This document shows, piece by piece, positions 1-64,000 of a DNA stretch of 64,000 nt. The notes beneath the pieces were generated by a model. It was given only the letters and a program-made list of their open reading frames with translations. It did no database searches and had not been told where the DNA came from. Position 1 is the first letter of the stretch. Each line of letters begins with the position of its first letter. The translations under genes and the position numbers were made by a program. Location: positions 992,001 through 1,056,000 of the forward strand of contig NZ_CP132294.1 of NCBI RefSeq assembly GCF_030734285.1. Direction: 5' to 3'. Origin of the DNA: Natronococcus sp. AD-5 (GTDB lineage Archaea; Halobacteriota; Halobacteria; Halobacteriales; Natrialbaceae).

Positions 1-139
1 CCCGATTCACGGTCGTTCGGGCCGGCCCCGGATCGGTTGACGAACCGGTACCGTTTTCGGTTCGAAATGCTGTATGTCAATGGATCCTACCATTAGTTCG
101 ACAAGAAAGCTTATGCCGGGATGCTCAACTTATGGAATT

Positions 140-469
140 ATGTCACGGAACACTTCGGTGCAGAACGCAACCGGCGGGAGCGATCCCGATCGGCTTCCGA
201 ATCTCGTAACGATCGTCGGTCGCGGAATCCCGTCGAACTTCGAAATCGCCGTCGACGGCGAAATCGAAATGATCGCCGACGATCCCGTCTCGGAGGGAAC
301 GGTCGTCTCCGGCGGCGCCGCGGAGGGGACGATCGAGGTCGGCGTCCAGCGCTTCCGGTTCTCCGGCCAGATGGCCAACGTTCACGTCGTCGACTGGAAC
401 GGGACGGAGATGTCCGAATCGGCCAGTACGCCGGAGGTCCACGTCGACTACGGCGTCGCTACCCGCTAA
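140..469 (+). CDS. Haloarchaeal conserved hypothetical protein
   Basis: Small acidic protein of 109 residues that I cannot assign to a named family. It is predicted beta-rich and soluble: there is no signal peptide, membrane segment or cysteine pair, and the body alternates short hydrophobic stretches with Asp/Glu/Gly turns. An upstream in-frame ATG exists at 74. I prefer the ATG at 140 because an AT-rich AAGCTTATG box lies about 25-30 bases before it, the spacing expected for a leaderless haloarchaeal mRNA. The 74-139 extension is also compositionally unlike the rest. It is convergent with the following oxidoreductase gene. Function unknown. Confidence 0.65.
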   Translation: MSRNTSVQNATGGSDPDRLPNLVTIVGRGIPSNFEIAVDGEIEMIADDPVSEGTVVSGGAAEGTIEVGVQRFRFSGQMANVHVVDWNGTEMSESASTPEVHVDYGVATR

Positions 470-611
470 CTGTTCTCGCCAGCGTTGACTTGCGCCCGCA
501 CACCTCCCCTGCACCGGGTACGTCCCGCGCTAGACCGGATTCGCCGTCCCCCCGCCGAATTGCGGGTCGGTTCGCTCCTCGAGCCGATCGGCCACGGACG
601 GGCGATCGCGC

Positions 612-1616
612 TCAGTCGTCCGGTGCGAGCGCCTCGATCGTCGCCTCGATCTCGTCGCTCGAGGCGCCGCGCGGGAACCCGATCGCGACGTCGTCGACGC
701 CGTCGATCGCTTCGAATTTTTCCAGTTCCTCGCGGGCGCGATCGGGCGTTCCGGCGGCCCCGAGGTCGTCGAGCAGGTCGTCAGGGATACGCTCGAGCGC
801 CTCCTCGGTGTCGCCGCTCGCCCACGCGGCGGCGATCTCGTGGGCTTCCTCCTCGTACCCCTGCCGCGAGAGCGACTCCCGGTAGTAGGTCCCCATCGCG
901 CCGACGTAGAACGCGAGGTGCTGGCGGGCGAGCTCGCGGGCCCGATCGCCGTCCTCGAGCGCGCACGCGGTCAGCGAGAGCGTCACGCGGACCTCGTCGG
1001 GATCGCGGTCCCCGAGGTCCATCCCGCGGCGGAGATCCTCGAGTCGGTCGGCGAGTCCGTCGGGGGTGAAGACGACCGCGTGCCAGCCGTCGGCGAACCG
1101 GCCCGCGAGTTCGACCGACTTCGGTCCCATCCCCGCGGCGTCGATCGGGACCGGCTCCGCGGGCGGATTACACCGGAGGCGAAAGCCGGCCAGCGAGAAG
1201 ATCTCGCCGTCGTAGTTGACGGTCTCGCCGGACGTCACGGCGCGGACGATCTCGAGGTACTCCCGGGTGCGCCGGAGCGGGCGGTCGAACTCGACGCCGT
1301 GCCACCCCTCGACGACGGCGGGACCGCTCGGGGCGATCGCCACCCGCAGTCGGCCGTCGGCGACCTCCTGGAGGGTCGTGGCGGTCTGGCCGAGCAGCGC
1401 CGGCGACCGCGAGTACACGTTGACGATGCTCGGCCCGAGCCCGATCTCGTCGGTCTCGCGAGCGATGTCGGTCAGAACGGTGACCGCGTCGCGGCCCCAC
1501 GTCTCTGGGAGCCAGGCGTAGTCGTAGCCGCGAGACTCGCCGAGTCGCGCGAGGTCGACGAGCGAGTCGACGGATGGCTGTGCTGCGACGGGGAGATGAA
1601 GGCTTCGTACTGTCAT
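612..1616 (-). CDS. LLM-class F420-dependent oxidoreductase
   Basis: Luciferase-like TIM-barrel oxidoreductase of 334 residues, in the family that includes methylenetetrahydromethanopterin reductase and uses reduced coenzyme F420. Recognisable blocks are the N-terminal strand followed by the YDYAWLPETWGRDAVT segment, the LGPSIVNVYSRSPA segment, RLRVAIAPSGPAVVEGWHG, and a C-terminal PRGASSDEIEATIEAL tail typical of a haloarchaeal subfamily. I chose the ATG at 1616 rather than the upstream one at 1679 because homology to the family's first beta strand begins immediately (MTVRSLHLPV). The substrate is not predictable. The organism's ability to make F420 is supported by cofD at about 49-50 kb in the same window. 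Confidence 0.85.
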   Translation of the reverse strand: MTVRSLHLPVAAQPSVDSLVDLARLGESRGYDYAWLPETWGRDAVTVLTDIARETDEIGLGPSIVNVYSRSPALLGQTATTLQEVADGRLRVAIAPSGPAVVEGWHGVEFDRPLRRTREYLEIVRAVTSGETVNYDGEIFSLAGFRLRCNPPAEPVPIDAAGMGPKSVELAGRFADGWHAVVFTPDGLADRLEDLRRGMDLGDRDPDEVRVTLSLTACALEDGDRARELARQHLAFYVGAMGTYYRESLSRQGYEEEAHEIAAAWASGDTEEALERIPDDLLDDLGAAGTPDRAREELEKFEAIDGVDDVAIGFPRGASSDEIEATIEALAPDD

Positions 1617-1734
1617 GGAGTGGATTTCACCGCTTCCGGCCGCATTCGGCCGGTCCGTCCCCGTACGGTCGGCGACCACCGGCCGAACCGGCCGTCGACC
1701 GTGACCGTCCGAGACAGGTCTGCACGAGAATACA

Positions 1735-1759
1735 CAATCAACTCTCTTAATGTTGATTG
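1735..1759. promoter_or_regulatory. Inverted repeat CAATCAAC-N9-GTTGATTG
   Basis: A perfect 8-bp inverted repeat separated by a 9-nt AT-rich spacer (TCTCTTAAT). It sits between the start of the F420 oxidoreductase (1616) and the end of cetZ (1878). The spacer read on the minus strand (ATTAAGAGA) resembles a haloarchaeal TATA element, so the repeat could be an operator over the oxidoreductase promoter. It could instead form a hairpin at the 3' end of the cetZ transcript. There is no direct evidence for either role. Confidence 0.35.
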
Positions 1760-1877
1760 CTGATCGCGAGTGTCGTCGCGGGACTACCGACCGTGAGGAG
1801 GGGTGCGGGGAGGCGCAGGGTCGACCGAACGAAAGCGGGGGTGAGAAGAGGACCGGGCGAAGACGACAGCGGACCGC

Positions 1878-3035
1878 TCAGAACAACGCGTCGAGTTCGC
1901 CGCCGGTGTCCATCAGGGCGACGAAGTCGTCCTGTGCGTTCGCCCGGACGGACTCGGTCGTCTCCTGGGCCTCGATCGCGACCTCCTGGAGCTGCTGGAT
2001 GCGCGGGACGTCGGTCACGCCCGAGAGGAGGACGATCGCCCCGACCTCGTCGCGATTCGTCGTCGGGTAGTCGCCGCCGCGGATCTCCATGCTCCCGGTC
2101 TCGTCCTCGAGCCACTGCCGGCCGCGCTCGACGCCCTTCCGGTTCAGGTGTTCGGGCGGACCGGTCGCGACGACCAGTCCGCGATCGGCGCTCGAGACGT
2201 CGCAGGGAAGGGTGAGTCGGCCGAGCGTCGCCTTTCGAACCAGGCTCGTCATCCGGTTCGTCGCTTCGCCCTCGTCGAACCCGTCGTCGCCGGTGAACGA
2301 CGAGAGCAGGCCGTTCGAGGTGTCGACGGTCTCGCTCGCGTACCCGATCGTCGAGATGCCGTCCGAGAGCGTGTTGATAATCTCGGAGGAGTCGACGACG
2401 CTCTCGGCGATGTGATCGCCGCGACCGACCTCGCCGGCGGCGAACAGCAGACCGAACCGTTCGACGATCTCGCGGTTGATTCGGTCGTAGCCCCCCTCGA
2501 CGGACTCGCCGGCGCTCCGCCAGACGTCGTTGTCGAAGACGAGCAGGTTGTCGACCTCCCGGACGAACGTTTGGAACGAGCGGGCCGCGTTGAGCGTGTA
2601 AATGCCGCCCTCGTCGGTCCCCGGGAGGACGCCCAGCCCGTAGACCGGCTCGGTGTAAATTCGCTTCAGGTGTTTCGCGAGGACGGGCGCGCCGCCGGAC
2701 CCGGTGCCGCCGCCCATGCCGGCGACGACGAGGAACGCGTCGATCTCGTGAACCGGAATCCGGTCGATCGCCCCCTGGATCTCGTCGATGTCTTCCTCGG
2801 TGACGTGCGCGCCGAGTTCGTTGTCCGCGCCGACGCCGTGTCCCTTCACGCGGGCCTGCCCGATGAGCACGCGATTCTGCTGCGGGACGTGCTCGAGACC
2901 CTGCAGATCCACGGTCGCGGAGTTGACCGCGATCGCCGATTCCACGAAGCCGCCGTCGATCCTGCCGTCGAACGCGAGGAACTCGTCGACGACCTTTCCG
3001 CCTGCTTGACCGAAGCCGATGAGTGCGAGTTTCAT
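1878..3035 (-). CDS. cetZ: Tubulin-like protein CetZ
   Basis: CetZ is the haloarchaeal tubulin/FtsZ-superfamily GTPase involved in cell shape and motility. The 385-residue length is normal for the family. The N terminus MKLALIGFGQAGGKVVDEFL carries the GQAG variant of the first nucleotide-binding loop. The tubulin signature GMGGGTGSGG lies near residue 108, within the VVAGMGGGTGSGGAPVLAKH segment. The GEATNRMTSLVRKATLGRLTLPCD region corresponds to the T7/catalytic area. CetZ proteins act in the cytoplasm and polymerise near the membrane. The gene stands alone, divergent from the solute-binding protein gene. Which CetZ paralogue it is cannot be decided without alignment, but CetZ rather than FtsZ is supported by GQAG in place of GVGG. 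Confidence 0.93.
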   Translation of the reverse strand: MKLALIGFGQAGGKVVDEFLAFDGRIDGGFVESAIAVNSATVDLQGLEHVPQQNRVLIGQARVKGHGVGADNELGAHVTEEDIDEIQGAIDRIPVHEIDAFLVVAGMGGGTGSGGAPVLAKHLKRIYTEPVYGLGVLPGTDEGGIYTLNAARSFQTFVREVDNLLVFDNDVWRSAGESVEGGYDRINREIVERFGLLFAAGEVGRGDHIAESVVDSSEIINTLSDGISTIGYASETVDTSNGLLSSFTGDDGFDEGEATNRMTSLVRKATLGRLTLPCDVSSADRGLVVATGPPEHLNRKGVERGRQWLEDETGSMEIRGGDYPTTNRDEVGAIVLLSGVTDVPRIQQLQEVAIEAQETTESVRANAQDDFVALMDTGGELDALF

Positions 3036-3380
3036 AGTTGATTCTCGTGGCCGTTTCCCACCCGCCGACGATCGAACGGATCGATCGGTCGGGAAACGGG
3101 TTCCACGTCCGGAGCAATTCCGGAATGTGGTATTGTTATGGCCGATTTACCATCGAGTAAAGACTGTCTTCCGGAGACGAATGTAATAAAACATTGAATT
3201 TCGGACGCCGGCACATCAGATTGATTCCGATCGGGCGAGACGGTCGATCTCTCGCGTCGAACTGTACATCGACGGTTTTCGAGGGAATCTCGCGCGGGAA
3301 AGCCGGGCGGAAACGACGTGCTTTCGAGTTGTCGTTCCCGGAGTAAGTCCTATACACGGTGATTGCATACCTGCTCGTAC
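3036..3380. promoter_or_regulatory. Divergent intergenic region, cetZ / solute-binding protein
   Basis: This 345-base divergent spacer contains no convincing gene. At 3180-3195 there is a short inverted repeat, AATGT-AATAAA-ACATT, inside an AT-rich patch. On the plus side AAGTCCTATA (3345-3354) lies about 27-30 bases before the ATG at 3381, which fits a TATA box and a leaderless transcript for the binding-protein gene. The cetZ promoter is less clear; CCATAACAATACC read on the minus strand (about 3128-3140) is a candidate and would give a leader of roughly 70 bases. Confidence 0.4.
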
Positions 3381-5126
3381 ATGGACGACGTGGGTGCGTT
3401 GACGACGCGTCGGAGGGCGCTCGCAGGGGCGGCTACCGGGTTCGGTAGCGCGCTCGCCGGGTGTACGGAGTACCTCTGGTCGCGGGCCGAAAATCCCGGT
3501 CCGGAGCAGGTTTCTCTGACTATCAAGGCGGCGCCCGCGGAGGACGACCTCGTTGCCACGACGATCGCGAGCAAACTCCGGGAGAACTTTCGGACGGCCG
3601 GGATCGACGCGTCGTTCGAACCGATCGCCAGAGCGGAGCTGTACCGGGAGGTCCTCCTCGACGGCGAGTACGACGTCTTCGTCACCAGATACCCCGGTCT
3701 CGACGAGTACGACGGTCTTCGCGGGCTGCTCCACTCGCGGTACGTCAGCGAACGAGGCTGGCAAAACCCGCTTCACTTCTCCGACGTGACCGCCGACGAT
3801 CTCCTCGAGTCACAGCTCACGACCGACGGTGACGAGCGCGAACAGGCGCTCTCCGACCTGTTCGATCACCTCTCGGAAACGGTGCCGTACACGACCGTCG
3901 CGTTCCCTCACCGGATCGGCGCCGCGCGGAACGAACTCGCCGTCTCCACACCGCCGCGAGAGGCGCTCGACTACGTCGATATCGCGTCCCGCGAACACGA
4001 CGGAGGACCGCGGGAGCGGCCGCTCGAGGTCGGCGTCTTCGGCGAGCAACTCACCGAACGACCGAATCCGATCGTCGTCGATCGAAACAGCATCCCGGGG
4101 CTGTTGGACCTGGTGTACTCGCCGCTGGTTCGTCGGATCGACGACGAGGACGTGCCGTGGCTCGCCGACGACGTCGAGTGGGAGTCGGGCGGTCGGCTCG
4201 GTGCGACGGTCACGCTGCGCGAGAACGCGACCTGGCACGACGGGTCGTCACTCGACGCCGACGACGTCGCCTTCACGTACCGGTTCCTCGGGGATACGTC
4301 GCTTGACGAGGCCGAAAGCGCCATCCCCGCACCGCGATACCGGAGTCAGCAAAGCATCGTCGAGGACGTCGCTGCGGTCGACGACCGAACGGTCGAGTTC
4401 TCCTTTCGAACCGTCGACCGATCCATCGCGATCCGGGCGCTTCGAATCCCGCTGTTGCCGGCGCACGTCTGGGAGCCCCGCTCGACGATCGTCGGCGAGC
4501 GCCGGACCGAGGCGCTCGTCAACGATAACGAGGAACCGATCGGCTCGGGCCTGTTCGCGGTCGGTGACGTCACGGGCGACACCGAGATCGAACTCGAACT
4601 CTTCGACGATCACATCTTCCGCGACGGGGCGACGGATCGGCCCTCAATCCTCGAGGACTTTCCTCAGTTCGAGGGGATCAGATTCCAGATCGCGCCGAAC
4701 GCAGGTTCGATCGTCGACCTCCTCGTCGATGGGGAGATCGATATCACCGGGAGTCCGCTTCCCGTGGACGAACTCAACGCGATCCGGGAGAACGCGGCTC
4801 TCTCCGCGCTCACCGAACCGACGGACGAGTTCTACATGATCGGTTACAACGGCCACCACCAGGTGCTCGGGAACCCCAACGTCCGACGGATACTCTCCCG
4901 GCTGATCGACCGCGAACACGCCGTCGACGAACTGTTCGGCGGCTTCGCGGAGCCGGCACGGACGCGGAACTCGCTTTTCGGGATTGCAGACACAGACCTC
5001 GAGGACACGGAGGCGTCGGTTCTCACGAACTTTCCGGGGTCGGACGGCGAGGTCGACCCGAGCCAGGCACGAGCCCTCTTCGAAGAGGAGGGGTACGGGT
5101 ACGAGGACGGCGCCTTGCTCGAGTAG
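3381..5126 (+). CDS. Orphan ABC-type oligopeptide/nickel family solute-binding lipoprotein with permuted domain order
   Basis: Extracellular substrate-binding protein of the SBP_bac_5 (DppA/OppA/NikA) family, 581 residues. The N terminus has a twin-arginine motif (TTRRRALAG) and a lipobox, Leu25-Ala-Gly-Cys28, so it should be a Tat-exported, lipid-anchored protein. Residues about 214-581 read like the usual N-terminal two thirds of the family (YSPLVRR, PWLADDVEW, TVTLRENATWHDGSSLDADDV, PIGSGLF, NVRRILSRLIDREHAV). The protein then stops at LFEEEGYGYEDGALLE. Residues about 45-188 (TAGIDASFEPIARAELYREV, GEYDVFVTRYPG, then a VPYTTVAFPHR ending) read like the part that normally follows that point. 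The domain order therefore looks circularly permuted. No permease or ATPase genes adjoin it. The start at 3381 fits a leaderless promoter; an upstream TTG at 3363 is less likely. Confidence 0.85.
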   Translation: MDDVGALTTRRRALAGAATGFGSALAGCTEYLWSRAENPGPEQVSLTIKAAPAEDDLVATTIASKLRENFRTAGIDASFEPIARAELYREVLLDGEYDVFVTRYPGLDEYDGLRGLLHSRYVSERGWQNPLHFSDVTADDLLESQLTTDGDEREQALSDLFDHLSETVPYTTVAFPHRIGAARNELAVSTPPREALDYVDIASREHDGGPRERPLEVGVFGEQLTERPNPIVVDRNSIPGLLDLVYSPLVRRIDDEDVPWLADDVEWESGGRLGATVTLRENATWHDGSSLDADDVAFTYRFLGDTSLDEAESAIPAPRYRSQQSIVEDVAAVDDRTVEFSFRTVDRSIAIRALRIPLLPAHVWEPRSTIVGERRTEALVNDNEEPIGSGLFAVGDVTGDTEIELELFDDHIFRDGATDRPSILEDFPQFEGIRFQIAPNAGSIVDLLVDGEIDITGSPLPVDELNAIRENAALSALTEPTDEFYMIGYNGHHQVLGNPNVRRILSRLIDREHAVDELFGGFAEPARTRNSLFGIADTDLEDTEASVLTNFPGSDGEVDPSQARALFEEEGYGYEDGALLE

Positions 5127-5244
5127 TGGGTGATTACCGCGCCCGATCGAGGCCGGTATCGGCGACGATCCGCGTCTCCGCGATCGCGACACAGTGGTAA
5201 GCCAACCGGACCGTATTAATGTCCTCCAGGCAGTACGTACGATT

Positions 5245-6120
5245 ATGGCGCTGCTCGACGTCGTCCTCACGCTCGCGTTCGTCGTGACGGCGATGCTCGT
5301 CACGGCGACGCTCGTGCTCGTCGGGCCGCAGCGGCTCGCGGCCGCACTCCGCGGGTACCGGTGGCGACTCGAGGCGTGTCTGCTCTCGATCGCCGCGCTC
5401 GCGGTCGTGTTGGCCCTCCGGTGGTCGACGCGGGACGTGGTCCGGCGGCTCGAGCGGCGCGTGATCGGCCACAATATTACGAACGATCTCTTCGCGCTGG
5501 AACGACAGCTCTTCGGCGAGACGCCCGTCGCGATCCTCCAGTCGGTCCAGTTCGAGGCGCTCACCTCGTTCTTCGTCTTCGCCTACATCTACGGCTACGC
5601 GTTCTTGCTCCTGTTCCCGATCGTCGCCTACTTCGCGCTCGAGGAGATGGACGAACTGTCGACGCTGCTGCTCGCGTTCACCGCCAACTACGGGATCGGA
5701 CTGCTCTGTTACGTTCTCTTTATCGCCTACGGGCCCCGCAACTTCGATCCGATGCTGTTCGAGGGGCTGCTCTACGATGCGTTTCCGCAGTCTAACTTCC
5801 TCACCGGCCAGGTGAACCAGAGCACGAACGTGTTCCCGTCGCTGCACACGTCGCTGTCGATGACGGTGTTCTTCGTCGCCTGGCTGACCCGCGATCGGTA
5901 CCCGCTGTGGGTCCCGCTGTCGGGTTTTCTCGCGATCAACGTCGCGCTCTCGACGATGTACCTCGGCATCCACTGGTTCTCCGACGTCGTCGCGGGGACG
6001 CTGCTCGCGCTCGTCAGCGTCTACATCGGCGTCAACTACACCGTCGACGAGATCGTCGCGGCGAGCCGCCAGTACCTCGGTCGTCGGTTCGACGGACTCG
6101 GAAAGCCGGGAAGCGAGTGA
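5245..6120 (+). CDS. PAP2-family membrane phosphatase
   Basis: Integral membrane protein of 291 residues with about six hydrophobic segments. It belongs to the type 2 phosphatidic acid phosphatase superfamily, which dephosphorylates lipid phosphates or polyprenyl pyrophosphates at the membrane surface. The second PAP2 motif is visible as FPSLHTSLSMTV, and the third as STMYLGIHWFSDVVAG with the catalytic histidine. The first motif is degenerate. The ATG at 5245 is preceded by a GTATTAAT box at about 5213-5220, giving leaderless spacing, so upstream in-frame starts are discounted. Substrate unknown; recycling of isoprenoid carrier phosphates is a plausible role in haloarchaea. Confidence 0.85.
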   Translation: MALLDVVLTLAFVVTAMLVTATLVLVGPQRLAAALRGYRWRLEACLLSIAALAVVLALRWSTRDVVRRLERRVIGHNITNDLFALERQLFGETPVAILQSVQFEALTSFFVFAYIYGYAFLLLFPIVAYFALEEMDELSTLLLAFTANYGIGLLCYVLFIAYGPRNFDPMLFEGLLYDAFPQSNFLTGQVNQSTNVFPSLHTSLSMTVFFVAWLTRDRYPLWVPLSGFLAINVALSTMYLGIHWFSDVVAGTLLALVSVYIGVNYTVDEIVAASRQYLGRRFDGLGKPGSE

Positions 6121-6267
6121 CGACGCCGTACGGTGACGGCGATCGATACGAGGTGATCCGAGCGCTGTTAACTGGCCTCTTCGGCGCGTAATCGCCCCGT
6201 ACCGGCCGTTTGTCACGATATCACAACGACCACTATCCTTATCGGTGGGAACCTGTTACCTACTCGT

Positions 6268-6579
6268 ATGTCCTCTCCGAACGATACGTCGGCGCCCGGT
6301 GGAGGGGGGAAACCGACGCAAGCGATCATCGAGGCGATCGCACGTCACGAGGGCGTCGACGTCACGGAGGTCGAGCCACCGGCGTACGAACCGCTTTACA
6401 CCGTCGTCAACCCAGAAGCGCTCGACAGCCTGTTTCGAACCGCATCGGATGCCGCCACGGCCGACGCACACGTTTCGCTCGAGTACGCGGGATACGACAT
6501 CACCGTACACAGCGACGGACGCGTCGACGTGACGGATCCCTCGACCGGGGAGATCGTTCCCGATCACGTCGACGAGTAA
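6268..6579 (+). CDS. HalOD1 output-domain protein
   Basis: Stand-alone HalOD1 domain of 103 residues. The family is haloarchaeal and also occurs fused to receiver or sensor domains as an output module of unknown mechanism. The signature here is AIIEAIARHEGVDVTEVEPPAYEPLYTVVNPEALDSLF, an alpha helix, a Glu-Pro-Leu-Tyr core and the NPEALDSLF helix, followed by two beta strands (HVSLEYAGYDITVHSDGRVDV). The first 17 residues are a Gly/Ser-rich disordered tail. A TATCCTTATC box about 30 bases upstream supports the ATG at 6268. Three further HalOD1 genes are in this window (30276, 56407 and 57779). Confidence 0.85.
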   Translation: MSSPNDTSAPGGGGKPTQAIIEAIARHEGVDVTEVEPPAYEPLYTVVNPEALDSLFRTASDAATADAHVSLEYAGYDITVHSDGRVDVTDPSTGEIVPDHVDE

Positions 6580-6612
6580 TCGGGCGTCGCGGAAGAAACG
6601 CCGACCCTTGTC

Positions 6613-7680
6613 CTATTCGCCGATCTCGATCGTCCGACCCTCGTCGCTCGAGCGATAGATCGCGTCGATCACCCGCTGGACGGAAAGGGCCTGCTTGACG
6701 CTGACGTCGCTGTCCCTGCCGGTCGCGATCGCGTCGAAAAACGCCCGCTGTTCCTCGCTGTGGGTGTCGTTCTGGTGGGTTTCGATCGACGTATCCTCGA
6801 GGTGGTCGGGACCGACGTTGCTCGCGGAGTGAAAGGAGAGGTTCCCGTCGAGGAGGTCGAACAGCGCGGCGGACTCGGTCCCGCGGACGACGAACTCGTT
6901 GTTCTCCGGTCGATTCGTCGCCCAGGCGACCTCGAGCGAGATCGTTCGGTCGTCGGCCGTCCGAATGAACGCGCTCGCCGAATCGTCGACGTCGAAGCCG
7001 GCCGGCCCCGCGTCGTCGCCCCACATGTCGAGATACGCGTACTCCTCGCGGGAGCCGAACTCGCCGCGTGCGACGCCGTTTACCTCCGCCACGGTCGGAT
7101 ACTCGAGCAGGTAGAGTGCGAGGTCGATGGCGTGAACGCCGAGGTCGATGAGGGCGCCCCCGCCGGCGATCTTGCGTCGGGTGAACCACGAACCCCGACC
7201 CGGAATTCCGCGGCGACGGACGTAGTTCGCCTCGACGTGCGAGACGTCCCCGAGATCGCCCTGATCGATCCGGTTTTTGACGATCTGGACCGTGTTCGCG
7301 AATCGGTTGTTGAACCCGACCATACAGTACCCGTCGCTCTCGGCTGCGGCGCTCGCGATCCGCTCGGCGCTTCCTATGGAGTGGGCCAGGGGTTTCTCGA
7401 GCAGGACGTTCAGGTCGCGGTCGAAGGCGTCGATGGCGTACTCTTCGTGATACTTGTTGGGGGTGGTGATGATGACGGCGTCGACGGTATCGTACAGTTC
7501 GCGGTGATCGTCGTAGACGTCGACGTCGTATCGGCGGGCGAAGCGGGTCCGCGCTTCGGCTGCGACGTCCATTCCGCCGACCAACGAGACGTCGAGATCG
7601 CGAAGCCGCTCGGCGTGGTATCGGCCGATGTTGCCGAGCCCAACAATACCGGTTCTGATGTCGGTTCGTGGTGTTGTCAT
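6613..7680 (-). CDS. Gfo/Idh/MocA family NAD(P)-dependent sugar or inositol dehydrogenase
   Basis: Oxidoreductase of 355 residues with an N-terminal Rossmann fold (GIVGLGNIGRYHAERL, glycine-rich loop) and a C-terminal alpha/beta catalytic domain. The conserved catalytic lysine motif is present as LLEKPLAHS. The GGGALIDLGVHAIDLALYLL segment supplies the conserved His/Asp pair. Enzymes of this family oxidise hydroxyl groups of sugars, inositols and related polyols. The gene is the last of a same-strand cluster after a sugar-type ABC importer (7868-12559), separated from the ATPase gene by 187 bases, which suggests it processes the imported substrate. The exact substrate cannot be named. Confidence 0.88.
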   Translation of the reverse strand: MTTPRTDIRTGIVGLGNIGRYHAERLRDLDVSLVGGMDVAAEARTRFARRYDVDVYDDHRELYDTVDAVIITTPNKYHEEYAIDAFDRDLNVLLEKPLAHSIGSAERIASAAAESDGYCMVGFNNRFANTVQIVKNRIDQGDLGDVSHVEANYVRRRGIPGRGSWFTRRKIAGGGALIDLGVHAIDLALYLLEYPTVAEVNGVARGEFGSREEYAYLDMWGDDAGPAGFDVDDSASAFIRTADDRTISLEVAWATNRPENNEFVVRGTESAALFDLLDGNLSFHSASNVGPDHLEDTSIETHQNDTHSEEQRAFFDAIATGRDSDVSVKQALSVQRVIDAIYRSSDEGRTIEIGE

Positions 7681-7867
7681 TGGCGTCGTGGTTCGAGGGG
7701 TGGTCGTGATTCGGTACGGCGATTCGAGCGCGACGGGTTCGTTCTCGGTTTCGTATTCGATCGTCTTTGCTTCGTCGCTCGTTCAGCGCGTTTCCGGCCG
7801 TGCAACGGCCGTTCCACTGGGTAGTCGATGGCTACCTCGAAGACACAGAAGGCGGACCGGGAGCCGA

Positions 7868-9055
7868 CTAGTCTTCGGCTTCGGTCGGGGTCGTGCCCGG
7901 TTCGGATTCCGAGAGGTCCGCGATGCCGTGAACGAGCGCCTCCCCGCTCGCCGTATCGAAGAGGTGAATCTTCGACCGATCGAGAACCACGTCGACCGTT
8001 TCTCCTTCTCGGATGTCGGCGTCGGGGGTGACGCTCATCAGGAGCTGATCCTGCGACTCCATGGGATCTTCCTCCATCGTCCGCTCTGCGCCCTCGTCGA
8101 GCATGAGGTAGACGAAGATCTCGTCGCCCATCGGCTCGAGCACGTCGGTCGTCACCTCGATGCGCTGGGTCGGCTGCGTGATCGAATCGGCCCTCTTCGC
8201 GAGGTGGACGTCCTCCGGGCGAACGCCGAGCGTGACGGCGTCGCCGTCGCCCACGCCGGGAACCGCCGCGTGGTCGAATTCGACGGCGAAGTTCTTCGTC
8301 TCGAGGCCGCCCGCGACGAGCTCCCCCTGGACGAAGTTCATCGACGGCGAGCCGATGAAGCCCGCGACGAACAGGTTGGCGGGCTCGTTGTAGCAGACCA
8401 GCGGCGGATCGATCTGCTGGAGCTCGCCGGCGTCGAGGACCGCGATCCGGTCGGACATCGTCATCGCCTCGGCCTGGTCGTGCGTGACGTAGACGATCGT
8501 CGTCCCGAGTTCGCGGTGGAGTCGCTGGAGTTCGGTCCGCATGTGGACGCGCAGCTTCGCGTCCAAGTTCGCCAGCGGCTCGTCCATCAGGAAGACGTCT
8601 GGATTGCGGACGATCGCGCGGGCGATCGCGACGCGCTGGCGCTGGCCGCCGGACATCTCGTCGGGCATCCGGTCTAGCATCCCCTCGAGCTGGACGATGT
8701 CGGCCGCCTGCTCGACGCGCCGTTCGATCTCGTCGTCGTCGTACTTGCGAAGCCGGAGCCCGAACGAGATGTTGTCGAAGACGTCCATGTGCGGGAACAG
8801 CGCGATGTTCTGGAAGACCATCGCGACGCCGCGGTCCTTGGGGGCGAGGTTCGTGACGTCGTCGTCGCCGATGTAGACGCTGCCCTCTGACGGCTGGGTC
8901 AGTCCGGCGATGGTTTCCATCGTCGTCGACTTGCCACACCCCGAGGGCCCGACGAGGCAGACGAACTCCCCGTCTTCGATGTTCAGGTTCATGTCGTCGA
9001 CCGCGACGACGTCTTCGTAGCGCTTCGTGACGTGTTCGAGTTGTACTCGTGCCAT
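7868..9055 (-). CDS. Sugar ABC importer ATP-binding protein, MalK/UgpC type
   Basis: Cytoplasmic ATPase of 395 residues driving the importer encoded just upstream. It has Walker A GPSGCGKSTT, the ABC signature MSGGQRQRVAIARA, Walker B VFLMDEPLANLDAKL and the H-loop in TIVYVTHDQAEAM. The C-terminal third (from about residue 240) is an OB-fold/TOBE regulatory domain, as in MalK and UgpC, including the TLGVRPEDVHL motif. The GCGKSTTMETIAGL sequence and the PKDRGVAMVFQNIALFPH Q-loop are typical of carbohydrate transporters. The gene follows the second permease gene by 6 bases, so it is co-transcribed and probably translationally coupled. Confidence 0.95.
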   Translation of the reverse strand: MARVQLEHVTKRYEDVVAVDDMNLNIEDGEFVCLVGPSGCGKSTTMETIAGLTQPSEGSVYIGDDDVTNLAPKDRGVAMVFQNIALFPHMDVFDNISFGLRLRKYDDDEIERRVEQAADIVQLEGMLDRMPDEMSGGQRQRVAIARAIVRNPDVFLMDEPLANLDAKLRVHMRTELQRLHRELGTTIVYVTHDQAEAMTMSDRIAVLDAGELQQIDPPLVCYNEPANLFVAGFIGSPSMNFVQGELVAGGLETKNFAVEFDHAAVPGVGDGDAVTLGVRPEDVHLAKRADSITQPTQRIEVTTDVLEPMGDEIFVYLMLDEGAERTMEEDPMESQDQLLMSVTPDADIREGETVDVVLDRSKIHLFDTASGEALVHGIADLSESEPGTTPTEAED

Positions 9056-9061
9056 AGTATC

Positions 9062-10090
9062 TTACTCCTTGAGTGCTCCTGCGGTGAGTCCGCTGACGAT
9101 TTTCTCCTGGGCCACGATCACGAGGATCGCGACCGGAAGGACGCCGATGATGCTCGAGGCGGCCATCAGGTTGAACAGGATCTCGTACTGCCCCTGGTAG
9201 CCGAGGATCCCCTCGAGCAGCGGCGCCCAGTTCTGCGGCTGGCCGTCGGTCATCAGGAACGAGAAGAAGAACTCGTTGTAGACCGCGATGAACGTCAGCA
9301 CGCCGGCGGTTGCAACGCCGGGCGCCGACAGCGGAATGATGACCCGGAACAGCGCGCCCAGGCGGGTCGTCCCCTCGACCCGAGCGGCGTCCTCTAAGCC
9401 GTCGGGAATCTGTGCGTAGAACGTCGTGAGGATGAAGATCGAGAGCGGCATGAAGATCGCCGAGATCGGGATCACCATCGCGCCAGGCGTGTTATAGAGG
9501 GTCCCGTTGCTCAGGATGGGTTCTAGCGCCGCGACCGGGGTATTGAACAGGTCGTTCAACGGAATGAAAAACGCCGCCGGCGGGAAGAACGACACGACCA
9601 GCACGAGCAGCATCAGCGGCGTCTTCGCGGGGAACTCGAGCCGGCCGAAGGCGTAGCCCGCGAGGCTGGCGACGACCAGCACGAGGATCGTGGAGGTCGT
9701 CGCGATGACGAAGCTGTTGAACATGTACCAGTGGAACGGCAGCACTTCGAACACCTCGAAGAAGGCGCCGGGATTGAAGCCGTTCGGCGTGAAGATGATG
9801 TCCTGTAACTGGCCTTCGGGGGTCAGCGCGACCATCAGCAGCCAGTAGAACGGGAACAGCGTCGTGAACAGGAAGAATATCGCCGCGACGTAGAACATCG
9901 CTTTGTAGACGCGCTCGGGGTTCTGAATGGAGCTCTCGACCCATCTCGAGAACGGCCCGCGCTTGAGTTCGGCGTCTCCGGACCCCCCGAGCGCCGTACC
10001 TCCGTCGGCGATTCGGGTGGGCGGCCGACCGCCCTCGGCTTCGAAGTCGGTGCGTCCGTCCCGTGTCGTATCGTGATCGTTGGATTTCAT
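9062..10090 (-). CDS. Carbohydrate ABC transporter permease, MalG-like
   Basis: Inner permease subunit of 342 residues with about six membrane helices after a 75-residue charged, glycine-rich N-terminal extension. The EAA loop that contacts the ATPase is visible as QIPDGLEDAARVEGTTRLGALFRVIIPLSAPG. The protein ends with the MalG-type KIVSGLTAGALKE tail. The start ATG at 10090 shares one base with the TGA of the upstream permease gene (TGATG), indicating translational coupling. The long hydrophilic N terminus is unusual for MalG but could be a haloarchaeal acidic extension. Confidence 0.93.
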   Translation of the reverse strand: MKSNDHDTTRDGRTDFEAEGGRPPTRIADGGTALGGSGDAELKRGPFSRWVESSIQNPERVYKAMFYVAAIFFLFTTLFPFYWLLMVALTPEGQLQDIIFTPNGFNPGAFFEVFEVLPFHWYMFNSFVIATTSTILVLVVASLAGYAFGRLEFPAKTPLMLLVLVVSFFPPAAFFIPLNDLFNTPVAALEPILSNGTLYNTPGAMVIPISAIFMPLSIFILTTFYAQIPDGLEDAARVEGTTRLGALFRVIIPLSAPGVATAGVLTFIAVYNEFFFSFLMTDGQPQNWAPLLEGILGYQGQYEILFNLMAASSIIGVLPVAILVIVAQEKIVSGLTAGALKE

Positions 10091-11118
10091 CAGTAGAAAC
10101 CAGCCTCCGTGTCGCGGAAGAGGACGATGTACACCGTGATGAACAGGCCGATGACCAGCGCCGTCATGAAGGCCACTGCGGCCGCCGTCCCGAAGATACG
10201 CGTCCCGCCGAACATCGCCTCGACGACCATGCACGTCAGCGACGGGACGGTCGTACAGCCGACGCTCGACTCGATTAACCCGTACACGCGCATCGCGTCC
10301 ATCGTGCGGAACAGCATCGCGACGAGCAGCGCCGGCAGGATGAGCGGCAGCGTGATCATCCTGAACCGCTGCCAGGGCGAAGCGCCGGACACCCGAGCCA
10401 CGTCGTAGAGGCTCCGGTCGACGCTCTGGAGCCCGGCGAGGATCAACAGCGCCATGAACGCCGTCGACTTCCAGATGTCGGCGACGAGGACGATGACGAA
10501 CGCGTCCTGACTGTCGGCCAGCGGGTTCGGGCCGAAGAGCCCGAGCCACTGCCCCAGGTCCGTCCCGAAGCCGACCTCCGGCTGGAACATCAGGAAGAAG
10601 ATCATCCCCTGGATGACGATCGGGACGGCCCAGGGAAGGATGATCGCGACTCGTACCCAGCGTCGGCCGCGGAACTCCTGGTCGAGGATGAGCGCCTGAC
10701 CGAAGCCGAACAGCGTCTCGAAGAAGACGCTGATGATGGCGAACCCGAGCGTGACGAACAGCGCCTGCTGTAGAAACGGCACGCCGAAATCGACGAACGG
10801 GAACGACGACGTCAGCGTCACGTCCATGAACTGCTGTGCCAACCTGACGTCGCCCGTGAGCACGTCGACGTAGTTTTCGACGCCGACGAAGCCGCCCAGC
10901 GCTTCGTTGCCCCGCGTCTCGTCTTCTCGAAGCGACATCACGAACGTCATGATGAGCGGGTAGAACGCGATGAACGCGAGCAACAGGAACGACGGAATCA
11001 ACAGGAGGTAGGCGTAGGCCGCTTCGCTCAAGTTCTCCATCCAGTTGACGACCGCGTTGCCGGTCCGGTCTCGCTCGGGGGTTTCTCCGCCGATCCCGGT
11101 GTCAGTATCAGTTGCCAT
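10090..11118 (-). CDS. Carbohydrate ABC transporter permease, MalF/UgpA-like
   Basis: Permease subunit of 342 residues with about six membrane helices beginning at AAYAYLLLIPSFLLLAFIAFYPL. The EAA-like loop is SLYDVARVSGASPWQRFRMITLPLILP. Between helices 1 and 2 there is a moderately long extracellular loop. I chose the ATG at 11118; a GTG nine bases upstream is also possible. Either start overlaps the end of the binding-protein gene (stop at 11108), consistent with tight coupling. Two cysteines in the VGCTTVPSLTCMV loop might form a disulfide outside the membrane; that is inference. Confidence 0.92.
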   Translation of the reverse strand: MATDTDTGIGGETPERDRTGNAVVNWMENLSEAAYAYLLLIPSFLLLAFIAFYPLIMTFVMSLREDETRGNEALGGFVGVENYVDVLTGDVRLAQQFMDVTLTSSFPFVDFGVPFLQQALFVTLGFAIISVFFETLFGFGQALILDQEFRGRRWVRVAIILPWAVPIVIQGMIFFLMFQPEVGFGTDLGQWLGLFGPNPLADSQDAFVIVLVADIWKSTAFMALLILAGLQSVDRSLYDVARVSGASPWQRFRMITLPLILPALLVAMLFRTMDAMRVYGLIESSVGCTTVPSLTCMVVEAMFGGTRIFGTAAAVAFMTALVIGLFITVYIVLFRDTEAGFY

Positions 11119-12559
11119 ATTCTTCACCTACGTCTTGTTCGCTCTGCTCGAGCCGTTCGCGCAGATCCCCCATCGCATCCTCGGGGGATTGCTCGCCGCG
11201 GTAGGTCCCGTTTACCTCCTGGTAGATGTGTGCCGATTGCTCGGGCCAGACGTCGGTCACCGGCCGGGGGATCGCGTTTTCACCCGCGATCTGGATGGTT
11301 TCGGCGTAGTTCGCAACGGGACCGCTCTCCTCGGGATCGAGATCGTCGAGCAGTTCCAGAATCGGCGGCAACCAGCCCTGGATCTCGAAGATCGCGAGCA
11401 TGACCTCCTCGGTTGCAAACGCGTCCATCACCTGGATCGCCTTCTCCGCGTTCTCGGCCGCCGGGTTCAGCGTGAAGTGCCAGCCCCCGAGGGCGGACGC
11501 GGTGCCGCCGAGGCCGTCGTACTCGGCCTCGTCTGGGGTGACGCCGTACGGCATCGGCATCATGTCGACCTGATCGCCCATTCCTTCTTCGTGGGCGATC
11601 GCGATCGAGTACGGCCAGTTTCGGTGCATCACGGCGTTCCCGTCCGCGAAGGGGCCGCGAGCCTCCTCCTCGGTGTACTGGACGATCGCCGTCGGGCAGA
11701 TCTGCTCGTAGCCCTCGAGGGCGTACTCGTCTTCCTGACCGCGGATGAACGTACGCATCATTCGGATGGCGTCGATGACGGGCTCCTCGCCGACCGTGAC
11801 CTGGCGGTTTCCCGCCTCGAACAGGTTGTCGAGGCCGCCGAAGTACGCGCCGCCGAAGGTACTCATCACCTCGTTGAAGGTACAGCACGAGAGCCCCTCG
11901 TACGGGGCTGCTTGCGTGGTGAATCCGAACTCGGCGTCGGACTGATCTCGAACGTCGGCCGCGATCTCGGAAAACTCCTGCCAGGAAAGCGGCTCGGTGG
12001 CCCAGTTGCCGGTGTCGTACCCTGCCTCCTCGACGAGGTCCTTCCGATACTGCATCGTCCCGAAGTCGGGAAACAGCGGCAGCGCGTGAATCGCGTCCGT
12101 TTCCGGGTGACGGGCGGTTTCGACCGCCGCGTCGAGGTAGTCGTTTTCGATCATACTGACGGTGTCACTCGAGAGTCGATCCTCGAGGTTGACCGTCTGT
12201 TCGCGCAGGATAAACGGGATCGTCCACCCGCTGTCCATCATGAACAGGTCGGGCTCGGGACGTCCAGCCTGCAGCGCGGACTGCGCGGCGGCTCTGCGCT
12301 GCTCGGTTTCGTTCGGTCCCGTTCGAACCTCGATGGTGATGTCCTCGTCGAGGCCGGCGTCCCAGAGCGTCTGGTGTAACTCTCCCATGAGACTCTGAAA
12401 ATCGGCGTCGCCATAGACGATGACAGACCCTTCTTCGGCCCCCCGACCGAGACATCCCGCCAGACCGACCGAGCCGGCGCCAGTTACCGAGGCCGCAGCG
12501 ACGAACGCTCTCCGGGATACACCGACGCTGGTCTTCTGTGCTTTCCTATCTCGATCCAT
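11108..12559 (-). CDS. Sugar ABC transporter solute-binding lipoprotein
   Basis: Extracellular binding protein of 483 residues in the bacterial SBP family 1 (maltose/multiple sugar) fold. The N terminus has a Tat motif (VSRRAFVAAASV) and a lipobox LAGC, so it should be a Tat-secreted lipoprotein. Typical landmarks are the early DLFMMDSGWTIPF segment, the WATEPLSWQEFSEIAADV segment and the C-terminal GWHFTLNPAAENAEKAIQVMDAF region. It is the first gene of the ABC operon and lies 371 bases downstream of a TrmB regulator gene on the same strand. Sugar specificity cannot be read from sequence; acidic composition reflects the high-salt exterior. Confidence 0.92.
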   Translation of the reverse strand: MDRDRKAQKTSVGVSRRAFVAAASVTGAGSVGLAGCLGRGAEEGSVIVYGDADFQSLMGELHQTLWDAGLDEDITIEVRTGPNETEQRRAAAQSALQAGRPEPDLFMMDSGWTIPFILREQTVNLEDRLSSDTVSMIENDYLDAAVETARHPETDAIHALPLFPDFGTMQYRKDLVEEAGYDTGNWATEPLSWQEFSEIAADVRDQSDAEFGFTTQAAPYEGLSCCTFNEVMSTFGGAYFGGLDNLFEAGNRQVTVGEEPVIDAIRMMRTFIRGQEDEYALEGYEQICPTAIVQYTEEEARGPFADGNAVMHRNWPYSIAIAHEEGMGDQVDMMPMPYGVTPDEAEYDGLGGTASALGGWHFTLNPAAENAEKAIQVMDAFATEEVMLAIFEIQGWLPPILELLDDLDPEESGPVANYAETIQIAGENAIPRPVTDVWPEQSAHIYQEVNGTYRGEQSPEDAMGDLRERLEQSEQDVGEEYGN

Positions 12560-12930
12560 CTTTTCTTGCAGAAGACTTTCAGAGCCTTAATTCTTAGCCT
12601 TTAAAAATCATAATAACGTGACTATATTGACAACAGACTCGTATAATCCGGGAATACTCTCCCATCTATCTAAACGACTGTACTATATTTTATTCGTCAG
12701 GTGTACGCAAATTCAGAATGAACGAACGGTCGATAGACGGGGTCAGCCCGCCGCACAGACCGAGCCGAAGTTCGTCGTCCGTCGGGCTATCGCAGCGATC
12801 AATCGATGCATACCGACGCGGACGGCCCGCGACGCGACTCGAGAGCGCGAACTTCTGCTAGACGGGTTTCGTCGCATCGACCGACGACGACTACGATACG
12901 GACCGAGCGTACGGTATCGCTCTTCGCTCG
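12560..12930. promoter_or_regulatory. AT-rich promoter region of the sugar ABC operon
   Basis: This 371-base gap between trmB (stop 12931) and the binding-protein gene (start 12559) holds no gene. The half near the operon (about 12580-12720) is markedly AT-rich against a GC-rich background. Read on the minus strand, TTTTTAAAGG (about 12598-12607) is a TATA-box candidate, giving a leader of about 16-20 bases. The octamer ACTATATT occurs twice, at 12621-12628 and 12682-12689, 61 bases apart. These are upstream of the TATA box and could be regulator sites. I found no exact match to the TACT-N7/8-GAGTA TrmB motif that I recall from Halobacterium. Confidence 0.45.
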
Positions 12931-13995
12931 TTACTCCTCGAGGACCGGCGGCTTGTGACGGCCGATGTGGATCTCGTGGGCCTCGACGTCCTCGAGCGCG
13001 GCGACTCGCCCGCCGACGGTGACCTCCGCTCCGTCCTCCGTCTCGAGGGTGATCGCGGCGACCTCCTCGCTCACCTCGAAGGAGACGTCGACGATCCGCC
13101 CGCGGACGACCCGCTGGCCGCCGACGGCGACGTCTCGTCCCACGATCGTCGCGTAGAACTCGCCGCCTTCCTCGATGACGTCTTTCACGCAGCGGCGGAT
13201 CGACGCGTACTTGCGGGGATAGTCCCGGGGATCGCTGTCCTCTCCCAGCGTCTCCTCGGCGGTCGTCCAGAGGACGGTCCCGAAGAAGCCAGAGACGAGA
13301 AAGCCGAGCGCCGAGCGGTTGAAGATGACGCCGTACCGGTCCTTGTCGTCCCGGAGCGCGTCCTGCGTCGCGTAGACGGAGTAGTTGCCGTCGGCGACGG
13401 CGAGCACCGGCGTCGTGATTCCGCGTCGTGCACGCGTAGTGGTCGCGACGCCGGTGTAGTCGACCTCGTCCGGATCCGGGGCTTCGGCCGCCGGCGTCAC
13501 GATCAGGTCGATGCTCACGCCGCTGTCGAGCGCCGCCGCGAGCTCGTCTTCGAACCGGACGAGCAGGTCCGGCGTCAGCGACAGCGAGAGCTCGTACTCG
13601 GCGTCGTTGATGATCTCCTCGAGATAGCGCAGGATCGTCGACCGCGACTTGACGAGCGAGACGGCCTCCGTCTCCCGGGCCGGCGCCGTGTAGCGGGCCT
13701 CGAGTTCGTCGATCATCTCCTCGAGCGAGTGTTGCACCTCGTCGAACGCGTCCGCGGGGTCGATCGCGACCACCTTCATCGGCCGCGACTCGCGGAGTTC
13801 GACCAGGCCGCGATCGCTCAGGCTTCTGACGGTGTCGTAGACCCGCGGCTGCGGGATATCGGTTCGATCCGCGATCTCGCTCGCGGTCAGTTGACCCTGC
13901 TCGAGGACGGTCAGATAGGCGTCGATCTCGTACTCGCCGAGGTTGAACCGGTCCCCGACGCGCTCGACCGTCGAGCGAAGTTCGTCTGGTGCCAT
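12931..13995 (-). CDS. TrmB-family sugar-sensing transcriptional regulator
   Basis: Regulator of 354 residues with an N-terminal winged helix-turn-helix ([32 protein letters not shown], residues about 35-70). A short coiled-coil dimerisation helix follows, then a large C-terminal TrmB effector domain that in characterised members binds sugars. The PLD-like segment ([24 protein letters not shown]) follows the linker. The start at 13995 matches the family's N terminus; longer in-frame extension is excluded by the divergent mscS gene. Its position directly upstream of a sugar ABC operon on the same strand suggests local control of that operon. A palindrome at 14019-14031 suggests autoregulation. 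Confidence 0.92.
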
Positions 13996-14018
13996 ACCTG
14001 GTCGCAGGATTCCAACGG

Positions 14019-14031
14019 ATAAATGATTTAT
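14019..14031. promoter_or_regulatory. Palindrome ATAAATGATTTAT upstream of trmB
   Basis: A perfect inverted repeat with a single central base, located 24-36 bases upstream of the trmB start codon. That is the position expected for the TATA box of a leaderless transcript on the minus strand. A regulator bound here would block TBP, so autorepression or cross-regulation is plausible. The site also lies in the spacer shared with the divergent mscS gene (start 14128). Confidence 0.5.
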
Positions 14032-14127
14032 TCTAAGTCGAGTTGCACCCAGTTTCGGAAATCGATTACCGGTCGGGTGCCGGAGACCGTCAGAACCCTT
14101 AACCACGACGGCCATGAGTGTGTTGCC

Positions 14128-15120
14128 ATGCGTGAGGTCGCACAGCTGACCAGGGAGCGGGTACTCGAGGAAGCCGAGAGTCTCCTGCCAGGGTCCGTTC
14201 CCGACTACGCCGTCAAACTGGCTCTCGCCGCGCTCGTTCTCGTGGTCGGCTGGTACCTCTCGAAACTCGTCGTTCGGCTCACCGGCCGAACGGTGGCGCG
14301 ACGGATCGAACGGCCCAGCGTCACTCGAACCGTCCTCCGCGGAGTCAGAGCCTCTGTCCTGGTCGTTACCCTGGTCGCCATCGCCAGCATCTTCGGCGTC
14401 GGCGGCACTGAAATCTTCCTCTCGGTGACCGTCATCTCCGCCGTGATAGCGGTCGTCCTCGCGCCGCTGGTCGGGAGCTTCATCAACGGGCTGTTCGTCC
14501 TCGCGGATCGGCCCTACGAGATCGGCGACATGATCGAGATTACGGACGCGGGTCACACGGGCTTCGTCGAGGACATCACGATCCGACACACCAAGATCTT
14601 CACGCTCCAGAACACGTTCCTCGTCATTCCGAACTCCGAAATCCAACAGCGGGACGTGATCAACTACTCCGCCGAGGACGAGCGCACTCGGCTCTCGCTC
14701 GAGTTCGAAGTCACCTACGAGAGCGATCTCGAGGCCGCGCGCAACCACGCCGAACGAGCGGCCCGGGCCGTCGACGTCGTCATCACGGGCGGTCCCGACA
14801 TCCGGATCGGGAGCGCTCGATACGGGGCGGCGCCGGTCTCTACCATCCGCGAGTACGGCGACAACGGAGTCGTGTTAGAACTGTTCTTCTGGGTCCAGCA
14901 TCCGTACAAACAGGCGGTCGCCCGCTCGGCGGTGCAGACGGCCATCTGGGAGCGGTTCGCGGACGCCGACGTCGAGTTCTCGTATCCGCACCGTCACCAC
15001 GTCTTCGACGAGCACAGCGGCATCGCACGGATGGCCGTCGACGAACCGACGCTCGATCGCTCGGAGCGGAGTTCCTCGGCTGACCCGGCCGAGGGCTCCA
15101 CCGATCGCGGCGATCGGTAG
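14128..15120 (+). CDS. mscS: Small-conductance mechanosensitive channel, MscS family
   Basis: Membrane channel of 330 residues that opens under membrane tension to release solutes during osmotic downshock. Three hydrophobic segments occur at residues about 28-48, 70-95 and 98-125, the last being the pore helix. The cytoplasmic beta domain starts with [48 protein letters not shown], the family hallmark. The C-terminal alpha/beta domain follows, and then a 45-residue acidic/Ser-rich tail. The ATG at 14128 is chosen because the upstream in-frame extension has no hydrophobic or conserved features. Confidence 0.93.
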
Positions 15121-15135
15121 CGCCGACTCGCGAAC

Positions 15136-15549
15136 CTACGTTGCGGGTGCGCTCTCGACAGTAATGACCTCGCAGTCGAGGTGAGTTCGCAGATACCGGT
15201 CGATGTCGGGATTGTCGGTGAACCGGCGGAAGAGACGCCGCAGCCGGCTCGCCTGTTGGCTCCCGATGACGACGGCGTCGGCCTTCTCGGCGGCGACCTC
15301 GTCGAGAATGCTCTCCTCGACGAGAAAGCCCGTTCGAACGACGTACCGCGCGTTCTCGAGCGGGCCGAACGCCGACTCGACGGCGTTTTTGAGGTCGATT
15401 CGCGTCACTTTCTTCCCGCTCTGGTAGAGATTGACGTGGAGAACGGTCAGTGCCGCGCCGCGTTCGCGTGCGACCTCGAGCGCCCGCTCGAGCGTTCGAC
15501 GCGAGTGTTTCGTCAGGGGATACCGAACGGGAACCACGACCAGCGTCAT
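15136..15549 (-). CDS. Universal stress protein family (UspA)
   Basis: Single UspA domain of 137 residues. It begins with the first strand MTLVVVPVRYP and contains ALTVLHVNLY. The family nucleotide-binding loop is only partly conserved: the usual GSxGxSG appears as VVIGSQQASRLRRLF, so ATP binding is uncertain. The ATG at 15549 follows an in-frame GTG at 15552. An AAGGTTTACC box about 30 bases upstream on the minus strand suits a leaderless transcript. It is convergent with mscS, 15 bases away. Role in stress adaptation inferred from family only. Confidence 0.85.
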   Translation of the reverse strand: MTLVVVPVRYPLTKHSRRTLERALEVARERGAALTVLHVNLYQSGKKVTRIDLKNAVESAFGPLENARYVVRTGFLVEESILDEVAAEKADAVVIGSQQASRLRRLFRRFTDNPDIDRYLRTHLDCEVITVESAPAT

Positions 15550-15694
15550 CACGCGTCCGAACGATACCCGGCGGGGTAAACCTTTCAGTTAGGACAGTCC
15601 GGGTTGTGAACGTATCGCACGTCGTCGGGTCGTGGTCGGCACCCGCCGCGTCCGGAGAGACAGCCATTTACTGCGAGCGGCGATAGGGGGAGAC

Positions 15695-15934
15695 ATGGAA
15701 ACGAGGTCGACCGACGACGGCGATACCGTCTACGTCTCGACGACGGACGGCAACAGGGGCTCCAAGGGGCCATTTCTCGTCGCGTACGAGACGTCGGATG
15801 CGGAGCGACGGTACGGCTGGTACTGTACCAACTGCGAGAGTTTCGACAACGCGATGGATTCGATGGGTCGAATCCAGTGCAATCGGTGCGGGAACTTCCG
15901 GAAACCGACCGAGTGGGACGCCGCACACGAGTAG
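15695..15934 (+). CDS. Small zinc-ribbon protein, haloarchaeal conserved family
   Basis: Protein of 79 residues. Two CxxC pairs, WYCTNCESF and IQCNRCGNF, spaced by 17 residues should bind one zinc ion in the C-terminal half. The N-terminal half holds the GSKGPFLVAYET segment and the protein closes with RKPTEWDAAHE. I believe it belongs to a haloarchaeal DUF family of this architecture (possibly DUF5816), with no known function. The ATG at 15695 has a TTTACTGCG AT-rich box about 30 bases upstream. No operon partners: the neighbours are on the other strand or 230 bases away. Confidence 0.75.
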   Translation: METRSTDDGDTVYVSTTDGNRGSKGPFLVAYETSDAERRYGWYCTNCESFDNAMDSMGRIQCNRCGNFRKPTEWDAAHE

Positions 15935-16170
15935 GGAGTAGGCGCGAATCCGAGCACCCGCTCCGAGATCGAACGCGGAGGCCACCGCTTTCCGACCGAC
16001 GTTCGACAGCAATCACCACTTACCGTCTACCGATCGCCGTCCGTACGACTCGGCTGTCCGAATCCGTACGGCCGTCTGAACCCCTCCTATCCCGTTTCAT
16101 CGCGCCTCTCTCGCCGAACGAGCGTGCAGGACCAACGTTTATGAGGTATGATACCGTAAGTACGTATTGA

Positions 16171-16491
16171 ATGGGTCCTGTTAACATGCGACTCGTCGAG
16201 CAGGCCAAATCGATTTTCGCCGACCTGGGTTACACCGTCGAAGGCAACGGTCCCGAGTTCCGTGCCGAACGCAAGTGGAAGGTCGTCCACGTCAGTACGG
16301 TCCTCGAGCTCGACGAGCTTCCGTCAGCCGCCGGTCAGTTCCACTGCTTCGTCGCCCGGCCCGAGGATGCGGACACCCTCGAAGCGAAACTCAAGCGGAC
16401 GAACCCGAGCTACGAGTGGGCGATCATCGTCGTCGACGGCGACGACTATCAGGTCGAACGCGTACCGCCCGGACCGCACGTCTCCGCCTGA
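16171..16491 (+). CDS. Haloarchaeal conserved hypothetical protein
   Basis: Protein of 106 residues, predicted alpha/beta and soluble. Visible features are an N-terminal amphipathic helix (RLVEQAKSIFADLGYTVEG), a central segment with HVSTVLELDELP and GQFHCFVAR, and a C-terminal YEWAIIVVDGDDYQVERV strand pair. I recognise this pattern as widespread in haloarchaea but know no function. The ATG at 16171 fits GTTTATGAGG at about 16136 as a TATA element; an internal ATG at 16186 is an alternative start. Convergent with the aminotransferase gene. Confidence 0.7.
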   Translation: MGPVNMRLVEQAKSIFADLGYTVEGNGPEFRAERKWKVVHVSTVLELDELPSAAGQFHCFVARPEDADTLEAKLKRTNPSYEWAIIVVDGDDYQVERVPPGPHVSA

Positions 16492-16547
16492 AACGCCCTC
16501 TCCCGCCCACCTGTTTTACGGACCAGCCGTTTAGAGCACGGAGAACC

Positions 16548-17750
16548 CTACTCCAGCGCTCCGCGCGTCGCCGTCACGCCCGCGCCGGGATCGACGTCCG
16601 CGCCCATCGACTCGAGCACGTCTCCCAGCGCCGTCACCACGTAGATTACGTTCTGCGGCCGTGCGGAGTGACCCATGCAGCCGATCCGGAAGATCTCGCC
16701 GTCCAGGTCGCCGAGTCCGCTGGCGATCTCGAGGTCGTACCGCTCGAGCAACTCGCCGCAGACCTCGCTGTCGTCGACGCCGACGGGGACGCGGACGGCG
16801 TTCAGGCTCGGCAGCCAGTACTCGTCCGGCGCGTTCATCTCGAGTCCCATCCCCTCGACGCCGGCTTTCAACGCGCCGGCCAGTCGCTCGTGGCGGGCCC
16901 AGCGCTCTTCGATCCCTTCCTCGGCGACGAGTCGCAGCGCCTCGCGGATCGCGTAGACGTTCGTGATCGGCGCGGTGTGGTGGTAGGACCGATCGTCGCC
17001 CCAGTAGCCCTCGAGCAGGGAGAGGTCGAGGTACCACGAGCGGGGGTCCTCGTCGCGCGAGAGGACTTTATCCATGGCCTCGTCCGAGAGCGTGAGCGGG
17101 CTCGCACCCGGCGGACAGGAGAGACACTTCTGGGGGCCGGCGTAGGCGACGTCGATATCCCACTCGTCGACCCGGAGTTCGACGCCGCCGATCGAGGTGA
17201 CGGTGTCGGCGATCACGAGCGCGTCGTGGTCGTGGGCCGCGGTGGTGAGCGTTTCGACGTCGGGTTGCAGGACGCCCGTGCTCGTCTCGGCGTGGACGAA
17301 CCCGAAAACGTCCGGGTCGTGCTCGGCCAGGGCGTCGGAGACGGCCGCAGGATCGAGGGGTTCGCCCCACGGGGCGTCGACCTCGACGACCTCGCCGCCG
17401 GCGCGGCGGGCCATCGACGCCATCCGGCCGCCGAAGTAGCCGTTCGTCGGCACCAGCATCGTGTCGCCCGGCTCGACGACGTTCCCGATCGCGGCCTCCA
17501 TCGCGGCCGATCCGGTCCCCGAGACGGGGATCGTCCACCGGTTGTCCGTCCGGAACGTGTACCGCAGCAACTCCTGGACTTCGTCCATGATCTCGACGAA
17601 CGACGGGTCGAGGTGGCCCACGAGCGGCGTGCTCATCGCCCGGAGGACGCGGGGATGAACGTCGCTCGGACCGGGCCCCATCAGGGTTCGGTTCGGCGGC
17701 GTCAGTTCGTCGATCTCGGATGCGTCGATCGAATCGTCAGCATCTGCCAT
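16548..17750 (-). CDS. Class V aminotransferase, serine/alanine-glyoxylate type
   Basis: PLP-dependent aminotransferase of 400 residues in the alanine-glyoxylate / serine-pyruvate group. Landmarks are LMGPGPSDVHPRVLRAM at the N terminus, the VSGTGSAAMEAAIGNVVEPGD phosphate-binding region, the ADTVTSIGGVEL cofactor-contact Asp, and the Schiff-base lysine in YAGPQKCLSCPPG. The C-terminal domain carries SGLGDLDGEIFRIGCMGHSA. The start at 17750 is preferred to an in-frame ATG nine codons upstream. It likely moves an amino group between serine or alanine and glyoxylate or pyruvate; the exact substrate is not resolvable. Confidence 0.9.
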   Translation of the reverse strand: MADADDSIDASEIDELTPPNRTLMGPGPSDVHPRVLRAMSTPLVGHLDPSFVEIMDEVQELLRYTFRTDNRWTIPVSGTGSAAMEAAIGNVVEPGDTMLVPTNGYFGGRMASMARRAGGEVVEVDAPWGEPLDPAAVSDALAEHDPDVFGFVHAETSTGVLQPDVETLTTAAHDHDALVIADTVTSIGGVELRVDEWDIDVAYAGPQKCLSCPPGASPLTLSDEAMDKVLSRDEDPRSWYLDLSLLEGYWGDDRSYHHTAPITNVYAIREALRLVAEEGIEERWARHERLAGALKAGVEGMGLEMNAPDEYWLPSLNAVRVPVGVDDSEVCGELLERYDLEIASGLGDLDGEIFRIGCMGHSARPQNVIYVVTALGDVLESMGADVDPGAGVTATRGALE

Positions 17751-17918
17751 GCCGCGTAGTGGGACGGGCACCCTCAAAAACGTTCACGGACCGGCGAACG
17801 ATACCTCCGCCGGACTCGAGCGATCGTCGGTTTCGACCCGTGATCGGCCGCGGAACGACCGTATCTTGCTATCACTAGCCGTACTTTGAATACCCGTCGC
17901 GGTGTACCGTAGCCAGCA

Positions 17919-18119
17919 ATGGTATTCAAGAAGATCAAGCTGATCGGAACGAGCACGGAGAGCTTCGACGACGCCGCGGACGACGCGATCGACCGGGCCG
18001 AAGACACGCTCCAGAACGTTTACTGGGTCGAGGTCGACGAACTCGGCGTCGAAATCGCGAGCGCGGAGAACCGGGAGTACCAGGCCGAGGTCACCGTCGC
18101 TTTCGAACTCGAGGACTGA
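17919..18119 (+). CDS. Dodecin flavoprotein
   Basis: Dodecin of 66 residues, the expected size. Dodecins form hollow dodecamers that bind flavins; the Halobacterium protein stores riboflavin. The sequence has the family's beta-alpha-beta-beta layout: [29 protein letters not shown] (strand and helix), then [14 protein letters not shown] with the tryptophan that stacks on the flavin, then [11 protein letters not shown]. An ACTTTGAATA box about 30 bases upstream supports a leaderless start. Divergent from the aminotransferase gene. Confidence 0.95.
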
Positions 18120-18239
18120 CGCTATCGCTCGACCGTCGCTCGCCGCCGGCTATCCGTGCGATCGGCGCGATCGCTCCTCGAATTCGATCGTCGGTTCCCG
18201 AGAACGGATCGCTCGTGGCGGCGGCGGTTCGGACGCGGA

Positions 18240-18614
18240 CTACGTCCGGAACGATTCGCCGCAGCCACACTCGCTGACGACGTTCGGATTCTCGACGTGG
18301 AACCCCTCGGCCTGGAGTCCGCTCTCGTAGTCCAGGACGCTGCCCTCAATGTACTTCAGGCTCGCCGGATCGACGAACACGCGCAGGTCGTGGTGTTCGT
18401 AGATCGTGTCGTCCTCGTCCGGAGCGTCGTCGAACCGCATCCCGTAGGAGAGGCCGGCACAGCCGCCCTGCTGGACGAAGAGTCGAAGTCCCGCTTCGCC
18501 CGCGTCGAGGCCCTCGCTCTCGAGCAGGGAGAGTGCCTGGTCGGCCGCCGTTTCCGTCACGTTGATCTCGGGACGAGTATTCGAGGTTCCGCTGTCCACG
18601 CTGTCCGTGCTCAT
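18240..18614 (-). CDS. HesB/IscA-family iron-sulfur cluster assembly protein
   Basis: A-type iron-sulfur carrier of 124 residues. The three conserved cysteines are visible: one in FVQQGGCAGLSYGM and two in the C-terminal SECGCGESF motif. The N-terminal 20 residues are a polar extension. Such proteins receive or transfer Fe-S clusters or iron to target apoproteins in the cytoplasm. The ATG at 18614 starts the acidic N terminus; upstream in-frame codons do not resemble the family. It stands alone. Confidence 0.92.
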   Translation of the reverse strand: MSTDSVDSGTSNTRPEINVTETAADQALSLLESEGLDAGEAGLRLFVQQGGCAGLSYGMRFDDAPDEDDTIYEHHDLRVFVDPASLKYIEGSVLDYESGLQAEGFHVENPNVVSECGCGESFRT

Positions 18615-18789
18615 GTGGTACCCTTCCGGCGCAACGGTGTTAACCTTGACGCCGCGAGAACGCGGCACCGATAGCGCCGACGCTGATCGTTCCAGACGGG
18701 GGCGAAACGATCGCTCGTCGTTCCGCACGGGGTCTCGCGTCTCGCTGCCGATGTCGATGTCGATCCCGCCGTCGTCGCTCGGACTCGCC

Positions 18790-19005
18790 CTACGCCCGCG
18801 ATCGCTGCTGGACCGATCGATAGTACGTCCCGAACAGCCGTTCGTCGTTTGCCGAGAGTTCGACGTTGTTTTCGGCTAGCAACTCGATCATCCGTTCGAT
18901 CTCGCACTCGTACCACATCGAGAGGAGTCGAACGTTTTTCTGTGCGTAATCGTAGTTACGTTCGAGGACGCGTGCATCGGTCGGGTCGACCTCACACGGT
19001 TCCAT
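18790..19005 (-). CDS. Small alpha-helical hypothetical protein
   Basis: Protein of 71 residues, almost entirely predicted helix (ERNYDYAQKNVRLLSMWYECEIERMIELLAENN), with no membrane segment and two isolated cysteines. It ends in a basic QQRSRA tail, unusual for a haloarchaeal protein. I do not recognise the family. Its coding bias and the long helix support a real gene. It lies upstream of the iscA-like gene on the same strand, separated by 175 bases. Confidence 0.6.
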   Translation of the reverse strand: MEPCEVDPTDARVLERNYDYAQKNVRLLSMWYECEIERMIELLAENNVELSANDERLFGTYYRSVQQRSRA

Positions 19006-19093
19006 CTCCTCTGGTACTCTGTTGTGCAGGTACGTAAAACCAATCGCAGATTAGTGACGTGTATCGTCGCTCCTACGTTCGCGTAGGGCCGGA

Positions 19094-20392
19094 TTACGAG
19101 TCGTCGACCGGGTCGGTTTCGAGCCGCACCCGGACGCTTTCGGCGTGGGCCTCGAGCCCCTCCGCCTCGGCGAGGGTCGTGATCGTCTCCCCGAGGTCGT
19201 CGAGTCCCTCGCTCGAGAGTCGCTGTACGGTCGTCGACCGCAGGAAGGTTTCGACCGAGAGTCCGCCGGTCACGCGGGCACCGCCGTTCGTCGGCAGGAC
19301 GTGGTTGGTGCCGCTGGCGTAGTCGCCCGCCGCAACGGGCGTGTACGCTCCGAGGAAGACGCTGCCGGCGCTGTCGATCCGCTCGAGGATCGATTCGTCG
19401 TCGGCGGCGAGGATAGAGAGGTGTTCGGGGGCGTACGAATCCGTGAAGAGGATCGCCTCGCTCATCGACCGGGCGAGCAGGACGCCGCTGGCGTCGTTCG
19501 CGAGGGTCTCGCGGATCACGTCCTCGCGCTCGCGCTCGCTCGCCCGTTCGTCGACGGCGTCGACGATCGCCTCGGCGGTCGCCTCGTCGTCGGTGACGGC
19601 GACGACCGACGCGTTCGGGTCGTGCTCGGCCTGGGCGACCAGTTCGGTCGCGACGAGTTCGGGATCTGCGGTTTCGTCGGCGACGACGACGATCTCGCTC
19701 GGCCCCGCGAGGAAGTCGATCTCGACGTCGCCGCGAACCTCGGCCTTGGCCGCGGTGACCCACCGGTTTCCGGGGCCGACGATCTTCTGGACGCGGGTGA
19801 TCGTCTCGGTGCCGTACGCCAGCCCGGCGATGGCCTGTGCGCCGCCGACGCCGAAAACCTCGTCCGCGCCGGCGACGTGGATCGCCGCCAGCGTCGCGGG
19901 GTTGAGCTCCTCGGCCGGGGGCGTGACGACCGTCACGTGGTCGACGCCCGCGACGACCGCCGGGACGACGCCCATGATCGCGCTCGAGGGGTACGCCGCC
20001 GAGCCGCCGGGGACGTAGACGCCGACGCGCTCGAGGGGTCGAAACCGGCGACCGAGCTCTCGTCCTTCGTCGAACTCCTTGCGCCAGTCCTCGGGAAGCT
20101 GGGCCTCGTGGAACGTTCTGACGTTTTCGGCGGCCGTCTCGATCGCGTCCAGCAGGTCGTCGTCCAGCTCCTCGGCGGCTCGTTCGCACTCGTCGGTTAT
20201 CTCGAGGTTCCCGACCTCGATGCCGTCGAACTCGCTCGTGAACTCGCGGACGGCGACGTCGCCCTCCTCGCGGACCCGGTCGACGATCTCCCGGACGTCT
20301 CCGCTGACCGCCTCGATGCCGGCGTCGCGCTCGAAGAGGGCGACGCGGTCGTCCGGCCCGAGGTCGGCGATCTCCCGCACATCGACTGTCAT
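19094..20392 (-). CDS. hisD: Histidinol dehydrogenase
   Basis: HisD catalyses the last two steps of histidine synthesis, oxidising L-histidinol to L-histidine with two NAD+ and a zinc ion. The length of 432 residues is normal. Recognisable blocks are GVYVPGGSAAYPSSAIMGVVPA, VFGVGGAQAIAGLAYGTETI, KIVGPGNRWVTAAKAEV, DFLAGPSEIVVVADE, AEHDPNAS and the NHVLPTNGGARVTGGLSV C-terminal block with the catalytic/zinc His. The start at 20392 removes an unsupported 14-codon extension. hisC is at 58665 in this window, so his genes are dispersed, as usual in haloarchaea. Confidence 0.97.
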   Translation of the reverse strand: MTVDVREIADLGPDDRVALFERDAGIEAVSGDVREIVDRVREEGDVAVREFTSEFDGIEVGNLEITDECERAAEELDDDLLDAIETAAENVRTFHEAQLPEDWRKEFDEGRELGRRFRPLERVGVYVPGGSAAYPSSAIMGVVPAVVAGVDHVTVVTPPAEELNPATLAAIHVAGADEVFGVGGAQAIAGLAYGTETITRVQKIVGPGNRWVTAAKAEVRGDVEIDFLAGPSEIVVVADETADPELVATELVAQAEHDPNASVVAVTDDEATAEAIVDAVDERASEREREDVIRETLANDASGVLLARSMSEAILFTDSYAPEHLSILAADDESILERIDSAGSVFLGAYTPVAAGDYASGTNHVLPTNGGARVTGGLSVETFLRSTTVQRLSSEGLDDLGETITTLAEAEGLEAHAESVRVRLETDPVDDS

Positions 20393-20430
20393 ACACCCGT
20401 CTTTGCGCGGCGATCGAAAAACCGTTTTCA

Positions 20431-20652
20431 TCACGGCTCCGAGTTCTCGATCGTCCAGATCCCCGTCGCGTCGAGCGTCGCCCTGACGAAGAGATAGACC
20501 AGGAGCGCGAACCCGACGACGGCGAACGGCGCCTGGAGCAGGTCCGCGACGCCCCGACCGAAGACGAGCTGACTGAACCCTCGAACGAAGAAGCTCAGGA
20601 TAACGAGCCCGAACGCGACGACGGCGAGTTTGACGAACCCGGATCGATCCAT
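20431..20652 (-). CDS. Small two-helix membrane protein
   Basis: Protein of 73 residues with two predicted membrane helices (KLAVVAFGLVILSFFVRGF and PFAVVGFALLVYLFVRATL) joined by a short loop. It is immediately upstream of hisD on the same strand (38-base gap) and 46 bases downstream of the ABC-2 permease gene, so it may share a transcript with either. No known motif. I recognise it only as a typical haloarchaeal small membrane protein. Confidence 0.7.
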   Translation of the reverse strand: MDRSGFVKLAVVAFGLVILSFFVRGFSQLVFGRGVADLLQAPFAVVGFALLVYLFVRATLDATGIWTIENSEP

Positions 20653-20698
20653 GCCTCGACGTACGTGCAGGAACGCTAAACCGTACCGGTTGTGCGCC

Positions 20699-21547
20699 TC
20701 ATCGAACGTCCGCGCTCGCTGCGCGACCGATCGCGTAGATGGCGACGGTGCCGCAACCGATCGCCAGTCCGAACAGCACCGCCAGCGCCGGGACCAGCGT
20801 GTTCCACATTCCGCCGAAGGCCGTCACCTCGAGAACCGTCATAGTGTCCTCGCCGAGCATCACGGCGCGAGCGGCGTCGACGCCGTACGTGATCGGGTTG
20901 AACGCCGCGACGGTCTGGATCCAGTCGGGCAGGGCCGACAGCGGAAGGAAGGCGCTCGAGACGAACAGCAACGGTAACTGCAGCAAGTTCGCGCCGATGA
21001 TCGTCGACTCCTCGTCGCGGGTCAGCACCGCCAGCACGTTCGAGAACGCGGTGAACCAGACCGAGAAGACGACGCAGATGGCGGTGATGACTACGGCGCC
21101 CGGTACTCCGGTCGCGATCTCGGCTCCCAGGAGGACCCCCAGGCCGAGCACGGTCAGCACCTGGACGACGATCCGAACGACCTCGGCGAGGGTCTTCCCG
21201 AGGAAGACGGCGGTCCGATTCATCGGACTGACGAGCGTCTTCTCGAACATCCCGTTCTCGATGTCGTTGACCAGGCCGATCCCCGACGTCGCGGCCGCGA
21301 CCAGCGCCACCTGGATCACGATCGCCGGGACGAGGTAGGTTTCGTAGCTGATTCCCTCGAGCGCGGCCGTCGCGACGCCGCCGAACACCTGGGTGAACAG
21401 GACGAGGAAGATGATGGGTTGAACGAGCGAGACCACGAGCACGAACGGGTTTCGAACGGACTTGATCGTCCACCGGACGAACGTGACCCAGACGTCGCTC
21501 GCGAAGCTCGCGCCGTGGCGGTCGGCCGTCGGCGTGGACGCGCTCAT
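20699..21547 (-). CDS. ABC-2 type exporter permease, DrrB-like
   Basis: Permease of 282 residues with six membrane helices in the ABC-2 fold, the partner of the ATPase encoded upstream. The first helix is PFVLVVSLVQPIIFLVLFTQVFGGV, followed by the conserved periplasmic segment YLVPAIVIQVALVAAATSGIGLVNDIENGMFEKTLVSPMNR. The start overlaps the ATPase gene by 4 bases (ATGA), so the two are translationally coupled. Related pairs export drugs, lipids or polysaccharides; the substrate here is unknown. Confidence 0.92.
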   Translation of the reverse strand: MSASTPTADRHGASFASDVWVTFVRWTIKSVRNPFVLVVSLVQPIIFLVLFTQVFGGVATAALEGISYETYLVPAIVIQVALVAAATSGIGLVNDIENGMFEKTLVSPMNRTAVFLGKTLAEVVRIVVQVLTVLGLGVLLGAEIATGVPGAVVITAICVVFSVWFTAFSNVLAVLTRDEESTIIGANLLQLPLLFVSSAFLPLSALPDWIQTVAAFNPITYGVDAARAVMLGEDTMTVLEVTAFGGMWNTLVPALAVLFGLAIGCGTVAIYAIGRAASADVR

Positions 21548-22647
21548 CGCGGCTCACCGCCCGTCGAGTCGGCGCCGTCGGTATCGACGCGGTTCTCGTC
21601 GGGCGTGGTACCCGCGCCGTCGCCGCCGTCGCCGATCGCTTCGGAGCGGCCGCGTCGGCTCTCGCCCGCTCCCTCGCGCTCGCCGCGCTCTGCGTTCGAT
21701 CCGCCGTCGCCGGTTACGGCGAGGAACACGTCGTCGAGCGTCGGCGCTCGGACGTCGAATCCCAGGACGCCGATTCCCGCATCCCGTAGCGCGACGAGTA
21801 AATCCGTTCCGCGCGTGCGCGCGTTTCGCGACGTCACTGCAACCCCCGCAGTCGTCGGTTCGACCGTCGCACCCCGTTCGAACAGCCCTCCGTCGCGAGC
21901 GATGGCGACGGCCCGCTCTCGCCGCTCCGGATCGGCCAGCTCGACCTCGAGGACGTCGCCGCCGACGCGGCGTTTCAGCCCCGATGGGGTGCCCTCCGCG
22001 ACGACGGTTCCGTCCTGGATGACCGAGAGGCGATCGCAGAGCTGATCGGCCTCGTCGAGGTACTGCGTCGTCAGGAAGACGGTCGTTCCCTCGTCGTTGA
22101 TCCGGCGGAAGTACTCCCAGAGCCGGTTGCGCGCAGCGGGGTCGAGTCCGGTCGTCGGCTCGTCGAGGAAGACCAGCGGCGGCCGGTGGACCAGCGCCGT
22201 CGCGGCGTCGAGGCGCTTTTTCATCCCGCCGGAGAAGTCGTCGGCGACCTTCGAGGCGACGTCGGTCAGTTCGACGAGCTCGAGCAACTCGGCGATCCGG
22301 TCGCTTCGCTCGGCTCGCGGGACGCCGTACGCGTCGCACGCGAACCGCAGGTTCTCGCGAGCCGTGAGTTCGGGATCGACGCTCGTCTCCTGAGCCATGT
22401 ATCCGATAGACGCGCGCACGCGACGCGGGTCCGCGACGACGTCGTACCCGTTGACCTCGACCGTTCCGCCGGTCGGTCGCAACAGCGTCACGAGCGTCTT
22501 GATCGTCGTCGTCTTTCCCGCGCCGTTCGGTCCCAGAAAGCCGAAGAACTCGCCGCGCTCGACGAGGAGGTCGACGCCGCGAACCGCCTCGGTTCCGTCG
22601 GCGTAGGTGACCGCTACGTCTCGCGCCTCGATAGCGTACGTTGTCAC
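21544..22647 (-). CDS. ABC-2 type exporter ATP-binding protein, DrrA-like
   Basis: ATPase of 367 residues. It has Walker A GPNGAGKTTT, signature DFSGGMKKRLDAATAL, Walker B LVFLDEPTTGLDP and a TTQYLDEADQLCDRL H-loop region with Gln replacing the usual His (FLTTQYLDEAD), as is common in DrrA relatives. A DrrA-type C-terminal domain follows to about residue 320. The last 45 residues are a disordered, Gly/Asp-rich tail typical of haloarchaea. It forms an exporter with the downstream permease. Confidence 0.93.
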   Translation of the reverse strand: MTTYAIEARDVAVTYADGTEAVRGVDLLVERGEFFGFLGPNGAGKTTTIKTLVTLLRPTGGTVEVNGYDVVADPRRVRASIGYMAQETSVDPELTARENLRFACDAYGVPRAERSDRIAELLELVELTDVASKVADDFSGGMKKRLDAATALVHRPPLVFLDEPTTGLDPAARNRLWEYFRRINDEGTTVFLTTQYLDEADQLCDRLSVIQDGTVVAEGTPSGLKRRVGGDVLEVELADPERRERAVAIARDGGLFERGATVEPTTAGVAVTSRNARTRGTDLLVALRDAGIGVLGFDVRAPTLDDVFLAVTGDGGSNAERGEREGAGESRRGRSEAIGDGGDGAGTTPDENRVDTDGADSTGGEPR

Positions 22648-22975
22648 GATGCGTCTACGACAGCGACGCGGATATACCTGTGCGGCTCGCGAGGCCGAGT
22701 CCCATTTGAACCACCGACGCGCGTCATCGCAGCGCGGACCGGAGACCGGTTCGCGGAATTCCGATCTGACGGACTCGAGGTAGCTGGTCCCCCTGGAATT
22801 TCCGAGGCGGACCGGCGAGCGTTTTCGAGTACGCGATCGTTACTCCGCCGTCGACCGCTACCGACGCACCGGCGTCACTCCCGCTCGCGAGACCGGACAG
22901 TGAAACGGATCTCGGACCGTCCCGAAGTGCCGCAACGCCAGCATAACTATTCCGCCCCCGCCGCACCACCGACGT
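22648..22975. other. Divergent intergenic region without recognisable gene
   Basis: This 328-base spacer separates the divergent exporter operon and the DUF457 gene. I see no coding sequence with haloarchaeal codon bias and no tRNA. CATAACTATTCCG at about 22943-22955, roughly 25-30 bases before the ATG at 22976, could be the promoter of the plus-strand gene. Confidence 0.4.
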
Positions 22976-23602
22976 ATGTGGCCCTGGGAGCACGCGATCG
23001 TCGGCTACCTCGCGTACTCGTTGTTCCGTCACGCCGTCTACCGGGAGTCGCCGAAGGGACTCGAGGCGTTCGCGGTCGTCTTCGCCTCGGTGCTCCCCGA
23101 CCTCATCGACAAACCGCTCGCGTGGGAGTACGACGTCTTCGGGTCGGGGTACGCGCTCGGCCACTCGATCCTCTTCGCCGTGCCGCTCTCGCTCGCCGGC
23201 GGGCTCCTCGCGCGCCGTGTGGGCCGGCCTCGAGCCGGTATCGCCTTCGGAGTCGGCTATCTGCTTCACCTCCCGTCGGACGTCCTCGACTCGTACGCTC
23301 GAAACGGCGTCGTTCAGTTCGGGCTGATGCTCTGGCCGATCGAAACGTCCCGGGCCTCGAGCCACGGGCAGGGATTCACGGCATACTTTATGCAACTATT
23401 CGAGGGATACCGGAGCGACCTGCTCGCCGGTGACCTCTCGACGTACCTCCGGATCCAGCTCGGCCTGGTACTGTTCGCGTTCGTGTTGTGGCTCTACGAC
23501 GGGGCGCCGGTCCTTCGCGAGTGTCTGCTCGGGACCAGACGCGTTCTCGTCGACCTTCGCGAGCGAGTGTTCGAGCCATCCGAGGATACCTCGAAGCGAT
23601 AA
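22976..23602 (+). CDS. Membrane-bound metal-dependent hydrolase-like protein (DUF457/YdjM)
   Basis: Protein of 208 residues with four to five membrane helices. Conserved polar positions match the DUF457/YdjM family: His in MWPWEHAIVGY, Asp residues in SVLPDLIDKPLAW, His in ALGHSILFAVP and the LLHLPSDVLDS segment. The family is annotated as putative inner-membrane metal-dependent hydrolases, but its biochemistry is poorly known. The gene is the last before the rRNA operon promoters and points toward them. Confidence 0.82.
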   Translation: MWPWEHAIVGYLAYSLFRHAVYRESPKGLEAFAVVFASVLPDLIDKPLAWEYDVFGSGYALGHSILFAVPLSLAGGLLARRVGRPRAGIAFGVGYLLHLPSDVLDSYARNGVVQFGLMLWPIETSRASSHGQGFTAYFMQLFEGYRSDLLAGDLSTYLRIQLGLVLFAFVLWLYDGAPVLRECLLGTRRVLVDLRERVFEPSEDTSKR

Positions 23603-23823
23603 CGGCTACGGCAGGGGCGCCATCGCTATCGGTTCATCGTCTCAGAGTAAGAGATAATTACCTTCGAGCGGGTGGAATTCTGTCGTTTCGGTTTCCGCAC
23701 AATATATTATTGACTGAAAAATCACCAGTAACGACCACTCGGGCCTCGGTACGGTTTCGGATACGTGTGATTCTTCCGCTCGTCAATGATCAACGTGGGG
23801 CAGTCGACGCTCGAGACGACGGT

Positions 23824-23831
23824 CTTATGTA
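23824..23831 (+). promoter_or_regulatory. rRNA operon promoter P1
   Basis: TATA-like CTTATGTA, followed about 30 bases later by a GATACTAATGCGAACGA region. That downstream segment resembles the conserved initiation region of haloarchaeal rRNA promoters. It is the most upstream of four boxes of the form CTTAwrTr located between 23.8 and 24.2 kb, about 530 bases before the 16S 5' end. Confidence 0.6.
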
Positions 23832-23970
23832 TTCCCCGGGCACTCGATACTAATGCGAACGACGTGGCGCACGCCGTCACGTCCCCTCCGGCCGTTCTCC
23901 GGCACGGAGGTAGGTTACACATCCGACCCTCCGTCTTCGACGCCGGTCTCCGGCGTCGCGGTACGACGCC

Positions 23971-23980
23971 CTTATATACT
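23971..23980 (+). promoter_or_regulatory. rRNA operon promoter P2
   Basis: TATA-like CTTATATACT preceded by a short inverted repeat, GACGCCGG-TCT-CCGGCGTC (23939-23957). It lies about 147 bases downstream of P1 and shares the CTTA core with P1, P3 and P4. Confidence 0.65.
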
Positions 23981-24052
23981 CTGGGCGCCTACTATGGGTT
24001 ACGTGAACTCCCTCGCCGGGTGCGGTTTTCGGCGTGAGGACGATCCGTTGCC

Positions 24053-24062
24053 CTTAAGTGTA
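24053..24062 (+). promoter_or_regulatory. rRNA operon promoter P3
   Basis: CTTAAGTGTA within CCCTTAAGTGTATACGGGG, about 82 bases downstream of P2. Its core CCCTTAAGTG is identical to the box in the spacer between tRNA-Ala and 23S at 26081-26090. Confidence 0.65.
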
Positions 24063-24146
24063 TACGGGGATTCGGATGTGACGCAACACGTGATCGACGG
24101 GGCGTTCAACTCGCTCCGTCATCTCGGACGACTTCGACTCCGAAGG

Positions 24147-24156
24147 GGTTAAGTAC
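24147..24156 (+). promoter_or_regulatory. rRNA operon promoter P4
   Basis: GGTTAAGTAC, about 94 bases downstream of P3 and 200 bases before the 16S gene. It matches the TTAAGTr core of P3. Confidence 0.55.
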
Positions 24157-24255
24157 TCCTCGGGGATTACGAATACGTCCGAAGGAAATGAGGATCCTAC
24201 CCCTGCGGTCCGCCGTACAGATGGGATCTGATGTTAGCCTTGGTAGTTCGGTGAC

Positions 24256-24294
24256 GCCCGATCGGTCTGCGATCGCGGTCGAACCGAACGTGGA
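24256..24294 (+). other. 5' arm of the 16S pre-rRNA processing stem
   Basis: Positions 24278-24294 pair perfectly, allowing one G-U, with 25867-25883 downstream of 16S (17 pairs). Positions 24256-24267 pair with 25892-25903 (11 of 12). The two helices are separated by short unpaired stretches on both sides. This is the expected layout of the bulge-helix-bulge endonuclease site that excises archaeal pre-16S rRNA. Confidence 0.8.
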
Positions 24295-24357
24295 CCATAG
24301 CAAGTGAGTGTGTATCCGTACATACTCCGCCAACCTCCCCCACTTTGGGGGAAGAGC

Positions 24358-25828
<1,471 letters not shown>

Positions 25829-25866
25829 CTGACCGAGACCACCCCGACGGGGTGGCTCACCACGCG

Positions 25867-25903
25867 TCTACGTTCGGTTCGACCCATCACGGGCCGACCG
25901 GGC
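25867..25903 (+). other. 3' arm of the 16S pre-rRNA processing stem
   Basis: This segment is complementary to the 5' arm at 24256-24294 (segments 25867-25883 and 25892-25903). It lies 39 bases past the 16S 3' end and completes the stem cut during pre-rRNA maturation. Confidence 0.8.
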
Positions 25904-25981
25904 ACCTTTGAACTACCAAGGCTAACACTTTCGTTCCCGCTGTGATCACAATCATAATCGCGATCGTGATTACAGCGGGGT

Positions 25982-26053
25982 GGGCCCATAGCTCAGCGGT
26001 AGAGTGCCTCCTTTGCAAGGAGGATGCCCAGGGTTCGAATCCCTGTGGGTCCA
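25982..26053 (+). tRNA. tRNA-Ala (anticodon TGC)
   Basis: A 72-base tRNA in the 16S-23S spacer, the usual position in haloarchaea. The acceptor stem GGGCCCA pairs with TGGGTCC, followed by discriminator A. The D arm is GCTCAGCGGTAGAGT, the anticodon arm CTCCTTTGCAAGGAG and the T arm CAGGGTTCGAATCCCTG. CCA is not fully encoded. Confidence 0.97.
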
Positions 26054-26080
26054 TCACTCGGAGCGGGTCGAAGATCGTTC

Positions 26081-26090
26081 CCCTTAAGTG
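26081..26090 (+). promoter_or_regulatory. Candidate internal rRNA promoter in the 16S-23S spacer
   Basis: CCCTTAAGTG, identical to the core of upstream promoter P3, lies 28 bases after tRNA-Ala and about 196 bases before 23S. Spacer promoters have been reported in haloarchaeal rRNA operons. The match to P3 is the main evidence here. Confidence 0.55.
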
Positions 26091-26199
26091 GGAGACGCTC
26101 CTTCGATCTAATCCGAACGAAACCGATGCACCAGCCCGCGCAAGTGTGGCTGGGAAGGGTTAATGCAGGCCGGCCGTCTACCGGCGTGCAGATGAGACC

Positions 26200-26243
26200 G
26201 TGTGTACGTGTAGTCCAGGCGTCCACTGGACCCGTTCCCGGGT
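26200..26243 (+). other. 5' arm of the 23S pre-rRNA processing stem
   Basis: Complementary to 29223-29266. The outer 19 bases (26200-26218) pair with 29248-29266 with one mismatch or wobble. The inner 17 (26227-26243) pair with 29223-29239 with one mismatch. An 8-base interruption on each strand marks the presumed bulge-helix-bulge cleavage site. Confidence 0.85.
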
Positions 26244-26285
26244 CACTAATAGTTGCACCTCTGGTGCAACACAGATCCGACGAAC

Positions 26286-29202
<2,917 letters not shown>

Positions 29203-29222
29203 ATACCGCATTCGGATCTGGT

Positions 29223-29266
29223 ACCCGGCAACGGGTCCAGGCGCGAACTGGACTACACGCACACAC
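29223..29266 (+). other. 3' arm of the 23S pre-rRNA processing stem
   Basis: Pairs with 26200-26243. Together they form the long helix that brings the two ends of pre-23S together for splicing-endonuclease cleavage. Confidence 0.85.
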
Positions 29267-29277
29267 GGTCAGAGCCA

Positions 29278-29316
29278 CCGATATTGGCATGGTCACGGTT
29301 CGATTCCGTGAATCGG
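29278..29316 (+). other. tRNA-like (acceptor/T-arm) element before 5S rRNA
   Basis: A minihelix with a canonical T arm, CACGG-TTCGATT-CCGTG (29294-29310), and a short outer stem, CCGAT (29278-29282) with ATCGG (29312-29316). No anticodon arm is present, so it is not a tRNA. In Haloferax volcanii a tRNA-like structure upstream of 5S directs RNase Z to its 5' end, and this element sits at exactly that position. Confidence 0.75.
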
Positions 29317-29318
29317 CG

Positions 29319-29440
29319 TTACGGCGGCCACAGCGGCGGGGTTCCTCCCGTACCCATCCCGAACACGGAAGATAAGCCCGCCTGCGTGTCGGTCAGTACT
29401 GGAGTGCGCGAGCCTCTGGAAACTCCGATTCGCCGCCCCC
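29319..29440 (+). rRNA. rrf: 5S ribosomal RNA
   Basis: A 122-base 5S rRNA with the closing helix TTACGGCGGC near its 5' end matched by TTCGCCGCC near its 3' end. Internal landmarks are CCCGTACCCATCCCGAACAC and GTCAGTACTGGAGTGCGCGA. Ends are estimated from the terminal helix. No tRNA-Cys gene follows, although many haloarchaeal operons have one there. Confidence 0.95.
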
Positions 29441-29519
29441 ACTCATACTCAGACTTTCATACTCGTCGAGCGGTCGCGCCGGCAGCCGGAACGGCGCTAC
29501 CGCTTCACTCATCAGTTAT

Positions 29520-29545
29520 CCGACACAGAGCACTCGCTGTGTCGG
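29520..29545 (+). terminator. Hairpin downstream of the rRNA operon
   Basis: A perfect 9-bp stem, CCGACACAG / CTGTGTCGG, with an 8-base loop, 80 bases after 5S. It is not followed by a clear T run, so a role in termination or 3'-end processing is an inference from position. Confidence 0.4.
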
Positions 29546-29566
29546 GTCCGTCCGCCATTTACCAAC

Positions 29567-29586
29567 GGTAATAAAGATGTATTACC
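29567..29586. promoter_or_regulatory. Inverted repeat GGTAATA-N6-TATTACC
   Basis: A perfect 7-bp inverted repeat in the AT-rich spacer between the rRNA operon and the DUF7344 gene starting at 29725. It could be a regulator site or a weak hairpin. It is too far upstream to overlap the likely TATA box (GATCTTATG, about 29693). Confidence 0.3.
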
Positions 29587-29724
29587 ACTGTTTCTGTACC
29601 AGAATTGCAGATAATAACCTGTTATATCACCTGCCGAAACACAGAGATAGCGTAGGGAGACGATCATCGATGCCCAAATATATTTGGACTTGATCTTATG
29701 TAGGTGTAGTAACAACAGCCGTGT

Positions 29725-30147
29725 ATGCCAGAACCGAAGCGCACCGATCTCGACACCGTTTTCGAACTTCTTTCTCGCCCGCGTTGTCGGTACGCCATGT
29801 ACTATTTCCTGAAAAACCAACACACCAACGCCGAGAAACTTAGCCGACAGATAACCGCGTGGGAAGAGGAGATATCCGTGCAAGAAGTGACTAAAGAGAA
29901 GAAACGGCCAGTTACGATGTCGCTGGTCCACAATCACCTGCCGCGACTCGCCGAGCACGATATTATCGAATTCGACCACCGCAGCGGAGACGTCGCTGTC
30001 GCTAACGGATTCGAATCAGTTCGCGACTCGGTCAAACGAGCTCGAGCCCTCGACGATGGTCCCGTCGCCGACGACGAGCCGGTCGATTCGGTTCTTTACA
30101 GCGATCCGCTGACAGAGACGTCCAAAAGTCCGTCCTCGAGCGAATAG
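29725..30147 (+). CDS. DUF7344-type winged-helix protein
   Basis: Protein of 140 residues. The N-terminal 90 residues match a haloarchaeal HTH-like family (DUF7344, as I recall it): TVFELLSRPRCRYAMYYFL, then LSRQITAWEEEISVQEVTKEKKRPVTMSLVHNHLPRLAEHDIIEFD. This is a helix-turn-helix with a wing, in which the conserved TSLxHxHLPxL helix would be the recognition helix. The C-terminal 50 residues are acidic and disordered. A GATCTTATG box about 30 bases upstream supports the ATG at 29725. Likely a DNA-binding regulator with unknown targets. Confidence 0.8.
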   Translation: MPEPKRTDLDTVFELLSRPRCRYAMYYFLKNQHTNAEKLSRQITAWEEEISVQEVTKEKKRPVTMSLVHNHLPRLAEHDIIEFDHRSGDVAVANGFESVRDSVKRARALDDGPVADDEPVDSVLYSDPLTETSKSPSSSE

Positions 30148-30275
30148 CGATAAAACCGGTCGAGATCGACGCTTCACTTCTCGTTTCTACTATCCGATAC
30201 GTGTCTGACGATTGGCAGACGTGCGTCCGATCACGGTCCACGGAATTTATGTATCAGAACGGTGGCCCGACTGCT

Positions 30276-30533
30276 ATGGAACGCGGAGACGAACTCCCAC
30301 TGGTGATCGCGGAACGAATCGCGGAACGCGAAGGTGCGACCCCGGTCGATTTACATCCCCCGCTTTACGAGTCGATCGATACGGACGCCCTCGAGTCGCT
30401 TCTCGACTCGAGCGACGCGACGATTTCGGTATCGTTCACGTATCGAGGATACACGGTCCGCGTCGATGGATCGGGATCAGTTCGGATCTCGGAGCCGCGC
30501 GCTGACGGATCGCGGACGGAAGTGAACGCGTAA
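30276..30533 (+). CDS. HalOD1 output-domain protein
   Basis: Stand-alone HalOD1 domain of 85 residues: PLVIAERIAEREGATPVDLHPPLYESIDTDALESLLDS, followed by strands TISVSFTYRGYTVRVDGSGSVRI. The HPPLYESID core is the family hallmark. The ATG at 30276 is chosen because homology starts there; an in-frame ATG at 30249 would add nine residues. It follows the DUF7344 gene by 128 bases on the same strand, so the two could be linked. Function unknown. Confidence 0.82.
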   Translation: MERGDELPLVIAERIAEREGATPVDLHPPLYESIDTDALESLLDSSDATISVSFTYRGYTVRVDGSGSVRISEPRADGSRTEVNA

Positions 30534-31000
30534 TGGTGTACCGCCGATCCGGCGCAGACGGTCGTGATCGCGAGCCACGAGGCGGGGAGCGGTACACGTC
30601 TCTGTTTCGTACCGATACTCGTATCGCCGGTCGACTGTGAAGTCGGTCGGTCCGACCGTAACGAGGTCGCCGTCAGAGGTGTGCCTCGAGGAATTGCGCC
30701 CGGCGGCGTCGCTACTCGCGAGCTGGTGTTGGAACGGAAATATCGCCCGGAACACTAACGTCCAGCGTCATCCCGTGGCGGCACGCCGCGTCGGCTGGCT
30801 AACCCTCGTGCCGGGCGGGGGACGGATACACGGTCCCCGAGTGCGACGGCGAGAGCCGTCGAAGTCGATTCCGGATGGAATCGTCGCTGTATGTTACGTG
30901 CCTGGGTTCGCCGTACTGTCATCGCACCCGAATGGGTTGGCTCGGACGGGGACTAATGGCACGCATTCGAACTAGGGTGGTGAACCGTTTAAGTCTTCGT
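30534..31000. other. 467-base gap with no recognisable gene
   Basis: Short open frames exist on both strands, but none shows haloarchaeal codon bias, a family motif or a promoter at a sensible distance. The gap separates the HalOD1 gene from the convergent 3' end of the cytochrome oxidase subunit II gene. It may hold a decayed gene, but I cannot support one. Confidence 0.4.
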
Positions 31001-31783
31001 TCAGGGGGCGTCCGGTGCCGTCGCCAGTTCTCCTTCGTTTTCCTCGAGCCACTCGTCGTAGGTCTGTCGGTCGACGACGGTAACCTCCGCACTCATCCGC
31101 GAGTGGCCGGCGCCGCAGAACTCGGTACACGTCGCGTCGTACTGGCCGGTCTCGTAAGCGACGGTCCGAAGTCGCGTGTACTCTCCGGGGTACGCGTCTT
31201 GTTTGGCGCCGAAATCGGAAATGAAAAGCGAGTGAATGACGTCCTCGGTGGTCAACCACATCGTGACGTTCTCGTCGACGGGTATCACGATCTCGTCCTG
31301 CGTCGTGACGTTGGCGTTCGGATAGGTGGCCTCCCAGCCCCACTGGTAACCCCGGACGATCAACTCTTCGTCGTCGGTCTCGGGAAGGTCGTCGACCGAC
31401 GCGTACTCCTCGTCGGCGGGGCCTCCGCCGCCGGCGACCTCGGCCGGTTGCGGTGGTGAGACGTACGGGCTGACGAGCACGCTGTACCCGGAGATGCCGA
31501 CGAACAGGAGGATGATCGCGGTCGCTGCGGTCCAGGTGATCTCGAGCGCGGGGTCTTCGGCGGTCGGCTGCGGATCGTCGTTGTCGTGAAACTTGATGGC
31601 CGCGTATATGAGGATCATCAGGACGAACAGCGAGAGCGGGAGCGCGACGTAGAGCAACTGGTAGTTGAGTCCCTCGATGAGGTTGCGGTTCCTCGACTGT
31701 GCTGCAACCGTTCCCGTCAGCGCGAGCAGTCCCGCGATCGTTCCGACGACGAGAGCGGAGAACGTCGATCTGCGGCCGTTCAT
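31001..31783 (-). CDS. coxB: Cytochrome c oxidase subunit II
   Basis: Subunit II of the haem-copper terminal oxidase, 260 residues. It has an N-terminal signal-like segment (LVVGTIAGLLALTGTVAAQ), two membrane helices (LLYVALPLSLFVLMILIYAAIKF and TAATAIILLFVGISGYSVLV), then an extracellular cupredoxin domain. The binuclear CuA site is complete: His in DVIHSLFISDFG, and Cys, Glu, Cys, His and Met in TCTEFCGAGHSRM. It accepts electrons from halocyanin or a similar carrier. It is divergent from the subunit I gene, 215 bases away; both subunits belong to one complex with coxC (36645-37523). Confidence 0.96.
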   Translation of the reverse strand: MNGRRSTFSALVVGTIAGLLALTGTVAAQSRNRNLIEGLNYQLLYVALPLSLFVLMILIYAAIKFHDNDDPQPTAEDPALEITWTAATAIILLFVGISGYSVLVSPYVSPPQPAEVAGGGGPADEEYASVDDLPETDDEELIVRGYQWGWEATYPNANVTTQDEIVIPVDENVTMWLTTEDVIHSLFISDFGAKQDAYPGEYTRLRTVAYETGQYDATCTEFCGAGHSRMSAEVTVVDRQTYDEWLEENEGELATAPDAP

Positions 31784-31998
31784 TGCCGGTGGTTCGACGA
31801 CCGGGATGTTATAATTCCGTTATTGGCGATTGTAAATACAGGCAATGGTGAATTATTGGATCGTATAAGAATACGCCGACGTTCTGCCGATAGTGGGTGC
31901 TCCAGGTTTACCTTTATTGTGGGCGATGGTGAGTAAACGGCTATGTATGCCGGCAAGCGGGACGGCCAGCGTAGCGCTTCTGGACGAGAGGGGCAACG

Positions 31999-34281
31999 AT
32001 GAGCCGGGCGGTAATACAGGTATCGCTGTTCGTCGCTATTCTAAGCGGATGTTTCCTGACGGCTTATTTTGCGCGCCGCCGCCGAACCGACCCGTCGCCG
32101 GACGGGGGTTACGCGGCCATCGGTGAGCGCGGGCTGACCTGGAGCGAAGCGAAAGCGGCCGCGATCCGCTGGACGACGACGACGAACCACAGAGAGATCG
32201 GCTTACTCTACATCGCGTTCGGCACGGTCGCAGCGATCTGGGGCGGGACCGACGCGATGATGATACGGACGCACCTGCTGACGCCCGAAGCGAACATCTG
32301 GACGGAGCAGACCTACAACGAACTGTTCACGATGCACGGGCTGACGATGCTCATCTTCTTCGTCGCCCCCGTCTTCTTCGGTATCGGGAACTACTTTCTG
32401 CCGCTGTTGATCGGCGCCGACGACATGGCGTTTCCGCGGCTGAACGCCGTCGGCTTCTGGATGCTGCCGCCCGCACTCCTGCTCTCCCGTCTCGGGATCC
32501 TCGCGGAAGTGACGGGGAAATCGCTCGCGCTTGTCGTTCCCGAAGGATGGCTCACGATCCTGTACGTACTCCGGGAGCCGGCGCTCGGTTGGACGCTGTA
32601 CACGCCGCTGTCGACGACGATGCCGGATCCGCAGATCAACTTCCTGTTGTTAGGTCTTCACCTGAGTGGCATCGCTACCACGATCGCCGCGATCAACTTC
32701 ATCACGACGATCGTCTACGAGCGCACCTCGGAGATCGGCTGGGCGAACCTCGACATCTTCTCGTGGAACATGCTCGTCACGAGCGCGCTCGTCATCTTCG
32801 CCTTCCCTCTGCTCGGGACCGCGCTCCTGATGCTGCTGTTCGATCGGAATTTCGGAACGACGTTCTTCGCCACCGAAGGGGGCGGCCCGGTCCTCTGGCA
32901 GCACCTGTTCTGGTTCTGGGGCCATCCCGAGGTGTACATCATCTTCCTGCCCGCGGCGGGACTGATGAGCCTCATCCTGCCGAAGTTCGTCGGACGGAAA
33001 CTGTTCGGGTTCAAGTTCATCGTCTACTCGACGATCGCGATCGGCGTCCTCTCGTTCGGCGTCTGGGCCCACCACATGTTCGCCACGGGAATCGACCCCC
33101 GCATCCGCGCGAGTTTCATGGCTACCTCGATCGCGATCGCCGTCCCCAGCGCGATCAAGGTGTTCAACTGGATCACGACGATATGGAACGGAAACGTCAA
33201 ACTCGCCGCACCGACGATCCTCTGCGTCGGCGGCATCGGTATGCACATCTACGGGGGGATCACCGGCGTCTTCCTCGCCGTCATCCCCGTCGACATCATC
33301 TACCACGACACCTACTACGTCGTCGGCCACTTCCACCTGATCGTCATGGGGATCATCCCCCTGATGATGTTCGCGGCGAGTTACTACTGGTATCCGCTGC
33401 TGACCGGCCGGCTCTACGATCGCCGGCTCGCCCTCTTCCAGTCGACGCTGCTCGTGACCGGTTCGGCGCTGACCTTCGTGACGCTGATGGCGCTCGGGTT
33501 TCTCGAGCACCCGCGCCGGTACGCGACCTATCCGGCCGAGTTCCAGAACCTGCACGTCGTCGCGACGGTCGGCGCCTACATCATCGGGTTGAGCGTCATG
33601 CTGTGGTTGTACAACATGCTCTGGTCGTACTTCCACGGCGAACCGGTCGAAACCGCCGATCCGTGGGATCTCAAGTCGACGAACCAGTTCACCCGCGAGT
33701 GGCAGTGGTTCGAGGAGAAACTCGAGCGCGAGCGCGGGATTCCCCCGAGCGAGCCCGAGGAGGTTCGACGCTCGTACGTGCCGGCGCAGGAGGAAGCGCC
33801 GCCCTCGCTCTACGGTCGGATCGTGCCGGTCGCCCGAACCGTCGTGAGCGATGCGGGTGCAGGGGCGATCGGCGGCTTCGTCGGGACGATGTTCATGACC
33901 GGCGTGCTGTTCGTCGCCGTGGCGATCGGCGCGTTCGACCTCGAGGCGTTCGCCGACCTCGCCGCGCTCGTCGGCCTGCCCGCGACCGTCGGCCTCGGAT
34001 ACGCGGTCTTCCTCGTGGGCGGGATGACGGTCTGGCCGCTGCTGTTCCTGGCGCTCGGCGAGTACCTGCCGGGTGAACTCTCGTTCGTCACCGGCCTGTG
34101 GTACTCGACGGTCATCGCGTCCGGGTTCGCGATCGCCTTCCACACCGACCAGCTCGGGCTCGAGCTGGTCGCGTACCTGCTGTTCGTGTTGCTCTCCCAC
34201 TGGACCTACGGGCTCGGGCTCGCCGGGACGATCGAGTACTTCGGTAGCCGCCATCCGTCGCCGCCGGAGGACCAACCATGA
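31999..34281 (+). CDS. coxA: Cytochrome c oxidase subunit I with extra C-terminal membrane domain
   Basis: Catalytic subunit of a haem-copper oxidase, 760 residues; standard CoxA is about 520-600. Residues about 60-560 hold the twelve-helix core: a haem ligand His113 in TMHGLTML, the CuB/Tyr motif WGHPEVY (His309, Tyr313), and the haem ligands His444 and His446 in DTYYVVGHFHLIV. Residues about 615-750 form a further four-helix membrane domain (GAIGGFVGTMFMTGVLFVAV, ATVGLGYAVFLVGGMTVWPLLFLAL) that resembles a separate haloarchaeal family (DUF6789, as I recall). The next gene overlaps its stop by 4 bases, indicating an operon. Confidence 0.95.
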   Translation: MSRAVIQVSLFVAILSGCFLTAYFARRRRTDPSPDGGYAAIGERGLTWSEAKAAAIRWTTTTNHREIGLLYIAFGTVAAIWGGTDAMMIRTHLLTPEANIWTEQTYNELFTMHGLTMLIFFVAPVFFGIGNYFLPLLIGADDMAFPRLNAVGFWMLPPALLLSRLGILAEVTGKSLALVVPEGWLTILYVLREPALGWTLYTPLSTTMPDPQINFLLLGLHLSGIATTIAAINFITTIVYERTSEIGWANLDIFSWNMLVTSALVIFAFPLLGTALLMLLFDRNFGTTFFATEGGGPVLWQHLFWFWGHPEVYIIFLPAAGLMSLILPKFVGRKLFGFKFIVYSTIAIGVLSFGVWAHHMFATGIDPRIRASFMATSIAIAVPSAIKVFNWITTIWNGNVKLAAPTILCVGGIGMHIYGGITGVFLAVIPVDIIYHDTYYVVGHFHLIVMGIIPLMMFAASYYWYPLLTGRLYDRRLALFQSTLLVTGSALTFVTLMALGFLEHPRRYATYPAEFQNLHVVATVGAYIIGLSVMLWLYNMLWSYFHGEPVETADPWDLKSTNQFTREWQWFEEKLERERGIPPSEPEEVRRSYVPAQEEAPPSLYGRIVPVARTVVSDAGAGAIGGFVGTMFMTGVLFVAVAIGAFDLEAFADLAALVGLPATVGLGYAVFLVGGMTVWPLLFLALGEYLPGELSFVTGLWYSTVIASGFAIAFHTDQLGLELVAYLLFVLLSHWTYGLGLAGTIEYFGSRHPSPPEDQP

Positions 34282-34835
34282 GTTCGGACGAGTCGGACGA
34301 CACCGCCGAGGACCCTCCGGTCGAGGGCGAACCGACCGAATCCGGAGAGTCGTTCGCTCTCACGTACGTGGCGCCGTTTCTGGGCGTGCTCCTGATCGCC
34401 GTCGGAATTCCGCTCGCCATTCTCGGCGGCTACGTCGTCGTACAGGATACGCTCAACCTCTGTGGCGATCCGTCGATCGATGTCCGCGCCCTCGGAGACG
34501 AGGAACGGCCGTCGGCGGCCGTCGGCGAGCTCGAGTACGGGGAGCTCTCGCAGGCCGAACAGCGCGCGCTCGAGCAGGCCATCGGCAGTCCGCTCGAGGA
34601 AGCCACCGTCGAGGGCGAGATGGAAAACCGGGACGTCCTGCTCGAAGGCGCCGTCGTCGAGGTCGACGGCGAGCGGTACTACGTTCGCATCGCGTCGCTG
34701 AACTCCTGTCTTCGGGCCGAACCGCTGCTGTTCCCGATCGGCATGGTCGGGATCCTTCTGGGAATCGTCGGCGTGCTGACGCCGCCGATCTACCGGAAGA
34801 TGGCCGGCTTCGAGGAACGAATACAGCAGCGATAA
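34278..34835 (+). CDS. Two-helix membrane protein, translationally coupled to coxA
   Basis: Protein of 185 residues with a 28-residue acidic N terminus, a membrane helix (YVAPFLGVLLIAVGIPLAILGGYVV), an extracellular domain of about 90 residues (including LSQAEQRALEQAIGSP and a conserved GERYYVRIASLNSC) and a second helix near the C terminus (LLFPIGMVGILLGIVGVL). Two cysteines (in NLCGDPS and NSCLRAEP) may form a disulfide. Its ATG overlaps the coxA stop (ATGA), so it is probably an accessory of the oxidase. I know no function for it. Confidence 0.78.
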   Translation: MSSDESDDTAEDPPVEGEPTESGESFALTYVAPFLGVLLIAVGIPLAILGGYVVVQDTLNLCGDPSIDVRALGDEERPSAAVGELEYGELSQAEQRALEQAIGSPLEEATVEGEMENRDVLLEGAVVEVDGERYYVRIASLNSCLRAEPLLFPIGMVGILLGIVGVLTPPIYRKMAGFEERIQQR

Positions 34836-34957
34836 CCCCCTCGAATCGGGCTCGCCGTGACGACGGAGCGAACGCGGACGACGAGAAGTCGGCTCTCCGC
34901 TACGGGACGGGAAGTTCCCGGCTCGAGCGAGCCGGTTCGAGCGTCTCGCCGGCGTTA

Positions 34958-35773
34958 CTATTCTTCGGGTTCGCTGTACGTGCTCGGATCCGGTTTCGGC
35001 GGGATGCCGTCACCGTCGCCCGGCTGCTCGGCGAGGTACGAGAACTTGCCCTTGCCGTCCGGCGAGGGTCCCTGCGTCCACGGCGCGTTCGGATCCGGTT
35101 GCGGATCGCGTCGCGTCGATATGAACGCGTAGTTGACATCCTGGTTCTCTTCCTCCTGGGGAAAGCTCGCGGGTACCGGGACCGGATCGTCGAGCGCGTC
35201 GAGCGCCTCGAGCCACTGGTTCTGGTGCATCGCGTCGCGCGCGATGAGATAGGAGAGCATGTCCTTCATTCCGGGATCGTCGGTGTACTCCCAGAGGCGA
35301 GTCGCGAGGGTGCGACCGGTCGCTTCGGCCATGACGTTGGCGTAGAGGTCGCCCGCGAGGTTGCCCGACGCGGCGACGTAGCCGCCGGTGAAGGGAACGC
35401 CGTTGCTGTCGACTGGCATCGCCGAGAGTCCCGACGAGAGGAACTGTCGGGGGTTCTGGCCGGTCATCGTCGCGGCGGTGGCTGCGGTCTCCTGAACCTC
35501 CTCGTCCATCTGCTTTGGCGAGCCGCGCAGGTTCTTCGTGACGGCCGTCGCGAGCATCTCGATGTGACCGAGTTCCTCGACTGCGGTCTCCATCAGCAGG
35601 TCCCGGTAAGCTTCGTGCTCCTCGGGGAGCGCCCAGGCCTGGAACATGTACTGGAGGGCGACGCGCATCTCCCCTTCCTGTCCGCCGATCGCCTGCTGGA
35701 GGAGTTTCGCGAAGTGCGGGTCCGGGTTTTCGACTGTCACCTCGTACTGAAGCTCTGGTTCGTGAAAGAACAT
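34958..35773 (-). CDS. Manganese catalase
   Basis: Non-haem dimanganese catalase of 271 residues that disproportionates hydrogen peroxide. The four-helix ferritin-like core has its metal ligands in GGQEGEMRVALQYM (Glu35), METAVEELGHIEML (Glu66/67 and His70) and in the second pair MAEATGRTLATRLWEYTDDPGMKDMLSYLIARDAMHQNQW. The last 70 residues are Pro/Asp-rich. It adjoins the terminal oxidase genes, which fits protection against respiratory by-products. It starts at ATG 35773 and is convergent with the coxA operon. Confidence 0.95.
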   Translation of the reverse strand: MFFHEPELQYEVTVENPDPHFAKLLQQAIGGQEGEMRVALQYMFQAWALPEEHEAYRDLLMETAVEELGHIEMLATAVTKNLRGSPKQMDEEVQETAATAATMTGQNPRQFLSSGLSAMPVDSNGVPFTGGYVAASGNLAGDLYANVMAEATGRTLATRLWEYTDDPGMKDMLSYLIARDAMHQNQWLEALDALDDPVPVPASFPQEEENQDVNYAFISTRRDPQPDPNAPWTQGPSPDGKGKFSYLAEQPGDGDGIPPKPDPSTYSEPEE

Positions 35774-35887
35774 CCACGGAAAGCGGCCACAGCTACTGAA
35801 ATAATACTCGTCGTTGCGAGTGTCGCCGTTGGGTCAGCAGGCCGAACGACTATGTCGACGTCGATAGTCAAAACGGGGGCGTAAATC

Positions 35888-36126
35888 ATGCAACGGGACG
35901 ATTCGCGGGCGACCTCGAGTCGAACGTTCGTCAAGTACGGCCTGGTTTCGGCGAGCACCGTGACCGGCACGACGAGCTGCGGTTACGGGCGCGCGCAACG
36001 AGGGAGGTGGGGGTCGGGCCGGATCGGATTTCGGACGCACCGATGGCCGAACGGGGGGTGATGTACCCGTACCAGCTCGTCCGCGAGCGGGCGTTCACGG
36101 TCGTCGAACGGGACCTCGAGTGGTAG
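35888..36126 (+). pseudogene. Frameshifted and shortened Tat-signal protein gene
   Basis: From the ATG at 35888 the reading frame gives MQRDDSRATSSRTFVKYGLV, a haloarchaeal Tat-type leader start (SSRTFVKYG for SRRTFLKYG). It then runs into a low-complexity Arg/Gly stretch and stops at 36059. In a different frame (offset +2) a C-terminal-looking piece, MAERGVMYPYQLVRERAFTV followed by VERDLEW, ends at 36126. Together they look like the two ends of one small secreted protein with the middle deleted and the frame lost, and one Arg of the twin-Arg pair replaced. It lies between the catalase and coxC genes. Confidence 0.5.
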
Positions 36127-36421
36127 CCGCGGCCCTCGAGTCGAGCTATCGAACGCACGTGATTAGCTACGATCACGCCGTCGCTCCGTGCGGTTCGCTT
36201 CACCGCGGCCGACGAGTGCCTTCGGTCCGACCGATCGTTCGCCTTCGACGGCGTGCGGGACTCGCCGTCGGAGACCGACCACGACGACTTCGTTACCGTC
36301 GGGCGTTAACGCCGATGAACCGGCGGGCTCCGACGCGAAGTGATCGCCGTCGCTCTCCGCGAAACGGCGCGATCGGACTGGGGTTTTTCCCCGCTGGCTC
36401 TCGTACGGTGGTTACTTCGAG

Positions 36422-36616
36422 GTGAATTCGGTGACCGAAAACGGCGATAAGCGGCGTGCGGCAGCGAAGTGTGAGCGGTGCGGGACGATCGGGATCATCC
36501 AGATCTGGCCCGACGGAACGCTCAAACCGCTCGGACAGCCGGATCTCTGTGACTGTCCCGACAGGACACTTCGCGTTCTCGAGGACGATCTCGACGCCGA
36601 CGACGAGTTTCGGTGA
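36422..36616 (+). CDS. Small CxxC/CxC zinc-ribbon protein
   Basis: Protein of about 64 residues (GTG at 36422, or GTG at 36431). One cysteine pair, AKCERCGTIGI, and a second, LCDCPD, flank the conserved turn WPDGTLKPLG, suggesting a minimal zinc ribbon. A related layout (CDSC ... SDGTIEPIG ... CQCG) occurs at 57283-57471, so the two are probably paralogues. The tail is acidic. Function unknown. The 295 bases upstream (36127-36421) contain no gene I can support. Confidence 0.65.
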   Translation: MNSVTENGDKRRAAAKCERCGTIGIIQIWPDGTLKPLGQPDLCDCPDRTLRVLEDDLDADDEFR

Positions 36617-36644
36617 GGCCGATTCGACGCGTCTCCCCGTTCGA

Positions 36645-37523
36645 TCACAGCGCGGCGCCGACGTAGAGGACGAGTACGAGGAAGACCCAGACGAAGTCGA
36701 CGAAGTGCCAGTACAGCGAGACGGTCGTGACGGAGGCGTCGTGGTCGGGACCGTAGTCCCTCCGGAGTCCGCGCCACAGGACCACGGCGATGCCGCCGAC
36801 GCCCAGCGTGACGTGCAGGCCGTGCAGTCCGGTCAGCCCGAAGAAGGCGCTACCGAAGATGCCCGTCGTGAGCGCGAACCCCTCGTGGACGACGAACTCG
36901 TAGTACTCGTAGGCCTGGCCGCCGAGGAAGACGATCCCGAGGACGAGCGTCGTCCCGAGCAGCCCGAGAAATCGCCGCCGGTTGCCGTCGTGCAGCGCTT
37001 CGTGTGCGTAGTGGAACGTGACGCTGCTGGTGAGCAGGATCAGCGTGTTGATCAGGACCAGCGAGGTCACAAGCGGCGGCAGCTCCTCTGGTGGCCAGCC
37101 CCCGACCCGGAGGAAGAAATAGTAGACGAACAGCGCGCCGAACGTCGAGACGTCCGTCGTGAGAAAGAGCATCGTCGTCGAGACGTAGGATTCGCGGGAC
37201 TTTCCGTGGCGCTCTCGAGCCGCGCCGAGAAACGCCTGGTCGATCCAGCCGGCGACGCCGGCGAGCAACCCGATCGCTCCGAAGACGGCGATGGCGACGC
37301 CGACGACCGGCGGGACGACGCCAGCCGCGGCGCCGAGCAGCGCGATCGCGATTCCGCTGTAGAGCCCGCCAGCCCCGAGCGCGGCGATCAGCGGCCACTT
37401 GCTCTCGTGTTCGTGCTCGTCGTGATCGCCGTGTGACTCCGGTGGCGGATTGTGCGGTCCGTATCCGGCGTCGGCGTCCGACCCGCCCGTCCGGGACGAA
37501 TCGGAGCCGGACCCAGTGTCCAT
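36645..37523 (-). CDS. coxC: Cytochrome c oxidase subunit III
   Basis: Subunit III of 292 residues with seven membrane helices. The family's features are recognisable: KWPLIAALGAGGLYSGIAIAL, then STTMLFLTTDVSTFGALFVYYFFLR, FHYAHEALHDGNRRR, GQAYEYYEFVVHEG, FGLTGLHGLHVTLGVGGIA and the final HWHFVDFVWVFLF-like YWHFVDFVWVFLVLVLYV. The N-terminal 45 residues are Asp/Ser/His-rich and soluble. It belongs to the same complex as the coxB and coxA products, although the gene is 2.3 kb away on the other side of the catalase gene. Confidence 0.95.
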   Translation of the reverse strand: MDTGSGSDSSRTGGSDADAGYGPHNPPPESHGDHDEHEHESKWPLIAALGAGGLYSGIAIALLGAAAGVVPPVVGVAIAVFGAIGLLAGVAGWIDQAFLGAARERHGKSRESYVSTTMLFLTTDVSTFGALFVYYFFLRVGGWPPEELPPLVTSLVLINTLILLTSSVTFHYAHEALHDGNRRRFLGLLGTTLVLGIVFLGGQAYEYYEFVVHEGFALTTGIFGSAFFGLTGLHGLHVTLGVGGIAVVLWRGLRRDYGPDHDASVTTVSLYWHFVDFVWVFLVLVLYVGAAL

Positions 37524-37562
37524 ACCCCCGCTACCACGTCGACGCCGAAAAAGTACCGGCGC

Positions 37563-38948
37563 TCAGTAGAAGTACTCGTCCTCGGCGAGTTGCACGTATC
37601 GACCGTCGCGGTACGAGAACTTGCGCTTCTTGTAGGCTGCGAGCAGTTTCGTCGCGCCGATGCCGGCGGAGTAGCTCTTCTCCAAGATCGCACCGTTCTT
37701 CTCGGCACCCTGCATCCCGTTGACGATGTCGAACGCACGGTTCCAATCGTCGGGCTCGTACTCCGCGACGATGTCGGCGAAGGCGACGTTGCGAAGGATC
37801 TCGTCGCCGATCGCCCGCTTCCAGACGTCGTTGTAGCTCCCGAGCGAGTCGGTCGCGGCGAGTCGACCGGCGATCTTGCCCGTGCGAACCGCGACGTGGT
37901 ATCCCCCTTCGTGGAACGCCGAAGTCGTCCCCATCGCGCCGCCGGCGACGGCGATGTTCGCGCCGACGGGCGAGTCGATCGGTCGCGTCGAGGAGATCGG
38001 GTACGTCTCGGTTCCCTTCGACTTCCCGCGGTCTTCGACGATCGGGATGTCCGCCTCGATATCGTACTCGTCGCCGTACTCCCGCTCGAGCAGGCGCCTG
38101 ATGTACTCCGATCCCGACGGGATCTGTTCGTCGGTCGGCTCCAGGAGCTTGTAGGAACCCGGGTTCGAGACGTCTTCGAGATCCATCCCGATGGGCATCG
38201 TCAGGCCGACGCGGGCGACCGTCCCGTCGTTGGGGAACACCCACGGGTAGGCGGTCTCGCCGGGCATGTACCCCCACCAGAACTTGAGGCGGTCCGCCTC
38301 GAACAGCTCCTCCGGGAAGTCCCGGTACTCCTGGTAGGCGATGTGGTTCGCCTCGGGCGGCGAGAGGTACTCCGAGACGCTCCGTCCGGGCGCGGTGAAC
38401 TGATCGAGCGCCTCGAGCGTGACCCGGCGCTGGGGGCCGTCCGCGAGGACGACGTACTGGGCCTCGACCCGCTCGCCGTTCGAGAGCGTCAGCGCGTGGG
38501 TCGGCCCCTGCGGACTCGAGGCTCGGAGGTCGGTCTCGAGGCTCTTGACGCCCGTCCCGACCCGGAGGTCGGCGCCCGCGTCGGCCGCCCGCTCGTGGAG
38601 CCAGTCGTCCATGCGGGCGCGGTGGAACGTGTAGCCGAACTTCGGATACTCGGCCTCCATCCCGGTGGTCTCCAGTTCGACCCGACTCGAGGGACCGACG
38701 AAGTCGGTTCCCTCGAGTTCCTGTAGGATGACGTCGTCGGGAATCTCCCGGTAGTCGAAGTCCATGATGTCGATCCAGTAGTCGAGCATGCCGGCGGCGT
38801 CGGTCGAGTCGGGACCGGGCCCCTCCCGGTCCTCCCGCGGCACACCTTGTTCGAACAGGACCGTCTCGGCGCCGTGGGCGGCGGCCCGCTCCGCGGCGCA
38901 GGCACCCGCGGGCCCGCCGCCGACGATCGCGACGTCAACGCGTTCCAT
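37563..38948 (-). CDS. Geranylgeranyl reductase family flavoprotein
   Basis: FAD-dependent oxidoreductase of 461 residues in the geranylgeranyl reductase family, which saturates isoprenoid chains. In archaea these enzymes reduce the double bonds of digeranylgeranylglyceryl lipids or of menaquinone side chains. The N terminus has the dinucleotide-binding motif VDVAIVGGGPAGACAAERAA. The substrate-binding PxxYxWxFP region appears as GETAYPWVFPNDG and the second FAD contact as GANIAVAGGAMGTTSAFHEGG. The gene lies 39 bases past coxC on the same strand (upstream in transcription). Which isoprenoid is reduced is not decidable. Confidence 0.88.
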   Translation of the reverse strand: MERVDVAIVGGGPAGACAAERAAAHGAETVLFEQGVPREDREGPGPDSTDAAGMLDYWIDIMDFDYREIPDDVILQELEGTDFVGPSSRVELETTGMEAEYPKFGYTFHRARMDDWLHERAADAGADLRVGTGVKSLETDLRASSPQGPTHALTLSNGERVEAQYVVLADGPQRRVTLEALDQFTAPGRSVSEYLSPPEANHIAYQEYRDFPEELFEADRLKFWWGYMPGETAYPWVFPNDGTVARVGLTMPIGMDLEDVSNPGSYKLLEPTDEQIPSGSEYIRRLLEREYGDEYDIEADIPIVEDRGKSKGTETYPISSTRPIDSPVGANIAVAGGAMGTTSAFHEGGYHVAVRTGKIAGRLAATDSLGSYNDVWKRAIGDEILRNVAFADIVAEYEPDDWNRAFDIVNGMQGAEKNGAILEKSYSAGIGATKLLAAYKKRKFSYRDGRYVQLAEDEYFY

Positions 38949-39071
38949 ACTCCGTTGGGACTCAGCGGGTCATATTAAACTGCCTGAAACTCGTATCGAA
39001 AAACCATCGTGTCGCCAGCAACGACGCCCGTGAACTGAACGTTTTTCACCGCGCCGGTCGACGCAACTGCC

Positions 39072-40073
39072 ATGACCGCTGCCGACGAGACGACGTCACG
39101 TGGTGGAGCCGGCGAGTCGGACCTGCTCGTCCTTCGAAAGGGAACCCACGGGGTTCCGGTCGAACGGTACGTTGCGGCGCTCCGAGACCGACTTCCGGAT
39201 CGAACCGTCGAACTCGCTCGCACCCCCGCGGCCGAGCGCGAGGCGATCGAGGACGCCCGCTTCGTCACCGGAATGGTCCTCGACGAGGAGTTACTCGAGG
39301 CCGCCGCGAACCTGGAGGTGTTCGCCTGCGCCTACGCCGGCACCGGCCACCTGCCGCTCGAGCGACTCGAGGAGCGCGGCGTCGCGGTGACGAACGCCTC
39401 GGGCGTCCACGGACCGAACATCGGCGAACACGTCCTCGGTTCGATTCTCCACTTCACGCGCCGGTTCCACGTCGCCGAGCGCAGACAGCGCCGCCGGGAG
39501 TGGCGCCACTACCAGGCTCACGAACTCCAGGGCTCGACCGTCACGATCGTCGGTCTCGGCGCGATCGGCCGGGCGGTCTGTGACCGACTCGAGCCGTTCG
39601 GCGTCGAGACGATCGGCGTCCGCTACTCGCCCGAGAAGGGCGGCCCGACGGACGAGGTCATCGGTTTCGGCGACGACCCGTTCCACGAGGCGCTCGCCCG
39701 GACGGACTACCTCGTCCTCGCGTGCCCGCTCACGGACGTCACGCGCGGGCTGGTCGACCGCGAAGCCCTGACCACGCTCGATCCTACCGCCGTGATCGTC
39801 AACGTCGCCCGCGGACCGGTGATCGACACTGACGCGCTCGTCGACGCGTTACGGTCGAACTGGATCCGCGGCGCTTCCCTCGACGTCACCGACCCCGAAC
39901 CGCTCCCCGAAGAGCACCCGCTGTGGAACCTCGGTAACGTCCAGATCACGCCGCACAACGCCGGTCACACGCCGAAGTACTACGATCGGCTGGCCGACAT
40001 CGTCGCCGAGAACGTCCGCCGGTACGACGAGGCGGGGTCGGACGCCGGCCTCGAGAATCGAGTCCGTCTCTAA
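39072..40073 (+). CDS. D-2-hydroxyacid dehydrogenase
   Basis: NAD(P)-dependent dehydrogenase of 333 residues interconverting 2-keto acids and D-2-hydroxy acids. The Rossmann loop is STVTIVGLGAIGRAVCDRL. The three catalytic residues are in place: Arg in VNVARGPVIDT, Glu in DVTDPEPLPEEHPLW and His in VQITPHNAGH. A related enzyme (DDH) has been characterised from Haloferax mediterranei. The first 20 residues are a polar tail. Single gene with its own promoter, divergent from the geranylgeranyl reductase gene. Confidence 0.93.
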   Translation: MTAADETTSRGGAGESDLLVLRKGTHGVPVERYVAALRDRLPDRTVELARTPAAEREAIEDARFVTGMVLDEELLEAAANLEVFACAYAGTGHLPLERLEERGVAVTNASGVHGPNIGEHVLGSILHFTRRFHVAERRQRRREWRHYQAHELQGSTVTIVGLGAIGRAVCDRLEPFGVETIGVRYSPEKGGPTDEVIGFGDDPFHEALARTDYLVLACPLTDVTRGLVDREALTTLDPTAVIVNVARGPVIDTDALVDALRSNWIRGASLDVTDPEPLPEEHPLWNLGNVQITPHNAGHTPKYYDRLADIVAENVRRYDEAGSDAGLENRVRL

Positions 40074-40146
40074 GTCCGCTCGAGCGCGGTCGTCCCTCGA
40101 CGCTTCCGAGTGCATCTTTTTCCAGTGGGAGTGCGATAGGTCAGTC

Positions 40147-40227
40147 ATGGAACCGCGAGCGACCGCTCGGTCGACGCGCGCGTACCGACTCACCACCGGC
40201 CGTTCGGTCCCAGGGGTGGAACGATGA
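40147..40227 (+). CDS. Possible 26-residue leader ORF coupled to the UspA gene
   Basis: A short Arg/Thr-rich frame (begins MEPRATARSTRAYRL) whose TGA overlaps the ATG of the following usp gene by 4 bases (ATGA). It starts about 25-30 bases after an AT-rich CATCTTTTTC patch that could be the promoter, so a leaderless transcript could begin at this ATG. It has no homology I recognise, is basic where neighbours are acidic, and may be fortuitous. Confidence 0.3.
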   Translation: MEPRATARSTRAYRLTTGRSVPGVER

Positions 40228-40655
40228 CGCTCTCGTTCGACGGGACGGTGATCGTTCCCGTCGCCGATCCGGACGACGGCGAGCGAACCGCCGCGGCGCT
40301 CGAACCCTACCTCGGGCCGAGCAGTACGGTGATCGCCATCAACGTCATCGAGAAGGCGGGCGGCGGCCCCGACAAGGCGTCGGTGGAACAGCGCGAGGAG
40401 CACGCGGACGACATCTTCCGGCGCGTTCGGGAGACGCTCGACGACGCCCCCGGCGCGCTCGAGACGAGGACCGTCTACGGAACCGACGTCGTCGAACGAA
40501 TCTTCGAGACTGCGCGGGAGGAACGCGCCGACGCCGTGGTCTTCAGCGCTCGCGAAGGGAACCGACTCGCAGAGTTTCTTACCGGCGACGTGGCGAGACG
40601 GCTGGTCAAAGAGGCGACCGTGCCCGTCGTCGCCCTGCCGCGGGCCTCGTCCTGA
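40224..40655 (+). CDS. Universal stress protein family (UspA)
   Basis: Single UspA domain of 143 residues. Landmarks are the first strand DGTVIVPVADPDDGERTAAAL, the strand TVIAINVIEKAGG, and the C-terminal region ADAVVFSAREGNRLAEFLTGDVARRLVKEATVPVVALP. The nucleotide loop is FSAREGNRLAEF, a variant of GxxGxS common in haloarchaeal Usp proteins often paired with transporters, so ATP binding is uncertain. Convergent with the DUF7344 gene at 40692. Confidence 0.88.
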   Translation: MTLSFDGTVIVPVADPDDGERTAAALEPYLGPSSTVIAINVIEKAGGGPDKASVEQREEHADDIFRRVRETLDDAPGALETRTVYGTDVVERIFETAREERADAVVFSAREGNRLAEFLTGDVARRLVKEATVPVVALPRASS

Positions 40656-40691
40656 TCGATCGTAGACTACTGCTGGGAGTTGCCGAGGAGG

Positions 40692-41078
40692 TTACTCGTC
40701 GATCGAATCCAGCTGACCAAGGAGCTTCGCTCCCGGTTCGCGGAGAGAGACGGTGTTCGCGTCGGGGTCGAAGTCGACGGCGTCGGCCGCGTCCAGCTTC
40801 GGGACGTGGACGTGGCGGAGCGCGACGCGGACGCGTCGACGCGTTCCGAGGAGCGCATCGCCCAGGTCGGCGACCGGCCCGCTCTCGCCGGGTCGTTCCT
40901 CGAGCGCCACGTGGTCGGCGAGGTCGTCCATCGAGACGCGCGCGTCGGATTCCTCGAGATACCGGAGAACGATCCGGCGGCGTCGATCTGCGAGCAGGTC
41001 GAACGTCGAACCCGTCTCGTCGCGAGCGTTCGTCGCAGGCGTCGTCAGCGATTCCGGATCGGAGATGACGGGAATCAT
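40692..41078 (-). CDS. DUF7344-type winged-helix protein
   Basis: Protein of 128 residues, a second member of the HTH-like family also seen at 29725. Features are STFDLLADRRRRIVLRYLEESDARVSMDDLADHVALEE, then LLGTRRRVRVALRHVHVPKLDAADAVDFDPDANTVSL. The recognition-helix region RVRVALRHVHVPKL corresponds to the TSLxHxHLPxL of relatives. Upstream by 170 bases is asd on the same strand. Probably a transcriptional regulator; target unknown. Confidence 0.8.
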   Translation of the reverse strand: MIPVISDPESLTTPATNARDETGSTFDLLADRRRRIVLRYLEESDARVSMDDLADHVALEERPGESGPVADLGDALLGTRRRVRVALRHVHVPKLDAADAVDFDPDANTVSLREPGAKLLGQLDSIDE

Positions 41079-41248
41079 TACCCGTTGTAGCGACCAGACG
41101 CATTTGTGTCGCCCGCCAAATTGTGAAGGGTCCCGACGGCGAGCCCGGCGGAAAATCGGCCGCTCGAGCGAGAGGCGGCGCTTGCGGGACGATCGGTGGA
41201 ACGAAGCGGTGGAAGCGACGGACGGCGGACGACGAACACGAACCCGAT

Positions 41249-42283
41249 CTAGAGGTAGCCGTTCTCGAGCAGCAGTTCGCCGTTCAGGACGCTCGCGCCG
41301 GCGGCGCCGCGGATCGTATTGTGTGCGAGGCAGTTGTACTGCAGTCCGAACGAGGACTCGCGCAGTCCGCCCGCCGCGATCGCCATTCCGTCGCCGAGCG
41401 TGCGGTCGAGCCGCGGCTGCGGGCGGTCCGGTTCGTCGAAGACGTGGATGAGCCGGTCGGGCGAGGAGCGGAGGTCGAGCGACGGGTACTCCCGCATCGC
41501 CTCGGCAGCCTCCTCCGGCGAGAGGTCGTCTTCGGTCTCGACCCAGACGTTCTCGAGGTGGCCGTCGATCGTCGGGATCCGATTACAGGAGGCGGCGACC
41601 TCGACGCCGTCGTGAGAGAGGGAGGCGCCGTCGAACTCGCCGAGCAGCTTCCGGGACTCGGTCTCGAGTTTGTCCTCCTCGCTGCCGATGTACGGAACGG
41701 CGTTGTCGATGATCTCCATCGAGCTGACGCCGTCGTAACCGGCGCCGGAGACGGCCTGGAGGGTCGCGACGTGGACCGTCTCGAGGCCGTACTCCGCGAG
41801 CGCGGCGAGGGTGGGAACGAAGGTGATCGTCGAGCAGTTGGGATTCTTGACCATCGCGCCGTCCCAGCCGCGCTCGTCGCGCTGGACCTCGAGCAGGTCG
41901 AGGTGGTCGGCGTTGACCTCCGGGATGACGAGCGGAACGTCGTCGTCCATCCGCGCGTTCGAGGAGTTCGAGGACATGACGTAGCCGGCCTCGCAGAACG
42001 CGGGTTCGACCTTCGCGCCGACGCTCGAGGGGAGCGAGGAGAACAGCAGATCGACGTCGTCGGGCACCGCGTCCGGCTCGGTCGCCGAGACGGTCATCTC
42101 CGCGACGTCCTCGGGGATCGGGCTGTCGACGCGCCACTTCGCGGCCTGCCGGTACGTCTTGCCGGCGCTCGATTCGCTCGCGGTCAGTGCTGCGATCTCG
42201 AAGTCCGGGTGGGGATCGAGAAGCTGAATCAGTCGTTGTCCGACGGCACCGGTTGCGCCGAGTACGCCTACTCGTACTGCCAT
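41249..42283 (-). CDS. asd: Aspartate-semialdehyde dehydrogenase
   Basis: Asd reduces aspartyl-4-phosphate with NADPH to aspartate semialdehyde, the branch point to lysine, threonine and methionine. The length of 344 residues is normal for the archaeal/fungal type. Visible are the Rossmann loop VGVLGATGAVGQRLIQLL, the substrate/cofactor turn SSLPSSVGAKVEPAFCEAG, the active-site Cys in MVKNPNCSTITF, and the downstream CNRIPTIDGHLENVWVE block with the catalytic His. The start at 42283 aligns with the first beta strand. Confidence 0.97.
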   Translation of the reverse strand: MAVRVGVLGATGAVGQRLIQLLDPHPDFEIAALTASESSAGKTYRQAAKWRVDSPIPEDVAEMTVSATEPDAVPDDVDLLFSSLPSSVGAKVEPAFCEAGYVMSSNSSNARMDDDVPLVIPEVNADHLDLLEVQRDERGWDGAMVKNPNCSTITFVPTLAALAEYGLETVHVATLQAVSGAGYDGVSSMEIIDNAVPYIGSEEDKLETESRKLLGEFDGASLSHDGVEVAASCNRIPTIDGHLENVWVETEDDLSPEEAAEAMREYPSLDLRSSPDRLIHVFDEPDRPQPRLDRTLGDGMAIAAGGLRESSFGLQYNCLAHNTIRGAAGASVLNGELLLENGYL

Positions 42284-42552
42284 TTTCCCGTCCTCGGAGT
42301 TGCGACCGCAAAACGGTTTGGATTCCCGCGACTGCTGCGGGCTCGTATCGATCGAACCGCCCGCGGTACTGTTCGTCGGCAGACGGCCGCATAGAAGAAA
42401 TTAAGAAAACGGAGCGGCACGTATCGATCGATGCACTCCCATCAGGACCTACGCGTTTCAGGTACCGTTCCGGTCCGGCCCGCCTCGAAAGGCGATACCC
42501 ACGCGGCCGGGCAGCCACGCGCCGCTACTGTCTGCGATTCGCGGTGGTCTCG

Positions 42553-42816
42553 ATGACGGGATCGACCGCGAGTTCCGGCGGTCTGGGACTGTTCGAGACG
42601 ACGTTCAGCATCGGCGCGACGGTCGTCTCGGCGCTCGCACTCCTGCTCGGACTCGGTTTCGTTGCGATGGGATACCAGGACATGACTCTTCCCGTCCTCG
42701 GAACGGAACTCTCGATTCTCACGGGACTGGTCGGTCTCCTGTTCGGCCTGTTCGTCGCGCTCGTGGCGTTCGTCGCCGCGGTCTACATGGAGCCCGGCTT
42801 CGGCGACGGCCACTAA
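42553..42816 (+). CDS. Small two-helix membrane protein
   Basis: Protein of 87 residues with two hydrophobic spans (TTFSIGATVVSALALLLGLGF and LTGLVGLLFGLFVALVAFVA) separated by a short polar loop containing the TLPVLGTEL turn. It is on the plus strand between asd and rps17e, which are both minus. No family motif. The ATG at 42553 is the only start giving a sensible protein; longer in-frame extensions are Arg-rich and noncoding in character. Confidence 0.65.
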   Translation: MTGSTASSGGLGLFETTFSIGATVVSALALLLGLGFVAMGYQDMTLPVLGTELSILTGLVGLLFGLFVALVAFVAAVYMEPGFGDGH

Positions 42817-42938
42817 CCGAATATCGACGCACCGAACGATCGTTCTCCGACTCGTCTCCGAGCTCGACTCGTCGCTACCGACGGCTCTCGAGTGCAGTGG
42901 GTGCCCTCGAACCACGCTGGTCGAGACGAGAAATCGAG

Positions 42939-43130
42939 TTACGCTGCAGCTTCGGCGCCTTTCTTCCGCGTGACGTAGCCGGCGATCCGGTTGCGAACGC
43001 CCTTGGACTCGACGTTCGTGAGCTTGTCGACGCTGTCTTTGTTCTGTTCGAAGTCGGTTGTGAACGCGTCCGGGTACCGCTCCAGGAGGAGGTTCCCGGT
43101 CTTCTTGACGTAGGCCGGTTTGATTGCCAT
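42939..43130 (-). CDS. rps17e: Ribosomal protein S17e
   Basis: Archaeal/eukaryotic-type small-subunit protein of 63 residues. The sequence [20 protein letters not shown] and [24 protein letters not shown] matches the family along its whole length, with a short Ala/Glu tail. TTATAAGAG about 30 bases upstream on the minus strand is a clear TATA box, giving a very short leader. Confidence 0.97.
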
Positions 43131-43295
43131 AGAGGGGCTTCCGTCTAGAGACTCTTATAACGCACCATTTCTGTCGATGGGCGACCGTAGCGGCGGATCG
43201 TCTCTCGCGCGCGCCGGTTTGGCGTCCCCGACGTGTATCACCGGAACTAGCGGGGGACAGCAATAAGCGCTCGTCGCCCCTTCTGGAAGGGGGTT

Positions 43296-43664
43296 ATGAG
43301 TGAGTTTACCAAACAAGAACTCGACTACCTGGACGAACAGCGTCTCGGGCGTCTCGCGACCGTCGGGGCGAATTCCCAACCTCACGTCGTCCCCGTCGGC
43401 TTTCGCTACGACGCCGACGAGGACGCCATCGACATCGGCGGACGGGACTTCGCCGAGTCGAAGAAGTTCCGCGAGGCGAAACGCAACCCTCGCGTCGCCT
43501 TCGTCGTCGACGACCTGGCTAGTATCGATCCGTGGCAACCGCGCGGCATCGAGATACGCGGCCGCGCGCAGACGTTCGACGAAGGCGGCGAGCGCTTCGG
43601 ACCGGGTTACGACGACGCGTGGATGCAGATCCGGCCGGAACGAATCGTCTCCTGGGGGATCTGA
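43296..43664 (+). CDS. Pyridoxamine 5'-phosphate oxidase-like flavin/F420-binding protein
   Basis: Split beta-barrel protein of 122 residues in the PPOX superfamily. It has the family start FTKQELDYLDEQRLGRLATVGANSQPHVVPVGFRYDADED, the YxxGxxD-like IDIGGRDFAESKKFREAKRNPRVAFVVDD block and the IEIRGRAQTF strand. Many archaeal and actinobacterial members bind F420 rather than FMN, which the presence of cofD in the window permits. Reaction unknown. Confidence 0.85.
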   Translation: MSEFTKQELDYLDEQRLGRLATVGANSQPHVVPVGFRYDADEDAIDIGGRDFAESKKFREAKRNPRVAFVVDDLASIDPWQPRGIEIRGRAQTFDEGGERFGPGYDDAWMQIRPERIVSWGI

Positions 43665-43722
43665 TCCGAGAGTCGGGTCGTGTCCGCGCCGACCGCGCCC
43701 TTCCGATCCGCTCGGATATCGC

Positions 43723-44331
43723 TCACCACGCCGCGTACTCGCGCACGCGCTCGAGCGCCTCGCGCTCTCGCGGACTCCCGGCGCGGTCGACGACCGAGGC
43801 GCAGTACTCGAGACGGTCGCGCAACTGGCCCTCGTCGTACCCCTCCACCCCGAGTCGCGAGGCGGCGACCGTCGCCTCGATCACGGCGCCGAAGCCGCGG
43901 TCGACCGTCGGCACGGTCTCCGAGACGATCTCGGACTCGACGGGGCGGAGTTGCCACTCCTCCCAGCGCGTCTCCCCCTCGGTCCCCGAATCGATCCGCT
44001 CGACTCGCACCCGCGCCCAGGCGTCGGCCGACTCGAGTACCGGCTCCTCGAGTTCGCGGATCGTGAGCGCGGCGTCGACGAAGTCGACGGGATCGACGGT
44101 GAACTGGACGTAGCCCTCGCTCCGGCGGTGGAAGTTCCGCCGGGTTCGGGTGTTCCCCCAGGTCGTCGCGGTGACGGGATCGCCGGCGAACAGCCCGAGC
44201 GCGGCCGCGTTCCACCGGCCGTTCGGTCCCAGGGTCGTCACGACGGATTCGGTGACGCCCTCGAGCGAGACGGGCCACTCGACCGTCTCGGCGCTCGCGT
44301 TCGCCCCCTCCGGATCCGGGTCGTCGCTCAT
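43723..44331 (-). CDS. DUF447 family flavin-binding-like protein
   Basis: Protein of 202 residues of the archaeal DUF447 (COG2457) family, a split-barrel fold that probably binds a flavin. Visible are the early SLEGVTESVVTTLGPNGRWNAAALGLF, the GNTRTRRNFHRRSEGYVQFTVDPVDFVDAAL block and the C-terminal GFGAVIEATVAASRL helix. The start codon overlaps the stop of the CitG-like gene by 4 bases (ATGA), so they are co-translated. A conserved pairing with CitG-like proteins suggests a shared pathway; see the neighbouring entry. Confidence 0.85.
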   Translation of the reverse strand: MSDDPDPEGANASAETVEWPVSLEGVTESVVTTLGPNGRWNAAALGLFAGDPVTATTWGNTRTRRNFHRRSEGYVQFTVDPVDFVDAALTIRELEEPVLESADAWARVRVERIDSGTEGETRWEEWQLRPVESEIVSETVPTVDRGFGAVIEATVAASRLGVEGYDEGQLRDRLEYCASVVDRAGSPREREALERVREYAAW

Positions 44332-45179
44332 AGCGTGATCGTTTCGTGCTCGAGGGCGATGAACAGTCCGGCCGCGGTGACGTCCGCCGTCGTCCCCGGA
44401 TTGATTCCGCGGTCGACGAGTTCGTCGGCGAAGGCCTCGACCGCCTCGCGGTCCGCCTTGAGCGCGTCGCGCTCGTACAGGTCGGCGGCGCGCTCGGTCA
44501 CCTCCGCCGCGACGGCCTCGCCGCTGCGTTTCGCCACGAGGGTGTCGGCTCGCTCCGCGAGCAGGGAGAGAAAGACCGCCGCGGTGCGCTCGAGGAGCGG
44601 CCCGTCGGCCGCGGCGAGCCGTTCGGCGGCCGTAAAGGAGCGATCGAAGCCGGTGACCCACTCGCGGGCGACGTCGTCGCCGGGAACGCTTCGGTCCATC
44701 ACGTCGAGCAGCGTGAGGCCGCGCTCCTCGAGGGCCGGAATCGCGTCGGCCCCGCGGCGAACGTCGAGCGGCGCCATCGTCTCGGGCGGATCGGCGACGA
44801 AGACGTCGACGTGCTCGAACGCCCGGTAGAACGCGGCCGCGTCGGCGACGGTCGTTCCCTCCAGAACGGACTCGACGACGGGCTGCGAAAGCTCGTCGCG
44901 AGCGGCCCGGACGAGCGGCACGAGCAACAGGAGCGCGCCGAACTGGGTGTTGCCGCCCTCCTGGGCGGCCATCCCCTCGACCGCGCGCTCGAACGCCGGG
45001 CCGACCGCCGCGCCGCTCGCCGCCAGTTCGAGGCCCTGGCCGGCGCCGACGGCCCCCGCGAGGAAGTGTTCGAAGCGCAGGTCGTCGAGGTCGCGGCGGC
45101 GATCGACGTTGCCGGGCTTGGGGCTGGCGGCGACCTCGAGCAAGAGCGCGAGTTCGGCGTTCTGAGCGGGATCGGTCAT
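44328..45179 (-). CDS. Triphosphoribosyl-dephospho-CoA synthase-like protein (CitG/MdcB family)
   Basis: Protein of 283 residues in the CitG family, whose bacterial members join ATP and dephospho-CoA to make the citrate lyase or malonate decarboxylase prosthetic group. Hallmarks are LLEVAASPKPGNVDRRRDLDDLRFEHFL, the AAQEGGNTQFGALLLLVPL block and the C-terminal DRGINPGTTADVTAAGLF. Archaea lack those target enzymes, so the real substrate probably differs. COG1767 and COG2457 genes also co-occur with pterin-cofactor genes in methylotrophs and methanogens, as I recall. The start at 45179 aligns with the family. Confidence 0.85.
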   Translation of the reverse strand: MTDPAQNAELALLLEVAASPKPGNVDRRRDLDDLRFEHFLAGAVGAGQGLELAASGAAVGPAFERAVEGMAAQEGGNTQFGALLLLVPLVRAARDELSQPVVESVLEGTTVADAAAFYRAFEHVDVFVADPPETMAPLDVRRGADAIPALEERGLTLLDVMDRSVPGDDVAREWVTGFDRSFTAAERLAAADGPLLERTAAVFLSLLAERADTLVAKRSGEAVAAEVTERAADLYERDALKADREAVEAFADELVDRGINPGTTADVTAAGLFIALEHETITL

Positions 45180-45361
45180 GTGAACTCCGTGCGTACCCGT
45201 CTCGTGTCGCGATACTTGGCTCCGTCGTGACGACGGCGTCGCACCGCGGTCGATATCGGATTTCACGCGTGCCTGCGCACCGTCACGAGCGCTAACAGCC
45301 AACAGCCATTACTGGCGAAACCGCGCTCCTCATATACGGCCGCGCCCATATACGGCGAAGA

Positions 45362-46576
45362 ATGCCACACCGATCGCGCTACATCTCCGCACTGGGCGTC
45401 CTGCTCATCGTGATCGCGGCAGGGCAATCGCTTTTCAAGGTTGCCAGTAACGGATCGGGGCTGGAAGCGCTGATCGATTTTCTATTGCTCGGTTTCACGG
45501 GGGGGCTGTTTCTGTACGTCGGGAACTGGCTGTCGAGTACCGATCTCGATCCGGGTCTCTATTCCCGGATCGCCGCCTGGAGCCTCGGCGGCATCGGGGT
45601 GATGCTCGTCTTCCTCGTTCTCCGCGCGGTTCATCCGGGCATTCCGACCGAGTTCACGTTCGGGACGAGAGCGGTCACGCTGGCGATCGGCTCGCTCGCC
45701 GGCCTCGGCATCGGCATCCACGAAGCGCGAGCCATCTCGCGGGAGCGAGAGGTCGAGCGTCGTAACGAGGAGCTGCGACGAATACGAGGGACGCTCGAGC
45801 GGCGAAACGACGAGCTGACTCGAACGCGAGCGGAGCTCGAGGAGACGGTCCGGCAACTGGAAGCGTCGAACGAGCGGCTGGACCAGTTCGCCGCCGCCGC
45901 CTCCCACGACCTCCAGGAGCCGCTGCGGATGGTCTCGAGCTACCTGCAACTGGTGGACGAGCGCTACGCCGACGATCTCGACGACGAGGCCGAAAAGTTC
46001 GTCGAGTACGCGGCCGACGGCGCCGAGCGGATGCAGGTTATGGTCGACGACCTGCTGCAGTACTCGCGGGTCGAAACGCGCGGCGATCCGTTCGAACCGG
46101 TCGACCTCGACGCGGCGCTCGACGACGCGCTGACGGATCTGCAGGTGCGGATCGAGGAAAGCAACGCCGAGATCACGGCCGACGAACTGCCCCGCGTCGA
46201 GGGCGACTCGAGCCAGCTGCGCCAGCTGTTTCAGAACCTTCTTTCCAACGCGATCGAGTACAGCGGCGACGAACCGCCCCGGATCCACGTCTCCGTCGAA
46301 CGGGTCGGCGACGAGTGGAAGATTTCGGTCCGCGACGAGGGAATCGGCATCGACCCGGAGGATCAGGAGCGCATCTTCGAGATCTTCGATCGGCTCCACA
46401 GCCGCGAGGAGTGCGAGGGGACGGGCATCGGCCTCGCGCTCTGCAGGCGCGTCGTCGAACGCCACGGCGGCGAAATCCGGGTCGACTCCGAGCCAGGCGA
46501 GGGCTCGACGTTCTCGTTCACCCTCGAGCCGGGCGCCGAAACGCCGGCGTCGTCCGATGCGAACTCTGCGCTCTGA
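45362..46576 (+). CDS. Membrane histidine kinase
   Basis: Sensor kinase of 404 residues. Four membrane helices (residues about 8-28, 35-60, 68-92 and 100-120) are followed by a coiled coil rich in Arg and Glu (RRNEELRRIRGTLERRNDEL). Then come a HisKA domain with the phospho-acceptor His182 in ASHDLQEPLRMVSSYLQ and an HATPase domain with N box LRQLFQNLLSNAIEY and G boxes DEGIGIDPEDQERIFEIF and GTGIGLALCRRVV. There is no extracellular sensor domain, so it probably senses the membrane or an intramembrane cue. No response regulator is adjacent. Confidence 0.93.
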   Translation: MPHRSRYISALGVLLIVIAAGQSLFKVASNGSGLEALIDFLLLGFTGGLFLYVGNWLSSTDLDPGLYSRIAAWSLGGIGVMLVFLVLRAVHPGIPTEFTFGTRAVTLAIGSLAGLGIGIHEARAISREREVERRNEELRRIRGTLERRNDELTRTRAELEETVRQLEASNERLDQFAAAASHDLQEPLRMVSSYLQLVDERYADDLDDEAEKFVEYAADGAERMQVMVDDLLQYSRVETRGDPFEPVDLDAALDDALTDLQVRIEESNAEITADELPRVEGDSSQLRQLFQNLLSNAIEYSGDEPPRIHVSVERVGDEWKISVRDEGIGIDPEDQERIFEIFDRLHSREECEGTGIGLALCRRVVERHGGEIRVDSEPGEGSTFSFTLEPGAETPASSDANSAL

Positions 46577-46626
46577 TCGTCCGTCGAGTCCCGTCCATGG
46601 CTCGAGTCCGCGCCGGAAGCAGGTGG

Positions 46627-47043
46627 TCAGTGATCGCGATCTCGGTCGACGTGGCCGTCGTGGCTGTGGTCTCCGTGATCCCGCTCCCCGTCGATCCACT
46701 CCGAGGCGTCGCGTTCGCCCTCCGCGAACTCCCGCGTTCGCTCGGTCAGTTCGGCGTTCTCGAGCACGCCGTCCGCGAGGAGGAGACGCTCCAGGGCGGC
46801 GATCCATCGTCGATAGTACGCCGCCTCCGAGGTCTCTCCGTCGACGGGGATGGCCGCTTCGTCGACCCGTTCGATCTCCGCGGCGAGTCGTTCCTGAAAC
46901 GCCGTCCACTCGTAGGTTCCTTCGTCCGAGAGCGCGACCGCGATGGCGAAGGCCCGCGCCTGCCACGGGGCGTGAAAGACCGGGGCGTCTTCGTCGTCCT
47001 CGAGCGCGGCGAGTTGCGACGCCGGGGAGTTGTCGTCGGTCAT
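46627..47043 (-). CDS. Nitrile hydratase accessory (activator) protein with His-rich tail
   Basis: Protein of 138 residues of the P14K/NHase-activator type, related to the N-terminal part of the beta subunit: PVFHAPWQARAFAIAVALSDEGTYEWTAFQERLAAEI, then YYRRWIAALERLLLADGVL. In cobalt enzymes this protein forms a complex with alpha and delivers the metal by subunit exchange. Residues 123-138 carry five histidines among Asp and Gly (DHGDHSHDGHVDRDRDH), a likely metal-binding tail. Its start overlaps the alpha gene by 4 bases. It is the last of the three-gene operon. Confidence 0.88.
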   Translation of the reverse strand: MTDDNSPASQLAALEDDEDAPVFHAPWQARAFAIAVALSDEGTYEWTAFQERLAAEIERVDEAAIPVDGETSEAAYYRRWIAALERLLLADGVLENAELTERTREFAEGERDASEWIDGERDHGDHSHDGHVDRDRDH

Positions 47044-47660
47044 CGCTCGCTCCCGCCGAATCGATCGACGCCGATCATCGCGTCGCGCGTCACGAGGTCG
47101 ACCAGTTCGTCTTCGTCCATCCCCGCGGTTCCCGGCGGCCGCTGCGGGAGCACCATGTACCGGAGTTCGGAGGTGCTGTCGTGGACGTGGATCTCGACGT
47201 CGGCGGGAAGGTCGGTGTCGAATTCCTCCGCGAGCAGCGTCCGCGGTTCCTTGACGGCCCGCGACCGGTACGCAGGCGTCTTGTACCACGTCGGCGGTAG
47301 CCCGAGCACCGCCCACGGGTAACACGAACAGAGCGTACAGACCACGAGGTGGTGCTCGCCCGGCGCGTTCGCGACGACCTCGAGGTCGATCGCGTCGCCG
47401 TCGACGTCGACGACCTCCGACGCGGCGGCCACCCCGTCCTCGAGGAGTCGCTCGCGGTACGCGTCGTCGGTCCACGCGCGGGCGACGACGCGAGCCCCAT
47501 TGAGCGGGCCGATCTCGCGCTCGTAGGTGGCGATGACGTCGTCGACGGCGTCGCTCGAGAGCAGTTCCTTCTCGATCAGCAGCGACTGGAGCGCGCGGAC
47601 GCGCGCCTCCGGGTCGTGCGATCGCGCGTGGTCGTCGGGATCGAACTCGTCGTCGGTCAT
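47040..47660 (-). CDS. Nitrile hydratase alpha subunit, cobalt type
   Basis: Catalytic subunit of 206 residues of the enzyme that hydrates nitriles to amides. The metal-binding claw is VCTLCSCYPWAVLGLPPTWYK: Cys108-Thr-Leu-Cys111-Ser-Cys113. Thr at the second position is the cobalt signature (Fe enzymes have Ser). Two of the cysteines are normally oxidised after synthesis. Other family landmarks are LIEKELLSSDAVDDVI, GPLNGARVVARAWTDDAYRERLL and SRAVKEPRTLLAEEF. It starts at 47660, overlapping the beta gene by 4 bases. Confidence 0.95.
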   Translation of the reverse strand: MTDDEFDPDDHARSHDPEARVRALQSLLIEKELLSSDAVDDVIATYEREIGPLNGARVVARAWTDDAYRERLLEDGVAAASEVVDVDGDAIDLEVVANAPGEHHLVVCTLCSCYPWAVLGLPPTWYKTPAYRSRAVKEPRTLLAEEFDTDLPADVEIHVHDSTSELRYMVLPQRPPGTAGMDEDELVDLVTRDAMIGVDRFGGSER

Positions 47661-48352
47661 CGCTCTCCCTCCTCCGTGGCTTCGGCCGGCTTCAGGTACG
47701 ACTCCCACAGATCGAGGGTGACGCTGACGCCGGGTTCGGCGTCCTCGCCCCACAGCTCCGCGCCGTCGAAGGCCACCTGGTAGAGCGGCTCGGCGCCGTC
47801 CCGGCCGTGGGCGCGAGCGTCGGGGAGGGCGTGGGTTCCGCGATGGGTGACCACCTCGCCGCGAGCGCGGCGGACGTACCGCGGGCGGCGGGTGTGTCCG
47901 TCCGGGTGCGCGTTCCGGACCACGACCGCGTCGCCGACCGCGAACGACGGCGATTCGTCGTCGGCGTCGGAATCGTAGGAGTCGGCGACGCCGGCGGCGA
48001 GCCGACCGAGCAGTTCGGGGTCCTCGTACTCTGGAACGCTCGCGTTTCCGGCCTCGAACGCCTCGGTTCGAGCCGCGAAGGCCTCGGGATCGATCGCGTC
48101 GTTTTCGACCAGCAGCCGCGCGAGCGCGGTGACCCAGCGGTCGTAGTAGTTCGACTCGATATAGAAATCCGGTGGCATCCGTTCGATGCTGTGGCGGAAC
48201 TCGTCGATCGAGGCGAAGCGGTTCCCCAGCGTGGCGACGAAGGTCGCGTACGCCTCGCCCTCCCAGCGCTCGTGGAAGGTTTCGCTCGTGCCCCCGTCGT
48301 ACGGGACCGGACCGAACCCGTCCATCCCGCCGAGATCGTGGATCCCGTTCAT
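47657..48352 (-). CDS. Nitrile hydratase beta subunit
   Basis: Structural partner of the alpha subunit, 231 residues, completing the active-site cavity. The start MNGIHDLGGMDGFGPV is almost diagnostic. The N-terminal domain includes ESNYYDRWVTALARLLVE. The C-terminal SH3-like barrel has GDAVVVRNAHPDGHTRRPRYVRRARGEVVTHRG and LYQVAFDGAELWGEDAEP, ending DLWESYLKPA. It is the first gene of the beta-alpha-activator operon, the order typical of cobalt enzymes. No amidase or nitrilase gene is nearby in the window. Confidence 0.95.
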   Translation of the reverse strand: MNGIHDLGGMDGFGPVPYDGGTSETFHERWEGEAYATFVATLGNRFASIDEFRHSIERMPPDFYIESNYYDRWVTALARLLVENDAIDPEAFAARTEAFEAGNASVPEYEDPELLGRLAAGVADSYDSDADDESPSFAVGDAVVVRNAHPDGHTRRPRYVRRARGEVVTHRGTHALPDARAHGRDGAEPLYQVAFDGAELWGEDAEPGVSVTLDLWESYLKPAEATEEGER

Positions 48353-48407
48353 GGCACTCTCGTGTACGGTAATCGTGATAAAACTGGCTGCCGGCCGGTG
48401 CGACGGG

Positions 48408-49166
48408 TCATCGGGACGACGCCGTCTCGAGGTCGGATCGAAGGTGTCGGTCCACGGCCGCGAGAACGCGCTCGAGCACGACCGGATTGTCGCTGGGCCG
48501 GCCGACGCTGACCGCGTCCGCGCCGTAGTCGGCGTACTCGCGGACCGTCTCGTCGCCGCGCACGCCGTTGTTGGCGACGACGAAGAGGTCCGAGGCGTCG
48601 ACGACGTCCGCGATCACCGACTCCGTGTCCATCGCGTCGACGTGCATGAAGGACGCGCCCGCGGCCTCGAGGGCTCGAGCGAGCGTCGCGAGGTCGACGC
48701 CGGGAACCTCCGCGCGGACCTTGACGCCGACGGTGGCGCCGGTCGCGGCGGCTCGCTCGGCGTATTCGCAAAGCCGGTCGGCGTCCCGAAGCAGCGTCTC
48801 GCCGCAACCCACCGCGCACAGTTCGTCCTGGCGGCAGTGGGCGTTGATCTCGAGGAAGGCGTCCCGGTCGCGGCAGACGCGGGCGGCGTCGACGACCGGT
48901 TCCGGGGTCGCACTCCGGACGTTGAACGCCGGCTGGATCGGGGCGTCCTCGAGGGCAGCGAGCTGGCGATCGATAAACCCGACGGGATCCTCCGGGAGGA
49001 ACTCGTTGCGGTCGCGGGCGACCATCTCGCGGGCCGCCGCTCTCGAGCCCTCGTCGAGCGCGATGCCCCCGAGGAAGGCCGCCCCGGCGTAGTCGGCGCC
49101 GGCGCGAGCCCAGTCGGCGTCCGCCTCGCCGCTGAGACTCGCCAGCGCGAGCGGTGGCCGGAACAC
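48408..49166 (-). CDS. Dus-like TIM-barrel flavoprotein next to cofD
   Basis: Protein of 252 residues with a TIM-barrel sequence like tRNA-dihydrouridine synthases: FRPPLALASLSGEADADWARAGADYAGAAFLGG, the EINAHCRQDELCAVGCGETLLRD segment with the catalytic-type cysteine, GVKVRAEVPGVDLATLARALEAAGASFMHVDAMD, then VVANNGVRGDETVREYADYGADAVSVGRP. The C-terminal RNA-binding helical domain of true Dus proteins is missing. The start is a GTG only 1 base past the cofD stop, so it is coupled to cofD. Function may be in F420 metabolism rather than tRNA modification; that is inference. Confidence 0.8.
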   Translation of the reverse strand: MFRPPLALASLSGEADADWARAGADYAGAAFLGGIALDEGSRAAAREMVARDRNEFLPEDPVGFIDRQLAALEDAPIQPAFNVRSATPEPVVDAARVCRDRDAFLEINAHCRQDELCAVGCGETLLRDADRLCEYAERAAATGATVGVKVRAEVPGVDLATLARALEAAGASFMHVDAMDTESVIADVVDASDLFVVANNGVRGDETVREYADYGADAVSVGRPSDNPVVLERVLAAVDRHLRSDLETASSR

Positions 49167-49167
49167 G

Positions 49168-50160
49168 CTAGCTCACGAGGCCGATCGCCTCCGCGACCGC
49201 GCCGATCACGCGCTCGGCGTCGGCCGGTTCGTCGATCCCGATGTCGGTTCGGACCGTCGGCCGGTCGAACGTCGTCCCGTCGTCCTCGTCGATCACGAAC
49301 GCGTCGGCGAACGGGTACGCCTCGGCGAGTCCCGCGGTGCTCGGCTCGTAGCCGACGGCGGCCATCAAGTCGGCGGCTGGCCCCGAGAACGCCTCGCTCC
49401 CGAGAAACGGCGAGACGGCGACGACCGTCGTCTCCTCGAGCACGTCGGCGATCCCCGGGACGGCGAGCATCGGCCCGATGCTGGTGACGGGGTTCGACGG
49501 ACCGAGGACGACTGTGTCGGAGAGCGCCTCGAGCACGCCCGGCGCGGGGTCGGCGGTTTCGGCGCCGCGGAACTCGACCGTCTCGACGGTCGGCTCGCCC
49601 CGATTCGCGACCCAGTACTCCTGAAAGTGCATCGTCCCGTCGGCGGTGTGGACGAGACTCGCGACGGGATCGTCGCTCATCGGAAGCAGGTCGATCGTCA
49701 GCCCGAACGCCTCGGCGAGTTTTCGGGTCGCCCCGCTCAGCGAGTAACCTTGGTCGAGGAGGCTCGTCCGAGTGATGTGGACGGCCCGATCGCGGTCGCC
49801 GATCGTCATGAACTCCGCGACCCCCGAAAAGCGCCGCCACTCGGCGATCTCGCGGCCCGCGGTCTGCTTCGATTCGTCGAGGTACTGCGGTCCGTCGGGA
49901 AGGTCCGCGGCCGCGGCGAGCTCCATCAACTCCGCGTTCGTCTCGTGGGTGTCTCCCTCGATCCCCCACCAGGTCTCGCGATCGAGGACGTCGCCGCCCT
50001 GGAAGAGCACGGTGTCGACGTCCGGCGAGACGAGGAGTCCCCCGAGCTCGATATCGTCGCCGGTGTTGGCGACGACCGTCGTCTCCGCCGGCGAGAACGC
50101 GGCGGCGACACCGTCCAACAGCTTCGGCGTGCCGGTGCCACCGGAGAGGAACGTGACCAT
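49168..50160 (-). CDS. cofD: 2-phospho-L-lactate transferase (F420 synthesis)
   Basis: CofD joins the phospholactyl (or phosphoenolpyruvyl) moiety from the guanylylated donor to the deazaflavin Fo, giving F420-0. At 330 residues the size is typical. Recognisable blocks are [22 protein letters not shown] at the N terminus, [30 protein letters not shown]-like [19 protein letters not shown], and the C-terminal [19 protein letters not shown]. The start at 50160 is set by the family's first strand. It implies that F420 enzymes such as the one at 612-1616 are functional. Confidence 0.96.
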
Positions 50161-50248
50161 ACGCGACACTCTCGCGTGAGGGGCCTTAATGACTTGCGGC
50201 ACGGGCTCCGATCGGGAAGGCGATCGCTCGAGACGAACCGAGCGACGA

Positions 50249-51049
50249 CTACCGGTTCCAGGCCGCGTCGTCGGGGTCGACCAGCCGCTCTCCCCGATCG
50301 AGCGCGTCGATCCGCTCGAGTTCGTCCTCGCTCAGATCGATCTCGAGGGCCTCGTGGTTCTCCCGGACGTGCTCGCCGGTTCCCTTCGGGATCGGGACGA
50401 CGCCGTCGCGCTCGTAGTGCCAGGCCAGCGCGATCTGGACCGGGGTCGCGTCGCGCGCGTCGGCGATCTCCCGGAGCGCGTCGATCTCGTTCACCTCGGC
50501 TTTCGCGATCGGACAGTACGCGACCGTCTGCACGTCGTGCTCCCGCGAGAAGGAAACGAGGTCGTCCTGCTGGAGTCGCGGGTGGAGTTCGACCTGATTG
50601 GCGAGCAGCGGCGACTCGAGGATCTCCACTGCCTCATCGAGCAGGCCGATCGTGAAGTTGCTGACGCCGACGTGGCGGGTCCAGCCTCGATCGCGGACCT
50701 CGTCGAGCGCCGGCAGCGTCTCCTCCGGATCGTACGCGTCGGTCGGCCAGTGGACGTACAGCAGGTCGACGTACTCGACGCCGAGACGCTCGAGGCTCTC
50801 CTCGGTCGTCTCGATCACGTCCTCGTGAGCGAGATTCGAGGGATGGACCTTCGTCGCGAGAAAGACGTCATCGCGGTCGACGTCGGCTTGCTCGAGGGCG
50901 CGGCCGACCGCCCGCTCGTTGTCGTACATCTGGGCCGTGTCGACGTGTCGGTAGCCGGTCTCGAACGCCGTGACGACGGCGTCGGTGCAGGCGTCGCCCT
51001 TGTGGCCGGACGTGCCGAACCCCGGCTGTGGGATGTCCGTCGGTGACAT
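50249..51049 (-). CDS. Aldo/keto reductase
   Basis: NADPH-dependent (beta/alpha)8 reductase of 266 residues. The catalytic tetrad is identifiable: Asp and Tyr in [21 protein letters not shown], Lys in [17 protein letters not shown] and His in [14 protein letters not shown]. The cofactor region shows [21 protein letters not shown]. It resembles the 2,5-diketogluconate reductase group of short AKRs, but the substrate is not predictable. The start is at 51049; an upstream in-frame codon six residues earlier is less likely. Confidence 0.93.
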
Positions 51050-51454
51050 GGACGAGGCTACGCCCACCCGTCACTCGGCGGTGTGGAAACCGGCAAAACG
51101 AGGCCAATCGAAACCGGTCGGCGCGGATGGTCGTGTTCCGTACAGGCCGAGCGGGTAATGGAGGGACGATCGATCTCACCGATCGCTGTCGAGAACGGCG
51201 TGCTGAATACAGAGGATGGATTCAGCAATGCGACTTCATTGTTCCGAGCGATCATGGCTGAACCAGCCGCTCAGTAGGCGTGCGAACTTAACGCCAGACT
51301 CGTCCTGCATCCGGCTGAAAATACCCATTTCGGTAATGGTGATTACTCCAGTTGATGGGAACGAGTGAGAAAGATAGTATCATTCGACGCCCGCCGTCGT
51401 GGTACCACGACCCTCGGAAGTGTTATCCGCGTACTTCCTCTACGTTTGTTTGCA
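51050..51454. other. Intergenic stretch with repeat elements
   Basis: This stretch of 405 bases between the aldo/keto reductase and cold-shock genes holds no gene. It contains one copy of the 29-bp repeat (51200-51228) inside a longer element (about 51181-51272) that recurs at about 57564-57655. Near the cold-shock gene there is a small inverted repeat, CCATT-N5-AATGG (51325-51339), and GTGTTATCCG (about 51419-51428) as the probable TATA region for a short-leader transcript. Confidence 0.5.
51200..51228 (-). repeat. 29-bp dispersed repeat, copy 1
   Basis: Begins GTGCTGAATACAGAGG and ends near GATTCAGCAA. Read on the minus strand it aligns with copies at 52561 and 57515, sharing TGTATTCAGCAC at one end and a GTGC/GCAC-like partner at the other. 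The inner half is diverged. Confidence 0.5.
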
Positions 51455-51649
51455 ATGGCAAACGGTAAGGTTGATTTCTTCAATGACACAGGCGGCTACG
51501 GTTTCATTTCGACGGACGACGCGGACGATGACGTATTCTTCCACATGGAGGACGTCGGCGGACCGGACCTCGAAGAAGGCACAGCGATCGAATTCGACAT
51601 CGAACAGGCCCCCAAGGGCCCCCGTGCGACGAACGTCGTCCGCAACTAA
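51455..51649 (+). CDS. Cold-shock domain protein
   Basis: Single cold-shock domain of 64 residues binding single-stranded nucleic acid. RNP-1 appears as GGYGFISTDD and RNP-2 as DVFFHMEDV, within MANGKVDFFNDTGGYGFIST. The C-terminal strand is GPRATNVV. It probably acts as an RNA chaperone in the cytoplasm. Start at 51455; the upstream open frame is noncoding by composition. The transcript should have a leader of only a few bases. Confidence 0.96.
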   Translation: MANGKVDFFNDTGGYGFISTDDADDDVFFHMEDVGGPDLEEGTAIEFDIEQAPKGPRATNVVRN

Positions 51650-51893
51650 TTTCAACGTCGGACCGCCATCAGATGGCGATTCCGAATGACGGTTTCATTT
51701 TTAGACAGTAGAGTCGAAGCAGTGGTAAGCGGATCACGTTTATTGGTCTCTCCACAGGAATTTTCCCAGAAATTATAGCTTCGAATTTTACCAGTCTCAA
51801 GGTGGTTCTGTAAGCTGGTTGTTGAAAGAATGCCGAATGATTGTATCGATAAACGGCCACAGCGTTACCCCTCTCTATCTCATAATACGCAAG

Positions 51894-52223
51894 ATGGGAG
51901 ACACAAAAAGATCCGAGAGAAGCGAGCAGATGGCGAAGAGTAGCGGCAGCGAGAGCGGGAACTGGCGGAAGCCCTCAACCGTGCCGACGAATCCGCCACT
52001 CGCAGAGGGCAACGGGGAACTCGGCGACCTCGATAGTGCGCTTGAAAACCACGAGTATCCGATGACAACCGATGACGTGATCACGGCTTACGGCGACCGA
52101 AAGGTCGAAACGCAGGACGGATGGGAATCTGTTAAGGCGGGGTTCACATCGATCGATGACGAGTTATATGACTTCCCCGATGACGTGCGAAACCGAATAC
52201 TGGGACTGATCCATCGCGGTTAA
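51894..52223 (+). CDS. DUF5789-like haloarchaeal protein
   Basis: Protein of 109 residues. The N-terminal 45 residues are Ser/Pro-rich and disordered. The rest (LGDLDSALENHEYPMTTDDVITAYGDRKVETQDGWESVKAGFTSI, then YDFPDDVRNRILGLI) matches the pattern of a small haloarchaeal helical family I know as DUF5789 (YPxTxxEL ... YGDxxLE). Function unknown. The start at 51894 avoids a hydrophobic N-terminal extension that looks noncoding. It overlaps nothing and ends 7 bases from a convergent gene. Confidence 0.65.
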   Translation: MGDTKRSERSEQMAKSSGSESGNWRKPSTVPTNPPLAEGNGELGDLDSALENHEYPMTTDDVITAYGDRKVETQDGWESVKAGFTSIDDELYDFPDDVRNRILGLIHRG

Positions 52224-52230
52224 ACCCGCT

Positions 52231-52470
52231 TCAGTCGTCGAACGATTCGTCGTGTTGTTCGTAAATGATGGTTAGTGAGCCAGGCGACTGGTTTCTCGCT
52301 GCCTCGCGGATCGCCGCAAACTGCTGAAGTAACTTGTTTAGGTCGGTATTGTTCTGAAGAGAGTTACTCCGTTCCTCACGCATTGTATCGTACACTCGTT
52401 CTGCAAGAAGCCGAACAATGTGAGCGTCGCTTTTTGTTTTGATTTCGAAGGTGGCCTCATAACGAGACAT
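52231..52470 (-). CDS. Small hypothetical protein
   Basis: Protein of 79 residues: MSRYEATFEIKTKSDAHIVRLLAERVYDTMREE, then a helix with LNKLLQQFAAIREAARNQSPG, then a strand SLTIIYEQHDESF. Predicted beta-alpha-alpha-beta with no cysteines. Codon use is less GC-biased than in the core genes, as is the surrounding stretch, suggesting acquired or fast-evolving DNA. I do not recognise the family. An in-frame ATG at 52509 is an alternative start. Confidence 0.55.
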   Translation of the reverse strand: MSRYEATFEIKTKSDAHIVRLLAERVYDTMREERSNSLQNNTDLNKLLQQFAAIREAARNQSPGSLTIIYEQHDESFDD

Positions 52471-52560
52471 ACGTAGAGAGTCGTGCCCCAGTGGGAAAGA
52501 GCTGGTCACTGTTTTGCCTATACTGGACGTTCAGACTTCCGTGTTAATCGCCCTCGGCTC

Positions 52561-52589
52561 GTGCCACATTCGCGCTATGTATTCAGCAC
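52561..52589 (+). repeat. 29-bp dispersed repeat, copy 2
   Basis: Runs from GTGCCACATTCGCGC to ATGTATTCAGCAC, with complementary GTGC/GCAC ends. It lies in the 228-base spacer between the hypothetical gene at 52231 and the glutamate-cysteine-ligase-like gene; nothing else is recognisable in that spacer. Confidence 0.6.
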
Positions 52590-52737
52590 GACTCTACCAA
52601 CATCATCGATAGCGGATAGAAGTAACAGCGTTAGCTGGGCACACCTGCCTAACAGCTGTTTCAGGCGACATCTCATCCGAAGAAGGGACCACCAATAGAG
52701 CCGCAAGAGTGATCGGCGGGACCCGTTCGGAAAACTA

Positions 52738-54300
52738 CTACTGGTCGACGATCCAGTCGGCGAAACTCCCCTCGAGCAGGGTCTCGGACTGTTTGGCTAC
52801 GTACTCCTGTTGCATCGATTCGATCGCGTCCCCCAGCTCGGAGCCGTTCTCAACCGCGGCGCGAACCCGATCGCGTTTCCAGCGGGCGGGCGTCGTCTCC
52901 TGTCGGACGCGACGGCGGAGCGGGTAGAGGTACTTCGCGGCCTCCTCCTCGGTCAACCCGCGGTTCGTCAGGCCGTCCTCGGCGTGGGCCAGCAGGTCCT
53001 CGTAGAGTTCGAGCCGGTCGGTGGTCTCCTTGCCGTCGTTGGTGATCCAGGTCAGTTCGGCGTCGAACCCCTCGCGCATCGCGGCGTAGAAGTTCTCGCG
53101 GGCGACCGCCCAGTCGAGTTCGAGAACCGGGTGCTCGAGGCGGGTCAGGCTCTCGAGGAGGCCGGCGAAGGCGGCGAGGAAGGAAATCGAGTCTCTGACG
53201 GTCGGCTGGGCGGCGACCGGGCGGAACTCGATGCGGGCGTTGGCGGCCGGCCGCGTCGGGCCGTCGAACACCGGTCGGATCCACCGCCAGTAGGTGCCGT
53301 GCTTGCGCCGGAAGTGCGAGAAGCTGTCGTCGAACCGCTCGCCGGCCTCGACGAGCATCGGGACGATGGTGTCGTCGGTCGCGATCCGGTCGATCGCCTC
53401 GTCGACGCTCTCCAGATCGCGCGGGAATCGAACCTTCCCCTCGCCGGTCGCGGGATCGTTGAGCACCGTCTCGAAGACGCTGATCCGGTGTTCCATCCAG
53501 GCGTCCTCGAGGATCTCCTCGGCGGTCGCGTCCTCGTCGTACAGATCCGACGGGAAGAACGGGGAATTGACGCCGAGCGCGAGCAGCGGGCCGGCCACGC
53601 GCAGCGCGTAGTTGAAGTAGACCGGCAGGTCGAGCGCGTGAGCGACCTGGTAGTGGGGCTGGATCGACGTGATCAGACTCTCGGGCATGACGGTGTCGGC
53701 CTGGAGCGAGACGTGGGGCGCGTCGACGCGCATTCCCGCCGTGTCCGCCCCGCTCGTGTTCGCCATCGTGTGATAGCGCGCGGAGTCGCTCATGTTCGTC
53801 GCGATGCGGATCGTCCGTTCGGTCCCGTCGGCCCCGGCGATCGTCCGCTCGATGCTGTCGGTGAGGTAGGTGGTCGCGTCCTCGCCCTCCGGCGGAATGG
53901 TCCAGAGCGAGTCGCTCACCAGCCGCATCCGCTCGGCCTGGGTCACGTTCAGCGCGGTCTGCAGGCGCGCTTTGATCTCGGCCTCCTGGGCGACCAGCCC
54001 GTACGTGCTCAGCGGCTGCGGGCTGGTCGTCATCTCGGCGTTGTGGAGCCCGAGTTCCTTCTCGAACCCGATGAGCTCGAGCAGCCGTCGCGGGACCCGC
54101 CGGAGCGTGCAGTCGTCGGACTTGACCGCGTAGAACTCGTATTCGAAGCCGACAATCGCCTGCGGGTTGTCGAAGATGCCCTCCTCGACGGCGTCTTTGA
54201 TCACCTCGGCGTCCGCTTTGGCCCGCTCGCGAAACTCGTCGGTGTCGACCGACAGCACGTCCGCGACTCGCGCTGCGAGCTCCGCCTCTTCTGGTGGCAT
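52738..54300 (-). CDS. Glutamate-cysteine ligase-like carboxylate-amine ligase
   Basis: Protein of 520 residues in the glutamate-cysteine ligase fold group (GCS2/COG2170-like). The metal-binding glutamate motif near residue 50 is NPQAIVGFEYEFYAVKSDD; the HNAEMTTSPQPLSTYGL and NARIEFRPVAAQPTVRDSISFLAAFAGLLESL blocks (conserved E and R) follow. Haloarchaea use gamma-glutamylcysteine as their main thiol and have a shorter GshA of this superfamily. This protein is longer, with extra middle and C-terminal helical parts, so the substrate may differ. TTTAAAG about 26 bases upstream of 54300 gives a leaderless start. Divergent from the DNA ligase gene. Confidence 0.7.
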   Translation of the reverse strand: MPPEEAELAARVADVLSVDTDEFRERAKADAEVIKDAVEEGIFDNPQAIVGFEYEFYAVKSDDCTLRRVPRRLLELIGFEKELGLHNAEMTTSPQPLSTYGLVAQEAEIKARLQTALNVTQAERMRLVSDSLWTIPPEGEDATTYLTDSIERTIAGADGTERTIRIATNMSDSARYHTMANTSGADTAGMRVDAPHVSLQADTVMPESLITSIQPHYQVAHALDLPVYFNYALRVAGPLLALGVNSPFFPSDLYDEDATAEEILEDAWMEHRISVFETVLNDPATGEGKVRFPRDLESVDEAIDRIATDDTIVPMLVEAGERFDDSFSHFRRKHGTYWRWIRPVFDGPTRPAANARIEFRPVAAQPTVRDSISFLAAFAGLLESLTRLEHPVLELDWAVARENFYAAMREGFDAELTWITNDGKETTDRLELYEDLLAHAEDGLTNRGLTEEEAAKYLYPLRRRVRQETTPARWKRDRVRAAVENGSELGDAIESMQQEYVAKQSETLLEGSFADWIVDQ

Positions 54301-54409
54301 ACTCCCGATTGCGCGCCCGATCGTCTTTAAAGCACGTCTCTCGGTGACCGTCGCGGGAGCGACCCCGTCTCCGAACCGTTTTACACTCACCGGCGGATAC
54401 ACTCCTTCG

Positions 54410-56200
54410 ATGGAGTTCGCCACGTTCGCCGACCGCGCCGCCGCGATCGAAGCCGAGCCCGCCGACCTCGAGATCGTCGCCCACGTCACGGCGCTGCTCG
54501 AGGAGGCCGGCGGCGAGGAACCGCAGACCCTCGAGATCGTCGCCCGGTTCGTCCAGGGGCGCGTCTTTCCGGCGTGGGAGTCGACGACGCTGGACGTCGG
54601 GCCGAACGCCTGTTACGAGGCGATCGCCCGCGCGGCGGGGACCAACGTCGATGCGGACGACGTCGAGGAGCGACTCGCCGAGATCGGCGAAATCGGCGAC
54701 GTGGCCGCGAGCTACGACTTCGGCGGGCAGGCGGGACTGGGCGCGTTCGCGGGCGGCGGTGCGGCCGCCGACGACGGCGGCGACCTCTCGGTTCGAGAGG
54801 TGTACGAGACGCTGACCGACCTCGCGGCGGCCGAGGGATCCGGCAGTCAGGACCGCAAGGAGGACCTGCTGTTCGGTCTCTTCAACCGGTGCTCGAGCGA
54901 CGAAGCGCGCTACCTCGCCCGCCTCGTCCTCTCGGAGATGCGCATCGGCGTCGGCGAGGGGTCGGTCCGGGACGCTATCGCAGAGGCGTTCGGCGTTCCC
55001 GAGGACGGCGTCGAGCGCGCCCTGCAGGTCTCGAACGATTACGGAGAGGTCGCTCGGGTCGCTCGCGACGAGGGCCGGGACGGACTCGACGCAATCGACC
55101 TGTCGATCGGTCGGCCCGTCCAGGCGATGCTCGCCCAGGCCGGGACGGTGACCGACGCGCTCGAGGAGTGGGACGAAGCGGCGGTGGAGTGGAAGTACGA
55201 CGGGGCTCGCGTGCAGTTGCACCACGATCCCGGGTCCTCGGATACAGACGGCGACGGTGAGGCGGCCGGCGAGACGCGCGTCTTCTCGAGAAACATGGAG
55301 GACGTCACCGACGCGCTCCCCGAGGTCGTCGAGTTCGCCGCCGAGCGCCTCGGGGAGCCGACGATCCTCGACGGCGAGGTCGTCGCGATCGACGACGAGG
55401 GCCGCCCGCTCCCGTTCCAGGAGGTCCTCAAGCGCTTCCGGCGCAAGCACGACGTCGCGAGGGCCCGCGAGGACGTCCCGGTCCGGCCGGTCTTCTTCGA
55501 CTGCCTGCACGCCGACGGCGAGGACCTGCTCGAGGCGCCGCTGACGACCCGTCACGACCGACTCGAGGACGTCCTCGTCGACGATCCGGGCCGAGAGCCG
55601 GAGGACGTCGACGGACTCTCGCTGCTGTGGTACACCGACGATCCCGACGAGATCGAGTCGATCGACGCCGACGCGCTCGAGGCGGGCCACGAGGGGATCA
55701 TGCTCAAGAACCCCGACTCGGCGTACTCGCCGGGACGTCGGGGGAAGAACTGGCGCAAGCGCAAGCCGGACGTCGAGACGCTGGACTGCGTCGTCACCGG
55801 CGCGGAGTGGGGCGAGGGCCGCCGGGCGACGTTTCTGGGGACCTTCGAGCTCTCGGTGCGCGACGAGGACGACAGCGAGGAACTACGTTCCTCTGGCTCC
55901 GCGGTGGAACCGCAGAACCTCGAGACGGTCGGAAAGGTCGCGACCGGCATTACGGACGAAAAGCTCGAGGAGCTGACCGACCTCCTCGAGCCCCACATCG
56001 CCGCCGAGGAGGGCCAGGAGGTGGAACTCGAGCCCCAAGTCGTCTTCGAGGTCGGCTACGAGGAGATCCAGACCTCGCCGACGTACTCGTCGGGTTACGC
56101 CCTACGATTCCCGCGGTTCGTGGGGGTACGTTCCGACAAACGGCCCGAAGACGCGGACACGCTCGAGCGGCTCGAGCGGCTCGAGCGGCTTCGAGAGTAA
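54410..56200 (+). CDS. lig: ATP-dependent DNA ligase
   Basis: DNA ligase I-type enzyme of 596 residues. The N-terminal DNA-binding domain (about 1-230) contains DRKEDLLFGLFNRCSSDEARYLARLVLSEMRIGVGEGSV. The adenylation motif I with the nucleophilic lysine is VEWKYDGARVQLH. Motif III is PVFFDCLHADGEDLLEAPL-like, motif IV HEGIMLKNPDSAYSPGRRGKNWRKRKP, and the OB-fold follows. It seals nicks in replication and repair. Acidic, glycine-rich insertions are haloarchaeal adaptations. TTTTACAC about 28 bases upstream supports the start at 54410. Confidence 0.96.
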   Translation: MEFATFADRAAAIEAEPADLEIVAHVTALLEEAGGEEPQTLEIVARFVQGRVFPAWESTTLDVGPNACYEAIARAAGTNVDADDVEERLAEIGEIGDVAASYDFGGQAGLGAFAGGGAAADDGGDLSVREVYETLTDLAAAEGSGSQDRKEDLLFGLFNRCSSDEARYLARLVLSEMRIGVGEGSVRDAIAEAFGVPEDGVERALQVSNDYGEVARVARDEGRDGLDAIDLSIGRPVQAMLAQAGTVTDALEEWDEAAVEWKYDGARVQLHHDPGSSDTDGDGEAAGETRVFSRNMEDVTDALPEVVEFAAERLGEPTILDGEVVAIDDEGRPLPFQEVLKRFRRKHDVARAREDVPVRPVFFDCLHADGEDLLEAPLTTRHDRLEDVLVDDPGREPEDVDGLSLLWYTDDPDEIESIDADALEAGHEGIMLKNPDSAYSPGRRGKNWRKRKPDVETLDCVVTGAEWGEGRRATFLGTFELSVRDEDDSEELRSSGSAVEPQNLETVGKVATGITDEKLEELTDLLEPHIAAEEGQEVELEPQVVFEVGYEEIQTSPTYSSGYALRFPRFVGVRSDKRPEDADTLERLERLERLRE

Positions 56201-56272
56201 GGTTTCGAATCGCTACATACAGTCACCAGCTCTGTTGAAAGCCGATTATTCGGGTGTATTTGTACCTGAAAA

Positions 56273-56331
56273 AGCTGTTACGTAGGGAGTACGCATGTAA
56301 CACCGGAATGCTCTTAATAGCTGTTACGCAG
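56273..56331. promoter_or_regulatory. Direct repeats AGCTGTTACGyAG upstream of HalOD1 gene
   Basis: AGCTGTTACGTAG (56273-56285) and AGCTGTTACGCAG (56319-56331) are 46 bases apart. The inverse GTAACA (about 56297-56302) lies between them. These TGTTAC sites are upstream of a CTTATCCATATA promoter box (about 56374) serving the gene at 56407, and could be regulator-binding sites. Confidence 0.4.
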
Positions 56332-56406
56332 ACAGAGTCTTACTCACTTCCGTAAGGTCGTGAAAATAACCGGTCTTATCCATATAGAGCGATTCGAGCG
56401 AGCAGG

Positions 56407-56661
56407 ATGGGATACGATATTGACGACAACGAAGCTGTTAGTGAGGCGGTTGTCTTGGCCGTGAGTTCGGCAAAAGAGCGTGACCCCTGTACTCTAAGAC
56501 CACTATATGAAATCATCAATCCAGATGCACTGAACGAATTATCCGACCCAAAGTACGATGGAAAACGCCGAACGGGTGCTAACGTCTCATTCGTCTACAG
56601 TGACCATCGCGTTACTATCGATACCAGTGAGTACATTACAATTCAACCAGCAGATGTGTGA
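56407..56661 (+). CDS. HalOD1 output-domain protein
   Basis: Stand-alone HalOD1 domain of 84 residues: VSEAVVLAVSSAKERDPCTLRPLYEIINPDALNELSD, then strands NVSFVYSDHRVTIDTSEYITI. The LRPLYEIINPDAL core is diagnostic. Its codon use is AT-richer than chromosomal core genes. The promoter region carries TGTTAC repeats. A lone receiver protein is encoded 85 bases downstream on the same strand. Confidence 0.85.
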   Translation: MGYDIDDNEAVSEAVVLAVSSAKERDPCTLRPLYEIINPDALNELSDPKYDGKRRTGANVSFVYSDHRVTIDTSEYITIQPADV

Positions 56662-56745
56662 TTCGATTACTAATTTCAACTCGATATTATCTGCAAAATA
56701 CTTCACCGAATCCCTTATACTCGTTAACCCGGATTATTACACACT

Positions 56746-57186
56746 ATGGGGAATGGGACGTCAGAGGCGGTGATACTGTTGGTAGAAGACAACCCCGGCG
56801 ATATTCGCCTCATCGAAGAAGCCTTCTCAGACGGCAGCATCGCAAACACGCTCAACACCGTCAACGATGGTGAGGAAGCACTCGACTTCATCTATCGACG
56901 CGGAGAGCACGAGGACGCTCGCCGACCGGATATTGTACTGCTCGACCTGAAGCTGCCGAAAGTGGACGGTGAAGACGTTCTACACGAAATCAAACACCAC
57001 CCTGAACTGGATCAGGTTCCAGTGATCGTCCTGACCGGAATGGATGAGAACCTCATCGAATCCCGTGATCTCGATGACGATGCGGACGAAGATGCAATCC
57101 TCGAAAAACCAGTCGACCCCGGTGAGTTCGTCGAGGTAATCCGGTCATTCGAGAAGTTCCGGTTAGCAGTCATGCGAGAGGACTGA
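56746..57186 (+). CDS. Single-domain response regulator (receiver)
   Basis: Receiver-only protein of 146 residues, CheY-like in layout but of the Rcp1-type with a long beta4-alpha4 loop. The acidic pair is Glu14-Asp15 in LLVEDNPGDIRLIEEAF, the phospho-acceptor Asp67 is in DIVLLDLKLPKVDG, the Thr97 switch is in VIVLTGMDE, and the conserved Lys121 is in AILEKPVDP. With no output domain it must act by protein contact. A CCTTATACTCG box about 30 bases upstream gives a leaderless start. The kinase partner is unknown. Confidence 0.94.
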   Translation: MGNGTSEAVILLVEDNPGDIRLIEEAFSDGSIANTLNTVNDGEEALDFIYRRGEHEDARRPDIVLLDLKLPKVDGEDVLHEIKHHPELDQVPVIVLTGMDENLIESRDLDDDADEDAILEKPVDPGEFVEVIRSFEKFRLAVMRED

Positions 57187-57282
57187 CGCCTACCGACGGA
57201 GCGTGGATCCAGTAGAACGATTTCACTTATTACGCACAATCTGCGCCGAACGATGATCACTAGACTGGATACCGAACAGACG

Positions 57283-57471
57283 TTAGTCTATTCCCTTATC
57301 TTCTAGAACGGTATCAATCGGCTCACCTACGACCTGAAACTCTGTTGATCCACATTGACAGCCGTCTCTTCCGATTGGCTCGATCGTCCCATCAGACCGC
57401 ATATTAGCTGTATAGAAAGCGTTACAAGAGTCACATTCTGAGTTGATTAGTTCAACCGTTCGGTTGTCCAC
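57283..57471 (-). CDS. Small CxxC/CxC zinc-ribbon protein
   Basis: Protein of 62 residues: VELINSECDSCNAFYTANM, the turn SDGTIEPIG, then DGCQCGSTEFQVVG. The cysteine and DGTIxPxG arrangement matches the protein at 36422-36616. It is AT-richer in codon use than core genes. Probably a minimal zinc ribbon; function unknown. Stands alone on the minus strand in the accessory cluster. Confidence 0.65.
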   Translation of the reverse strand: MDNRTVELINSECDSCNAFYTANMRSDGTIEPIGRDGCQCGSTEFQVVGEPIDTVLEDKGID

Positions 57472-57514
57472 CTGTACTGAACGATCACGACCTCGCTTGA
57501 TCGGTCTTTAAATC

Positions 57515-57543
57515 GTGCTGCGTTCGCACCCTGTATTCAGCAC
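57515..57543 (+). repeat. 29-bp dispersed repeat, copy 3
   Basis: Runs from GTGCTGCGTTCGCACC to CTGTATTCAGCAC, with GTGCTG at one end complementary to CAGCAC at the other. It shares 12 of the last 13 bases with copy 2 and lies in the 307-base gene-free gap 57472-57778. Confidence 0.6.
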
Positions 57544-57580
57544 CGGCTGAACGAACTACCGAGTCGTTGCCAAGAACGGC

Positions 57581-57609
57581 GTGCCGAATAGAGAGGATGT
57601 CTCTCTCAC
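57581..57609 (-). repeat. 29-bp dispersed repeat, diverged copy 4
   Basis: GTGCCGAATAGAGAGG at one end and CTCTCAC at the other. It sits at the same place within the longer repeated element as copy 1 does at 51200, 38 bases from copy 3 and in opposite orientation. Confidence 0.4.
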
Positions 57610-57778
57610 GGCGCGTTCGTTACTTCCCGGCCAATAGAGCTGAACCAACCGCTATGTGCGGATCGAATAGCAGTTTTGTACTAACTGCCTCAACGATCGA
57701 TTCGAGGCTACATCACACTACTTCCGCCACCATTGAAGGGTCCGACAGAACCTGCTATCCACCGCCATCGATACGCGC

Positions 57779-58093
57779 TTACTGGTCGTGTGAGCGGACA
57801 GCCAGCTCGTCACCTTCGAACCAGATCTGATAGTGGTCAATAGTAAAGGAAACGGTGACCTGTTCGGATTTTTGATCTCGGACGAGCGCATCGAGCGCTT
57901 CCGGGTCAACGTGATCGTATAAGGTGGTTCCGAACTCGGTCGCAAGCTCGGTTTGATCGACACCCGTGACGGTTGCGAGAGCGGTGACTGTGGCGATGCT
58001 CGGTGATGTGGCCGACCAATCGTACGTTCTTTTGAAGTGAATAGTGGTCGAATCAGACCCACGCCCGTCGCCCACTTGGGTTTCCTCACCCAT
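57779..58093 (-). CDS. HalOD1 output-domain protein
   Basis: Protein of 104 residues with a diverged HalOD1 domain after a 30-residue polar N-terminal arm. The core reads SIATVTALATVTGVDQTELATEFGTTLYDHVDPEALDALVRD, followed by strands VTVSFTIDHYQIWFEGDELAV. The arm contains TTIHFKRTYDWSATSPS. In the core, LYDHVDPEAL replaces the commoner PLYEVIDPDAL. It is the fourth HalOD1 gene in the window. Confidence 0.8.
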   Translation of the reverse strand: MGEETQVGDGRGSDSTTIHFKRTYDWSATSPSIATVTALATVTGVDQTELATEFGTTLYDHVDPEALDALVRDQKSEQVTVSFTIDHYQIWFEGDELAVRSHDQ

Positions 58094-58664
58094 AGCTGGC
58101 CTATGCTAATGAGGCCCATAAATGTACTGTGATTTTCCGAGTGAATGCCTGCGTGTATTCACGCTGCTCGCTCTCTGTCGAGTCGCCACGTGAAGATCGC
58201 TCGGAGGACGACAACGAGGCTATTTCGTTCGCCTGCGCCCCAGATCGCCGTTTCTTCGATCTCATCAGCGCCGGCGGAACCGTTCACGAGAGCGCTCACG
58301 AGTGCCGTCTCTTGATCAGTGATCAACGGGCTTCCGGCGGGCGTCTATCGCCACTCCCACAGGGTTTCGAACAGCCCGGCTGATGGTACCCTCTCCTGAA
58401 TCTGGTCCCGATCGAGAATCTATCAAGGCTGGTGGGTTTCAGTAGGACTCAGTCTCCGGACCAAAGAACGACGACAGGGAATCTCTCCCTCCTGGTAACA
58501 GTGGATCGCCACGCCCACGCCAGCCGATTTCACTCGCACGAGTTTATCCGCGTCTCGCTTCGCTCGCTGTCGCTCAGCGCGCGCCACAGCGGGACGGGCG
58601 GGCAGAGGCGAACGATCGACCTTATGTAAGCACCCTTAAGAGCTATCGGGAACAGGGTTGGCGT
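58094..58664. other. 571-base gap with a possible gene remnant
   Basis: No intact gene is recognisable between the HalOD1 gene and hisC. One minus-strand stretch (58159-58326) keeps haloarchaeal-like coding character and is listed separately. The last 150 bases before hisC are GC-rich and include the hisC promoter candidate CACCCTTAAGAGC (about 58629-58641, roughly 25-30 bases before the ATG). Confidence 0.4.
58159..58326 (-). pseudogene. Possible C-terminal gene remnant
   Basis: A frame of about 55 codons with no ATG start (TTG at 58326) and an in-frame stop just upstream. It reads as an amphipathic helix-rich C terminus (ITDQETALVSALVNGSAGAD, then a hydrophobic LVVVLRAIF stretch) and ends at a normal TGA. 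Upstream in the same frame, AGLFETLWEWR precedes a stop, so the gene, if any, is decayed. I recognise no family. Confidence 0.25.
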
Positions 58665-59789
58665 ATGCACCCGCGCGACCTGTCCGATCACGTCGCCTAC
58701 GAGGCGGGTCGAGGCATCGAGGAGGTCGCCCGCGAACTCGGGCGCGACCCCTCGGAGTTCATCAAACTCGCCTCGAACGAGAACCCGCACGGCCCCTCGC
58801 CGGCGGCCGCCGTGGCCATCCGGGAGACGGCCTCGAGCGTGAGTTCCTACCCGAAGTCCGCGCACACCGACCTCACCGCCGCGATCGCCAATCGCTGGGA
58901 CGTCGACGCGTCCCAGGTCTGGCTCGCCAACGGCGGCGACGGCGCGATCGACTACCTCTCCCGGGCGACCCTCGAGCCCGACGACGACGTGCTCGTCCCC
59001 GCGCCCGGCTTCGCCTACTACGGAATGAGTGCCCGCTTCCACCACGGCGACGTTCGCGAGTACGCCCTCGAGCGCGAGGACGACTTCGAACAGACGTCCG
59101 AGACCGTTCTCTCGGCCTACGACGGCGAGCGGATCGTCTACCTGACCAGTCCGCACAACCCGTCCGGATCGACGATCGCCCTCGCGGACGTCGAGCGAAT
59201 CGCCGAGGAGACCGGCGACGACACCCTCGTCGTGGTCGACGAGGCCTACGGCGAGTTCGCCGACGTCGACAGCGCCGTCGCGCTGCTCGAGGACCGGAAC
59301 GGCTTCGAGGCTCGCGACGACGTCGCCGTCCTGCGCACGTTCTCGAAAGCGTACGGACTCGCGGGCGTTCGGCTGGGCTACGCGATCGTGCCCGACGAGT
59401 GGGCCGACGCCTACGCCCGCGTGAACACGCCCTTCGCCGCGAGCGAGATCGCCTGCCGGGCCGGACTCGCCGCGATCGACGACGAGGAGCACGTCGAGCG
59501 CACCCTCGAGACGGCCCGCGAGTCCCGCGAGTACATGCGCGATCAGCTCGAGGCCCGCGTCTGGCCCAGCGAGGGCAACTTCGTGCTCGTCGCCGTCGGC
59601 GACGCGACGGCCGTCGCGGAGGCGACCCAGGAACGCGGCGTCATCGTCCGGGACTGCTCGAGTTTCGGCCTTCCCGGCTGTATCCGCGTCACCTGCGGCA
59701 CCGAAGCGGAGACCGACCGGGCGGTCGAGACGATCAACGCCGTCCTCGAGGACGTCGCCCCCGAGAGCAGGGAGGTGTCCGAGGCGTGA
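58665..59789 (+). CDS. hisC: Histidinol-phosphate aminotransferase
   Basis: PLP enzyme of 374 residues that transfers the amino group from glutamate to imidazole-acetol phosphate in histidine synthesis. Landmarks are FIKLASNENPHGPSPAA, the YLTSPHNPSGSTIAL Asn/Pro block, VVVDEAYGEFADV and the Schiff-base Lys in LRTFSKAYGLAGVRLGYAI. The C-terminal Arg is in PGCIRVTCGT. Its stop overlaps the GTG start of the next gene, so it heads a coupled three-gene operon with a Fap7-type kinase and a CDP-alcohol transferase. Confidence 0.96.
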   Translation: MHPRDLSDHVAYEAGRGIEEVARELGRDPSEFIKLASNENPHGPSPAAAVAIRETASSVSSYPKSAHTDLTAAIANRWDVDASQVWLANGGDGAIDYLSRATLEPDDDVLVPAPGFAYYGMSARFHHGDVREYALEREDDFEQTSETVLSAYDGERIVYLTSPHNPSGSTIALADVERIAEETGDDTLVVVDEAYGEFADVDSAVALLEDRNGFEARDDVAVLRTFSKAYGLAGVRLGYAIVPDEWADAYARVNTPFAASEIACRAGLAAIDDEEHVERTLETARESREYMRDQLEARVWPSEGNFVLVAVGDATAVAEATQERGVIVRDCSSFGLPGCIRVTCGTEAETDRAVETINAVLEDVAPESREVSEA

Positions 59790-60316
59790 GGGTCGCCGTC
59801 ACCGGAACCCCGGGGACGGGAAAGACCACCGCGACGGAACTGCTCGAACCCCGGCTCGCGGACCGCGACGACGCGCTCGAGGTGGTCCACCTCAACGAGG
59901 TGCTCGACGAGGAGGAGCTGTACACCGAGATCGACGCCGATCGCGAAAGCAAGATCGCCGACCTCGACGCGCTCGCGGCGTGGCTCGACGACCGCGAGGA
60001 CGCGGTGATCGAATCGCACCTCGCACACCACTTCGACGCCGATCGCGTCGCCGTCCTGCGCTGTCAGCCGGTGACGCTCGAGCAACGGCTGCTCGAACGC
60101 GGCGAGACCCGGGCGAAAGCGACGGAGAACGCGGAGAGCGAAGCGCTCGACGTCATCCTCGCCGAGGCGGTCGAGGAGCACGGGCTCGAGTCGGTGTACG
60201 AGATCGACACGACCGATCTGGCTCCCGAGGGCGTCGCGGACGAACTCGAGGCCGTCGTCGCGAGCGACCGGAAACCGAGCGCCGGCGAGGTCGACTTCGT
60301 GGGGTACCTCGGATGA
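59786..60316 (+). CDS. Fap7/hCINAP-type adenylate kinase family protein
   Basis: P-loop protein of 176 residues of the archaeal adenylate-kinase-like Fap7 group, linked in eukaryotes and archaea to late 18S/16S maturation and small-subunit assembly. It shows Walker A VTGTPGTGKTTATELL, the VVHLNEVLDEEELYTEIDADRESKIADLD block, DAVIESHLAHHF, and the LID-like CQPVTLEQRLLERGETRAKATENAESEALDVI. It starts at GTG 59786, overlapping the hisC stop, and its own stop overlaps the next ATG. Confidence 0.9.
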   Translation: MRVAVTGTPGTGKTTATELLEPRLADRDDALEVVHLNEVLDEEELYTEIDADRESKIADLDALAAWLDDREDAVIESHLAHHFDADRVAVLRCQPVTLEQRLLERGETRAKATENAESEALDVILAEAVEEHGLESVYEIDTTDLAPEGVADELEAVVASDRKPSAGEVDFVGYLG

Positions 60317-60924
60317 CGCTCGACAAGCTCCGACCGTACGTCTCGCGGTTCCTGGATCCGTTCGTCAGGGGCTTCGACCGCATCGGAATGACGCCCGACG
60401 GCGTCAGCGCGCTGTCGTTCGGGATTGCGGTCCTGGCCGCACTCGCGTTTCTCCTCGGCGGTCGAGCGGATCCAATCTGGTTCGTCGTCGCCGCGACGCT
60501 GGTCTTCCTGAACGGCTGGTTCGACATCATCGACGGGGCGCTCGCGCGCGAACAGCAGGTCGCCTCGGCGGGCGGGGATCTCCTCGATCACGTCATCGAC
60601 AGGTACGCGGACATCGTCATCATCGGCGGACTGGCGGCCGGCGTCGGGGACTACTTCCTCGGCTTCCTCGCGGTAACGGGAGTCGTGATGACCTCGTATC
60701 TGGGCACCCAGGCCCAGGCCGTCGGGCTCGACCGGGTCTACGGCGGACTCGTCGGCCGCGCGGACCGGCTGGCGATCATCGGACTCGTCGGCTTCCTCGC
60801 CTATCCGCTGTCGGGCGAGTACGGCGGGCTCACGCTGATCGGCTGGCTGCTGGTCTTCCTCGCGGTCGTCGGTCACATCACCGCGCTCCAGCGCTTTTAC
60901 TACTCCTGGTCGGCGCTCGACTGA
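60313..60924 (+). CDS. CDP-alcohol phosphatidyltransferase family membrane enzyme
   Basis: Membrane enzyme of 203 residues with about six helices that moves a CDP-activated lipid onto an alcohol in archaeal phospholipid synthesis. The diagnostic motif reads FDIIDGALAREQQVASAGGDLLDHVIDRYAD (DG-x2-AR, then G-x3-D-x3-D). Archaeal relatives make archaetidylinositol phosphate or archaetidylserine; which one cannot be told here. It is coupled to the kinase gene by a 4-base ATGA overlap. Confidence 0.92.
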   Translation: MTLDKLRPYVSRFLDPFVRGFDRIGMTPDGVSALSFGIAVLAALAFLLGGRADPIWFVVAATLVFLNGWFDIIDGALAREQQVASAGGDLLDHVIDRYADIVIIGGLAAGVGDYFLGFLAVTGVVMTSYLGTQAQAVGLDRVYGGLVGRADRLAIIGLVGFLAYPLSGEYGGLTLIGWLLVFLAVVGHITALQRFYYSWSALD

Positions 60925-60987
60925 CCGCGTTCCGCGCTCTGGGATCGCGCCGCATGGTTTATCACTCGCCGCGATATAGATTCCTCC

Positions 60988-61530
60988 ATGGTTCAATGCG
61001 AGATGTGTGGCACCGAGACGTCGTCTCCGAAGACGATCAAGGTCGAGGGTGCGAAGTTAGACGTGTGTTCGAACTGTACCGAGTTCGGGACCGAGGTCAA
61101 GCAGCCCTCCTCGAGTTCGAGCGCGTCGACGAAGTACTCGACCGGCTCGAGTTCGTCCTCGTCTTCGTCCTCGAGTTCGAGTGCCGGCGGTTCGACGGGC
61201 GGGTCGAGTTCGGGTGGCTCTCGCCGGCGGGACATGTTCGACGACATGGACGAACTCGCGACCGACTACGACGACCGCGTCCGTCGCGCTCGCGAGAAGA
61301 AGGGGCTCAGCCAGTCCGACCTCGCGAACGAACTCAACGAGAAGGCGAGTCTCATCCGCAAGATCGAGCGCGGCGACACCCTCCCGAGCGACCGGGTGCA
61401 GTCGAAACTCGAGAGCTTCCTCGAGATCGACCTGAACGCCGAGGGCGCCTCCACCGACGACTCGGAGTGGTCGGGCGGCTCCTCGACGGGGAGTTACACG
61501 CTCGGCGACGTCGTCAAGCGCAAGGACTGA
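60988..61530 (+). CDS. Multiprotein bridging factor aMBF1 with serine-rich linker
   Basis: Archaeal MBF1 homologue of 180 residues. An N-terminal zinc ribbon (VQCEMCGTE and DVCSNCTEF) is joined to a Cro-type HTH (REKKGLSQSDLANELNEKASLIRKIERGDTLPSD) by a linker at residues about 40-78 that is nearly all Ser and Gly. The C terminus has the GSYTLGDVVKRKD motif. MBF1 bridges transcription factors and TBP in eukaryotes; in archaea it associates with ribosomes. The low-complexity linker uses TCG and AGT codons heavily, giving a repetitive DNA tract at about 61110-61220. Confidence 0.95.
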   Translation: MVQCEMCGTETSSPKTIKVEGAKLDVCSNCTEFGTEVKQPSSSSSASTKYSTGSSSSSSSSSSSSAGGSTGGSSSGGSRRRDMFDDMDELATDYDDRVRRAREKKGLSQSDLANELNEKASLIRKIERGDTLPSDRVQSKLESFLEIDLNAEGASTDDSEWSGGSSTGSYTLGDVVKRKD

Positions 61531-61602
61531 GACGAACTCGCGTGGGGGCGGCCACCGGCCTGACTCGCAAGCTATTTCTTTCCCGCGGCGGGCGTCTCTC
61601 GT

Positions 61603-62247
61603 ATGTTCGTTCTCGTCAACCTCAAGACCTACCCGTGTGACCCGATCGAGGTCGCGGAAGCCGTTCGCGACGTCGACGAGCGCACCGACGCTCGCCTGGC
61701 CGTCGCGCCGCAGGCGGCCCACCTCGAGCGCGTCGCGGAGACGGGCGTCGAGACGTGGGCCCAGCACGTCGACCCGATCGAGCACGGCAGCAACACCGGC
61801 CACGCGCTCGCCGAGTCGGTCGCCGACGCGGGCGCGGACGGGACGCTGATCAACCACTCCGAGCGGCGGCTGAAACTCGCCGACGTCGACGGCTCGGTTC
61901 GAGCAGCCGACCGCGCGGGCCTCGAGACGGTCGTCTGTGCGAACAACCCGGCGCAGATCGGCGCCGCGGCGGCGCTCGGTCCCGACGCCGTCGCCGTCGA
62001 ACCGCCGGAACTCATCGGCACCGGAACGCCGGTCAGCCAGGCCGATCCCGACGTCGTCGAGGACGCCGTGGACGCCGCCGCGAGCGTCGATTCGGACGTC
62101 TCGGTGCTGTGCGGCGCCGGCATCAGCACCGGCGACGACGTCGTCGCCGCGGCCGACCTCGGCGCGGAGGGCGTGTTGCTCGCGAGCGGCGTCGCGAAGG
62201 CCGACGATCCGACGGCCGCGCTCGAGGACCTCGTGGAGCCGCTCTGA
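61603..62247 (+). CDS. tpiA: Triosephosphate isomerase, archaeal type
   Basis: TIM of 214 residues, the short archaeal form, interconverting glyceraldehyde 3-phosphate and dihydroxyacetone phosphate. The sequence has [11 protein letters not shown] (substrate Lys), the catalytic His in TLINHSERR, the catalytic Glu in [12 protein letters not shown], and the phosphate-binding loop [10 protein letters not shown] with [14 protein letters not shown]. It is a single gene 72 bases after the aMBF1 gene on the same strand. Confidence 0.97.
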
Positions 62248-62298
62248 TCGGACGCGATCGACCGACCACTTTTCCCGCTGCCCGTCGAATCGGGCGCT

Positions 62299-62697
62299 AT
62301 GACCGCAGAACGACCCGTCGGCGTCGCGCTCGAGAATCGCCTCATGAGCCACGGGATATACGTGAGCGAGATCGCGTGGATCGACGACGAACCGGAGACC
62401 GTCGGCGCCCCTCGAGACGGCGACGGATTGACGGTCGCGTACGAAACGATCGCCGAGGCGCCCGTCGTGACGAGCCAGGAGGTCAGCGCCGTCGTCCGAA
62501 CGCTCCTGTCGATCGCCGAGGAGCGGGAGTGGACGCCCGGCCGCCTTGAGGCGACGTCGCGAACGACCGACGGAGAACCGCGCGGTCGCTGGCACGTCGA
62601 GGGCGAGTGGTTCGCGAGGCTCGGAACCGACCTCTCGGAGATCGAGTTCTCACAGCGGGTCCTCGACACGATCAGCGACGCGCCCGCCGACGCGTAG
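62299..62697 (+). CDS. Haloarchaeal conserved hypothetical protein
   Basis: Protein of 132 residues, alpha/beta and soluble. Visible features are the SHGIYVSEIAWIDD segment near residue 20, LTVAYETIAEAPVVTSQEVSAVVRTLLSIAEERE in the middle, and the C-terminal GRWHVEGEWFARLGTDLSEIEFSQRVLDTI. No cysteines or membrane segments. I recognise it as haloarchaeal but not its function. It is 51 bases after tpiA and 63 bases before the TIR gene on the same strand, so the three may share transcription. Confidence 0.7.
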   Translation: MTAERPVGVALENRLMSHGIYVSEIAWIDDEPETVGAPRDGDGLTVAYETIAEAPVVTSQEVSAVVRTLLSIAEEREWTPGRLEATSRTTDGEPRGRWHVEGEWFARLGTDLSEIEFSQRVLDTISDAPADA

Positions 62698-62760
62698 ATT
62701 CTCCCGGGACGAACGCGTACTTTGATATGAACCCGGCGTCCTACCTTTCGTAGATCGCAG

Positions 62761-63372
62761 ATGACCGGAGAACAGCTCTACGTCTCGCACGCACCCGTCG
62801 ATCTCGACCTGGTTCAGGATCTGTTCTCGACGGTCAGGAACTTCCCCGTCGGCGTTCACGTCGCGCTCGAGGAGGTCGAATCCGGCCGCTCGCGCAAGCG
62901 ACTCGAGGGCCGGATCGCGAACAGCAACGTCGTCGTCGCGGTGCTGACGGAGCGGTCGGCCGACAGCCGGTGGGTCAACCAGGAGATCGGTTACGCGCTG
63001 GCGAAGGGGATCCCCGTCCTACCGCTGTACACGGACGCCGATCTTCGCGGCGGGTTTCTCGCCGACGACGAGGGCGTGCGGATCGATCGGGACGACCTCT
63101 CCCGGACGGTCTTCGAACTCCTCTGTCGACTCCGGCGCGAACTCGCGCCGCTCGGCGCGCTCTCGGTTCCTAACTGGTACATCCAGTTTACGTGCACGAG
63201 CGCCCGGTGTACGCACCCCGTCGTCCTCGAACTCGAGGAGGATCAGTCGAAGCTCTGGAAGCTTCACGAGCACGGCAAACTGCTCTCCGTCTCGTGCGAT
63301 GACTGCGGGACGACGTACTCCTTCGATCCGGCGACGATCGGCTACGTCCACCGCGAACCCGCCGTTCAGTGA
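62761..63372 (+). CDS. TIR-domain protein with C-terminal zinc ribbon
   Basis: Protein of 203 residues. Residues 5-125 match a TIR fold: LYVSHAPVDLDLVQDLFSTV (first strand and helix), HVALEEVESG, RIANSNVVVAVLTERSADSRWVNQEIGYALAKGIPVLPLYTD. The glutamate in SRWVNQE (Glu75) is at the position of the catalytic Glu of NAD-cleaving TIR domains. Residues 140-203 carry a zinc ribbon with Cys145, Cys150, Cys179 and Cys182. There is no membrane segment. TIR proteins in prokaryotes often serve in defence or NAD signalling. The 3' end overlaps the convergent gene by 7 bases. Confidence 0.82.
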   Translation: MTGEQLYVSHAPVDLDLVQDLFSTVRNFPVGVHVALEEVESGRSRKRLEGRIANSNVVVAVLTERSADSRWVNQEIGYALAKGIPVLPLYTDADLRGGFLADDEGVRIDRDDLSRTVFELLCRLRRELAPLGALSVPNWYIQFTCTSARCTHPVVLELEEDQSKLWKLHEHGKLLSVSCDDCGTTYSFDPATIGYVHREPAVQ

Positions 63373-64000
63373 TCGTCGTTCCGGAGCCTGTCGTACGCGT
63401 CCGTGACCAACCCGAACGCGGCTTTGCTCCCGCTCTCTCGGTCGGGATGGGCGCGCTTGACCTGCTCGTGGAAGGCCGTCCGGACCTCGTCGGCGGAGGC
63501 CCCCGCCTCGACGCCGAGAATCTCGCGAGCGCGCTCGCGTCGCATCGCGACCCGCTTGAGTATCCCGCGGTCCTCGGCGTCCGCCTTGCACGACGAGCAG
63601 AGTCGCTCGGTTCGGTCGTCGATCGTCGTGGTGAGAAAGAGCTCCTCCGCCACTCGCTCGGTACACTGGCTACACCGGTTCCGGGTCCCATCGCGCTCGT
63701 CCGCCGACTCCGCGTCGTCCCCGTTCGCCCGGCCGGGAGCCTCGGCGGTACACGACGGACAGCAGGTGACGACGGTACCGTCGTCCAGAACGAGCTCTTC
63801 GAGTTCCCGGCGGCGGAACGTTCCCGCGCAGCCGTCGCACGTCCCGCGTCGGTTGTCCGGCGCGTCGGACGTCCTGGCAGCGTTGCGAGCGTGCGGTTCG
63901 CACGCCGGGCAACAGGCGACCCGTTCCCCGCTCGGCATCGTTACCGTCGTCAGTCGTTCCAGCGCGATTTGGCGGCCACAGCCGTCACAGCCTGGTCGAC
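63366..64000 (-). CDS. Tandem zinc-ribbon and C-terminal J-domain protein (5' end beyond window)
   Basis: The minus-strand frame is open to the right edge, so the N terminus is outside the window; an internal ATG at 63938 is not the likely start because a zinc motif (CDGCGRQ) precedes it in frame. At least three similar units follow: CDGC...CCPAC, CDGC...CCPSC and CSQC...CSSC, each about 30 residues. The protein ends with a J domain (REILGVEAGASADEVRTAFHEQ, HPD motif in RAHPDRES, AFGLVTDAYDRLR). J domains recruit Hsp70; the ribbons may bind nucleic acid or protein. Confidence 0.85.
   Translation of the reverse strand, partial: RPGCDGCGRQIALERLTTVTMPSGERVACCPACEPHARNAARTSDAPDNRRGTCDGCAGTFRRRELEELVLDDGTVVTCCPSCTAEAPGRANGDDAESADERDGTRNRCSQCTERVAEELFLTTTIDDRTERLCSSCKADAEDRGILKRVAMRRERAREILGVEAGASADEVRTAFHEQVKRAHPDRESGSKAAFGLVTDAYDRLRNDDH

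Follow-up and report, generated by a model that had tools for sequence, protein, structure and literature searches.

A circularly permuted family-5 solute-binding lipoprotein paired with a PAP2 gene in haloarchaea

The window that we have analysed (64,000 nucleotides of the Natronococcus sp. AD-5 genome) encodes a solute-binding protein (SBP) that is, almost beyond doubt, a true circular permutation of the family-5 SBPs (SBP_bac_5, cluster C). The gene is paired with one for a membrane phosphatase/phosphotransferase of the PAP2_3 type (Table 1). Taken as a whole, the data lead us to favor, with some reserve, a reading in which the SBP is a permuted Tat lipoprotein that belongs to a conserved unit with PAP2 and would act outside the cytoplasm as an accessory to, or a receptor for, the PAP2 enzyme, and not as part of an importer.

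Table 1. Positions, in the window, of the SBP gene, the PAP2 gene and their parts
Feature	Position	Strand	Basis
Permuted family-5 solute-binding lipoprotein CDS	3381..5126	+	ORF, 581 aa, ATG at 3381; Pfam SBP_bac_5
Twin-arginine signal peptide and lipobox, Cys28	3381..3464	+	sequence TTRRRALAGAATGFGSALAGC
Transposed segment, residues 43-186, equivalent to the canonical C-terminal third of SBP_5	3507..3938	+	canonical HMM 365-506, i-E 1.1e-10
Linker from ancestral C-terminus to ancestral N-terminus, about residues 187-214	3939..4022	+	between the two HMM blocks
Canonical N-terminal two thirds, residues 226-574, with WHDG and LFEEEGYG, ending at the break	4056..5102	+	canonical HMM 58-363, i-E 1.1e-38
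PAP2_3 membrane phosphatase/phosphotransferase CDS	5194..6120	+	Pfam PAP2_3, E 2.7e-18
PAP2 motif FPSLHTS (S216, H218)	5833..5853	+	P215, S216, L217 and H218 invariant in 69 sequences
PAP2 motif HWFSD (H260, D264)	5971..5985	+	H260 and D264 invariant in 69 sequences

The Tat/lipobox start can be read in the SBP sequence itself (TTRRRALAG..ALAGC, C28), with R10, R11, G27 and C28 being invariant in 59 homologs; a Tat lipoprotein nature is common to this and other haloarchaeal SBPs. An alternative in-frame start, the TTG at 3363, would yield a product of 587 aa. The protein belongs to the Pfam family SBP_bac_5 (PF00496), which it matched with 149.3 bits against a cut-off of 32.4. The match covered residues 258-577, corresponding to profile positions 3-283 of 368, and this early stop fits the segment order that had been described in the initial annotation.

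We have built a canonical HMM of 527 positions from 29 canonical haloarchaeal family-5 SBPs. The SBP matched this HMM as two blocks in swapped order with one join, and the same arrangement was found in 71/71 homologs. The canonical order of segments is thus absent from the 581-residue chain, which represents a permuted variant. At the level of family profiles (hhalign), the N-segment aligned with canonical positions 350-514 (98.9%), reaching the last residue of the canonical chain, and the remaining SBP part aligned with positions 39-342. When the alignment columns were reset to the canonical order, as a block-swap control, a single match spanning 31-514 with a score of 478 was obtained, whereas in the native column order the best match scored 397 and the second 129. 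These matches go well past anything that chance would produce. The N-segment profile was also compared with solved chains, and 20 of its 21 matches were SBPs, hit at their C-terminal parts. In terms of the canonical fold, the chain now starts midway through the second lobe, at a point after the LLxEAGY helix and before the strand that follows it. Hence, the lipid anchor is attached to the second lobe and no longer to the ancestral N-terminus.

The same picture emerged from structure prediction. An AlphaFold model of the whole SBP, built with 59 homologs, had a pLDDT of 88.4 and a pTM of 0.85, with disorder confined to residues 1-35 and the first strand after the linker starting at residue 215. 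With a sequential aligner, residues 208-581 of this model superposed on AppA 17-355 (Z 22.4), leaving the rest unmatched. The N-segment (residues 38-206) modelled alone superposed on residues ~332-526 of solved SBPs: AppA 356-520 (Z 9.8), 6i3g 332-498 (Z 10.1) and DppA 337-503 (Z 9.3). The lone model was less certain (pLDDT 80, pTM 0.63), which is to be expected of an incomplete domain. The models therefore predict a complete family fold that is assembled from two complementary parts.

That an unrelated domain was inserted at residues 43-186, or that the gene is a chimera or an assembly artefact, seems to us hardly credible. In favor of such a reading, Pfam by itself does see the C-terminal match of the N-segment weakly (E 0.04), but the profile and structure searches recognised this segment as the absent C-terminal third. 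An assembly artefact or chimera was ruled out by the recurrence of the same order across many independent genomes, with homologs keeping it at 32-80% identity. The permutation of SBP_bac_5 proposed in the initial annotation is thus borne out by the HMM block swap, the profile alignment and the complementary model matches. Its assignment of residues about 45-188 to the last canonical segment agrees with the C-terminal parts of solved SBPs that were matched by both the profile and the lone model. No canonical C-terminal lobe follows residue 214, the protein ending at profile position ~363; the break at one natural join that the initial annotation described corresponds to the two HMM blocks, with the old termini bridged by a short linker. 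Similar haloarchaeal proteins, which it believed to exist, are represented by the 71 homologs above. Duplication followed by trimming, which it suggested as the origin of the permutation, is plausible; no duplication-then-trimming intermediate was seen. The adjacent PAP2 gene and the recurrence of permutation among ABC-linked SBPs go beyond what that annotation had noticed.

The PAP2_3 Pfam match of the partner protein reached 66.9 bits against a cut-off of 27. Residue R182 was invariant in the same 69 sequences as the motif residues S216, H218, H260 and D264, and on the basis of this conservation the enzyme is probably active. The ORF was called from a GTG, and the homology of most orthologs starts near residue 16-18 (Met18), so that the ATG at 5245 is likely the better candidate for the start. 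The protein has in common with PAP2_3/PgpB-like phosphatases (PF14378) the motifs PSLH and H-x3-D, both invariant in the partner family, and its nearest solved chain was 5jki, Bacillus subtilis YodM. It differs from them in giving only weak matches to named equivalogs, none of which came near the cut-off for either the SBP or the PAP2 protein, and in having an SBP-type partner gene.

The pairing of the two genes is widespread. SBP matches at E up to 1e-30 were present in 119 of the 125 genomes of the family, and full-length co-linear relatives in 190/292 genomes of the class, the carriers including Natronococcus pandeyae, N. amylolyticus, Haloferax gibbonsii (pHG2) and Natronorubrum bangense. 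In 69 of 72 loci, the PAP2 gene followed the SBP gene directly and in the same orientation, a 4-bp overlap being frequent. Across the 292 haloarchaeal genomes, both genes occurred in 190 and neither in 102, with no discordant genome, a raw count that ignores shared ancestry. A PAP2 motif was detected in the flanks of 37/40 PAP2-linked loci, compared with 0/36 canonical and 0/28 other permuted SBP loci. The PAP2-linked SBPs formed one clade (support 100/100 in trees of core columns), and their pairwise distances correlated with those of the PAP2 proteins (r 0.93, a value that was not attained in any of 2000 shuffles). Three loci of this clade (L057, L065 and L078) had no PAP2 gene within 2 kb; the corresponding genomes carry PAP2 elsewhere. 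Duplication involves whole pairs: two further SBP-PAP2 pairs are arranged in tandem in the AD-5 genome itself (L037), a tandem SBP-PAP2-SBP-PAP2 arrangement is also present in Natronorubrum bangense, and paralogous SBPs each retain their own PAP2 type. We consider it very likely that SBP and PAP2 make up a functional unit.

The SBP locus contained no transporter genes, which makes its product an orphan SBP and not an ABC-encoded one. This is consistent with the lack of an adjacent permease or ATPase that had been reported in the initial annotation. The window does hold, at 7868-12559, a complete sugar-type ABC operon. It lies on the minus strand, has its own binding protein and is apparently unrelated to the permuted SBP.

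As to what the SBP might do in the unit, analogy points to an accessory or receptor role beside the PAP2 enzyme, a mechanism that, considered alone, we rate at even chances. Exported by the Tat pathway and anchored to the membrane, the SBP would work outside it and no longer serve an ABC importer. It could bind a lipid head group, a phosphorylated compound or a peptide, and would either present this ligand to the PAP2 site, remove it from there or switch the site on. The active site of characterised PAP2 phosphatases faces outward, and we assume the same orientation here. In the PAP2-linked family, the alignment showed R[HY] where canonical SBPs have GW in the ligand region, making a changed ligand likely. 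The nearest relatives in the trees, in which some branches are poorly supported, were permuted SBPs that mostly adjoin permeases; the PAP2-linked family thus probably derived from an already permuted, ABC-linked SBP.

Two other explanations of the gene pair were weighed against this accessory or receptor role. The SBP could still serve an ABC importer whose permeases and ATPases are encoded elsewhere, with PAP2 acting separately, for instance by dephosphorylating a nutrient before uptake. The predicted SBP fold is complete and, even when permuted, compatible with transport, as other permuted SBPs of the same genome are found in complete ABC operons. However, it is PAP2 and not a permease that sits directly 3' of the SBP gene at nearly all loci, among the loci tested no other clade has the PAP2 link, and the GW of the canonical ligand region is lost, so that we regard a persisting importer function as unlikely. 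We give no greater weight to the proposal that the unit is real and that the SBP senses or carries the PAP2 product (e.g., the freed head group or a phosphate compound), without controlling the enzyme as a subunit. This proposal draws on the same linkage evidence as the accessory or receptor role, but no downstream uptake gene was present at the annotated loci inspected, and it appears improbable to a similar degree.

Permuted family-5 SBPs are not restricted to the PAP2-linked clade. Another SBP of the AD-5 genome (L044) showed the same permuted order within a complete ABC operon. Twenty further haloarchaeal loci were picked for a Pfam match that stops early; nearly all of them were permuted, mostly with adjoining permeases. 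The break points differ, lying after the LLxEAGY helix in most permuted SBPs. In two loci with an adjoining permease (L137 and L138), this helix is at the N-terminus and the break precedes it. Two others (L135 and L136) occupy the genomic place of L044/L053, with the same two upstream genes (83-96% identical), and the last block of their permuted SBPs is shorter at its end, by about one helix, than that of L044. A possible permutation in which nothing but the last helix and strand moved to the N-terminus was noted in L042 (G000:C1:222808-224013), with a weak match (i-E 0.002). The candidate L046 found no support as a further permutation, its N-terminal region giving no significant tail match.

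The initial annotation had called for a non-permuted sister, and this search succeeded in part. None was found for the PAP2-linked subfamily. For another permuted subfamily, the locus L139 (G046:C1:576000-582200) encodes an SBP in canonical order within the operon type of the permuted L044/L053 (G000:C1:235983-236864), L125 and L128, and its permeases share 72% and 61% identity with their L044 counterparts. L139 and L044 thus form a natural non-permuted/permuted pair, which captures the same operon before and after permutation.

Outside the haloarchaea, a permuted SBP was observed in a complete ABC operon of another archaeal lineage of the phylum (L145, G500:C2:100500-109000), with a hydrophobic C-terminal segment that resembles a membrane anchor. 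A bacterial example, in an ABC operon with hydantoinase/oxoprolinase genes on its flanks, was encoded on plasmid p2 of the alphaproteobacterium Ketogulonicigenium vulgare (L153, 71823-73499, WP_273692309); the permuted group extends beyond archaea. When permuted and canonical order were mapped on the core-column trees, six changes were counted, with four to five of them forced by supported branches. A single origin, with all permuted SBP_5 of the sample in one clade, was rejected by the AU test (p 6e-5). Together with the differing break points, these trees are read most simply as several independent permutations, with reversions being possible.

In its broadest form, our proposal is a two-gene system of pan-haloarchaeal extent, whose SBP would have changed from a transport receptor to an extracytoplasmic clamp on a lipid phosphatase/phosphotransferase, the move of the anchor to the second lobe altering the stance of the clamp over the membrane. 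It would be set against a background of repeated, independent permutation of family-5 SBPs in both archaea and bacteria, with the break inside the second lobe in the mapped cases and the ABC operon link kept. We put this forward tentatively, as a possibility that we do not expect to hold in all its parts. The SBP-PAP2 pair is in any case a very consistent gene unit, occurring in about two thirds of the sampled haloarchaeal genomes, and it would indicate that archaeal membrane-lipid or surface-glycan chemistry includes a step not yet known. The SBP is currently annotated as the binding protein of an ABC transporter, probably a mistaken assignment of its function. Permutation in family-5 SBPs is frequent, recurrent and conserved, and nature thus supplies a test case for the reasons and routes by which large two-lobed proteins permute. 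In the open-licence literature searched, we have found no description of a permuted family-5 SBP or of the haloarchaeal SBP-PAP2 pair.

Compared with AppA, DppA, NikA and OppA (family 5/cluster C, PF00496), the SBP has the fold and motifs in common over its full length once the blocks are restored. It differs from them in being permuted, in the absence of a neighbouring permease or ATPase, in its pairing with PAP2 and in the change of GW to R[HY]. For the natural permutation of a binding protein, we found one well-described precedent, of a different fold class: Tp0684/MglB-2 of Treponema pallidum and its relatives, termed a "Type Ic" permuted binding protein (PMC4990184). Like the SBP, it is an ABC-type binding protein in which a circular permutation arose naturally and is conserved, and it is tethered to the membrane; unlike the SBP, it has a Type I/cluster B glucose-galactose fold, carries N-lobe strands that moved to the C-terminus, and is linked to transport and chemotaxis (PMC4990184). 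The sequence and fold matches of the SBP are to family 5/cluster C, placing it outside Type Ic.

The closest parallels to the proposed role come from mycobacteria. The SBP-like lipoproteins LpqZ and FecB have no transporters and bind AftA and AftB, respectively, supporting envelope synthesis (PMC12802301), and LpqW, whose structure (2grv) matches the same fold family as the SBP, steers lipomannan synthesis (PMC3229680). For LpqZ and FecB a physical interaction with the enzyme was shown, whereas the SBP-PAP2 association is known here from gene linkage and co-occurrence. None of the three is described as permuted, and the enzyme partners are glycosyltransferases, compared with PAP2 for the SBP. 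LpqZ-AftA, FecB-AftB and LpqW nevertheless provide cases of a permease-less SBP fold that works with a membrane enzyme of envelope lipid or glycan synthesis, which is the type of role that we propose for the permuted haloarchaeal SBP.
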